Below, one piece after another: positions 1 to 41,101 of a stretch of DNA of 41,101 bases. Every line of letters begins with the position of its first letter. Within the stretch, counting starts at the first letter, position 1. The position numbers and the translations under genes are program-made. Origin of the DNA: Sphingomonadales bacterium (GTDB lineage: Bacteria; Pseudomonadota; Alphaproteobacteria; Sphingomonadales; Sphingomonadaceae); assembly GCA_025351405.1 (NCBI GenBank), contig JANXVZ010000028.1, positions 1 to 41,101 on the forward strand, in the 5' to 3' direction. The notes under the pieces are model-generated. The model saw only the letters and a program-made list of their open reading frames with translations, did no database searches and was not told where the DNA came from.

Positions 1-3000
1 AGCGGGGTGCCCCGGTATCGGCATCACGCGCAATGCCAAAGGCATATTGATGCCCGGGAATGGCCGTGACGCCGGGGAAAAACGCGGCACCGCGTGGCAA
101 CAGGTCGCCGGCCGCCTCCAGACGCTCGGCGCGCGGGGCATGCTCGGCATCGATATAGACACCATCGCGACGCACGGAGAGCGGCGGGCTTTTCTTGTCG
201 AGAAATTCGCGGATGCCGGTCTTGCCGCCGTCGGGATCGACGACCGCCTCGGCGAACAATTGCGCCTCGCGTTCAAGCCCGGCGGCCATCCCCTGCGTCC
301 ACCCGGTGCGGATTGCCTCGATGGCGCGTTGTCCGGCCCGGCCGCGCCCCGCCCAATCGAGCTGGCGGATGATGCGGGCAACGAACGGATCGGCCAGCGC
401 ATGGTCGAGATCGACGGTCGAAGCATGTTGCCAGGCGCCCTTGGCCGCCTTTTTGCGTTCGCGCCACGTCCGACCCAGCGCGCTGCTGTCGCCATGGCGC
501 ACGAACTCGCGCACCGCGGCATGGGCAAGCGACAGCGCATCGTCGGCGCCGGTTGCCAGGGTTTCGACGAGGCCTATCTCGAGCGCTGCCGTGCCATCGA
601 TGCTGCGGCCGCCGAGGATCAGATCGAGCGCGTCGCGCAGGCCGTCGGGACCGCGCTTTTCTGCAAGCAAGCGCGGCAACCGCTGGGTTCCGCCATATCC
701 CGGCAGCAACCGAAGGCGTATTTCGGGTTGGCCGAAGCGCGCATGGCTCTCCGCCACGCGCCAATGGCACGCAAGTGCGAACTCCATGCCGCCGCCAAGC
801 GCGACGCCCTGGATAGCGGCGACGCACGGCTTGCCCATGCTCTCGATCTTGGCGAACGCCAATTGCGCGTTGTTGGGCAGCACCCGCGCTTCCTCGACAG
901 TATGGATTTCGTCGAGGAACTGGCGGATGTCGGCACCGGCGACAAACGAGGCCGTGCCATCGCCGGTGAACACCACCGCGACCACGTCATCGCGGCGCGA
1001 CAGATGTTCGACAACGATGACGAGTTCGTCGATGGCACGCTCGTTCAATGCATTGACCGGCGGATTGGTCACGAACACCGTCGCGACCTTTTGACCGGCC
1101 GCTATCTCGTTGTACTGAACCCGGAAGTAGCGATAACGATCGAATACCTGCTGGTCTTCGCTAAGCCTTTGGCGCCGTTGCCAATCGCCGATGACCTTGC
1201 GGAGTTCATCGAGGCTTTCGGGGTTGCGCAGGGTGGTCACGTCGCCGACGTCGCCACCCTCGACAAGCGCCCGCACCATGCGCCGCATGTATTTGCCGCT
1301 GCGGGTTTCGGGGAACTGGCTGACTTCGATGAAATCACCAGGCACGGCAACGGCGCCCTTCTCCTGTCGCACGAGGTCGGACATACGGCGATAATCGTCG
1401 CGGGTCAGCGTGCGGCCCGGCGCCGGCGTGACAAACGCAATGGGCGTCAGCCCCTTTTCGCGGTGCGGCGCACCGATGACGAGGACATTCCCGAGCGGCG
1501 TATCCGGATCGAGTTGCTTTTCCCGCAGAATGGCGCCCTCAATCTCCTCGGTGCCCATCCGGTGCCCCGACACGTTGATGACGTCGTCGGAGCGCCCGTG
1601 CAGGGAAAAGCCCTCGTCGTCATGGCGCACGGCGAAGTCGCCCTGGGTATAGGCCCAAACACCGTTCCAGCGCCGCCAGTATCCGGCGTCCCAGCGTTCG
1701 CCGTCACCCTTCCATGCGGCATCGACATGACCATCCATGACGTTGAAACTGCCCGGATCGCCCCAGACTGTCCGCGCCAGATATGGATATGGTGCAGCGA
1801 TGACGATCTCGCCTTTTTCGCCGACGTTGGCGCGCCGCCAATTGACACCCGAAGCGCCTTCCTTCGACCCTGCAGCACGCGCGAACGGCGCAATCGCCTC
1901 CGCATCGCCGGCTTCATCCTCCAGCCACACATCGCCGACAATCCAGGGCAGCGGAAATGTTCGCGCATCGGCAGCCAGGGGAAAGTCGGCATTGCCGTAG
2001 AAATGCGTCCAGGCGATGCCGCCGTGCTCGGTCGCCCAATAGCTGTTGATATATTGCGGCGTGACATTCTGCATGCCGAAGGCCTGCACCGGCGGCGAAC
2101 AGGGCTCGGCGCAGAAGGTGGCGACGCGCAGTCCGCCCAGGTCATAAGCCTGAATGTCCTTCAAATTCTGGGGATCGGACATTACCGCCTTGAGGAAGGT
2201 GACGCCGGCCTTGAAAATGGTGACGCCGTGGCGCTCGATCATCGCCGCAAACCGTCCGGAATGCGGGAACACCGGCGCACCTTCGCCGATCAGGGTCGTC
2301 ACACGGGTCAGCAGCGGCGCAGCGATCATGTAGCTTTGGCCGGTAATCCAGCCGGGATCGGCGACAACATAGAGCACGTCGCCGGGCCGCGCATCGAAGG
2401 CCACCTTCATCGTCTCGGCGATGCCAGCCTCATAACCGCCATGGACATGCACGACGCCCTTTGGCTTGCCCGTCGAGCCCGAGGTGTAGATGAAGAACAT
2501 CGGATATTCGGCATCGACGACCGTGATCGGTGCAGCGGCCCAGATGGCGCGCACGAATTCGGCGTCGGGCAAGGCCATCAGCGCCGCTTCGTCGGCGATC
2601 CCTGCCCTGCGCAGGATCATCGCGAGCGCCTTGTCGGTCAGGTCATGGCTCCACACATCGCGATCGCGCCAAACAATATCGGGCTGGCCGGTGTGGCGTG
2701 CGACGATGACGGCCTCGACCCGCGGCGGTGTCGCCACCAGTGCTTCGGCGATGGCGATACGGATCCGCGCCGCGGCAGCCGAATCCGTCGTGCCGGCCTT
2801 GCCGAGCTCCGCCAGCGCCCGACCGACGCCGCGCATGACATCGCTGCGCTCGACGGTGACTTCGCCTTTCAGCGTTGTCGCGACGATATTGGCGATCATC
2901 GCGGCATCCGTCGCCGCGAGCCCCAAATCGGACCCGGCCAGACGTTCCCGCAGCAGCGTCAATGCCACTGTGACCGGTACATAATTATCAAGTGCCGGGT

Positions 3001-3772
3001 CGGTATAAGCCGTCTTGAACGGCACGATCTGCGCCATGCGATAGCCGCCGTCTGCGGTGATGACGATACGGGCGCCGGCATCGTGTATCCGGTCCGACAG
3101 CGTCTTGTCGCTGAACCCGCCGAAGACAGGTGTATAGAGGATGCCAAGCCGCTTGGCAGCCTCTGTCCAGTAAAGCTGCGCCGGAATATTGGGCATGTTC
3201 AACGCAATACGGTCGCCGGCCTTCAACCCGAGCTGGGTAAGCGCCACTGCGCATTTGGCTGTTTCAAGCAAGAGCCTGCGGCGGCTGACATGGTAGCAAT
3301 CGACCGGTGCACCCCGCCCGTTGTCCTGCGCCATGTCCCAACGATCGCCCTCGAAGATGAACGCGCTCTCATCGCCATGGCCGGCGAGGACATGACGATC
3401 GACTTCGTTGAAACAGGCATTGGTCCGGCCCCCGTCGAACCAGCGGAAGTGTGGCGCCTCGTCATCATTGAAGGCTCGGCTCCACGGCGCGAAATCGGCG
3501 GGAAGGTCGGGGGAGACAGGTCCCGCAGTGATGCTGTCCCATCCCGACCACCGGCCGCTTGCCTCATCGAAGCTCAACCAGGCAGACGTGCTGCCCAGAT
3601 CCACCAGCCAATGCAGGTTGCGCTTCGCGATCTTGCCATGAAACGCGCCGGGGTCGGCGAGCACCGCAGCGCGCATGGCATCCCAATCGGCGCGGGTCCG
3701 CACCGGGTTGACCAGCGCTACCGGCACGCCTGCAGCACCCGCCTTCATCGTCGCCGTCGAATGCTCGTTCAT
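1..3772 (-). CDS. pcs: Propionyl-CoA synthase (trifunctional), 3'-truncated by window edge
   Basis: About 1257 residues are visible from an ATG at 3772; no stop is reached before the left edge. The family converts 3-hydroxypropionate to propionyl-CoA using ATP, CoA and NADPH, through a synthetase, a dehydratase and a reductase domain in one chain. Seen here: an acyl-CoA synthetase domain with the P-loop YTSGSTGKPKG (residues 429-439), the GRSDDVINVSGHRMG motif and the A10 lysine K827 in ETRSGKYMRR; then an enoyl-CoA hydratase domain with GVALGGGMEF and GQPEIRL, giving catalytic glutamates E997 and E1017. The visible part ends at PGVTAIPGHQYAFGIARD, where the acrylyl-CoA reductase domain should begin, so roughly 550-600 residues are missing. 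The reading frame is intact. Similarity to the Chloroflexus enzyme is strong throughout, as recalled from memory, including the N-terminal ADPGAFHG and NACFNEVDRH blocks that ordinary acetyl-CoA synthetases share only in part. The fusion is what decides the call. Confidence 0.93.
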   Translation of the reverse strand, partial: MNEHSTATMKAGAAGVPVALVNPVRTRADWDAMRAAVLADPGAFHGKIAKRNLHWLVDLGSTSAWLSFDEASGRWSGWDSITAGPVSPDLPADFAPWSRAFNDDEAPHFRWFDGGRTNACFNEVDRHVLAGHGDESAFIFEGDRWDMAQDNGRGAPVDCYHVSRRRLLLETAKCAVALTQLGLKAGDRIALNMPNIPAQLYWTEAAKRLGILYTPVFGGFSDKTLSDRIHDAGARIVITADGGYRMAQIVPFKTAYTDPALDNYVPVTVALTLLRERLAGSDLGLAATDAAMIANIVATTLKGEVTVERSDVMRGVGRALAELGKAGTTDSAAAARIRIAIAEALVATPPRVEAVIVARHTGQPDIVWRDRDVWSHDLTDKALAMILRRAGIADEAALMALPDAEFVRAIWAAAPITVVDAEYPMFFIYTSGSTGKPKGVVHVHGGYEAGIAETMKVAFDARPGDVLYVVADPGWITGQSYMIAAPLLTRVTTLIGEGAPVFPHSGRFAAMIERHGVTIFKAGVTFLKAVMSDPQNLKDIQAYDLGGLRVATFCAEPCSPPVQAFGMQNVTPQYINSYWATEHGGIAWTHFYGNADFPLAADARTFPLPWIVGDVWLEDEAGDAEAIAPFARAAGSKEGASGVNWRRANVGEKGEIVIAAPYPYLARTVWGDPGSFNVMDGHVDAAWKGDGERWDAGYWRRWNGVWAYTQGDFAVRHDDEGFSLHGRSDDVINVSGHRMGTEEIEGAILREKQLDPDTPLGNVLVIGAPHREKGLTPIAFVTPAPGRTLTRDDYRRMSDLVRQEKGAVAVPGDFIEVSQFPETRSGKYMRRMVRALVEGGDVGDVTTLRNPESLDELRKVIGDWQRRQRLSEDQQVFDRYRYFRVQYNEIAAGQKVATVFVTNPPVNALNERAIDELVIVVEHLSRRDDVVAVVFTGDGTASFVAGADIRQFLDEIHTVEEARVLPNNAQLAFAKIESMGKPCVAAIQGVALGGGMEFALACHWRVAESHARFGQPEIRLRLLPGYGGTQRLPRLLAEKRGPDGLRDALDLILGGRSIDGTAALEIGLVETLATGADDALSLAHAAVREFVRHGDSSALGRTWRERKKAAKGAWQHASTVDLDHALADPFVARIIRQLDWAGRGRAGQRAIEAIRTGWTQGMAAGLEREAQLFAEAVVDPDGGKTGIREFLDKKSPPLSVRRDGVYIDAEHAPRAERLEAAGDLLPRGAAFFPGVTAIPGHQYAFGIARDADTGAPR

Positions 3773-4063
3773 GTCCTACCCCAGACCTTTGTGTCGGCGC
3801 TGCACTTCGACAACTGCCCTACGGCAGATGACCGACGACACCCGCGCTCCGTCAAGGCTGCGCTTCCACACCGGGCATCCAAAGCCATGGCGGGATCGCC
3901 TGCATAAACGGTCAACGACTGTCACGAATCGCGCTTACAGCACGATTATGTCGTTTCAAAGCGCTTTCTGCGAACGCTATTGCTGAAACCGGCTGTTACA
4001 ACGAATTCCATTGCGAGGTCTAAGCCTGCCAAGGCTGCCCTGCGACAAGATGGCCACCCGCGG
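3773..4063. other. Intergenic region upstream of pcs
   Basis: This 291-bp gap separates the stop of the acyltransferase from the start of the propionyl-CoA synthase, both on the minus strand, so it should contain the pcs promoter. A purine-rich GGTAGGA lies just before the pcs ATG and can serve as ribosome-binding site. A short dyad AGCCT-GCCA-AGGCT at 4023-4036, just past the acyltransferase stop, could be a weak terminator. A TTGACG hexamer occurs on the minus strand near 3855, but no convincing -10 partner was found. No gene is supported here. Confidence 0.5.
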
Positions 4064-5140
4064 TCAACGCGGCTTCAATGCCAGCGCCGGTTTTTCCACA
4101 AGATGCCAGGAGAGTGCTGCAAAAGGCAACATCAGCACGAAAGCCAGGGCGATGTTTTCGATCGGGCGGACGGCGCCCAAGGCAATCGCCGCCTGCTGCG
4201 CCGGAAAGGCATAGATATAGATGCCATAGCTGTAATCCGGGATCCGGGCGCTGAAATCCTTGACGGACTGCGGAACGCGAAAGGCGACGACGAGCGCGAC
4301 ATAGCCATAACAAAGCTGCCCGATCGGCATCTTCCAGGCAAAATCCACGGGTGTTGCCAGCACCACCACCAGCAGCGCCAATGCGAGCGGCCACGACAGC
4401 AGCAGCCGGTCCCGCCACAACCAGGCGAGTACACCGAGGAAGAATGAAAAACTCAATCGCCTTGCTTCGGTCAACGCCGGAATCTGGTCCGCCGGAAGAG
4501 CAAGATGCACTGCGATACCGATCAGCAGCACAAGGGTGAATCGGTTGCGTGGAAACAGCAGTCCCACCCAGCCCGCCAATCCCAACGCCAGGTAGCAACG
4601 GACCTCGTGCGGGATCGTCCACAACGAACCATTGACGACCCCCGCCGCGGGATGACCATCAAAGAGGCCGGGAAGCGTGAACGCCCCGCCGAGCAAAAGC
4701 GCGTTGCGCCATATGAAAGCATGGGTCTCACCGGACCGCGCGAACGCGGCGGCATCGAGCGTGCCAAAGGCCGCCCACAGCACGAGAGGAACCACCAGCA
4801 GCATCGCCCATAGCCCCGGCACCAGGCGCAGCGCCCTCGCTAGCAAAAATGGCCCTACCCCACGCTTGACGAGGCTGCCGCAGACCAGAAAACCGCTCAG
4901 GGTGAAGAACAGCCACACGGCGAGGCGGCTGACCGGGAAACCAAGGATCGCCACCGATGGATCGAGACCACGCGACGCCTGGGTCAGATCCCAACCGTGT
5001 GAAAACATCACCGTCGACGCGAGCACCCAACGCAGTACGGTGAAGATATTGCCGTCATGCCGCAAATCGGTCGCGGCGATCGGGCGGATGGCCAACCAGC
5101 GCAGTGCCATCAGCAGCCGAAATGCCCGTCGGACCTGCAC
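4064..5140 (-). CDS. Acyltransferase 3 family membrane protein (EPS decoration)
   Basis: 358 residues with about ten hydrophobic segments, the fold of integral-membrane O-acyltransferases (OafA/ExoZ type) that move acetyl or succinyl groups onto surface sugars. The N-terminal pattern RWVLASTVMFSHGW carries the conserved histidine of the family, and WLFFTLSGFLVCGSL is the typical FF.(L)SGFL block; NGSLWTIPHEV is another family signature. It sits 50 bp downstream of the sugar transferase on the same strand and probably shares its transcript, so its substrate is likely a sugar of this polysaccharide or its lipid-linked intermediate. The start is a GTG at 5140; an in-frame ATG at 5110 lacks a visible ribosome-binding site. 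The acyl donor and acceptor cannot be told from sequence. Confidence 0.88.
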   Translation of the reverse strand: MQVRRAFRLLMALRWLAIRPIAATDLRHDGNIFTVLRWVLASTVMFSHGWDLTQASRGLDPSVAILGFPVSRLAVWLFFTLSGFLVCGSLVKRGVGPFLLARALRLVPGLWAMLLVVPLVLWAAFGTLDAAAFARSGETHAFIWRNALLLGGAFTLPGLFDGHPAAGVVNGSLWTIPHEVRCYLALGLAGWVGLLFPRNRFTLVLLIGIAVHLALPADQIPALTEARRLSFSFFLGVLAWLWRDRLLLSWPLALALLVVVLATPVDFAWKMPIGQLCYGYVALVVAFRVPQSVKDFSARIPDYSYGIYIYAFPAQQAAIALGAVRPIENIALAFVLMLPFAALSWHLVEKPALALKPR

Positions 5141-5190
5141 AGCCCGCAGGCATGGCCACCAGACCGAAGCTCGGTATCCGCCACGGCGCC

Positions 5191-6657
5191 CTAGAACGCG
5201 TTGCGAGGCAGGATCAGCGCGCCGGCTGTCCGGAACAGGATATAGAAATCCAGCCAGATCGACCAGTTTTCGATATAATACAGATCGTGCTCGAAACGCT
5301 TGACAAGCTTGTCCTCGGTATCCGTCTCACCACGCCATCCGCATACTTGCGCCCAGCCGCTGATCCCCGGTTTGACCTTGTGACGGGCGGCGTAGGACGT
5401 GACGACGTCGGAGAAAAGCCTGCCACCGGCCCGCGTCGATGCGGCGTGCGGCCGCGGACCAACTAGGGACATGTCGCCCTTCATGACATTGAAGAGTTGC
5501 GGCAATTCATCGAGACTGGTCATCCGCAGGATACGGCCCACCCGGGTAATTCTGGGGTCGCTGCGGCTCGCTTGCTGGATGCTGTCGACCTGCGAATGGT
5601 TGTGGAACATCGAACGGAATTTATAGACGTGAAAAGGCCGGTTGTTAAACCCCTCGCGCGGCTGCCGAAACAGCACCGGCCCAGGGGAGTCAAGCTTGAT
5701 GGCAATCGCCACGAACAGCAGCAACGGCCAGATCAACGCGAGTATCAGAGCCCCTAGCACATAGTCCTCGACCATCTTGACCCCGGCGTCGAAGCCCGAG
5801 ATTGGCCGCTCGAACAGCGTCATAACCGGGATTTCGCCGAGAAGGACAAGCGGCCGGCGGGCAAATGCGAAGCTGGCTAGGTCGGGCGCCAGACGCACCT
5901 TGACCGGGGTCAACGCCAGCCGGCTGACAATCTCCTGCAGCCTGACCTCGGCCGACCATGGCAGGGCCACGACGACCTGGTCGATGGAGCCGTCGCGGAT
6001 CATCGCCATCAATGCCGACAGGTTGCCGAGCACCGGAACGTTCGCGGCACTGTTCGGTACCCGGCCATCGCGGCGATCATCGAAAAATCCGACCAGCGTG
6101 ATGGTCAGGCGATCGTGCGACTGAACATAATCGGCAAAGCGCGTGCCCTGGGGCCCCGCACCGAAAATCGCGACGCGCTGGTTGAATGTCCCGCGCGCCT
6201 TCAGGCGCCGCACACCGATCGCCGACGCCGCCCGCAGCAGTAGCAGCGCGCCGCCGCCGGCCAGAAACCATCCCAAGGCCCAGCCACGGGATACCGCGTC
6301 CGATGACTTGAGCAAAAAGCCCAGCGTTATCATGAACAGCGATGCGGCAACCCACGCCGTGGCGACACGCTGCCAGCCCCGGCGCAGCGAAAACTGCGCA
6401 TCGACATCATAGGCCCCAAGGCTTTCCGAAAACACGGCATAGGCGATGGCGGCAACGACCACGACCCGGTGGTAGATCGTGATATCTTCAAGCGTCAGCG
6501 TCGTCTGGGTCAGGCCAACCGCGATAAAACCGCTGATCAACACGCACAGGAATTCCGCCAGACGGACAAAGAAGATCGCCACATCGAGCGGCAGGCCCGG
6601 CTTGCTGGCTTCGGCCTTGCGCCGTGCTGTCGTCACCGCCGGCCGGTCAAAACGCAT
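5191..6657 (-). CDS. Undecaprenyl-phosphate sugar phosphotransferase (priming enzyme)
   Basis: 488 residues from the ATG at 6657. The protein has the architecture of polyprenyl glycosylphosphotransferases (WcaJ/PssY type): four N-terminal membrane helices, a central nucleotide-binding-like domain ([10 protein letters not shown]) and a C-terminal bacterial sugar transferase domain. That domain shows the family blocks [50 protein letters not shown] and [10 protein letters not shown]. It transfers a hexose-1-phosphate from a nucleotide sugar to undecaprenyl phosphate in the inner membrane and so starts the repeat unit. An in-frame upstream extension to 6783 would overlap the divergent accessory gene and shows no transmembrane or domain content; the internal ATG is preferred. 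An imperfect dyad sits 14-34 bp upstream of this start. Confidence 0.93.
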
Positions 6658-6670
6658 GTCGTTCACCGGA

Positions 6671-6691
6671 TTGTCTCGCGGTACGCGACAA
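6671..6691. promoter_or_regulatory. Imperfect dyad in the divergent sugar transferase / accessory gene promoter
   Basis: TTGTC (6671-6675) and GACAA (6687-6691) flank GCG/CGC inner arms, so the site is a dyad with a 2-nt asymmetry. It lies 14-34 bp upstream of the sugar transferase ATG, inside the only divergent promoter region of the left EPS half. It could be an operator or a leader hairpin; function is inferred from position only. Confidence 0.3.
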
Positions 6692-6773
6692 CAGCCGAAT
6701 ATGACTGACCAATGGCAGTGGCAGTGGCGACGGTTACTGCTATAGGACCGTTGGAAATCCGGGGGAGCGACTT

Positions 6774-7037
6774 GTGGAAACACCTTATGATTGGGCGACG
6801 GTCATCGTTTTTGCCGGCCTGATTGTGCTCTTCCTTCAACGTTCGCAGGGAGCAGCGCGCGACCATCTCTGGCAATATCTGGTCGCGGCAGTGGGATGCG
6901 CCGTCACCAACTGGCTGGGCAACCAGGGCTTCGAGCTTTCGGATATGACCTATCATATCGGCGCGGTTGGCCTGGGCATCGCTACCCTCGCCTTTATCTG
7001 GATCGTGTTGCAACCGTTTGGCAATTCCCAGGGCTGA
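6774..7037 (+). CDS. XrtV sorting system accessory protein (small membrane protein)
   Basis: 87 residues starting at a GTG with the strong ribosome-binding site GGGGGAG at 6761-6767. Two to three hydrophobic helices are visible (VIVFAGLIVLFLQRS, LVAAVGCAVTNWLG, GAVGLGIATLAFIWIVL). Small proteins with this METPYDW start and LIVLFLQRS segment accompany V-type exosortase loci in sphingomonads; the family name is from memory of that context. It is the only plus-strand gene between the sugar transferase and the EpsI/XrtV genes and faces away from the former. The molecular role is unknown; an inner-membrane partner of XrtV or EpsI is a reasonable inference. Confidence 0.75.
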   Translation: METPYDWATVIVFAGLIVLFLQRSQGAARDHLWQYLVAAVGCAVTNWLGNQGFELSDMTYHIGAVGLGIATLAFIWIVLQPFGNSQG

Positions 7038-7102
7038 ACGGCACGCACTGCCCGAGCCAGCGGCCAGAACCCGGGCAGGCGCCCCGATGCCGACCGCGCC
7101 CA

Positions 7103-7789
7103 TCATTTGAGTTCGGCCGCCAGTCGGCGACCGATAAGCACTTGCCGGTCGGCCGGATGCATGGCCCCGACCATCGCCCGTGCAAAACCGGCAAGACCCG
7201 CGAATATTTCCGGCGTTGGTTCTGCGACGGTCGACATCCGCACCAGGATACCGTCCGACAGGAAACCGTGCATCTGCTGCCGCAACTTGACCATCCGCTG
7301 TTCGCTTCCCGATGTCGGCAGGTCATCCCCGATCCGGGTCCAATAGGTGATCGGTTCGATCCGCGAATCGGAAACAGCGGTCAGATCGCGAACCGGCAGG
7401 TTGGCCGTCCCGCCTAGCGCGACGCTGGCGGCTTTTGAATCCGAAATGGTAAAGCCGACCGCCGCGTAGCAGACTTCTGGGCGGTGCAACTGGAGAAGGT
7501 CATTCTGCACCGCCCCATAGGCGATGACGAGCATCACCGGAACACGCGTCGGGGAAAGATACAGTCGACTTATCGTCTGGCTGTATAGCCTGTCCGCGAG
7601 GCTGCCAGGGGTTTTCGGCAGCACAAAAGCGGTCGACGGGCTATGGTCCCAATCGCCGATGCGGACCGGAATAATATCATCGAGTTTGCGGTCGCCAAGC
7701 AGGACAAGCCGTTTCCGCGGCGTCAGTGCTGCCGCCGCGCCCGCCGCCAGCAACAAACTGCCGCCCATCAAGATGTCACGCCGATTCAT
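7103..7789 (-). CDS. epsI: Exosortase-associated protein EpsI, V-type
   Basis: 228 residues. The N-terminus MNRRDILMGGSLLLAAGAAAAL resembles a twin-arginine (Tat-like) signal or a single anchor, placing the rest in the periplasm. The EpsI core is visible around DLLQLHRPEVCYAAVGFTI, the family's conserved HxPE.C block, followed by the TNLPVR-like TANLPVRDL strand and PITYW. In related systems EpsI follows or is fused to the exosortase and is needed for polysaccharide production or sorting, though its chemistry is not settled. The ATG overlaps the XrtV stop by four bases (7786-7789), so the two are translationally coupled. Signal type (Tat or Sec) should be treated as open. Confidence 0.88.
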   Translation of the reverse strand: MNRRDILMGGSLLLAAGAAAALTPRKRLVLLGDRKLDDIIPVRIGDWDHSPSTAFVLPKTPGSLADRLYSQTISRLYLSPTRVPVMLVIAYGAVQNDLLQLHRPEVCYAAVGFTISDSKAASVALGGTANLPVRDLTAVSDSRIEPITYWTRIGDDLPTSGSEQRMVKLRQQMHGFLSDGILVRMSTVAEPTPEIFAGLAGFARAMVGAMHPADRQVLIGRRLAAELK

Positions 7790-8673
7790 GGCTGCTCCGC
7801 CGTGTCATCGGCAAGTGCATTGCGCAGCGGCGTCAACAGCTTGTCGATGAGAAAGATGAAGAGGAGCGCCGAAGTGAATGTCACCATGCCCGCGAAACCA
7901 TGAAGATAGCCCTGCGCAGCGCCATCGCCGAAGTGATAGGTAATCAGCACCAGTGCCGCCACCCGGATGCAGTTCGCCGCCACCGCGATCGGCAGCACCA
8001 GTGCCAGCAACAACACGGAATAGCGCCAATTGCTCCCGCGCAACATGTAGACATAAAATAGCCCGATGGCCGACAGGCTGACGAGAGAATTGAGCCCGGC
8101 GCAAGCGTCCTCGACCAGCAGCTGGTATGTCGAGACGTATATCGTCACCCCGACATGAGCGATCGGATAGCCGAACAGCGCCAGCACTCGCGCAACGGTT
8201 TCCGACACGAAAAGCTTCAACGGCTGTGTGATGGCATCGAGCAGCCAGCCGGGGATGGGAATGATGAATGCCAGGTAGAAGATCGGAAACCACATCATGC
8301 GCAAGACCGCCGGCCCGACATAGGCATAGGAAACCGACAATAGCGCCAGCAGCAGTGCCGCCACCTCGACACTGATGAAATCGAAAGCCCGACCAAAGGC
8401 ATAGGCGGGGACGGCGATCGCCAGGCCGGCAAACGCCAAAGGCATGAAGCCGGGCACCATGCGTGCCCGTATTTCGGGCCAGCGACGCGCAATCAGCCAA
8501 CCTCCGGTCGCAATGACAATGGGACCGTGGACGCCCGACTCCGTCGACCACGGCCCGCGGCCAAGCGAAAACAGCGTCGGCAAGGCCATGGCAAGCACGC
8601 CGAGCAGCAACGGCCAATGCCGCCCCGCCACACCCCGCCAGTCAAAAGGTGCGGCCGTGGCCATAGTGGCCAT
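7786..8673 (-). CDS. xrtV: Exosortase V
   Basis: 295 residues, polytopic inner-membrane protein with about eight hydrophobic segments. The exosortase catalytic triad is readable: C191 in EDACAGLNSL, R237 in ANCIRVA and H258 in GYLHGFAG, all at the expected faces of late helices. Exosortases are transpeptidase-like proteases that cleave C-terminal PEP-CTERM-like sorting signals and pass proteins on for surface attachment, and they co-occur with EPS genes. The ATG at 8673 is two bases past the stop of the upstream kinase-like gene; a second ATG lies at 8664. The V-type assignment rests on the neighbours (small accessory protein, V-type EpsI) and sphingomonad context. No protein in this window ends in a recognisable sorting signal. 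Confidence 0.92.
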   Translation of the reverse strand: MATMATAAPFDWRGVAGRHWPLLLGVLAMALPTLFSLGRGPWSTESGVHGPIVIATGGWLIARRWPEIRARMVPGFMPLAFAGLAIAVPAYAFGRAFDFISVEVAALLLALLSVSYAYVGPAVLRMMWFPIFYLAFIIPIPGWLLDAITQPLKLFVSETVARVLALFGYPIAHVGVTIYVSTYQLLVEDACAGLNSLVSLSAIGLFYVYMLRGSNWRYSVLLLALVLPIAVAANCIRVAALVLITYHFGDGAAQGYLHGFAGMVTFTSALLFIFLIDKLLTPLRNALADDTAEQP

Positions 8674-8675
8674 GC

Positions 8676-9584
8676 TCAGAACTCGTTGAGGATGGAGCCG
8701 ATGACCGGGCATCGCGACGAAGCAAGCTGGCCGACGAGCGTCGTGACATCCTTGAGGAAGCTGTGGTTGCGACGCGCGACCACCAGTGCGTATCCGGCCG
8801 CCGCACCGACGGTCAGCGCATCGGCATTGGCATTGGCGGCCGGTGTATCGAAAATCGCGATGTCATATTCACGAAGCAGCGTGTTGACCCCGTCGCGGAA
8901 ACGGCTTCCGGCAAGAAGCTCCTGTGGTCGCGCGATCGGGGGGCCTGCCGTGATAACCGAAAGGCTTGGCAGCACATTGGCATGGACAACTCGTTCCGGG
9001 CGCGCCACCTGCAGCGACAGAAAATTCGAAAGACCCGGCGCATTGGGATCGAGGCCGAAGATCTGGTCGATACGCGGCGATCGCATGTTGGCATCGACGA
9101 GCAAGGTCTTGATCCCGACCTGCGAGAGCGAGGCGGCAAGATTTGCTGCAAGCCACGAACAGCCAACGCCGTCGGATGGCGAAACCATCGCCAGGCCGCG
9201 ACGGCCCGACTTGATGTGCTGGGCTATCACCTGGGTGCGCAACAGCCGTACGGCTTCCGACCGCAGTCCCGATGGGTCGTTGATGACGACGAGTTCGTCG
9301 GACATTGCGCGGCGCTGCGTATCCTGCAACGCCATGCTGTTGATCAACTGTTCGCGGGCCCGATCGAGATCGTCGGTGGTGATGAACCCGAGTTCGAGTG
9401 CCGCCTGGTCGAAATCGAGACCGCGCGTCTGCTGATGGGCCGCGACGCGCTGGGTCTGATCCTCCGACAGATATCCGAGCCGCAGCAATGCGTCGCGGAT
9501 TGGTGCGTCGAAACGCTCGCGGCCGTCGTCGACGCGCGACTCGAGGTCGGTCGCGGGAGCGCTGTCCATGTCTGTGTTACTCAT
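8676..9584 (-). CDS. EpsG/CpsD-type tyrosine-kinase-like ATPase with degenerate P-loop
   Basis: 302 residues. Residues about 25-80 resemble the MshEN/GspE N-terminal domain (LLRLGYLSEDQTQRVAAHQ, ALELGFITTDDLDRA). Residues 120-300 form the BY-kinase fold that partners with Wzz/GumC proteins to control chain length. The P-loop reads DGVGCSWLAANLA: the usual lysine is C142 and the following Thr is Trp. The Walker A' reads LLVDANMRSP with Asn for the second Asp. Walker B is normal (IAIFDTP). There is no C-terminal tyrosine cluster; the protein ends GSILNEF. In EpsG relatives the P-loop lysine is often already arginine, so this is probably a non-catalytic or altered regulator of the adjacent chain-length protein. 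It overlaps that gene by four bases. Confidence 0.85.
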   Translation of the reverse strand: MSNTDMDSAPATDLESRVDDGRERFDAPIRDALLRLGYLSEDQTQRVAAHQQTRGLDFDQAALELGFITTDDLDRAREQLINSMALQDTQRRAMSDELVVINDPSGLRSEAVRLLRTQVIAQHIKSGRRGLAMVSPSDGVGCSWLAANLAASLSQVGIKTLLVDANMRSPRIDQIFGLDPNAPGLSNFLSLQVARPERVVHANVLPSLSVITAGPPIARPQELLAGSRFRDGVNTLLREYDIAIFDTPAANANADALTVGAAAGYALVVARRNHSFLKDVTTLVGQLASSRCPVIGSILNEF

Positions 9585-10975
9585 TGTGCCGGCTGCCAGC
9601 CGGAATTCTTCGGGGTTCGGCGCAACAGCCGGCTCAGACGGTCACGCCATGGCGACGGCACGACTTCGGAAATGACAGCCATCACCGGCGCCTTGGCAGC
9701 AAACGCCAGATCTTCGGTGCCGCGGATACGACGGGCCAGCATTTCGGTGAACAGCGCGAGGGCAACCCCCAGGCCGAGCCCGAACACGATCGAAAGCGCT
9801 GCGATCAACGGGATGTTGGGAAACGAAGGCTTGCCGTCGCTGATGGCGTCGCCGAGCACGACTAGCCCGCTTTCCGAAACAGTGGCCTCGAGCTTGAGAT
9901 CGGCAGTCCGCGCCGCTGCCTTTTCATACTGCACCCGGCGAAGGTCGACTTCGCGCTGGAACTGGGCGAGCTGGTTCAGGCTGTCCTTCATGCCGAGGAC
10001 CTTCGCCTTCTGGGCATTATATTCGCTCTGGAGCGACGCTACCGACTGACGCGACGAGCCGCTTTGCGCCGCACCCGCACTCCGCGCCGCCGCTTCCTCG
10101 CGCGCCAGCTCGCTCAACAAGACTGCCTTGCGCGACAGCATCGCCTTGTAGGTCGGATGTTCAGTCCCGAGTTTTTCGCCCGCCTGGCCGATCTGGTCGG
10201 TGAGCGTGGCCACCTGCATCTTCAATTGGTCGACGATCGTCGAGCCACTTGCCATGCGGGTTGCTTCATACTGCTGGGCGCCCTCACCACCGCGGGCTGC
10301 CATGAGTGCCGACTGCAGACCCTCCAGCTTGCTGGTTTCGACTTCGGTGCCACCTGGCCCGATAACGATGCCGTTTTCCTGCTCGAATTTCGACTTGGCG
10401 GTTTCTGCCGCCGCCAGCGCCTTTTGCGCCTTTTCGGATTGCTCGCGATACCAGTCGCCGGTGCGGCCGGCACTATCGGTGCGGAAACGCAGGCTGGCGT
10501 CGATATAGGCGTCACGCAACATGTTGACGACGGTTTTGGCGACGTCCGGATTCACAGCTTCATAAGTGATTTCAAGGATGTTGGAGCCCTCGATGATCTC
10601 GGCCTTGGTATGATCGATGATGCGTTGCGCGGCCCAGCGGCGCAGGTCCTGCGAGCCGCCTGTGTCGGCCTGCCATTCGGCGATAACGCCCGGATTTTGC
10701 GGCCAACCGAGCTTGTCGACAACATCGCCGGCAACACGATAGTCCTGGATCAGCTCGATCTGGGTGGCGATGTAGCCACGCGCGAACTGGCTGCCGATGG
10801 CCTGGCCCGTAACGGGATCCGGCTTGATGACATCGAGCAAGACCCGCGCCTTGGCCGGAAACCGCTGGGGCAGAAGGTTGCCTACGACCATCGCCACGAC
10901 GAAGCACGTCACGAGCGAAATCGCGATGATCTGCCACCGTGCGATCAGGATCCGCAGAAACTGAATGATACTCAT
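9581..10975 (-). CDS. Chain-length determinant / polysaccharide co-polymerase (EpsF/GumC type)
   Basis: 464 residues. An N-terminal helix (ILIARWQIIAISLVTCFVVAMVVGNLL) and a C-terminal helix (FPNIPLIAALSIVFGLGLGVALALF) anchor a long periplasmic domain with coiled-coil stretches (WYREQSEKAQKALAAAETAKSKFEQENG and the region around 280-360). The Wzz signature is the proline-glycine-rich C-terminal helix entry. Such proteins set chain length and link the inner-membrane synthesis machinery to the outer-membrane export channel. It lacks a fused kinase domain; that function is in the next gene, which overlaps its stop by four bases. The gap to the upstream export gene (70 bp) holds a perfect 9-bp hairpin. 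Confidence 0.92.
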   Translation of the reverse strand: MSIIQFLRILIARWQIIAISLVTCFVVAMVVGNLLPQRFPAKARVLLDVIKPDPVTGQAIGSQFARGYIATQIELIQDYRVAGDVVDKLGWPQNPGVIAEWQADTGGSQDLRRWAAQRIIDHTKAEIIEGSNILEITYEAVNPDVAKTVVNMLRDAYIDASLRFRTDSAGRTGDWYREQSEKAQKALAAAETAKSKFEQENGIVIGPGGTEVETSKLEGLQSALMAARGGEGAQQYEATRMASGSTIVDQLKMQVATLTDQIGQAGEKLGTEHPTYKAMLSRKAVLLSELAREEAAARSAGAAQSGSSRQSVASLQSEYNAQKAKVLGMKDSLNQLAQFQREVDLRRVQYEKAAARTADLKLEATVSESGLVVLGDAISDGKPSFPNIPLIAALSIVFGLGLGVALALFTEMLARRIRGTEDLAFAAKAPVMAVISEVVPSPWRDRLSRLLRRTPKNSGWQPAQ

Positions 10976-10996
10976 CGACCAATTACCTCATTGGGT

Positions 10997-11028
10997 GTCG
11001 CGGCGACCGCTTGGACCGGCGCCGCGAC
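10997..11028 (-). other. Intercistronic hairpin between export and chain-length genes
   Basis: GTCGCGGCG at 10997-11005 is perfectly complementary to CGCCGCGAC at 11020-11028, with a 14-nt loop. It occupies the 70-bp gap between the export protein stop (11046) and the chain-length gene start (10975). There is no U-tract, so it is more likely an RNA-stability or processing element, or a partial attenuator, than a full terminator. Confidence 0.5.
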
Positions 11029-11045
11029 CGCCCCTGCGCGCGTTA

Positions 11046-11834
11046 TCAGAATAGTCGTTCCTTGACGACAATGACGTCATTCTTCTGGATCAACTGAGAC
11101 AGATCGGCATCGATTTCCTTGCCCCCGGCGCGGATCAGCCCAACCTTGTTGGCCGAACCGGTCGGCGTCACGCCCCCGGCAATCGCCATCGCCTGACGGA
11201 TGGTCATACCCGGGAGGACCGGGAAGGTTCCGGGACGGTTGATCTGGCCATAGATGAAGAAGTTATCGGCATCGGGCACGAACAGCGTGTCACCCGGCTG
11301 CAACACCGGGTCCTTGTCGGGACCGCCGCGCACAAGACCTTCCGATTCCAGCCGGATTTCAGCGCTGCCGGGGCGTCGCAGATAGACGTAGCTGGCGCCG
11401 TTTTCCCGGATCCAGCCGGCCTTCAACAGTATATCGAGCGCACGATACGGACGATCGAGCGGGTAGATTCCCGGCGTCGTCACGCGGCCGGCGACGTTGA
11501 CCGACTTGCTGACATAGCCCGCAACCTCGACATTGACGATCGGCGACTTGAAAAAGCCGGCGCTGCTCAGCTTGTCGGTGATCAGCTTGGCGAGCGTGAT
11601 GTTGGTGGTGCCGGCGACCTGGATGGTTCCGATCAGCGGCATGACGATGGTTCCATCGGATTTGATGCGCGTGCTGACACTGGCATCGGTCTGGCCGTAG
11701 ACGATGATCTGCACGGCATCGTCGGGGCCAAGCACATAGCCGGTGCTGCCGGTATCTGCCGCCAGCGCCACGCCGGCGCTGCCCAGCAGCACCATCATGA
11801 CCAGACGTGTCAACCAAACCGTCAACGATTTCAT
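11046..11834 (-). CDS. Polysaccharide export protein (Wza/EpsE family)
   Basis: 262 residues with a Sec signal peptide (cleavage probably after VALAA near residue 26) and no lipobox cysteine, unlike Wza of E. coli. YVLGPDDAVQIIVYGQ is the N-terminal Poly_export motif, followed by two SLBB domains (around VNVAGRVTTPGIYPLDRPYRAL and IYGQINRPGTFPVLPGMTIRQAMAIAGG). It should form or line the periplasmic and outer-membrane exit channel for the polymer. Length is typical of the short EpsE form found with exosortases. Its ATG overlaps the stop of the barrel gene upstream by four bases. Absence of acylation suggests the adjacent beta-barrel may supply outer-membrane anchoring; that is inference. Confidence 0.92.
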   Translation of the reverse strand: MKSLTVWLTRLVMMVLLGSAGVALAADTGSTGYVLGPDDAVQIIVYGQTDASVSTRIKSDGTIVMPLIGTIQVAGTTNITLAKLITDKLSSAGFFKSPIVNVEVAGYVSKSVNVAGRVTTPGIYPLDRPYRALDILLKAGWIRENGASYVYLRRPGSAEIRLESEGLVRGGPDKDPVLQPGDTLFVPDADNFFIYGQINRPGTFPVLPGMTIRQAMAIAGGVTPTGSANKVGLIRAGGKEIDADLSQLIQKNDVIVVKERLF

Positions 11835-13249
11835 GAGTTTCTCCCAAGCTTTACACGCAGTGTCAGCAATGCCGACGTGCTTTTGTAATTGTAGATCGCA
11901 GGATTGGAGTCGCGGTTCTGATGCGCGACTTCGAGCGCGACCGAATAAAGCGGAACCGGCTCATAGACCAGTTGGCCATAGACACGGTTGATGGTGTCGC
12001 CAATGCGCGCGTTGGGATCGGAAGCATTGCTGAAGTTGCCGCGATAGTCGCGCTTGTCCTGCGTAACGCCGATCCCGGCGGTGATGGCCGGGCCGATCTT
12101 GTAATCAAGATCGAGGCCGAGCGAGCGCTGGATGACGAACAACGCGCCGACGTTGGCGGTCGATGTCACCTGCCGGTTGCCAAGCAGTGTTGCGGTCAAT
12201 CGGCTGCTTGGGTGGTACGTGATGGCCGCGTCATATCCGAGGCCCTTGTAACCGGGACGAGACTGCGGAAATGACAGGTTGGTGCCGGGTATCAGCGTCA
12301 GGATTGTTTCCGGCTTGGGCTTTGTATCGATGTACGATGCGCCCAGCTGCACGGTCAGGCGGCTGCCAACGGCGCGGGTGTAACCGACACGCCCGGAGAG
12401 GATGTTCACGCCATCATCGGCCTGGCTCGTTGCAGTGCCGTCAAATGCCGTCACCGGACGATTCGGATAGCGCACCTGCACGACGCTGCCACCCAGAGAA
12501 AACTGGCCGAGCGCGGGGAGCGAATAGGTGATTTCAGGGCTGTAAACGGTGGAGTTCACATCGAACTGGGCACGGCTTGGGTTCTGGTTGCGAATTTCGT
12601 TGCGGCGGACCGTGCCGCCAAAACCCAGCCCCACGGGCGCCTGGCAATGGGCGCTAGCCCCGTACGTTAGTGTATGCTGGACGTTGTCGATCAGTTGCGA
12701 AAGTTCCGACAACAGGCTTTGCCGGCTGTGGAATTCTCCGGCGACCGTGCCGCTGCAACTCACGCCGACGCGCCAGTTGAGCCCGCCACCGATGGCATAG
12801 CGATTGCGGTTGAGTTGGGTGTTGCGCGCGTAGAAATCGCGGCCGAGGTCGCCGCCGAGGAATATCTGCTGGCGCCCTACCGGCATTGCAATCGCAGCGG
12901 TCACCGCCGGCGAAAAGCGAAAATCGGCCTTTGAACGCGACGCGGTGCCCGGTGTTTGCTGGTTTCCAAACCCATCGCCGAGGCGCAGGATATTGCTGTC
13001 ATAATCCGTCGCTAGTGAGGCTGACAGCAGATAACCACGGCCCTTTATCGGCGCCACCGAGGTCAACCCGCTGTTTATGATGGGAGCATCGTCACCGGCG
13101 CGACTGGGCGCCGCATCGACAGGGACGGCAGACGCGAAGGAAACTACCAACGCCGCAACTCCGGCAAGCAACAGCCTGCTTGACGGTCGCCGCGTGTGGG
13201 CGCGCCCGTCAAGCGTAGTCCGGTCCGATTCAACCCGGTTCTGCGCCAT
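11831..13249 (-). CDS. Outer-membrane beta-barrel protein of the EPS locus (EpsL-like role)
   Basis: 472 residues. After a long basic N-terminus comes a signal-type helix (RLLLAGVAALVVSFASAVPVDAA). The rest alternates polar and hydrophobic residues in strands with frequent Tyr/Asn turns, for example LSASLATDYDSNIL and the C-terminal STSALLTLRVKLG, as in barrel proteins of BBP2/EpsL type. It begins the minus-strand export operon, overlapping the export protein by four bases. A role as outer-membrane porin or scaffold for secretion of the polymer is inferred from position. The ATG at 13249 is used; internal starts would shorten only the pre-signal segment. Confidence 0.8.
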   Translation of the reverse strand: MAQNRVESDRTTLDGRAHTRRPSSRLLLAGVAALVVSFASAVPVDAAPSRAGDDAPIINSGLTSVAPIKGRGYLLSASLATDYDSNILRLGDGFGNQQTPGTASRSKADFRFSPAVTAAIAMPVGRQQIFLGGDLGRDFYARNTQLNRNRYAIGGGLNWRVGVSCSGTVAGEFHSRQSLLSELSQLIDNVQHTLTYGASAHCQAPVGLGFGGTVRRNEIRNQNPSRAQFDVNSTVYSPEITYSLPALGQFSLGGSVVQVRYPNRPVTAFDGTATSQADDGVNILSGRVGYTRAVGSRLTVQLGASYIDTKPKPETILTLIPGTNLSFPQSRPGYKGLGYDAAITYHPSSRLTATLLGNRQVTSTANVGALFVIQRSLGLDLDYKIGPAITAGIGVTQDKRDYRGNFSNASDPNARIGDTINRVYGQLVYEPVPLYSVALEVAHQNRDSNPAIYNYKSTSALLTLRVKLGRNS

Positions 13250-13415
13250 CCGCTTCGCACTCCATGCCTTGTTATTGCGCGGTGCTACACGGCCTTAGCG
13301 CGCTCGGCAACCATCGGCGGTGCCAACCCGAACCATTTGCGCCAGTGTTGCAATATCTTCACGAACCACGAGGCATGGTGCTAAGACCAAGACCTGTATA
13401 GAGCGCACGAATAAC
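13250..13415. promoter_or_regulatory. Divergent promoter region between the two EPS half-operons
   Basis: This 166-bp region separates the minus-strand barrel/export operon from the plus-strand ATPase/glycosyltransferase operon and must hold both promoters. A TATAGA hexamer at 13397-13402 could be a plus-strand -10 element, but no good -35 lies at the right distance. No clear operator was seen. Confidence 0.45.
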
Positions 13416-14900
13416 ATGAGTGGTAGCGAACATATGGCATCGATGATCTGGAAACGCTGGTCCCGTTCGGGACGTGCCGAGGCAGCAGACGCCGCTGAAG
13501 CATCACAGAATGGCGGCGGCGATGCGCCAATGGCCGCCGAGCCGCTGTTCGCCGACACGGCACAGGGCGTTGCAAAGTCGACGGTTCCCGCCGGCACGAT
13601 CACCGCGCGCCAGGCAGGTGACCGCCGCCCCGCGTTCCTCGACACCTTGTGGCGCGGCGCGCCGGAAGCACCGCGGGTCGCCACCCTGCCACGCTTCGCC
13701 GCCAGCGCATCCGACGATGTCGAGACCGAGGATGAAGATTCGGAAATGTCACGGCGGAAGCTGGCGCTGCGCGATGCGCTTGGCGCCTCGCAGCCGGTCA
13801 TCGGACGCGAGAATTTTGCCGGGCGCCACGACGCCTTGAGCCAGTTGATCACCGCAATCGAGCAGCAGCGTGTTCACGTTGTCATATACGGTGAACGCGG
13901 CATCGGTAAGACCAGCCTTGCCCATGTGTTTTCCGAAACTGCCCGGGAAGCACGCTATCTCGTTCTTTACGGGAGTTGCGGCACCGAAGCGCGTTTCGAC
14001 GCGATGTTCCGGGCCTTCGCGGCCAAGATTCCGCGGCTTTACCACAAGTCCGTGCTGCCAAACTCACCCGAGGCGGAAAGGGGTGATCATTTCGACGTGA
14101 TGCTCGAAGAGCATTTCGGGCCCCGAGAGCTTGCCGAATTGTTCGCGGATGTCACAGGCACCCGCGTCATTATCGTCCTTGATGAGTATGATCGCGTTAT
14201 CGACCCGTCGTTCCGCCGCGATGTCGCCGAGTTGATCAAGAACCTGTCGGATCGTGCGGCGCGCGTGCAGCTTGTGCTGACGGGTGTTGCCCAAAATCTC
14301 GATGAGCTGATCGGCTATGCCCCGTCGATCAGGCGCAATATCGTTGGCCTGCCGATGCGTCCGCTGACAGCCGCCGAAGTCCGCGATGTGCTTGCGATCG
14401 GCGAGGTCGCCTCCGACATCCACTACTCGGATGAATCGGTGAACATGATCAATACGATGGCGGGTGGATCACCATATCTGGTGCGCCTGTTGGGCCACCG
14501 TGCAGGCATGGCTGCACTCGACCAGCGACGCTCGGTTGTCGACGATTCGCACGGTCGTGCCGCCGTCGAGCGCGTCCTCACCGATTGGAACGCCTCGCTG
14601 CCGCGCCGCGTCCAGGCCAGCCTCAGCCGGGACGAAGCGCGCGCGCAATGGCCCCTGCTGATTGCGGCCGCACGCGCCGGCAGCTCGGCCGACGGGTATT
14701 TCGGCATCGATGATGTGTTTACCGAAATGGGGGGCAGCGTGCCCCACAGCGTCATCGAACGTGACCTGCGCCAATTCGCCGGCTCGCACGATCTGCTTGA
14801 AATGTCCGCCAACCCGGGCGAGCCGTTGTTTCGCTTCCGCTATCCCGGCGTTTCGGCACTGCTGTTGATGTCGGCCGCCATGGCGAAACTAACCACCTGA
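13416..14900 (+). CDS. AAA/STAND-like ATPase of the EPS locus
   Basis: 494 residues. The first 130 residues are low-complexity and acidic/alanine-rich (EDEDSEMS). A P-loop ATPase domain follows: IGRENFAGRHDALSQL, Walker A GERGIGKTS with K165, Walker B VIIVLDEYD with D256-E257, and a sensor-like LVLTGVAQNLDELI. The C-terminal 200 residues resemble winged-helix extensions of Orc1/STAND-type ATPases. No membrane segment or signal peptide is visible, so it is cytosolic. It opens the plus-strand EPS operon, 29 bp before the first glycosyltransferase. ATPases of this kind recur in sphingomonad EPS loci; a regulatory or assembly role is inferred and no substrate is known. The start is uncertain: an ATG at 13434 is an alternative and neither has a strong ribosome-binding site. 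Confidence 0.8.
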   Translation: MSGSEHMASMIWKRWSRSGRAEAADAAEASQNGGGDAPMAAEPLFADTAQGVAKSTVPAGTITARQAGDRRPAFLDTLWRGAPEAPRVATLPRFAASASDDVETEDEDSEMSRRKLALRDALGASQPVIGRENFAGRHDALSQLITAIEQQRVHVVIYGERGIGKTSLAHVFSETAREARYLVLYGSCGTEARFDAMFRAFAAKIPRLYHKSVLPNSPEAERGDHFDVMLEEHFGPRELAELFADVTGTRVIIVLDEYDRVIDPSFRRDVAELIKNLSDRAARVQLVLTGVAQNLDELIGYAPSIRRNIVGLPMRPLTAAEVRDVLAIGEVASDIHYSDESVNMINTMAGGSPYLVRLLGHRAGMAALDQRRSVVDDSHGRAAVERVLTDWNASLPRRVQASLSRDEARAQWPLLIAAARAGSSADGYFGIDDVFTEMGGSVPHSVIERDLRQFAGSHDLLEMSANPGEPLFRFRYPGVSALLLMSAAMAKLTT

Positions 14901-14929
14901 TCGCAACATTGCAGTCGCAGGAAACAGCA

Positions 14930-15844
14930 ATGCCGGTGCCGCGGGTCAGCATCGTCATCCCGCATCTCAACACGCCGGACTTGCTGGCGCGTTGTCTCGA
15001 TTCGGTGCTCGCACAACGGCTCGATCGCGGCGACGTGGAGATCATTGTCGTCGACAATGGCTCGCACGTGCCGCTCGATGCGGTCCGGGCGGCCTATCCG
15101 CCGGTGCAATTTCTGTCAGAGCCGCTGCCCGGTCCAGGCCCCGCGCGCAACCGCGGCATTGCCGCCGCACGCGCATCGGTCCTGGTCTTCATAGATGCCG
15201 ATTGCCGTGCCGATCGCGGCTGGTTGCAGGCGGCGGTCGATGCCGTCGAAGCCGACCCCGGTCGCGCCGTGGTTGGGGGAGATGTCCGCATTGATTATGT
15301 TGACCCGACCCGTTTGACCGGCATCGAGGCCTATGAGGCTGTATTCGGTTTCCGACAACGCATGTACATCGAGACCCGGCATTTTTCGGTCACGGCGAAC
15401 CTTGCGATGGCAGCCCCGGTGTTTGCAGCGGTCGGGCCATTCGCAGGTGTCGATCTGGCCGAGGATTATGACTGGGGTCGTCGTGCCCATGCGTTGGGCT
15501 ACCCGACGCGCTTCCTGCCGGCGATGCGTGTTTTTCACCCGGCGCGGACCGATTTTGCCGCGTTGGCGCGTAAATGGCGGCGCCATATCCGCCACGACCG
15601 CACCATCCATGAGACCATGAGCGGCGCCGAATGGCACTGGCATGCCCGCGGACTGGCGTTGCTCGCCTCGGTGCCTGTCGAAAGCCTCAAGCTCTTGCGG
15701 AGTGATCGGCTGACAGGGTTGGCCAACAGGCTGCGCGGAATCGCGGTCCTGGCGCGGATACGGGGCTTTCGCTGGCGCGAAATGCGGCGGGTCGCGCGTC
15801 AGCCTGCCGAATCAGGTGGTGCTGCGTGGAATCGTCAGCCATGA
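14930..15844 (+). CDS. Family 2 glycosyltransferase
   Basis: 304 residues from the ATG at 14930, which has an AGGA ribosome-binding site at 14919-14922. GT-A fold motifs are clear: VSIVIPHLN at the N-terminus, EIIVVDNGS, the DxD-type FIDADCRAD, and the acceptor-side FAGVDLAEDYDWGRRA, where ED is the usual catalytic-base region. A weakly hydrophobic, basic C-terminus may contact the membrane. It should add one sugar to the lipid-linked repeat unit on the cytosolic face. With a full dTDP-rhamnose operon downstream, rhamnose is a candidate donor sugar, but specificity cannot be read from sequence. Confidence 0.92.
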   Translation: MPVPRVSIVIPHLNTPDLLARCLDSVLAQRLDRGDVEIIVVDNGSHVPLDAVRAAYPPVQFLSEPLPGPGPARNRGIAAARASVLVFIDADCRADRGWLQAAVDAVEADPGRAVVGGDVRIDYVDPTRLTGIEAYEAVFGFRQRMYIETRHFSVTANLAMAAPVFAAVGPFAGVDLAEDYDWGRRAHALGYPTRFLPAMRVFHPARTDFAALARKWRRHIRHDRTIHETMSGAEWHWHARGLALLASVPVESLKLLRSDRLTGLANRLRGIAVLARIRGFRWREMRRVARQPAESGGAAWNRQP

Positions 15845-15850
15845 CGGCGG

Positions 15851-15883
15851 CCATATGCGAATACATCTTTCGTAAGCATATGG
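15851..15883 (+). other. Perfect 8-bp inverted repeat between the two glycosyltransferases
   Basis: CCATATGC (15851-15858) and GCATATGG (15876-15883) are exact inverted copies around a 17-nt spacer that itself contains CGA and TCG partners. The element begins seven bases after the stop of the first glycosyltransferase and ends just before the AAGGA ribosome-binding site (15889-15893) of the next. No U-tract follows. It may be an mRNA structure or an operator for an internal promoter. Confidence 0.5.
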
Positions 15884-15902
15884 TTAACAAGGATGGCGTT
15901 TC

Positions 15903-16937
15903 ATGAGTGCGCGGCCCATCGATGCGCCCGTCGGCATTGTCCTTGTGAACTGGAACCGCTGGGAGGACACGATCGAGTGCCTCGAATCGGTCTTGCGCAG
16001 CACCGTTCCGGTCCAGGTCGTGGTGGTCGACAATGCTTCGGCGGATGGGTCTGCCGACAAGATCATGGCCTGGGCCCGCGGCGAGCAGCTTTGCGGCCCC
16101 GCATCGGAGCAAATGGCGACATTTTCGACGCCGCCGCTGCAAAAGCCGCTCCCCTGCCAAAGGTTGACCGCCGCCGAGCTCGCCGCCGGGGCGGGTGACG
16201 CCGAAGCGTTGCTGACCGTCATAGATTCGGGCGGCAATCTCGGCTTTGCCGGCGGCAACAACATGGGCCTGCGGTTGCTCATGGCAAACCCCGGTATCGG
16301 CGAATTCTGGCTGCTCAACAACGATACCGTGGTTGACCCTGGTGCCGCTGGGGCGCTGGCCCTGCAGATGCGGTCGGTCGACAAGATCGGAATGTGCGGC
16401 ACCGTCGTGCGATTCTACTATCAACCCGAGCTGGTGCAGGCGCTCAACGGCCACAAGTTCAGCTTGTGGACCGGCCAATCGCGCGGGATCAATGCGCGAA
16501 CACCGGCCAGCCTGCCGTTCGACCCCGGCCGCATCGCCGCTGCCACCGATTTCGTCTTTGGTGCATCGCTTGGGGTCAGCCGGGCCTTTCTGGAAACGGT
16601 CGGCCCGATGGAAGAAGGGTATTTCCTGTACTTCGAGGAGATCGACTGGGCGACGCGTGGACGCCGGCGCTTTCGCACCGGCTTCGCCCATGGCGCGACG
16701 GTGTTTCACAAGGAAGGAGGATCGATAGGGTCCTCTGGAACGCCAGGGGCGCGCAGCGGCACCTCCGAATATTGGCTGACGCGCTCGCGACTTGCGTTCA
16801 TGCGCCGCCACCATCCCTGGCTGCTGCCCTGGCACTGGCTTCTGGCCATCACCATGGCCGGTCGCCGCATGCTTTCCGGACAAGGCGACAAGGCCGGGGC
16901 GATTTTGCGCGCACTGGCCGGCAGGCCGTATCGATGA
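15903..16937 (+). CDS. Family 2 glycosyltransferase (rhamnosyltransferase-like)
   Basis: 344 residues, ATG at 15903 with AAGGA 10 bases upstream. Motifs: VGIVLVNWNRWEDTIECLESV, VVVDNASADGS, GNLGFAGGNNMG, FWLLNNDTVVDP (DxD region) and the acceptor block MEEGYFLYFEEIDWATRGR. The NLGFAGGNN and FFLYFEEIDW signatures are typical of the WcaA/RfbF-like group that includes many rhamnosyltransferases. An unusual insertion of about 50 residues (around 58-105, rich in Ala, Pro and Gln) separates the first DNAS motif from NLGFAGG. It probably uses dTDP-L-rhamnose made by the enzymes encoded downstream; that is inference. Confidence 0.92.
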   Translation: MSARPIDAPVGIVLVNWNRWEDTIECLESVLRSTVPVQVVVVDNASADGSADKIMAWARGEQLCGPASEQMATFSTPPLQKPLPCQRLTAAELAAGAGDAEALLTVIDSGGNLGFAGGNNMGLRLLMANPGIGEFWLLNNDTVVDPGAAGALALQMRSVDKIGMCGTVVRFYYQPELVQALNGHKFSLWTGQSRGINARTPASLPFDPGRIAAATDFVFGASLGVSRAFLETVGPMEEGYFLYFEEIDWATRGRRRFRTGFAHGATVFHKEGGSIGSSGTPGARSGTSEYWLTRSRLAFMRRHHPWLLPWHWLLAITMAGRRMLSGQGDKAGAILRALAGRPYR

Positions 16938-17007
16938 GCCGCTATCATGCTTAAATATTGACCGATGCGGCAGTCGCAGCGCATTGACGCCGTATAGCTG
17001 TGCGTTG

Positions 17008-17029
17008 TCATGCGTGTTCGTTCATGCGT
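17008..17029 (+). repeat. Direct repeat in the leader of the PPIase gene
   Basis: TCATGCGT occurs at 17008-17015 and again at 17022-17029, a 14-bp period, immediately ahead of the AGGAG ribosome-binding site at 17032-17036. It could be a regulator half-site pair or chance; no known motif was recognised. Confidence 0.3.
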
Positions 17030-17044
17030 TCAGGAGAGTCGGGG

Positions 17045-17995
17045 ATGAAAATCACGAAGGTTGCGTTGCTGGGCGGTGCCGCGGCGGCATTGCTGGCGCT
17101 GTCGGGTTGCGGCGGCAAGGGCAAGGCGCCCGAAGGCCAGGTTGTTGCGACGGTGGATGGCAAGGATGTCACGGTCCATGAACTCAATGCCGAACTGGCC
17201 CAGATTCCTTCCAAGGGTACAGATGCGCCGCGCAAGTTGATCGAATCCGTCGCCCTCGCCCGCATCATTGAACGCAAGATGCTGGTCGAAGAGGCGCAAA
17301 AGGCCAAGCTTGACCAGAACCCGCAGTTTCTTGTCGCCCGCGCCCGCGCCGAGGAAGGCATGCTGGTCCAGGCATTGCAAGGGGACATCCAGAGCAAGGT
17401 GCCGGCAACGACACGCGAAGCTGCGCAGAAGTTCGTTGCAGAAAACCCCGCAGTGTTCGGCGATCGCAAGATTTTCACCCTTGATCAGATCCAGTTCCTG
17501 CGCCCCGCCAACATCGACCAGCTCGGCCTGAAGGACGCCAAGACGATGGCAGAGGTCGAGAAGGTTCTCGTGGACGCGAATATCGAATATCGCCGGGCGC
17601 CGCAGCAGCTTGATTCGCTTACGATTGCACCGGCCCTGACCACCGAGATCGTCAGGCTGACCGGTGCCAGCAACGGCGAACCATTCATGTTTGCCGATCA
17701 GCCCGCCGGTGCCCCGGCGCCGATCATCTATGTCAATACGGTGACCAACACCCAGACCAAGCCGTTCACCGGCGAACGCGCGATTACCTATGCGCAGTCG
17801 ATCCTGCAGCGCCAGGAAATCCAGAAGCGCCTCGCGGCGCAACTGAAGAAATGGCAGGACGAGTACAAGTCCAAGATTGTCTATGCCAAGGGGTATGGCC
17901 CGCCCGTATTCCCCAAGGCGCCCGGCGCACCGGCCGCAACCACCGCGCCGGCGGCGACTATACCGGCGCCCGTTGCCGCCACGACGACGAAATAG
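17045..17995 (+). CDS. epsD: EpsD-family peptidyl-prolyl isomerase-like lipoprotein
   Basis: 316 residues from the ATG at 17045, with AGGAG at 17032-17036. The signal peptide ends in the lipobox LSGC (Cys about 21), so the mature protein is a lipoprotein. VVATVDGKDVTVHELNAEL is the start of a SurA/PpiD-like N-terminal chaperone domain, and the middle holds the EpsD-type PPIase region. The C-terminus is an Ala/Pro/Thr-rich tail. EpsD proteins occur in exosortase-linked EPS loci and are thought to help fold or assemble outer-membrane export parts. An in-frame start at 17000 would put extra residues before the signal peptide and is not favoured. Confidence 0.88.
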   Translation: MKITKVALLGGAAAALLALSGCGGKGKAPEGQVVATVDGKDVTVHELNAELAQIPSKGTDAPRKLIESVALARIIERKMLVEEAQKAKLDQNPQFLVARARAEEGMLVQALQGDIQSKVPATTREAAQKFVAENPAVFGDRKIFTLDQIQFLRPANIDQLGLKDAKTMAEVEKVLVDANIEYRRAPQQLDSLTIAPALTTEIVRLTGASNGEPFMFADQPAGAPAPIIYVNTVTNTQTKPFTGERAITYAQSILQRQEIQKRLAAQLKKWQDEYKSKIVYAKGYGPPVFPKAPGAPAATTAPAATIPAPVAATTTK

Positions 17996-18005
17996 CATTC
18001 CCCGC

Positions 18006-18042
18006 GCCGGACGGAGCCCAAGTTGATCGTGCCCCGTCCGGC
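18006..18042 (+). terminator. Perfect 9-bp hairpin after the PPIase gene (weak terminator or attenuator)
   Basis: GCCGGACGG (18006-18014) pairs exactly with CCGTCCGGC (18034-18042) across a 19-nt loop. It starts 11 bases past the PPIase stop and lies directly before the next gene's start at 18054. Only a TTT follows at 18050-18052, so termination would be partial; it may lower expression of the downstream FrhB/rhamnose operon. Confidence 0.45.
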
Positions 18043-18053
18043 CGGCGTCTTTG

Positions 18054-19295
18054 ATGAATAGCGTCGCTTTTCAGTCACCTGCATTGCGGCGGGTGGCGCG
18101 CGGCCAGCTGTGCAGTGGTTGCGGCCTGTGCGCCGGGATCGCGCCGGCTGCAGTGGCGATGACAATGCAGGAGCCGGGTTATCTCAGGCCCCGGCAGAAC
18201 GCAGCACTCACGCCGGGCGAAGAAACCGCGATTGCATCCGCCTGCCCCGGTCTTGTCGTCGATGAGCGCGATACTTGCGGCGCTGGCAACGGCTTGGGCA
18301 GCGATGCACTATGGGGCCCGGCACGCTTTGTCGGCACCGGCTACGCCACCGATGCGGCGCTGCGCCACCAGGCGTCATCCGGCGGGGTGATATCGATGGT
18401 GCTGGTGCATGCACTGGAAAGCGGGCTTGTCGACTTCATTGTCCAGACCGGTGCCGATGACGCCGTTCCGACGGCAAACAGCACCGGCAAATCAACGGGC
18501 TATGCCGATATCTTCGCGGCTGCCGGTTCTCGCTACACAGCGTCCGCGCCTCTTGCCGAACTGGAATCATGGCTTCAGCAGTCTGGCCGCTTTGCCTTTG
18601 TCGGCAAACCATGTGACGTCGCTGCCCTGCGTGCGCGTGCGCGCACCGACCCGCGCATAAACGCCAAGGTGCCGTTGATGCTGGCGTTCTTTTGCGCCGG
18701 CATCCCCAGCGCCGCCGGCACGGGACGCATCCTTGATGCGCTCGGCGTTGACGCCGACGAGGTCATCGGCTTTCGCTATCGCGGCGACGGGTGGCCCGGC
18801 TATGCCACGGCGACGCTCAGGGATGGCAGCAACCGGCGCATGACATATGCTGACAGCTGGGGTGATATCCTTTCGAAGGAGCTGCAATTTCGTTGCAAGA
18901 TTTGCCCCGATGCGGTTGGAAATGCGGCTGATATTTCCTGCGCTGATGCCTGGTATGGCGATGACCGCGGCTATCCGAGCTTTGAAGAAGCCGAAGGCCG
19001 CAGCCTTGTCATTGCGCGCACCAGGGTTGGCGAGGCACTTCTGGCCGAGGCTCGAGCGGCGGGCCGATTGGTCACAGCACCATTGGCAATCGCCGAGATC
19101 GCCAAGATGCAGCCGTCGCAGGCGCGGCGCAAGAAACAGATACTGTCGCGTCTTGCCGCAATGGCGGTTGCAGGGCGGCCCCTGCCCCGTTATCGCGGGC
19201 TCCGGCTTTGGGCCGCCGCTGCCCGCGATACGCCGGTTGGCCAGGCACGCAGCTTCGCCGGTTTGCTGCGCCGGTTTATCCAGGGACGCATATGA
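18054..19295 (+). CDS. FrhB-type (coenzyme F420 hydrogenase beta subunit family) iron-sulfur protein in EPS locus
   Basis: 413 residues from the ATG at 18054. The N-terminus has CSGCGLC (C20, C23, C26), a partial 4Fe-4S motif in which the usual fourth cysteine-proline is missing. The FrhB/FdhB C-terminal domain follows, with [31 protein letters not shown] and the cysteine-rich [22 protein letters not shown]. In hydrogenases this family reduces F420, but many members lie in surface-polysaccharide loci of bacteria that may not make F420, often beside pyruvyl transferases. None is present here. A flavin/iron-sulfur redox step on a sugar or a bound intermediate is possible; the function is not known. 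The stop overlaps the rfbA start by four bases. Confidence 0.82.
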
Positions 19296-20182
19296 CGGCA
19301 CGGCGCGGCATAATTCTGGCGGGCGGATCGGGAACCCGCCTGTATCCACTGACGAAGCCGGTCTCGAAGCAATTGATGCCGGTGTATGACAAGCCGATGA
19401 TCTACTACCCGCTGTCCGTTCTCATGCTGGCGGGGGTACGCGAAGTGCTGGTCATCACAACGCCGGGCGATAGCGCGGCGTTCAAGGGTCTGCTCGGCGA
19501 CGGCAGCGACTGGGGCATGGCGATCAGCTACGCCGTCCAACCTGAACCCAAGGGCCTGGCGCAAGCCTACCACATCGGTGCCGATTTCGTAGGAAGCCGC
19601 CCTTCCGTGCTGATATTGGGTGATAATATCTTTCACGGTCACGGCTTGCCGGAGCTTTTGGCGAGGGCGGACGCGCGCAGCGAGGGCGCCACGGTGTTCG
19701 GTTACTATGTCAAGGATCCACAGGCCTATGGGGTCGTGTCCTTCGATGCCGCCGGCCGCGCCGCGACGATCGAGGAGAAGCCCCATGTGCCCCGGTCCAA
19801 CTATGCCGTCACCGGGTTGTATTTTTACGATGGCCGCGTCGTGGAGTTTGCCCGGGACATCAAGCCATCGGCACGCGGTGAACTCGAAATTACCGATCTC
19901 AACCGCATTTACCTCGAGGCAGGTGCGCTAAACGTCGAATTGATGGGTCGTGGCTTTGCATGGCTCGATACCGGCACGCATGGCTCGCTGCTCGACGCAG
20001 CGCTGTATGTCCGCATCGTCGAGGAACGGCAGGGATTGAAGATCTGTTGCCCCGAGGAAATCGCCTGGCGACTGGGTTTTATCGATGCGGCGCAGCTGGC
20101 GCGGATAGCCGAGCCACTTCGCAAATCAGGCTATGGCGAATATCTGCTGGGCCAATTGCAGATAGCCGGGGATCGCGCATGA
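19292..20182 (+). CDS. rfbA: Glucose-1-phosphate thymidylyltransferase
   Basis: 296 residues, the usual length. It makes dTDP-glucose from dTTP and glucose-1-phosphate, the first step to dTDP-L-rhamnose. The nucleotide-binding signature [16 protein letters not shown] is at residues 6-21, followed by [28 protein letters not shown] and [20 protein letters not shown], all typical of Rml[11 protein letters not shown] marks the C-terminal region. It begins the tightly packed rhamnose operon; the ATG overlaps the upstream TGA (ATGA). The gene order here (A, oxygenase, C, D, B) differs from the more common B-D-A-C. Confidence 0.97.
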
Positions 20183-20215
20183 TGACATGTGCTTCGTTAA
20201 CCACTTCAGCGGTAT

Positions 20216-21070
20216 ATGGCGGCGCCTGACATGCCTGTCCTCAACGTCACCCCCCTGTCCGAAGATCACGTCGTTCTCGATGGCGACCAGTGCGCCGCCG
20301 CCGGTCGGGCGCTGCACGAGCGCTATGCTGCCGCCGAGCCGTTTCCGCATATCGTGCTGGATGACTTCATCGATGCCGATGTCTTGCGCGGGCTGTTGGC
20401 GGAATGGCCGGCGAGTGGGGAAAAAGTCGGCTACAATCGCGCCCAGGAACGGCTCAAATTCGAATGGCAGCCTGTCGACCTCCACACCCCCCGGTTGCGG
20501 GGCTTTCTTGCCGAAATGATTTCCGAACCGATGCTGCGCTTCCTCGAAGCACTGACCGGCATCCCCAAGCTAGTCACCGACCCCTATTTCAAGGGTGGTG
20601 GCCTGCACGAGACTCGCGCCGGCGGCCATCTCGGTATCCACGCCGATTTCAATATCCACAAGAGACTGGGTGTCGTGCGGCGGATCAACCTGCTGATTTA
20701 TCTCAATGATGACTGGCATCCCGAATGGGGTGGCGATCTGGAGCTATGGGCCAGGGACATGAGCCGGTGCGTCACATCGACGGCTCCGACTATGGCCCGG
20801 GCGGTCATCTTCAATACCGATCTCGACAGCTTCCACGGTGTGCCGACGCCGCTATGCTGCCCGCCCGACCGCGCCCGCCGATCGATCGCGCTGTATTACT
20901 ACACCGCACCCACGGCCGGCCTCGAGACCATCCCGGATCGCACGACGGTGTTTCGCAAGCGCCCCGGCACCGATGACAAGACCGATTGGACCGTAAGGCG
21001 CCGTCATTTGCTTGCCGACTGGATTCCCCCGGTGCTGTATCGCAAGTTGCGCGGGCAGAGCGACGCATGA
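20216..21070 (+). CDS. 2OG-Fe(II) oxygenase embedded in the rhamnose operon
   Basis: 284 residues. The double-stranded beta-helix of prolyl-4-hydroxylase-like dioxygenases is indicated by the iron ligands H142 and D144 in GIHADF, the distal H207 in DSFHGV and the 2-oxoglutarate-binding R222 in RRSIALYYYT. RINLLIYLNDDW and WGGDLELW are typical core strands. No signal peptide is visible, so it is cytosolic. It sits between rfbA and rfbC, overlapping rfbC by four bases, which argues for a role in the same pathway, such as hydroxylating a sugar, a lipid-linked intermediate or a protein of the machinery. The substrate cannot be inferred. An alternative ATG lies at 20231. Confidence 0.85.
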   Translation: MAAPDMPVLNVTPLSEDHVVLDGDQCAAAGRALHERYAAAEPFPHIVLDDFIDADVLRGLLAEWPASGEKVGYNRAQERLKFEWQPVDLHTPRLRGFLAEMISEPMLRFLEALTGIPKLVTDPYFKGGGLHETRAGGHLGIHADFNIHKRLGVVRRINLLIYLNDDWHPEWGGDLELWARDMSRCVTSTAPTMARAVIFNTDLDSFHGVPTPLCCPPDRARRSIALYYYTAPTAGLETIPDRTTVFRKRPGTDDKTDWTVRRRHLLADWIPPVLYRKLRGQSDA

Positions 21071-21609
21071 AATTCACCGAAACGGCGTTGCCCGGGGTCG
21101 TGCTGATCGAGCCCAAGGTGTTCGGCGACGATCGGGGGTTTTTTCTCGAAAGCTGGAACCGGCGCGTCTTCGCCGAGAACAATCTCGATGTCGCGTTCGT
21201 GCAGGACAATCACAGCCGCTCCGCGAAAGGCGTATTGCGGGGGCTGCACTATCAACGGGTCACGCCGCAGGGGAAGCTGGTACGGGTCACCGCAGGTGCG
21301 GTCTTCGACGTGGCAGTCGATATTCGTCGCTCCTCGCCGCACTTCGGCCGTTGGGTCGGTTATGAACTCTCCGACACCAACAAGCGCATGCTCTACGTGC
21401 CACCAGGCTTTGCACATGGCTTTATGGTTGTCTCGGAAACCGCTGACTTTCTTTACAAATGCACAGCGCTCTATGATGCGGCGAACGATTGTGGTGTCCG
21501 CTGGGACGACCCTGCCATCGGTATCGACTGGCCATTGTCCGAACATCCACAGCTATCTGCCAAGGATGCAGCCGCGCCATTTCTCGCCGATGCGGAGGCG
21601 TTCGCATGA
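21067..21609 (+). CDS. rfbC: dTDP-4-dehydrorhamnose 3,5-epimerase
   Basis: 180 residues, full length for RmlC. It epimerises C3 and C5 of dTDP-4-keto-6-deoxyglucose. The cupin shows the family blocks FGDDRGFFLESWN, FVQDNHSRSAKGVLRGLHYQ (catalytic His in GLHYQ), GAVFDVAVDIRRSSP, PPGFAHGF and the C-terminal WDDPAIGIDWP. Four-base overlaps on both sides (with the oxygenase and rfbD) show translational coupling. Confidence 0.97.
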   Translation: MKFTETALPGVVLIEPKVFGDDRGFFLESWNRRVFAENNLDVAFVQDNHSRSAKGVLRGLHYQRVTPQGKLVRVTAGAVFDVAVDIRRSSPHFGRWVGYELSDTNKRMLYVPPGFAHGFMVVSETADFLYKCTALYDAANDCGVRWDDPAIGIDWPLSEHPQLSAKDAAAPFLADAEAFA

Positions 21610-22472
21610 GGGTGCTCATTGCCGGTTCTGGCGGGCAGCTTGGCCGGGCTCTGCAGGCCTGCGCGCCAGCGGGCACCACGGTCATTGCGCCCGCCGAGGC
21701 CGACTTCGACATTACCGATCCCGATTCGGTCGATGCCGCTGTTGCTGCCAGCCGGCCGACCCTGGTCATAAATGCGGCAGCCTATACAGCGGTGGACAAG
21801 GCGGAGAGCGAGCCCGCAATGGCGCAACGGGTCAACGTCAACGCCGTTGGGCTTCTCGCGTCCGCGGCTCGCAATGCCGGCGCGGGTCTTGTTCAGGTTT
21901 CGACAGATTTTGTCTTCGATGGCACCGCGTCGCAGCCCTATCTGCCCGGTACGACGCCCAACCCGTTGGGCGTCTATGGCCGCACCAAGATGGAGGGCGA
22001 GTGGGCAGCGCAGGAGCTCCACAGCCGGCCGTTGATCGTGCGCACCGCCTGGGTCTATGCGGCAGAGGGCAACAACTTTGTCCATACCATGTTGCGATTG
22101 ATGGCGAACCGCGAAGAGGTCCGTGTCGTTGCCGACCAGATCGGTACGCCGACCCATGCGGCCAGCCTGGCACGCGCCATCTGGGCGCTGGCAACGGCGG
22201 GTGCGACCGGCATTCACCACTGGACCGATGCAGGCGTGGCGAGCTGGTATGATTTTGCCGTGGCCATTGCCGAGGAGGCTGTTGCCGCCGGCCTGTTGCC
22301 ACGCGCGGTTCCCGTCATTCCAATCCGCACCACGGACTATCCGACACCGGCGAGACGACCCGCTTTCGGCATTCTCGACAAGACTGCGACCTGGGCAATA
22401 ACCGGTTCAGCCCGGCATTGGCGGGCGGAGTTGCGCGACTGTCTCGCCATGATCAAGGGCATGCGGACGTGA
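21606..22472 (+). CDS. rfbD: dTDP-4-dehydrorhamnose reductase
   Basis: 288 residues. It reduces dTDP-4-keto-L-rhamnose to dTDP-L-rhamnose with NAD(P)H. The Rossmann motif GSGGQLGRAL starts at residue 7; the short-chain reductase features VINAAAYTAVDKAE, VSTDFVFDG, and the YGRTKMEGE Tyr-x3-Lys pair are present, with RTAWVYA and DQIGTPTHA further on. These are standard RmlD signatures. The ATG lies in the rfbC TGA and the stop overlaps the GTG of rfbB. Confidence 0.97.
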   Translation: MRVLIAGSGGQLGRALQACAPAGTTVIAPAEADFDITDPDSVDAAVAASRPTLVINAAAYTAVDKAESEPAMAQRVNVNAVGLLASAARNAGAGLVQVSTDFVFDGTASQPYLPGTTPNPLGVYGRTKMEGEWAAQELHSRPLIVRTAWVYAAEGNNFVHTMLRLMANREEVRVVADQIGTPTHAASLARAIWALATAGATGIHHWTDAGVASWYDFAVAIAEEAVAAGLLPRAVPVIPIRTTDYPTPARRPAFGILDKTATWAITGSARHWRAELRDCLAMIKGMRT

Positions 22473-23560
22473 GCCACCTGCTCGTCACCGGAGGCGCCGG
22501 CTTCATCGGCGCGAACTTCGTGCATTACTGGCGTGCTCGGCATCCCGACGATACCGTCACTGTCCTCGACGCCCTCACCTACGCCGGCAATCGAGCCAGC
22601 CTCGCCGGCGCCAACGCCGTAGATTTTGTCGAAGGCGACATCAGGGACACGGCACTTGTCGAAACGCTGCTGCGTGACCGCGGCATCGACCGCATCGTCC
22701 ATTTCGCCGCGGAAAGTCATGTCGACCGCTCGATCCACGGACCCGCCGCGTTCATCGACACCAATATCATCGGCACCATGAGCCTTTTGACTGCGGCGCG
22801 GTCGGTCTGGCTCGCCGGCGATGGAAGTCCGCACCGCTTCCACCATGTTTCGACCGACGAAGTCTATGGTTCGCTCGGCGCCGAGGACCCACCCTTCAGC
22901 GAATCGACGGCCTATGCGCCCAATTCACCATATTCGGCTTCGAAAGCAGCGTCCGACCATCTCGTCCGCGCCTGGCATCACACCTACGGCCTCGAAGTCA
23001 CGACGACCAACTGTTCGAACAATTACGGCCCCTATCAATTCCCCGAAAAGCTGATCCCGCTGTTTCTCATCAATGCGCTGCACGGTCGTCCGCTGCCGAT
23101 CTATGGCGACGGGATGCAAATTCGTGACTGGCTCCACGTCGAGGACCACTGCCGCGGCATCGAAGCCGCACTGCTGCGTGGCCGACCTGGCGAAGTCTAT
23201 AATATCGGCGGTGGTGCCGAGATGCCCAATATCGCCGTCATCGACACGCTATGCAGTGCCGTCGATGCCGCCTTTGTTGGTGATCCGACGCTGGCCGCTC
23301 GCTTTCCCGATGCGCCTGCAGCCTCGGGAAAACCCACGTCCCGCCTCAAGACCAGCGTTTCCGATCGTCCGGGCCATGATCGTCGCTATGCCATCGACGA
23401 ACGCAAGGCGCGGGCGGAATTGGGATATGCTCCCGCTCGTGACTTTGCCACCGGATTTGCCGCCACCCTCAATTGGTATCTCGACAATGAAGGCTGGTGG
23501 CGCGGCGTTCTCGATGGCAGTTATCGCACCTGGGTGGAGACAAACTACGCCGCGCGCTGA
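22469..23560 (+). CDS. rfbB: dTDP-glucose 4,6-dehydratase
   Basis: 363 residues from a GTG at 22469 that overlaps the rfbD stop (GTGA). Converts dTDP-glucose to dTDP-4-keto-6-deoxyglucose with bound NAD. Motifs: GGAGFIGANFVHYW, AAESHVDRSI, the catalytic STDEVYG, YSASKAASDHLV (Tyr-x3-Lys) and NNYGPYQFPEKLIPL, DWLHVEDHC. The extension to an upstream ATG would run into rfbD and is not needed. It closes the rhamnose operon; 51 bp separate it from nhaA. Confidence 0.97.
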   Translation: MSHLLVTGGAGFIGANFVHYWRARHPDDTVTVLDALTYAGNRASLAGANAVDFVEGDIRDTALVETLLRDRGIDRIVHFAAESHVDRSIHGPAAFIDTNIIGTMSLLTAARSVWLAGDGSPHRFHHVSTDEVYGSLGAEDPPFSESTAYAPNSPYSASKAASDHLVRAWHHTYGLEVTTTNCSNNYGPYQFPEKLIPLFLINALHGRPLPIYGDGMQIRDWLHVEDHCRGIEAALLRGRPGEVYNIGGGAEMPNIAVIDTLCSAVDAAFVGDPTLAARFPDAPAASGKPTSRLKTSVSDRPGHDRRYAIDERKARAELGYAPARDFATGFAATLNWYLDNEGWWRGVLDGSYRTWVETNYAAR

Positions 23561-23611
23561 TGCCTTGCTGATCGGGATGGCACACGCTGGCCATTGGGTC
23601 GTGGTACCGCG

Positions 23612-24808
23612 ATGAAACCTCCTGCGCCGCGCCTGCCGGGCGGCGCCCTGCGCCAGTTTTTGCAGACCGAGGCCGCCGGCGGCTATGTCCTGATGGCGGC
23701 AGCCGCCGCCGCAATGCTCGTCGCCAATTCGCCATGGTCAAAGACCTATGCCCAGGTCTTGCATACAGATATCGGGCCGTTGTCGCTGCTGCACTGGATC
23801 AACGACGGCCTTATGGCGCTGTTCTTCCTGCTCGTGGGGCTGGAGATCAAGCGTGAACTCGTCGATGGAGAAATGTCGAGCTGGTCGAGACGCCTGTTGC
23901 CGGGTGCCGCGGCCTTTGGCGGCATGGTGGTGCCGGCGCTGGTCTATCTGGCCATCAATCGCGACATCCCCGCCAATCGCGCTGGCTGGGCGATCCCCGC
24001 CGCTACCGATATCGCCTTCGCGCTCGGGGTACTGGCGCTGCTCGGCAGCCGCGTACCGGCATCGCTCAAGCTTTTGCTCACCGCCATCGCCATCATCGAC
24101 GATCTCGGCGCCATCGTCATCATCGCGGTCTTCTACACCGCCAGCCTGAACCTGGAGTCGCTGGGAGCGGCAGTGGCCGGGTGCGCCGTGTTGGCCGGGC
24201 TCAACCGCCTGCGCGTACAGGCGCTATGGCCCTATCTTGTCGTCGGCGGGTGTGTCTGGGTGGCGGTGTTGCTGTCGGGCATACACGCCACACTCGCCGG
24301 CGTTATCGTCGCCCTTGCCATTCCCATGCGCCGAACGCGCGGCGCGCCCGAGGACCGCGAATCGCCGTTGCTCAAGCTCGAACACGCACTCGCGCCGGTT
24401 ATCGCCTTCATCGTGGTGCCGATCTTCGGCTTTGCCAACGCCGGCGTCGATGTGCGTGGCCTGTCACCCATGGACGCGGTCGCACCCGTACCGCTCGGCA
24501 TCGCTGCCGGTTTGCTGATCGGCAAGCAACTCGGCATATTCGGGGCCATTGCAGTGATGGTCCGAAGCGGCGTCGCCGACATGCCTGCCAATGCCCTGTG
24601 GCGCCACGTCTGGGGAATGGCCGTGCTGTGCGGAATCGGTTTCACGATGAGCCTGTTCATCGCCGCGCTCGCCTTTGGCGAGGGTAGCGCCGGCAACAAC
24701 GCTGCCAAGCTGGGCATCCTCGCCGGCTCGATCCTGTCGGCGCTGGCGGGCTGGGCAATCCTCGCCGCGTCACCACCAACCGCCGCCAAAAAGGCACACA
24801 AAGCATGA
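23612..24808 (+). CDS. nhaA: Na+/H+ antiporter NhaA
   Basis: 398 residues, about twelve membrane helices. It exchanges external protons for internal sodium for pH and salt homeostasis. The paired aspartates are in IIDDLGAI, and AATDIAFALG and GLEIKRELVDGE are family signatures, as is GIGFTMSLFIA near the C-terminus. The ATG at 23612 is preferred over a TTG at 23594. It is followed by a DUF1345 gene with a four-base overlap. No link to the EPS operon apart from proximity is evident. Confidence 0.95.
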   Translation: MKPPAPRLPGGALRQFLQTEAAGGYVLMAAAAAAMLVANSPWSKTYAQVLHTDIGPLSLLHWINDGLMALFFLLVGLEIKRELVDGEMSSWSRRLLPGAAAFGGMVVPALVYLAINRDIPANRAGWAIPAATDIAFALGVLALLGSRVPASLKLLLTAIAIIDDLGAIVIIAVFYTASLNLESLGAAVAGCAVLAGLNRLRVQALWPYLVVGGCVWVAVLLSGIHATLAGVIVALAIPMRRTRGAPEDRESPLLKLEHALAPVIAFIVVPIFGFANAGVDVRGLSPMDAVAPVPLGIAAGLLIGKQLGIFGAIAVMVRSGVADMPANALWRHVWGMAVLCGIGFTMSLFIAALAFGEGSAGNNAAKLGILAGSILSALAGWAILAASPPTAAKKAHKA

Positions 24809-25452
24809 CGCTAATCCGCCGCTATGCAAATTTCAGCGTGTTCTTTGTGGTGATGGTCATCGTCGGCGGTGGCGCTGCGGTGTACATGGATTTCTTTCGA
24901 GCCATGCTCGCCGGGTTTGATTGTGGCGCACTGGTGTTCCTGCTGCTGATGATTCGGCTGTTCGGACAGTGCAAACCTGGCGCGATGCGGACGCGATCGG
25001 CGGCCAACGCACCTGATCATGCGCAGCTTATCATGCTCGGCGGGCTTACCGTTGCGATCGTGCTTACGGCGGTCGGCGTCGAACTGGCGGGCGCCAAGGA
25101 CCATCACGGCGACATCGGGGTTGCCGCCACCAGCCTTGTTCTGGCGTGGCTGTTCGCCAATACGCTGTTCGCGCTCCACTACGCCCATCTCTGGTATCTC
25201 AAGGGCAAGGGTGGCCCGGAAAAGCGCGATGCCGGTGGCCTCGATTTTCCAGGCGATACCGATCTGCCGGATTATTGGGATTTCGCCTACTTCTCGTTTG
25301 TGCTCGGGATGACGTTCCAGGTCTCGGACGTGCAGGTCACCGGGCGTCACATGCGGCGGCTGGCGCTGCTCCACGGGATGCTGGCGTTTCTGTTCAACAT
25401 CGCCGTGGTAGCGCTTTCGGTGAATTTGTTCGCAACCGCCCTGGGCGGTTAG
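24805..25452 (+). CDS. DUF1345 membrane protein
   Basis: 215 residues with about five to six hydrophobic segments (for example FFVVMVIVGGGAAVYM, LIMLGGLTVAIVLTAVGVEL, LHGMLAFLFNIAVVALSVNLF). The DUF1345 core is recognisable: HYAHLWYLKG, LDFPGDTDLPDYWDFAYFSFVLGMTFQVSDV. The function of this family is unknown. Its ATG lies inside the nhaA stop, so the pair is co-translated; a supporting role in ion homeostasis is only an inference. Confidence 0.85.
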   Translation: MTLIRRYANFSVFFVVMVIVGGGAAVYMDFFRAMLAGFDCGALVFLLLMIRLFGQCKPGAMRTRSAANAPDHAQLIMLGGLTVAIVLTAVGVELAGAKDHHGDIGVAATSLVLAWLFANTLFALHYAHLWYLKGKGGPEKRDAGGLDFPGDTDLPDYWDFAYFSFVLGMTFQVSDVQVTGRHMRRLALLHGMLAFLFNIAVVALSVNLFATALGG

Positions 25453-25462
25453 GACGCTTTGC

Positions 25463-25475
25463 CCGGTATCACCGG
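25463..25475. terminator. Short dyad between convergent DUF1345 and dps genes
   Basis: CCGGT-ATC-ACCGG forms a 5-bp stem in the 40-bp gap between two convergent stops. It is short and has no T-tract, so a bidirectional terminator role is only suggested by position. Confidence 0.3.
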
Positions 25476-25492
25476 TGCCGGCGCACCCGCAT

Positions 25493-26011
25493 TCAGGCGA
25501 GATTTGCCCGCAACATCCACGCCGTCTTTTCATGCACCTGCATCCGCTGAGTCAGCAGGTCGGCGCTCGGCTCGTCATGGGCATCGTCGGCGATCGGGAA
25601 AATGCCGCGCGCGGTCCTGACCACGGCAAGCTGGTCATCAGCAAGCTGACGGACCATTTCGGTCGCGCTCGGCACGCCATCGGCTTCGGCGATCGACGAT
25701 AATTTGGCGTAGGCGGAATAGCTGCCCGGCGCCGGCTCACCCAGGGCCCGGATTCGTTCGGCGATGAGGTCCACGGCCAAGGCAAGCTCGGTATATTGCG
25801 CCTCGAACATCAGGTGCAGCGAATTGAACTGCGGACCGGTGACGTTCCAGTGGTAGTTATGGGTCTTCAGATACAAGGTATAGGTATCGGCCAGCAGCCG
25901 CGACAACCCTGCCGCAATGGCGCGGCGCTGCTTGTCGCTCATGCCATTTTCGATCGTCCGATTGTCGATCATGTCTTTGTCGGTCGTCGCTTTTGCGGCG
26001 GATTTGGCCAT
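25493..26011 (-). CDS. dps: Dps-family ferritin-like DNA-protection protein
   Basis: 172 residues from the ATG at 26011, with GGAGAG upstream. Dps dodecamers oxidise and store iron with H2O2 and can coat DNA. The ferroxidase-site helix reads LKTHNYHWNVTGPQF, followed by MFEAQYTELALAVDLIAERIRALGEPAPGS; these contain the His, Asp and Glu ligands at the dimer interface. The N-terminus MAKSAAKATTDKD is lysine-rich, as in DNA-binding Dps. Downstream of the glycine-zipper gene on the same strand but separated from it by a strong hairpin. Confidence 0.93.
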   Translation of the reverse strand: MAKSAAKATTDKDMIDNRTIENGMSDKQRRAIAAGLSRLLADTYTLYLKTHNYHWNVTGPQFNSLHLMFEAQYTELALAVDLIAERIRALGEPAPGSYSAYAKLSSIAEADGVPSATEMVRQLADDQLAVVRTARGIFPIADDAHDEPSADLLTQRMQVHEKTAWMLRANLA

Positions 26012-26057
26012 CACGTCTCTCCATGTACAAGTGGTACGGACATGAAACGACGCGCCA

Positions 26058-26091
26058 ATGGCGTCCAGCGGAATTAACCGCTGAACGCCAT
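26058..26091 (-). terminator. Strong hairpin between glycine-zipper gene and dps
   Basis: ATGGCGT-C-CAGCGG (26058-26071) pairs with CCGCTG-A-ACGCCAT (26078-26091) around the loop AATTAA: 13 pairs with a single internal mismatch. It lies 22 bases past the glycine-zipper gene's stop on the minus strand and ahead of dps. No clean T-run follows, but the stem is the strongest seen in the window; it is probably a terminator or a transcript 3'-end stabiliser. Confidence 0.6.
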
Positions 26092-26112
26092 CGCCTGCAT
26101 CACTGACCGGGT

Positions 26113-26820
26113 TTAGCGGCAGGTGATCCGGTTGTTGTTGCTGTTGCGGTCGATGGAGTTGCCGAGCAGGGCACCCAGAACGCCGCCGCCGATTGTGCCG
26201 ACGGCCTTCGACCCGCCTGGTGCAATGACGTTGCCGAGCACACCGCCGCCGAGCGCACCGATGATCAAGCCGGTGGTGCCATCGTTGCGACGGCAATAGT
26301 AACGGTTGTCCTGGCCACGATAGATCCGGTCATTCGGGCCAAGTACGCGGGCCTGATAGTTCCCGCCGCTACGGTAGTAGTTGTTGGCGTAATAGCCGTT
26401 GTAGCGCGGATCGGGACGATTCCAGTTGTAGCGGTTACCGCGGCGCCAATCGGCGGCATCGCGCTGGTATTCATGCTTGGCATCCTGCACGTCGCGGCGT
26501 TCGTTGCGGATGTCGTTGCGGGTGCCATAACGCTGGGCATCCTGGAATTCACGCTGCTGCTGGGCAATGTCGCGCTGGTCACGGTGAAGCTCGCCGCGCC
26601 CGCCATTGGCATTCTGCCAGGCGGCCCGGCGCTGTTCCTCGTCACGACGGTCGCCATCGCGGCGGTCACCATCGCGGTGATCACCATCCTGCTGCGAATA
26701 GTTCCCGCGCGGGTCGCCGTTCGGATAGCCGTTGTTATAGGGGTTGCTGTTCTGGGCCAGCGCCGGAGCGCCGATCCCGGCCAGCGCCATCGCTGCCATC
26801 GGCATGATCATGAAGCGCAT
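26113..26820 (-). CDS. Secreted glycine-zipper protein with charged repeat
   Basis: 235 residues from the ATG at 26820, with AGAAGGA well placed upstream. A Sec signal peptide (cleavage near PALAQ) is followed by an Asn/Tyr/Gly-rich stretch, tandem DGDRRDG-type repeats (about residues 45-60), a Gln/Arg-rich helical region, and a C-terminal glycine-zipper 2TM-like domain (LIIGALGGGVLGNVIAPGG, TIGGGVLGALLGNSID). The last residues TCR and an earlier YYCRR give two cysteines that may pair. Such proteins are common in the sphingomonad envelope; function unknown. It is divergent from the YncE-like gene. Confidence 0.8.
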   Translation of the reverse strand: MRFMIMPMAAMALAGIGAPALAQNSNPYNNGYPNGDPRGNYSQQDGDHRDGDRRDGDRRDEEQRRAAWQNANGGRGELHRDQRDIAQQQREFQDAQRYGTRNDIRNERRDVQDAKHEYQRDAADWRRGNRYNWNRPDPRYNGYYANNYYRSGGNYQARVLGPNDRIYRGQDNRYYCRRNDGTTGLIIGALGGGVLGNVIAPGGSKAVGTIGGGVLGALLGNSIDRNSNNNRITCR

Positions 26821-27048
26821 CTTGAACGTCCTTCTCTTGTGTAAGCGAAGCACTCAATGCGCGAGTCGGGCTGGGCGTTCCCTGAACGCGCTCCTCATCG
26901 GAGGTTAATCGCGGCAACGCCGGCCGATCGAGGGCGCCGGCCCGATTGCAAAACTGGCCAATGGCGTTACCCGGCTTTTCGCGGCACTGTGATCGGCAGG
27001 AGCCAACTCTGGTCATCAACCCATTATTTCGGCAAGGATGTTTCCGCC

Positions 27049-28029
27049 ATGAACGCACCCATTGTTGCAATTCTCGCCGCAGTGATGGCCGCCGCGCCGC
27101 CTGCCGTGCCAATGGCGGTGACCGCGCGTATCGCCGGCGCCGATGGCGGCTGGGACTATGCCAGCGTCGATACCGCGGGCCACCGGTTGCTGGTGGCTCG
27201 CAGTGACGGTGTGATGACGGTGGACCTTGGCAGCCGCCGCGTGACGGCACAGTTCGTACCGGGCCAACGCGTCCATGCCGCCTTTGTCATACCAGGCAGC
27301 GGTCTTGGCGTGAGCACGAATGGCGAGACCAATACCGCGACGATTTTCGAGGCAGCCACGGGGGTGATCAAGGCGACGGTGGCTACCGGCGCCAAGCCCG
27401 ATGCGGCGGTCTATGATGCTGGAACCCGCACGGTCTGGACGATGAACGGCAAGGATGGAACTGCGACGATCATCGACCCGGCGGCCGGCAAAGCGGTCGG
27501 CAGCGTCAGCATCGGCGGGGCGCTGGAGTTCGCCGTCGTCGACGGCCACGGTCATCTGTTTGTCAATGTGGAGGACAGGGCGGAAATCGCCATGATCGAT
27601 ATCGCCGCCCGCAAGGTTTCGCGACGCACACCGCTACCGGGCTGCGAGGAACCGAGCGGTCTCGCGCTGACGTCGAGGGGCGTGCTGATAGCCGCCTGCG
27701 CCAATGGCGTCGCAAAGACGGTCGATGCGGCGTCCGGCAAGCTGGGGGACGATCTCGTCATCGGCCGCAATCCCGATGCCGTCCTGTTCGATGCGGCACG
27801 CGCCCGGGCCTATATTCCATCGGGCGGCGACGGTACGTTATCGATCATCGACACAGCCGGCAGCCCGCGTGTCATCGGCAAGGTCGCCACCCAGCGCGGC
27901 GCCCGCACCGGTGCCGTCGACCCCGCGACCGGTGCAATTTACCTGCCCGTCGCCCGCTATGCCGATGGCGGTGCCGGTCGACCCAAAGCGGTCCCTGGAT
28001 CGTTCGAGGTGCTTGTCGTCTCCAGATAG
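27049..28029 (+). CDS. YncE-like secreted beta-propeller protein
   Basis: 326 residues from the ATG at 27049, with AAGGA at 27034-27038. A short signal peptide (cleavage around PAVPMAV) precedes six to seven repeated blades, each with a pattern like TATIFEAATGVIKATVATGAKPDAAVYD or GTLSIIDTAGSPRVIGKV. This is the YVTN/YncE propeller fold found in periplasmic proteins of unknown ligand. A longer in-frame version starting at 26857 lacks signal character. No catalytic residues were recognised. Confidence 0.82.
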   Translation: MNAPIVAILAAVMAAAPPAVPMAVTARIAGADGGWDYASVDTAGHRLLVARSDGVMTVDLGSRRVTAQFVPGQRVHAAFVIPGSGLGVSTNGETNTATIFEAATGVIKATVATGAKPDAAVYDAGTRTVWTMNGKDGTATIIDPAAGKAVGSVSIGGALEFAVVDGHGHLFVNVEDRAEIAMIDIAARKVSRRTPLPGCEEPSGLALTSRGVLIAACANGVAKTVDAASGKLGDDLVIGRNPDAVLFDAARARAYIPSGGDGTLSIIDTAGSPRVIGKVATQRGARTGAVDPATGAIYLPVARYADGGAGRPKAVPGSFEVLVVSR

Positions 28030-28069
28030 AAGCCACCCGGGCGGCAGATCGCCAGACCGCGCAACGGCA

Positions 28070-29149
28070 TCATCGCCCGCGCGCGAGCTCTGCGGAAAGC
28101 GATTGGCTGACTTGCGCAAAGCCCTTGCTGAGCTCGGCTTCGAATGTCGCCTCGTCGGTGTGGAGGTCGTAGGAGGATCGGTTGCCATAATGCATCGCGC
28201 CGATCATGCCGCCACCAGCGCCGAAGGCACCAAGGAAGCGCGAGGCGACGATGGCGGCGTTGCCGGCGGTCTGCATCGCGTGGTTCGCGGCGCTGGTGGT
28301 GCTCACCAGATCGCCAAGTTTTCCGGTCACCACCGGCTGGCCCAACGCGACGCGGCCATAGGGGCTGGCGCCGTCGGCGGGAACGATGACGACACGATTA
28401 TAGAGCGGCACGAAGGTCATTGCCGCGTCGGTCTTGCCCGAACCCTTGGTCATCCAGAAGTCGCGGTCGATATGCGCCTGCCCGCCTAGCAGCGTGATAC
28501 GGACATTGAGCAGTGCTGCGCCCAGCGATTTCGCCACCTGGCGCTGCTTGGCATAGTCCAGCATGACAAAGCCGGCGCCAAAGCTGCTGCCCCAGCCGAT
28601 ATAGGGATCGCGCACCGCCTTCTTCTTGCCGAACACCTGGAATTCGACCGGCCGCGGGATGATGAAACCTTCGTCGACCATATAGATCGGCAGGCCGTTG
28701 GCGGTCACATAGTGATTGTGTCCCGATGCAGTCTTTTCAAGGCGCGAGACGCCGGGCTTTTCTTTCGCAAATTCAGCATTCGCGGCAAGCTCGGCCTGCG
28801 GCACGACGGTGTAGCCTTTCGCTGCAAGATCGGCCGCGAATTGTGCATACATGCTGTCGACAAGTGCATTGTAGCGCGCCGGGTCGGTGCCGACGAGATT
28901 GACGATGATGTCGGTCGGCGCGCCGGTCACCAGCTCCAGCCCGCCGATGTCGGCCGAAGCCTCCACCCGGTCGAGGATGTCGACGGTGAAGGCGCCGATG
29001 GCAACGCGGCCAAGGCCATGCAAAGCCCCGGGATTCTCGGTCGTCACCGGCGGCAACGCTTCAGGTGCGGATTTGGCCTGCACAGGCATGGTGGCGCTCC
29101 CGAGCAACAGCAAAACTGCAGTGCTCGCAATGGTGTTGATCTGCCGCAT
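28070..29149 (-). CDS. Unrecognised secreted protein
   Basis: 359 residues from the ATG at 29149 with GGGGG upstream. The signal peptide runs to about PVQAKSA. Mature sequence features: GLGRVAIGAFTVDILDRV near the start, a possible alpha/beta region (YNALVDSMYAQFAADLAAKGYTVVPQAEL), a glycine-rich IGWGSSFGAGFVML, LNVRITLLGG, and a helical hydrophobic part near AIVASRFLGAFGAGGGMIGA. The opening resembles CsgG-like periplasmic domains in a general way, but no family is claimed. The upstream 390 bp is AT-rich and holds a palindrome shared with the two-component promoter to the right, so this gene may belong to that regulon. Confidence 0.7.
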   Translation of the reverse strand: MRQINTIASTAVLLLLGSATMPVQAKSAPEALPPVTTENPGALHGLGRVAIGAFTVDILDRVEASADIGGLELVTGAPTDIIVNLVGTDPARYNALVDSMYAQFAADLAAKGYTVVPQAELAANAEFAKEKPGVSRLEKTASGHNHYVTANGLPIYMVDEGFIIPRPVEFQVFGKKKAVRDPYIGWGSSFGAGFVMLDYAKQRQVAKSLGAALLNVRITLLGGQAHIDRDFWMTKGSGKTDAAMTFVPLYNRVVIVPADGASPYGRVALGQPVVTGKLGDLVSTTSAANHAMQTAGNAAIVASRFLGAFGAGGGMIGAMHYGNRSSYDLHTDEATFEAELSKGFAQVSQSLSAELARGR

Positions 29150-29537
29150 CGAATACCCCCGTTCAAACAATCAGATTTTCGGCGCTGGCGATGGCGATCC
29201 GCGCTGGCGATGGCAATCCGCGCTGCCGGTCATTTCCGCCCCGCGTGGAACGACGCAGCACGACACCGGTCCAGGCCATGCTGATCATCAGGACCGCCCA
29301 TATGGCAGTCTCCATTATCGCGGCGGCGCTGTTACTGGTACCAAGCAAGACTGTCTCCCGTATTCGCTCCACGACTGGAGCAAGACATAGCCGGAGACGT
29401 CGCTGTTGCAATGGCACTAATTACCGTGACAGCAAATGTAATTTTCACGGCATGTCATGGATATTACAGCACAGTGGATCGCTACATATTACAAAGATTG
29501 TAACGTGACATTGTACCTTGATCTATAGTGCGGCGGG
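29150..29537. other. AT-rich upstream region with palindrome and possible small ORF
   Basis: This 388-bp region between the CHAT gene stop and the start of the unrecognised secreted protein contrasts with its GC-rich surroundings, especially 29420-29525. It holds the repeat ATATTACA at 29461-29468 and 29486-29493, the perfect palindrome at 29489-29503, and TGTAAT/ATTACA arms farther left. A minus-strand reading frame (29163-29417, GTG start) would encode 84 residues with one membrane helix (METAIWAVLMISMAWTGVVL); it ends 13 bases before the downstream ATG but has no visible ribosome-binding site, so it is not called as a gene. Confidence 0.5.
29489..29503. promoter_or_regulatory. Perfect palindrome TTACAA-AGA-TTGTAA, candidate operator
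   Basis: Six-base inverted arms with a 3-bp spacer, in an AT-rich stretch, about 340 bp upstream of the secreted-protein ATG and about 72 bp upstream of a possible small ORF. A near-identical site, TTACAA-TGC-TTGTCA, lies in the CHAT/response-regulator promoter. The spacing suits a dimeric regulator; an OmpR-type factor is one possibility. Confidence 0.5.
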
Positions 29538-32450
29538 TCAGCGCTCGAGCAGCGTGAACGATGCCCATGCCGAAGGGTTAGCGGCGTCCGGGTGGGCACG
29601 ATCGGCGATCATCGCCAGTTCGGCCCGTTGCAGCGCTCGCGCTTTCGACACATGCCGGCTGGCCGCCAGCGTCGCCACCGTCAGCCGCGCCGCGAAATCG
29701 TCGCGCACCGGCCACATCGAAACCAGGAGTGACCGGCTGCCGGCCTGGAAAAAGGCGCGCGCCAGCCCGGAATAGGTCGGTGCCGCGCCATTGCCCGCCC
29801 CGGCGCTGTCGCAGCCCGAAAGGATCACCCAATCGGCATCGAGCCGCAGGGCGGAGGCTTCCGACGCCGTCAGCATCCCATCATCGAGCGGCGTCGCACT
29901 ATGCGGCGGCGTGAGCACCAACGCCGGCTCCGGAAATGCGGTCTCGCCGCCGACAATGCCATGCGTGGCAAAGGCGATAACCCGATAGCCGGACAAATCG
30001 GTGGCCTTGACCCGGGTTTCACTGGCATCGTCGCCCAGCAACAGCAGTTTCTCGGCAGGTTGCAGCGCCGAACCGATGGCACGCAATTCCGCCGCTGCAC
30101 CCGGCAACGACGGGAGCGCGCGCAGGGTCGCAGGGTCGGCAACACCGCCGCGCAGCAGCCGCGCCTTGCCAGCTGCCGAACCCGGCTCTGCGGGTGCCAG
30201 CGACGGCGCGCCGATTCCGGCAAAACTGACCCTGTGCAGCGTGATGTCCTGCGGCTCGGCGGGGGCCCTTGTCAGCATCGCTGCGACCTCGATGCTGTGC
30301 TGCCGGATCAGCCACGGCGCACTGGCAAAATCCGCTGGTGCCAGAGTTTCTCGCCGGGGTGCCGACGTCAGCAACATTCCGAGTGGCAGCCGCGACAGCG
30401 CACCGCCGCCATAAAGGCTCAGGTCGGCATGGGGCGGCAGCACGGCACGCAAGCCCACGGGCAGAAGTGCCTGGTAAAGCGCATACGCCGGGGCTGCGGG
30501 GAAAGCGGTGGCCCGCTCCGCACTCGTATCGGTCGCAGCACGCAGGCTATCGACCGCCGCGGCCACCGCGGCACTGGTCATGGCGCCTTGCTGCCAATGC
30601 AGTCCGGTCCGCGTCACCACGATCGACAACAGTCCGTCATCGAGGCTGAGGGGCAGGAGCAGTGCCTGTTCGGCACCAAGGCCGTTCATGGCTTCGGCAA
30701 GGCTGACCGGCACGGGCCGGCTGAGGGTGCGATAACGGGGAAAGCGCCGATCGAGGTCAGCACGCGCTGCGCTGTTGGCAGCGTCAAGTCCGGCGATGGC
30801 GGCATCCAGCCGCGCTGTTTCCGCAGCGGATTTGCCCAACGCGAATGAGCGTTCCCGATCGAGCCCGGCGCGGCGCACGATGCCGTCCTGGACGGTGCGC
30901 GCGAGCACGGCGATCGCTGGATCACCGGCAGCCGTGCGCGCTGCAACCGCACTGTTGGTAATCGCCAGTTCCGACAGATTGGCGAGTTGCACCCCCCGGA
31001 ACCCAGCCTCTACATCGCCTGCCGCCAGCGCGATTGCGGCATAACGCGCAAAGCTATGGGCATAGGCGGGTGCCAGGTTGATCAATTCGCCGCGCGGTGC
31101 CGCGCTATCGAGCAATGCCGCCTCGATCGCATCGGCGGCGGGTCTTGCCACCGCAAGGCCTTCGGCAGCCCGTCCAAGACGCACGAGTATAAGACCGCGA
31201 AGGATCTCGGCATCGGCACGCTGCGGATGCGCCGCCGGCAATCCGGCAAATCCAGCCACCGCCGCTTCGATCAGGGGCAGCGCCGACGCCGCCTGCCCCG
31301 CATCGATCCGCCCCAGCGCGCTGCCCGCAAGCGCGCGCGCCTCGATAATCTCGTCGCCCTTCAATCGCTTGGTCAAAAGCGCAAGCGCCTGTGCCGTGCG
31401 AGCGTCGGCTGCCGCATCGTCACCGCGCCCCCGAGCCATGACGGCGGCATCGAGCAGCATCGTCGCAGGCGTACGCGGCGCGACGGTATCGCCCGCAGCG
31501 CGATAAACATCGACGGCCGCCAGCAACACCGCCTCTGCTTCGGCAGGATGCCCCTGTCCGGCAAGACTGATCGACAGTGTCCGCATTGCCCCGGCCGTGT
31601 CGATATGGCCCTTTCCACGATATTTTACATCGATGTCGAGCGCACGCCGGGCAACGGTTTCGGCCTCGCCAAAGCGTCCGGCGGCGTTGAGCGCGGCAGC
31701 GAGGTTGGACAGCGTGACGCCCACGCCGCGATGCTGTGCCGGCAGATATTTTTCGGCCAGCGCCGCGGAAACGCGCGACGCCGCTAGCGCCTCCTCGACG
31801 CGGCCCGCAGACGTCAGTGCGCTGGCCAGCGCATTATGGTTGGCGATCCATGATGCCCGGTTTTCGTCATTGGGGCGCATAATCGACAGCCCGGCGCGCA
31901 TCTGGTCGATGCCATAGGCCAGCCGGCCCTGGCGGATGGCATTATACGCGATCGAGCAACGGGTTTCGCCCACATCACTATGGTTGGGTCCGAGCAGCTT
32001 CGTCTGCATGACCAGCACCTGGTCGAGCTCACGCGCCGCCGTGTCCCGATCGCCGCCCTCTCCCGCCACCCCGGCCTTTTCCATGCGCATCTTGATTGCC
32101 ATGTCGCCGCCGCCCATTCCGGCCTTTTCGAGCATGGCGATGCCATCCTGAAGAGCCGCAAGCGCACCGGGCTGGTTCTGGCGGTGCGACCAGGCCACCG
32201 CCAGCATCATCTGCAACTGCACCTTGTCCGCGACCGTGGCGGTCCGGTCGGTCCGGCTCTCGGCGATCAACGCCGTCACGGCGTTGAAATCGGCCATGGC
32301 ATCGGGGTCGGTCTCGGCATGTTCGCGGGTGGCGACACGTTCGTGCAGCGTAGGTGGCGCCGCGTATGCCGGAACAGCCAGCATCAGCAGCGCCGATGCA
32401 GCGACGCCGCCACGCCAATCATACCCAAAGCCCCGTGTTGCCACCCTCAC
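29538..32450 (-). CDS. Secreted TPR-CHAT (caspase-like) protein
   Basis: 970 residues. A GTG at 32450 (or GTG at 32444, better spaced from AAGGG) begins a signal peptide (ASALLMLAVPAYAAPP), so the protein is exported. Residues about 60-500 are helical tetratricopeptide-like repeats (for example VGVTLSNLAAALNAAGRFGEAETVARRALDID). The C-terminal 350 residues form a CHAT domain, a caspase-related cysteine protease fold, with catalytic H830 in FATHG and C880 in LSGCDSAG. SMWPVRDDFAARL is another CHAT block. The dyad is intact, so proteolytic activity is plausible. It is divergent from an OmpR-type two-component operon with a 173-bp shared promoter. Substrate unknown; TPRs probably select it. Confidence 0.9.
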   Translation of the reverse strand: MRVATRGFGYDWRGGVAASALLMLAVPAYAAPPTLHERVATREHAETDPDAMADFNAVTALIAESRTDRTATVADKVQLQMMLAVAWSHRQNQPGALAALQDGIAMLEKAGMGGGDMAIKMRMEKAGVAGEGGDRDTAARELDQVLVMQTKLLGPNHSDVGETRCSIAYNAIRQGRLAYGIDQMRAGLSIMRPNDENRASWIANHNALASALTSAGRVEEALAASRVSAALAEKYLPAQHRGVGVTLSNLAAALNAAGRFGEAETVARRALDIDVKYRGKGHIDTAGAMRTLSISLAGQGHPAEAEAVLLAAVDVYRAAGDTVAPRTPATMLLDAAVMARGRGDDAAADARTAQALALLTKRLKGDEIIEARALAGSALGRIDAGQAASALPLIEAAVAGFAGLPAAHPQRADAEILRGLILVRLGRAAEGLAVARPAADAIEAALLDSAAPRGELINLAPAYAHSFARYAAIALAAGDVEAGFRGVQLANLSELAITNSAVAARTAAGDPAIAVLARTVQDGIVRRAGLDRERSFALGKSAAETARLDAAIAGLDAANSAARADLDRRFPRYRTLSRPVPVSLAEAMNGLGAEQALLLPLSLDDGLLSIVVTRTGLHWQQGAMTSAAVAAAVDSLRAATDTSAERATAFPAAPAYALYQALLPVGLRAVLPPHADLSLYGGGALSRLPLGMLLTSAPRRETLAPADFASAPWLIRQHSIEVAAMLTRAPAEPQDITLHRVSFAGIGAPSLAPAEPGSAAGKARLLRGGVADPATLRALPSLPGAAAELRAIGSALQPAEKLLLLGDDASETRVKATDLSGYRVIAFATHGIVGGETAFPEPALVLTPPHSATPLDDGMLTASEASALRLDADWVILSGCDSAGAGNGAAPTYSGLARAFFQAGSRSLLVSMWPVRDDFAARLTVATLAASRHVSKARALQRAELAMIADRAHPDAANPSAWASFTLLER

Positions 32451-32623
32451 GACCCTTCATATTTCGTTTACGCTGGCGCAATCGCGCGCTGGCTGCAATG
32501 ATCAGTCGATTAAATCTGTGTCAGCTGCGTCGATGCCTGCAACATTTCCTTACAATGCTTGTCACTGGCCAAGGCATCGTCATCTTGCGATGTCGGGTGC
32601 CAAGCTGCGCCAGAAAGGCGGCC
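32451..32623. promoter_or_regulatory. Divergent promoter of CHAT gene and two-component operon
   Basis: 173 bp between the minus-strand CHAT start and the plus-strand response-regulator start. It contains TTACAA-TGC-TTGTCA at 32550-32564, a one-mismatch version of the palindrome at 29489-29503; both are followed by C (TTGT[A/C]AC). The site lies 60 bp upstream of the regulator start, a typical operator position. This suggests autoregulation and control of the CHAT gene; no consensus sigma-70 pair was clear. Confidence 0.5.
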
Positions 32624-33298
32624 GTGCAAATCCTGCTTATCGAAGACGACCCACAAACGGCAGACGCCATCATGGCGATCCTGCGCGCCGAAGCGATTGC
32701 CGTCGAATGGGCGGCAACGGGGGAACTCGGCCTGGGCCGCTGCGGCGACAATGCCTTTGATGTCATCATCATGGACTGGATGCTGCCCGGAATCAGTGGC
32801 ATCGATGCATTGGCAAGGCTGCGTAGCGCCGGCATCGAAAAGCCGGTGCTGATGCTATCGGCCCTTGGCCGTGCCGAACATCGCATCGAAGGGCTTGACG
32901 GTGGTGCCGACGACTATCTCACCAAGCCGTTCGAGCCTGCGGAGCTTGTCGCCCGCCTCCGCGCCCTGCATCGGCGCACCACCGTCCAGGCGCGCCAACC
33001 GGTTCTTATCCATGGCGATATCGAACTGCACGTCCGCGCCCGCACCGCACACCGTGCCGGCAAGCACCTGGGGCTTAGCCCCAAGGAGTTCGAACTGCTC
33101 AAATACCTGATGGAAAACGCGGGCGAGATCGTGACCCGCGAAATGCTGCTTCGCAATGTCTGGAAGCTCAATTTCGACCCGCAGACCAACGTCATCGACG
33201 TCAATCTGGTCCGTCTGCGCCGCAAGCTGGAAGACGGCTTTGCCTATTGCTGTCTCGAAACCGTGCGCGGTCGCGGTTACCGGTTGATGGCGCCCTGA
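32624..33298 (+). CDS. OmpR/PhoB-family response regulator (CHAT-linked)
   Basis: 224 residues from a GTG at 32624 with an AAAGG ribosome-binding site. The receiver domain has the acidic pocket EDD (residues 7-9... IEDDPQTAD), phospho-acceptor D51 in IIMDWMLPG, Ser in MLSALG and K in YLTKPFEP. The winged-helix DNA-binding domain reads LSPKEFELLKYLMENAGEIVTREMLLRNVW and VDVNLVRLRRKLE-type recognition region, ending VRGRGYRL. It should bind direct or inverted repeats in promoters once phosphorylated by the kinase encoded immediately downstream. The stop TGA shares a base with the kinase ATG. An upstream GTG at 32597 is an alternative start. Confidence 0.93.
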   Translation: MQILLIEDDPQTADAIMAILRAEAIAVEWAATGELGLGRCGDNAFDVIIMDWMLPGISGIDALARLRSAGIEKPVLMLSALGRAEHRIEGLDGGADDYLTKPFEPAELVARLRALHRRTTVQARQPVLIHGDIELHVRARTAHRAGKHLGLSPKEFELLKYLMENAGEIVTREMLLRNVWKLNFDPQTNVIDVNLVRLRRKLEDGFAYCCLETVRGRGYRLMAP

Positions 33299-34674
33299 TG
33301 GCGCCGCGCCCATTTGCCAAACGTCCCGCTGCGGCCTCGATCGCCATTCGCCAGGCCTTGCTGTCGACACTGGTCACGTTGCTGGCCGTGATATTCCTGA
33401 CCATCGCCGCCAGTATCGCCATCGAACGCAGCATGCGGGCCGACATGCAGCAAACCATCGACACCGATATCGCCGGGCTTGCCGACATCATGGTTAACGG
33501 CGGCGAGGCTGAACTGGTCCTGCGCATTGCCGACCGCACCGCGCTGACGCCGGGCGCGGCGCCGCGCTCCTACTACGCACTTGCCAACCAAAAAGGCAGG
33601 CTGCTGGCAGGCAACCTTGAGGCATTGCCCAACCTCGATGCCGGTCGTTCGCAATCGGCGGAACGCCGGGTTGGTGGTGACCCCGTGCTGGTGCGCGCGA
33701 CACGTCTGCGCGGTGGGCTTACGCTCGTCGTCGGGCGATCGTTGCGCGGCATCCAGGCCTTGCAGCAGCGCCTGCAGCTGGACTTCCTGATCGTCGGGAT
33801 CATCGCCGTCGTGGCCACCCTCGTCGCCGGCTTTGCAGTCGCAGCGCGGCTTCGCGGCCGGGTCGAGGCATTGAGCAACACCTTCACCCGGTTCGAACGC
33901 GGCGATCTTGCGGCGCGCAGCGGTGCTGCGTCCGGTCATGACGAACTGGTGCAGCTTGCCGGGCACGTCGATACGCATCTGGACTGGATGGCGCGCCTGC
34001 TGTCCGCCCAGCGCGATATCAGCGACAACATCGCCCATGAATTGCGCACGCCGCTGGTGCATCTCGACACACGGTTGCTCAGCGTTATCGGCCACAATGG
34101 CGATCCTGCGGTCGCATCCGAACTCCATCTCGCCCGCAACGATATCCGGTCGATCGTGTCCCTGTTCGATGCGCTGCTCGACCTGGCTTTGGCCGAATCG
34201 GGCGGTCTCAACCCGAACACCATGTCCTTCGACCTGAGTGAACTCGCAGCCGACCTTGTCGAACTCTACGCCGCCAGCGCCGAGGAAGCCGGTCTCGATT
34301 TCAAGGCGCGCATTGCCCCGGGCATCACCATGCACGGCGAGGCTATGGCGGTAACGCGGCTGATCGCCAATCTGCTCGACAATGCCTTCAAATATGTGCC
34401 GCCGGGCTCAAGGGTCCGCCTGATCATCGCCGATGGGCCGCGTATCATCGTTGAAGACAATGGCGACGGAATCGCCGCCTCGGAGGTCGAACAGATTTTC
34501 CAGCGCTTTCGCCGGGCCGCCGCGCCTGGCACCGGGCATGGCCTTGGCCTGGCGCTGGTCAAGGTTATCGCCGCACGCCACGGCCTGGTCGCGCGGGTCG
34601 AAAACGCGCAGCCAGGCGCGCGCTTCATCGTCGAACCCCAGCATGGCAAGCGAGCAAAGGGCCTGATCGGATGA
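33298..34674 (+). CDS. Sensor histidine kinase (CHAT-linked)
   Basis: 458 residues. Two membrane helices (about residues 18-40 and 160-183) flank a periplasmic sensor of roughly 120 residues; a HAMP domain follows. The HisKA box is DNIAHELRTPLVHL with H247; the ATPase domain shows the N box LLDNAFKYV, G1 VEDNGDGI and G2 GTGHGLGLALVK. It should autophosphorylate in response to a periplasmic cue and pass phosphate to the regulator encoded upstream. Its stop overlaps the next gene by four bases, tying a secreted protein to the same transcript; that protein could modulate the sensor. Confidence 0.93.
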   Translation: MAPRPFAKRPAAASIAIRQALLSTLVTLLAVIFLTIAASIAIERSMRADMQQTIDTDIAGLADIMVNGGEAELVLRIADRTALTPGAAPRSYYALANQKGRLLAGNLEALPNLDAGRSQSAERRVGGDPVLVRATRLRGGLTLVVGRSLRGIQALQQRLQLDFLIVGIIAVVATLVAGFAVAARLRGRVEALSNTFTRFERGDLAARSGAASGHDELVQLAGHVDTHLDWMARLLSAQRDISDNIAHELRTPLVHLDTRLLSVIGHNGDPAVASELHLARNDIRSIVSLFDALLDLALAESGGLNPNTMSFDLSELAADLVELYAASAEEAGLDFKARIAPGITMHGEAMAVTRLIANLLDNAFKYVPPGSRVRLIIADGPRIIVEDNGDGIAASEVEQIFQRFRRAAAPGTGHGLGLALVKVIAARHGLVARVENAQPGARFIVEPQHGKRAKGLIG

Positions 34675-35249
34675 CAAGGACGCGATCGCGGATACGGGCA
34701 ATGTTGCTGGTACCCGCAGCCCTGCTGGTGCTTGCCGATACGGGCGCCCGCGAATTCGACCAGGTCGTTGCCGCGCTCAAGACGGGCGAGGCTGCCGAAT
34801 TGGCCGGCGACCGCAAACAGGCGCCTGTGCTGCGTCGCGTGGCGGATACGTTGGTGGCCGCCGGGGCAAGACCCCTTGAGGGCACCCAAGATCTCGCGCA
34901 GCACTGGCGAGCTGCAGCGGAACGGGTCGATCCCGGGCATGGCGCTGTGCTGCCGGGCTATCGCGATCGCGCGCTCGGCCCGGCCTATCGCACGGTGACC
35001 TTGCCAGGTGGCGGCAAGGCGGTTTTCGAGCAGGTGTTCCTTGCCGGACAACGCGCCCGCGTTTCGGTTGTCGCGGTGAGCAACAGCGATTTCCAGCTAT
35101 CTGTCAGCGATGACGACAACAGGCAGGTATGCCGCAACAGCGTCACCGCCAGCCGCTGCGAATGGGTGCCGGCGTGGACAACCCGGTTCAACGTCAACAT
35201 TCTGAATTCCGGGCCGGCTGCCGGGGTCTATTACCTGGTGATCCAATAG
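34671..35249 (+). CDS. Secreted protein with PPC-like beta-sandwich domain
   Basis: 192 residues with a Sec signal peptide (LLVPAALLVLADTGA). Residues 30-75 are helical. The C-terminal 85 residues look like a pre-peptidase C-terminal (PPC)-type domain: VFEQVFLAGQRARVSVVAVSNSDFQLSVSD-like strands, a cysteine pair (VCRNS and SRCEW) likely to form a disulfide, and WTTRFNVNILNSG before YYLVIQ. Domains of this pattern accompany secreted caspase-like and protease proteins, which fits the CHAT gene nearby. The ATG overlaps the kinase stop (ATGA). Possible roles are CHAT partner, substrate or sensor ligand; none is shown by the sequence. Confidence 0.75.
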   Translation: MTRTRSRIRAMLLVPAALLVLADTGAREFDQVVAALKTGEAAELAGDRKQAPVLRRVADTLVAAGARPLEGTQDLAQHWRAAAERVDPGHGAVLPGYRDRALGPAYRTVTLPGGGKAVFEQVFLAGQRARVSVVAVSNSDFQLSVSDDDNRQVCRNSVTASRCEWVPAWTTRFNVNILNSGPAAGVYYLVIQ

Positions 35250-35327
35250 CCCGCCGCCGCGACAACTACGGGCAACGCGGCCATGATGGGCGCGGTGGAA
35301 CTGGTCACGGCAGGCCGCCTCATCCGC

Positions 35328-35404
35328 TGGTCGGGGCGAGAGGATTCGAACCTCCGGCCTCTGCCTCCCGAAGGCAGCGCTCTACCGGGCTGAGCTACGC
35401 CCCG
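35328..35404 (-). tRNA. tRNA-Pro (anticodon CGG)
   Basis: The minus strand folds as a complete tRNA: acceptor stem CGGGGCG/CGCCCCG, D-arm GCTC/GAGC, anticodon stem CTGCC/GGCAG with loop TTCGGGA (anticodon CGG, reading CCG), and a T-arm with TTCGAAT. Discriminator A is followed by an encoded CCA at the 3' end (35328-35330). 77 nt including CCA. It lies between the CHAT-linked operon and the reductase gene; no integrase or duplicated 3' end is nearby. Confidence 0.96.
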
Positions 35405-35467
35405 ACGCGTACGGAAGCGGGCCTATAGCTGTCGGCGGTGCTGCACGCAACGACGAAACGTTCCGCA

Positions 35468-36772
35468 TCAGCCGATGAGGCCGAGCATCTCGGCGACGCT
35501 GACAATCTTCTCGCGCGGCGCTCCGGGGCGAGCGCGGGCGACCTCGGCCGCGTCGATGCCCTGCCAGTGGGCAAAATGGGTGACGCGCACACCGCGGCCT
35601 TCCAGCAGTGCATCGAGTCCTGCCGGCCCGGCCCCGCCCTTTCCTGCCCCCCCCGTGTCGGCAACAATCGCGTCGACGACCGAAAATCCGTCCGGCCGGT
35701 TGGTGCCGATGGTTCCGGAAGGACCGCGCCGCGCCCAGCCGCTTGCATACAGCCCCGGAAAGATGCGCCCCGTATCATCCGATGCAAACCGTCCGCGGCC
35801 GGTATCATAGGGCACGCCGGCGATCGTCGCGGTGCGGTAGCCGATACAGGCGATGACAAGGCCGCAAGGGATGGCGTGGAGTTCCCCGGTGCCGACGGCA
35901 ACTCCGTCTTCCAGTCGCGTTGTCTCGACGATCAGCCGTTCGGCCTTGCCATTGCCCTCGACGGCCACCGGACGACGAAAGAACTCGAAGTGAATCGTGA
36001 TGGGCTTGTCGCCGCGCGGCGTCGCGGCGAAACTACGCAGGTGCGTTACGGTCTTGCGCAATCCGGGGTCGAGCGCGGCATCTGCCTCGAGGGGTGGCAG
36101 GTCAGGGGCGCGCACCAGCGGTTGGGCCCGCTCGAGGTGGCCAAGCTCTCCCATTTCCTTGGTCGTGAAGCTCGCCTGGTGCGGGCCGCGGCGGCCGACG
36201 ATATGGACATCGCGCACGCCGCTGCCTTCAAGCTGGTGATGGGCATGGCCGGCGATATCGGAAATCGCCAGCTCGGCCGGGGTCTTGGCGAGGATGCGCG
36301 CGCAATCGATGGCAACATTGCCGTTGCCGATGATGGCGGCGCCATGGTGTGACAGATCGATGTCCAGCCCGGCAAAATCCGGATGGCCGTTGTACCAGCC
36401 AACGAACGCCGCGCTTCCCCAGACGCCGGGGAGATCGTCGCCCGGGATGCCCAGCGGCTTGTCGTGCGGCGCACCGACGGACAGTACGACCGCGTCATAA
36501 AGCCCCAGCAGCTCGTCGATCGACACATCGGCGCCGAGGTTGACGTTGCCGACAAAGCGCACGCCTTCGCCGAGCGAGGTTGCCTCATAGCGCTTGGTGA
36601 CCGCCTTGATCGACTGGTGATCGGGCGCGACGCCGGCACGGATAAGGCCATAGGGCGTCGGCAATCGGTCGATGATGTCGACGTGTGCAGCGCCGCCCCA
36701 GTGCTTGAGCGCTGCTTCGGCGGTGTAATAGCCGGCGGGACCGGCCCCGATGATGGCGATGCTGAACGTCAA
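35468..36772 (-). CDS. Ferredoxin/adrenodoxin-NADP+ reductase-like flavoprotein
   Basis: 434 residues, from a TTG at 36772 chosen because it has a perfect GGAGG (36778-36782) five bases upstream and starts right at the FAD-binding strand FSIAIIGAGPAGYYTAEA. The second dinucleotide site is AAIIGNGNVAIDCARIL (NADP). Family blocks include LPTPYGLIRAGVAPDHQ and VGRRGPHQASFTTKE, and GWARRGPSGTIGTNR near the end. FprA/adrenodoxin reductase enzymes move electrons between NADPH and ferredoxin. A longer in-frame form begins 20 codons upstream but adds a low-complexity start without a ribosome-binding site. Divergent from lepA. Confidence 0.9.
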   Translation of the reverse strand: MTFSIAIIGAGPAGYYTAEAALKHWGGAAHVDIIDRLPTPYGLIRAGVAPDHQSIKAVTKRYEATSLGEGVRFVGNVNLGADVSIDELLGLYDAVVLSVGAPHDKPLGIPGDDLPGVWGSAAFVGWYNGHPDFAGLDIDLSHHGAAIIGNGNVAIDCARILAKTPAELAISDIAGHAHHQLEGSGVRDVHIVGRRGPHQASFTTKEMGELGHLERAQPLVRAPDLPPLEADAALDPGLRKTVTHLRSFAATPRGDKPITIHFEFFRRPVAVEGNGKAERLIVETTRLEDGVAVGTGELHAIPCGLVIACIGYRTATIAGVPYDTGRGRFASDDTGRIFPGLYASGWARRGPSGTIGTNRPDGFSVVDAIVADTGGAGKGGAGPAGLDALLEGRGVRVTHFAHWQGIDAAEVARARPGAPREKIVSVAEMLGLIG

Positions 36773-36904
36773 TGCGGCCTCCGAATTCGATATCGCGTTG
36801 CTAGAGCGCCCTCGCCCGCGCCGGTCAAGCAACGGAATGTTTCAGCACTGGCGCGGCCCGCCCCATTTGCGGCAAGGCCTCCCCCCTGCTAGGCGCAGTG
36901 CAAC

Positions 36905-38713
36905 ATGACAGCAGACCTTTCCCTCATCCGCAACTTCTCGATAATCGCGCATATCGATCACGGGAAATCGACCCTTGCCGACCGGTTGATCCAGACCACT
37001 GGCGGGCTGACCGCGCGGGAAATGAGCGAGCAGGTGCTCGACAACATGGATATCGAAAAGGAACGCGGCATAACCATCAAGGCGCAGACGGTGCGCCTCG
37101 ATTACCCGGCAAAGGACGGCAGGACCTACATCCTCAACCTGATGGACACGCCGGGCCATGTCGATTTTGCCTATGAAGTCAGCCGCTCTCTCGCCGCCTG
37201 CGAAGGCGCGCTGCTTGTCGTCGATGCGGCCCAGGGGGTCGAGGCGCAGACGCTTGCCAATGTCTACCAGTCGATCGAGCATGACCATGTCATCGTGCCT
37301 GTCATCAACAAGGTCGATCTGCCCGCCGCCGAACCCGAACGGGTCAAGCGCCAGATCGAGGATGTCATCGGCCTGTCCACCGACAATGCCGTGCTGACCA
37401 GCGCCAAATCCGGACTTGGTATCGAGGATTTGCTGGAAGCCATCGTCAAGGAGATACCGCATCCCAAGGGCGACCCGGATGCGCCCTTGAAGGTGATGCT
37501 GGTCGATAGCTGGTACGATCCCTACCTCGGCGTCGTCATCCTGGTGCGCGTCATCGACGGGGTCCTGAAGAAGGGCCAACAGATCACCATGATGGCGGCA
37601 GGGACGACGCACCTCGTCGACCGGGTCGGGTGTTTTCGCCCCAAGATCGAAGTGCTCGACGCATTGGGACCGGGTGAAATCGGTTTCATCACCGCCCAGA
37701 TCAAGGAAGTCGCGCAGACCAACGTCGGCGACACGATTACCGATGCCCGCAGGCCGACCGCCGAGGCGCTGCCGGGTTTCAAGACCGTCCAGCCGGTGGT
37801 CTTCTGCGGGCTGTTCCCGGTCGATGCCGCGGATTTCGAAAAATTGCGCGATTCGCTCGGCAAGCTGCGGCTGAATGATGCATCGTTCAGCTTTGAAACG
37901 GAAAGCAGCGCCGCGCTCGGCTTCGGCTTTCGCTGCGGCTTTCTCGGCTTGCTCCACCTGGAGATCATCCAGGAACGGCTGACCCGCGAATATGACCTCG
38001 ACCTTATCACCACGGCGCCGTCGGTCGTCTACAAGATGCTGCTGCGCGATGGCCGCACGCTCGAGTTGCACAATCCATCGGACATGCCCGATCCCTCGAC
38101 CATCGAACTGATCGAGGAGCCGTGGATCGAGGCGGTGATCTTCGTGCCCGACGAATATCTCGGCTCGCTGCTGAAGCTTTGCCAGGACCGTCGCGGCATC
38201 CAGAAAAACCTGACTTACGTGGGTGGCCGCGCTCAGATCACCTATGAATTGCCGCTCAACGAAGTGGTGTTCGACTTCTACGATCGCCTCAAGTCGATCT
38301 CGAGGGGCTATGCCTCGTTCGATTATCACCAGATCGGCCACCGCGAAGGCGATCTGGTCAAGATGACCATCATGGTCAACGCCGAGCCGGTCGACGCGCT
38401 CGGCATGATCGTCCACAGGGCCGCCGCCGAAGCCCGCGGCCGCCACATGTGCGAGCGCATGAAGGACCTTATCCCCCGCCATCTGTTCAAGATTCCGGTG
38501 CAGGCGGCAATCGGCGGAAAGGTCATCGCGCGCGAGACGATCGCGGCGATGCGCAAGGACGTCACGGCAAAATGCTATGGCGGTGACGCCAGCCGCAAGC
38601 GCAAGCTGCTCGACAAGCAGAAGGAGGGCAAGAAGCGGATGCGCCAGTACGGCAACGTCGACATCCCGCAGGAAGCCTTCATCGCGGCATTGCGCATGGG
38701 TGACGACAACTGA
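36905..38713 (+). CDS. lepA: Elongation factor 4 (LepA)
   Basis: 602 residues, the usual length. A translational GTPase that binds ribosomes and affects initiation and stalled elongation. G1 is [10 protein letters not shown]2 includes [11 protein letters not shown]3 DTPGHVDF and G4 NKVD. The EF4-specific C-terminal domain is visible in [22 protein letters not shown] and [27 protein letters not shown] 7-bp hairpin follows the stop. Confidence 0.98.
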
Positions 38714-38714
38714 G

Positions 38715-38740
38715 GCTGGATAGCCAGGCCGCCATCCAGC
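38715..38740 (+). terminator. Hairpin just past the lepA stop
   Basis: GCTGGAT (38715-38721) pairs perfectly with ATCCAGC (38734-38740) across 12 nt, starting two bases after the lepA stop. No T-tract follows, so it is a weak terminator candidate only. Confidence 0.4.
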
Positions 38741-38936
38741 GGCCATGCGCCGACTTTCAGTCGCATCTTGCTGATTTTTCACCGTCCTGACACCGTTTTC
38801 AGCCGGCCATCAGGCTAAATTCGAACCGTCGGGTTTTGCTGTTCCTTTTGGCGACAACACCCGCAATGATGGTCCACGGTCGTTTCGCTGGCGTTGATGG
38901 CGTGACGGATACGATTCTGCGGGGTAAGCTGTCGGC

Positions 38937-39626
38937 ATGGTCAGAATTCTTTGCGTCGAAGATGATGTCACTACGGCGGATTATATCGCCAAGGGCCTCG
39001 GTGAGGCCGGCTTCAGCGTCGAAGTATCCCACGATGGCCGCGACGGACTTTTTCAAGCCAGTGACGGCAGTTACGACTGCATCGTGCTCGACCGGATGCT
39101 GCCCGGGATGGACGGTCTTGCCGTGCTTTCGGCATTGCGCGCCGCCGGGGTGACCACGCCGGTTGTCATGCTCTCGGCACTCGCCAGCCTCGATGAACGC
39201 GTGCGCGGCTTGCGCGCCGGCTCCGACGACTATCTGACCAAGCCTTTCGCGTTCGCCGAATTGCTGGCGCGAATCGAAGCGGTGCGGCGACGCGGCACAC
39301 AGACGGCATCTGCCGATACCCCCGTCACCAAGCTCCTCTGCGAGGACCTGGAAATGGACTTGCTGTCGCGGCGCATCACCCGCGGCGGTCGCAAGGTCGA
39401 TCTGCAGCCGCGCGAATTCCGCCTGCTCGAATTCCTGCTGCGCCACAAGGAACAGGTCGTCACCCGCACCATGTTGTTAGAAGGCGTCTGGGACTATCAT
39501 TTCGACCCCGGCACCAACGTGATCGATGTCCACGTCAGCCGCTTGCGCAAGAAGCTCGACGAGGGCGGCGCCAAGCCCTTGCTGCATACCGTGCGCGGCG
39601 CCGGTTACCGCCTCGGCGATTCCTGA
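38937..39626 (+). CDS. OmpR/PhoB-family response regulator
   Basis: 229 residues. Receiver: acidic pair in VEDDVTTAD, D52 in IVLDRMLPGMDG, S in MLSALAS, K in YLTKPFAF. DNA-binding winged helix: LQPREFRLLEFLLRHKEQVVTRTMLLEGVW and VIDVHVSRLRKKLDEGG, ending VRGAGYRLG. It pairs with the kinase starting one base after its stop. It resembles the QseB/CzcR-like subgroup in general form but has no diagnostic target. It is distinct from the CHAT-linked regulator, and no TTACAA-type site was found in its 223-bp upstream region. Confidence 0.94.
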   Translation: MVRILCVEDDVTTADYIAKGLGEAGFSVEVSHDGRDGLFQASDGSYDCIVLDRMLPGMDGLAVLSALRAAGVTTPVVMLSALASLDERVRGLRAGSDDYLTKPFAFAELLARIEAVRRRGTQTASADTPVTKLLCEDLEMDLLSRRITRGGRKVDLQPREFRLLEFLLRHKEQVVTRTMLLEGVWDYHFDPGTNVIDVHVSRLRKKLDEGGAKPLLHTVRGAGYRLGDS

Positions 39627-39627
39627 G

Positions 39628-41013
39628 TTGGCGACAACCGCGCCGAACCGCCGACCGCTGCGTTCCACCACGGCGCGCATTGCGCTGGTGGGCTTTGCCG
39701 CGCTGGTTGCCAGCAGCGCTATCGTGCTGGGCTATATCGCATGGGTTACCCGTGGCCAGCTCGCGTCGAGTGCCCAGGCGATCATCGAGGCCGAACGAAG
39801 CGGCATCAGCCAGACCTATGCACGCGAAGGCATCAAGGGGGCCCGCAGCCTTGTCGCCAACGACCTGCGGGTGCCAGGCCCGTTGGTCGTCATGATCCAG
39901 GGCAAGGATGGCGCCATCCTGGCGGGCAACTTGCAGCATTGGCCCGAAAGCCTGGTTGCGGATGGCCGGTACTGGCGCAGCCGCCTGACCCGCACCGGCG
40001 CCCTGCGATCCGAACCCTTTGCGATGATTGCGTCGCGGTTGGCGGGCGGTGCGCGATTGCTCGTCGGTCGCAGCCTCGAGGAGGAGGAGCGACTGACCGC
40101 GACGCTGACCACCAGCATGATCGGCGCCGTGGGGCTGGCCGTCGTGCTGGCAGGCACCATCAGCCTTGTGCTGACCCGGATGATCGACGAGCGCGTGCAG
40201 CGCATCGCCGACGTCGCCAGCGCCGTTGCCGGCGGCGATCTCAGTCGCCGCGTCGAAGTCGATGCCGACAGCTGGCGGGAGGGTGATGCCTTCGATCGCA
40301 TGGGTGTGGCGCTCAATGCCATGCTGGCGCGAATCGAATCGCTGCTCGATGAACTGCGGGCATTGACCGATGGATTGGCGCACGACTTGCGATCGCCGTT
40401 GACCCGGATGAAGGCGCGCATCGACCGAATGGCGCGCGCCGACCTGATCAGCGGATCCGACGTCCTCGCTGTCGGGGCTGAAGCCGACGCCCTGCTGGCG
40501 ATGCTCGACAACAGCCTCGAAATCACCCGCATCGAAGCCGGCATCGGCCGCGAAAATTTCGCCGACCTCGATCTCGCGGCATTGGTGACCGACCTTGCCG
40601 AAATGTACGAGCCGCTGGCGGAAGACAATGGCGTGCGGTTGACCGCGAATGCGCCGGAAAAAGTGCCGATTCTTGCGCATCGCGAACTGCTCGGGCGAGC
40701 CGTATCCAACCTGATCGACAATGCCCTGCGCTATGGCTCGTCGGGCGGCAGTATCGAGGTGTCAGCCGTCACGACAGACGAAGGCACCCAGTTGACCGTC
40801 GCCGACAACGGCCCCGGCATCGCCATCACCAACCGCGAGGATGCGCTGCGCCGTTTTGGCCGCTTGGATACGGCACGATCGGTCAACGGTGCCGGGCTCG
40901 GGCTGTCTCTCGCCGCCGCTATCGCGCGGCTCCACGGCGGACGCCTGACGCTGGCAGGGAACAACCCCGGCCTTCGCGTCATCATCGATATGCCGACGAA
41001 CATCGCCCACTGA
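39628..41013 (+). CDS. Sensor histidine kinase
   Basis: 461 residues from a TTG at 39628, one base after the regulator stop; no early ATG exists in this frame, so a TTG start is likely. Two membrane helices (ALVGFAALVASSAIVLGYIAW and MIGAVGLAVVLAGTISLVL) enclose a periplasmic sensor of about 130 residues; HAMP follows. HisKA: GLAHDLRSPLTRM with H252. ATPase domain: NLIDNALRYG (N box), VADNGPGI (G1), GAGLGLSLAAAIA (G2). It is complete; the last 88 bp of the window hold no further gene. Confidence 0.93.
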   Translation: MATTAPNRRPLRSTTARIALVGFAALVASSAIVLGYIAWVTRGQLASSAQAIIEAERSGISQTYAREGIKGARSLVANDLRVPGPLVVMIQGKDGAILAGNLQHWPESLVADGRYWRSRLTRTGALRSEPFAMIASRLAGGARLLVGRSLEEEERLTATLTTSMIGAVGLAVVLAGTISLVLTRMIDERVQRIADVASAVAGGDLSRRVEVDADSWREGDAFDRMGVALNAMLARIESLLDELRALTDGLAHDLRSPLTRMKARIDRMARADLISGSDVLAVGAEADALLAMLDNSLEITRIEAGIGRENFADLDLAALVTDLAEMYEPLAEDNGVRLTANAPEKVPILAHRELLGRAVSNLIDNALRYGSSGGSIEVSAVTTDEGTQLTVADNGPGIAITNREDALRRFGRLDTARSVNGAGLGLSLAAAIARLHGGRLTLAGNNPGLRVIIDMPTNIAH

Positions 41014-41101
41014 ATACCGGGCCGCGCGCCTGCTTTCGTGCCGATTGCCCGGGAAATCCGGACCTGCAAGATCTCGACTGGTTGGCGGCCGCGGGACTAT
41101 T

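Follow-up and report, generated by a model that had tools for sequence, protein, structure and literature searches.

In aerobic anoxygenic phototrophs without RuBisCO, the amount of CO2 fixed and the enzymes responsible are an open question. A reading frame that runs off the left end of a sphingomonad contig bears on this question. The window is that complete contig (C31, 41,101 nucleotides), and the original prediction, made from its letters, held that the frame encodes the propionyl-CoA synthase (PCS) of the 3-hydroxypropionate bi-cycle. We asked whether this is so, and what such an enzyme might do for its host.

A propionyl-CoA synthase split between two contigs

The frame starts with ATG and remains open for 1257 residues to the window edge and beyond. 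The features concerned are as follows; conservation refers to the alignment rows that cover each site.

2..3772, minus strand: PCS, N-terminal 1257 aa (ligase domain, dehydratase domain, beginning of the reductase part), cut by the contig end
2456..2488, minus strand: P-loop YTSGSTGKPKG, residues 429-439, ATP-binding; Y/FTSGSTGKPKG in 35/35 rows
1292..1294, minus strand: K827 in RSGKY, ligase domain; K in 35/35 rows
782..784, minus strand: E997, crotonase-type domain; E in 35/35 rows
722..724, minus strand: E1017, crotonase-type domain; E in 35/35 rows
1..295, no strand assigned: imperfect overlap with the terminal part of contig C46; 285/295 bases identical
L053:9942-13604, minus strand, on the C46 side of the junction: bifunctional malonyl-CoA reductase (MCR), 1220 aa

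Pfam places ACAS_N, AMP-binding, AMP-binding_C and ECH_1/ECH_2 in this single chain. The frame contains an AMP-forming acyl-CoA ligase with its P-loop and K827, presumably the A10-type lysine, and in the same chain a crotonase-type domain with E997 and E1017, which we take to be the first and second catalytic crotonase glutamates of the PCS dehydratase domain. The original prediction had joined an acyl-CoA synthetase to an enoyl-CoA hydratase at these same residues, and each position was exact.

The best match among PDB sequences (phmmer) was 6EQO_A (1850 aa), at 1858 bits; query residues 27-1257 aligned to residues 26-1266 of that chain, and the runner-up scored only 273 bits. As a sequence match this is far beyond chance. 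We take 6EQO to be the PCS of Erythrobacter sp. NAP1; the PDB table names it acetyl-coenzyme A synthetase. The identification of the fusion as PCS was thus upheld.

The chain had also been expected to run into a reductase past the left edge, and it does so on contig C46 of the same genome. Window positions 1-295 correspond to C46 41371-41665, and the 10 differences within these 295 bases all lie at third codon positions. Across the overlap PCS continues in frame into a C-terminal medium-chain reductase domain, followed by MCR. The C46 part scored 1099 bits against 6EQO 1171-1844, with 71.7% identity (483/674 residues). The joined protein has 1842 aa, a length assembled from two contigs that differ at 10/295 overlap bases. 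Among the 23 PCS-positive genomes of our survey, 19 have a frame of 1835-1887 aa, and four, our own among them, have shorter ones. The joined protein shares the three-part order of the NAP1 enzyme and differs from it by sequence divergence only. The predicted activities are those of a 3-hydroxypropionyl-CoA synthetase, a 3-hydroxypropionyl-CoA dehydratase and an NADPH-dependent acrylyl-CoA reductase.

In a quick tree search (LG+G4, 28 rows left of 36 after 8 rows of our own genus had been set aside beforehand), the NAP1 fragment, which fills 36% of the columns, shared a 22-row clade with our PCS, with our own genus as a separate branch; six rows of this tree have an unusual letter make-up. Base composition showed no contrast between PCS (64.6% G+C) and the rest of the window (63.2%), and a recent foreign origin was rejected on this measure. 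The opposite strand carries a long open frame (2..3907, plus strand), in our reading a shadow frame produced by the high G+C of the coding sequence.

The gene behind PCS and the rest of the genome

The original prediction had advised looking beyond the edge for MCR, carboxylases and photosynthesis genes. MCR was found directly behind the PCS reductase: its ATG starts 10 bases past the PCS stop, and the two genes most likely form one operon. The protein, a bifunctional MCR, aligns over almost its whole length with 8HI4 and 8HJW, whereas 6K8S and 6K8V each align in halves. In the 9.9 kb that follow MCR we identified genes for DAHP synthase, an oxidoreductase and proteins with DUF748 and DUF1294; none is a glyoxylate-salvage gene, and neither Mch, Mct, Meh nor a succinyl-CoA:malate CoA-transferase is among them. 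Upstream of PCS, the sequence TGT-N12-ACA, which we take as the PpsR-type motif, was absent in our genome; of 24 other loci, two had a single site each, roughly as often as chance would give. Thus, light control is not visible upstream of PCS, and PpsR-type control at this place was rejected.

Two PF00124 matches (type II reaction centre) lie on contig C23, and both pufM (528 bits, cut-off 364.25) and BchY (721.9 bits, cut-off 425.15) are present. With these reaction-centre and bacteriochlorophyll genes, the host is an anoxygenic phototroph, presumably an aerobic one, and most likely belongs to the Polymorphobacter/Sandarakinorhabdus group. Its genus includes Polymorphobacter multimanifer (the MCR of that species' locus, L023, is 100% identical in genome G007), in keeping with the ‘sphingomonad-like’ label first given to the window.

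There are five carboxyltransferase matches, one of them near a biotin carboxylase frame. The propionyl-CoA carboxylase is putative, assigned by family and neighbourhood; its carboxyltransferase scored 760.6, under the cut-off of 998.8 of the only model listed. Methylmalonyl-CoA mutase scored 911.9 bits against a cut-off of 876, in a gene broken by contig ends. Isocitrate lyase is present. Our genome has no match for RuBisCO and nothing above the cut-off for crotonyl-CoA carboxylase/reductase. It encodes two HpcH/HpaI (PF03328) proteins, whose nearest models, citE and HpaI, were below cut-off; neither was matched by a malyl-CoA lyase model.

Distribution of the pcs-mcr pair

Across 60 genomes, our own included, PCS occurred in 23 and MCR in 24, and 24 had one or both. 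Reaction-centre (PF00124) matches were found in 23 of these 24 genomes and in 4 of the 36 without either gene. As 23 of the 24 belong to one genus, this co-occurrence comes close to a single evolutionary event. In G019, a genome of the same genus given as 100% complete, neither PCS nor MCR nor any reaction-centre gene gave a match.

MCR accompanied PCS in 18 of 26 other loci tested. Twenty loci have a PCS at least 69% identical to ours, and the 18 are all among them; the remaining two (L013 and L020) end too early to tell. Within this group, MCR thus lies with PCS wherever the locus is long enough. In P. multimanifer, pcs and then mcr lie on one contig. Of 24 loci searched, five have an accA gene after MCR, which links the PCS-MCR pair to malonyl-CoA.

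Several other routes could be set aside with the same genomes. The Calvin cycle was rejected, as 23 of the 24 PCS/MCR genomes, our own included, have no RuBisCO match (the exception being G021). Replacement of a missing glyoxylate bypass was rejected as well: besides our own isocitrate lyase, PF00463 matches occur in 24/24 of these genomes, G003 having only one C-terminal fragment. The ethylmalonyl-CoA pathway was rejected because TIGR01751 had no match above cut-off in any of the 24. At E <= 1e-40, its sole match, below cut-off, sits in the PCS reductase in 21 genomes, and G005, G013 and G016 have none.

Discussion

This bacterium encodes a genuine trifunctional PCS directly ahead of mcr, and we propose that the pair serves the first half of the 3-hydroxypropionate bi-cycle for CO2 co-assimilation in an aerobic anoxygenic phototroph. 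We hold this reading, drawn from genes and their arrangement, with good though not complete confidence. PCS would probably let the cell add CO2 to acetyl-CoA while living on organic food. Acetyl-CoA would be carboxylated to malonyl-CoA, which MCR would reduce to 3-hydroxypropionate with two NADPH. PCS, using ATP, CoA and NADPH, would convert this to propionyl-CoA, and propionyl-CoA carboxylase and methylmalonyl-CoA mutase would lead on to succinyl-CoA. On balance, each acetyl-CoA would allow two bicarbonates to be fixed; the route would supply the TCA cycle and consume light-derived ATP and reducing power. Such a route would be the first part of the bi-cycle, used for co-assimilation, and not an autotrophic cycle. 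As isocitrate lyase is present, the route is not needed in place of the glyoxylate bypass.

The original prediction had left open whether PCS belongs to part of the bi-cycle or serves to assimilate 3-hydroxypropionate or acrylate, for instance from DMSP. In the latter case propionyl-CoA would feed into the methylmalonyl-CoA route. Assimilation of external 3-hydroxypropionate may occur, and the chemistry of PCS would permit the use of either substrate. A further set of PCS sequences, about 51-56% identical to ours, is found on haloarchaeal plasmids and in three alphaproteobacterial genomes. None of its six loci has an MCR match within the stretches read; thus, PCS can occur unlinked to MCR. Of three haloarchaeal loci read, two have a methylmalonyl-CoA mutase gene near PCS, and no common second pathway was seen in the MCR-less loci (annotation of three haloarchaeal loci; eight neighbour frames, L089-L091). 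However, our own PCS is followed after 10 bases by an enzyme expected to make 3-hydroxypropionate from malonyl-CoA, and every locus of its group that reaches far enough has the same partner. We therefore consider it unlikely that external substrates are its main supply; the adjoining MCR favours a part in the bi-cycle.

A complete bi-cycle with autotrophic growth seems very improbable, and full autotrophy is not supported. As in Chloroflexus aurantiacus, PCS, bifunctional MCR, methylmalonyl-CoA mutase and carboxyltransferases occur together in our genome. Two Burkholderiaceae loci (L016 and L021) have PCS, MCR and then two CoA-transferase family III genes, whereas none was found after our MCR. 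Burkholderiaceae MAGs, which may be other than the sources of these two loci, are reported to have the genomic potential for the bi-cycle (PMC9802188). Unlike C. aurantiacus, however, our genome has no glyoxylate-salvage (second-cycle) genes beside PCS-MCR, and it has isocitrate lyase. Neither of its HpcH/HpaI proteins was matched by a malyl-CoA lyase model. An ordinary acetyl-CoA synthetase-enoyl-CoA hydratase fusion without PCS function can be dismissed with near certainty. The best 25 of 147 NCBIfam models were single-activity ligases, hydratases and fatty-acid oxidation proteins, but all scored under their cut-offs. The original prediction had named beforehand an early stop after the hydratase, or a best match to such a fusion, as outcomes that would speak against PCS. 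No such stop occurs, the full-length match is to PCS, the third domain is present on C46, and most PCS-positive genomes have a frame of comparable length.

The proposed co-assimilation route has a likely counterpart in Porphyrobacter sp. ULC335, an aerobic anoxygenic phototroph that belongs with the sphingomonads. Passages on this strain say that it makes key 3-hydroxypropionate bi-cycle enzymes ‘like Erythrobacter sp. NAP1’, that these genes are up in daytime with CO2 co-assimilation suggested, and that it does not encode a full carbon fixation pathway (PMC10674011), the last of which also speaks against a complete bi-cycle. The likeness lies in the key enzymes and the proposed co-assimilation; those passages name neither PCS nor MCR. 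ULC335 belongs to another genus, and its daytime expression was measured, whereas our observations are of genes. Key enzymes of this route in related sphingomonad phototrophs are thus, by those passages, already in print, and our PCS adds genus-wide context.

More tentatively, the pcs-mcr half-cycle could be a core companion of phototrophy in the genus: an anaplerotic, CO2-fixing side route from acetyl-CoA to succinyl-CoA, kept or lost with the photosynthesis genes and acting as a sink for light-derived ATP and NADPH despite the presence of isocitrate lyase. We regard this as a conjecture with somewhat more against it than for it. A direct genetic test of light-driven CO2 co-assimilation is feasible in this genus, which offers a conserved gene pair, a named strain (P. 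multimanifer DSM 102189) and a close relative that lacks pcs, mcr and the reaction centre.

Residue D1293 of our PCS is an aspartate in 36/36 rows and aligns with D1302 of 6EQO, which presumably has a role in suppressing carboxylation. The NAP1 enzyme is described, in passages of one paper, as having a latent, improvable carboxylase activity (PMC10176493). The PCS loci gathered here provide many natural variants of an enzyme that, according to passages of another, is used in synthetic CO2-fixing pathways (PMC11599936).

Results

A propionyl-CoA synthase divided between two contigs

The genome (3.02 Mb, 98% complete, 48 contigs) contains the window as the entire contig C31, whose first 3772 bases hold the N-terminal part of a propionyl-CoA synthase (PCS).

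Window 1-3772, minus strand: PCS N-terminal part, 1257 aa, ATG at 3772, open past the left edge

The original prediction placed an acyl-CoA synthetase and an enoyl-CoA hydratase in a single frame, and Pfam bears this out: one chain carries acetyl-CoA synthetase N-terminus, AMP-binding, AMP-binding C-terminus and enoyl-CoA hydratase domains. The residue numbers it gave were exact when the frame was rechecked. The closest solved relative by sequence is 6EQO (1858 bits, from query residue 27 to the last window residue), which we take to be the PCS of Erythrobacter sp. NAP1, its PDB label reading acetyl-coenzyme A synthetase; the hits after it are acetyl-CoA synthetases with at most 273 bits. The best 25 of 147 NCBIfam models were all below cut-off for this frame. 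In a 36-row alignment (our sequence, 34 other loci and a NAP1 fragment), K827, E997 and E1017 are invariant in all 35 covering rows, and D1293 is invariant in all 36 rows.

The reductase expected beyond the left edge was located on contig C46. When the genome was searched with the C-terminal part of the homologue from Polymorphobacter multimanifer (L023), a reductase region turned up at C46:39638-41377 (minus strand), 86% identical to the query, and the frame there matches 6EQO 1171-1844 with 1099 bits. C46 terminates at base 41665, and of its last 295 bases (G000:C46:41371-41665) 285 are identical to those of window 1-295. The ten mismatches are all at third codon positions, and one alters a residue (D1181 to E). 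We infer that they represent strain variation that broke the assembly. Joined across C46 and the window, PCS has 1842 residues. In 19 of the 23 PCS-positive genomes a single frame, 1835-1887 aa long when measured between stops, holds the whole fusion; the other four, our own, G023, G005 and G013, have shorter frames. Differences confined to third positions, as at these contig ends, are the pattern expected for two co-existing strains under purifying selection.

Gene neighbourhood

PCS stops at a TGA, and the ATG of a 1220-aa protein follows ten bases downstream. This protein has two short-chain dehydrogenase parts. It aligns almost full length with 8HI4 and 8HJW, whereas the alignments to 6K8S and 6K8V come in halves; all four are malonyl-CoA reductases, which the PDB table names short-chain dehydrogenases. 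The malonyl-CoA reductase (MCR) for which a search had been advised is thus directly behind PCS. It is followed by a DUF748 protein, then by DAHP synthase and a pyridine-nucleotide oxidoreductase on the opposite strand.

L053:6640-9900 (locus on C46), minus strand: DUF748 gene, two frames, profile positions 13-437 and 461-1030

The frames upstream of PCS, which are also found upstream in loci L009, L010, L015 and L023, include an exosortase.

Window 7786-8712, minus strand: exosortase V, 374.3 bits against a cut-off of 313

The frames around it have the look of an exopolysaccharide cluster; one further frame scanned there gave no match.

PCS and MCR occur together in 18 of 26 other loci tested. 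The remaining eight comprise two that end too early (L013, L020) and six that belong to a diverged PCS group. In five of 24 loci, all from sphingomonads (L022:19237-20193, L011, L012, L017 and L018), accA directly follows MCR in the order pcs-mcr-accA, which connects PCS and MCR with the provision of malonyl-CoA. In two loci from Burkholderiaceae MAGs (L016:9849-12477, L021:16059-18577), MCR is followed instead by two genes for family III CoA-transferases, candidates for succinyl-CoA:malate CoA-transferase. For the L016 pair no NCBIfam model exceeded its cut-off, and this locus has an intervening frame that Pfam did not match.

Two groups of PCS

Our PCS, NAP1 and the rest of the MCR-linked group, whose members share no less than 69% identity with ours, form one clade of 22 rows with an SH-aLRT of 100. 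L092, from a genome of our family (G024), groups with NAP1 and G182 apart from our genus, which suggests a transfer between lineages that this quick 28-row tree cannot date. The diverged group is about 51-56% identical to ours and consists of three haloarchaeal plasmid loci (L079-L081) and three alphaproteobacterial genomes (L089-L091). None of these six loci has MCR near PCS within the stretches read. The haloarchaeal homologues are full length, about 53% identical to ours, and lie on large plasmids of Natrinema, Natribaculum and Natronococcus (five records in all). In the three loci read (NZ_CP084883.1, NZ_CP095398.1 and NZ_CP099392.1), the 12 kb on each side of the match to PCS contained no MCR match; two of the three have methylmalonyl-CoA mutase near PCS. 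The MCR-linked and the diverged group may differ in where their 3-hydroxypropionate comes from.

Distribution among genomes

PCS was found in 23 and MCR in 24 of 60 genomes of the relatives set (our own included). Our genus carries one or both in 23 of 24 genomes; G019, given as 100% complete, had no PCS, MCR or reaction-centre match. Reaction-centre (PF00124) matches occur in 23 of the 24 genomes with PCS and/or MCR, the exception being G005 (75% complete), and in four of the 36 with neither (G026, G029, G037 and G046). G029 has two separate pairs of such matches, on contigs C1 and C3. The MCR query began about 30 residues before the gene, within the PCS end, which probably explains a single stop inside the G021 match. 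In a wider sample, PCS was present in five of 385 alphaproteobacterial genomes, ours included.

Discussion

PCS converts 3-hydroxypropionate to propionyl-CoA. As MCR lies directly behind PCS, 3-hydroxypropionate most simply derives from malonyl-CoA. Together with carboxylases and a mutase, the two enzymes would form a route to succinyl-CoA in which each acetyl-CoA takes up two bicarbonates; the reactions from acetyl-CoA to succinyl-CoA are an established part of the 3-hydroxypropionate bi-cycle. We infer that this pathway runs in our organism. The genome holds two fragments of a methylmalonyl-CoA mutase gene, which lie at contig ends, and five carboxyltransferase matches, one near a biotin carboxylase frame. 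Photosynthesis genes, for which a search had also been advised, are present on C23 (pufL/pufM-type reaction-centre genes and bchY). In this genome RuBisCO had no match, crotonyl-CoA carboxylase/reductase had none over cut-off, and no malyl-CoA lyase model matched either of two HpcH/HpaI-type proteins. Because isocitrate lyase is present (1031.7 bits against a cut-off of 446), the organism should be able to grow on acetate without the PCS-MCR route. We therefore favour the view that the route serves to co-assimilate CO2 and to make use of energy gained from light.

The PCS-MCR of our genome joins an already known kind of system. PMC8307300 lists the bi-cycle enzymes in its Figure 6 legend, and PMC9802188 reports PCS and MCR in Alpha- and Gammaproteobacteria and bi-cycle potential in Burkholderiaceae. 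Porphyrobacter sp. ULC335 is reported to make key enzymes of the bi-cycle, as Erythrobacter sp. NAP1 does, with higher expression of the genes by day, and CO2 co-assimilation is suggested for it (PMC10674011). PMC10239486 places a Sandarakinorhabdus MAG among potential mixotrophs and ties anoxygenic photosynthesis to non-Calvin carbon fixation. For 49 lichen bacterial MAGs, no complete alternative carbon fixation pathway was predicted (PMC11542873). Excerpts of the open-licence literature yielded no description of a pcs-mcr operon in Polymorphobacter or Sandarakinorhabdus. PMC12999727 counts Polymorphobacter as one of the genera that have both pufLM and form IC RuBisCO; within our genus we found RuBisCO in G021 only. 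That genome, which bears PCS/MCR, has two RuBisCO large-chain matches, at G021:C1:1149544-1150467 and G021:C2:335245-336087.
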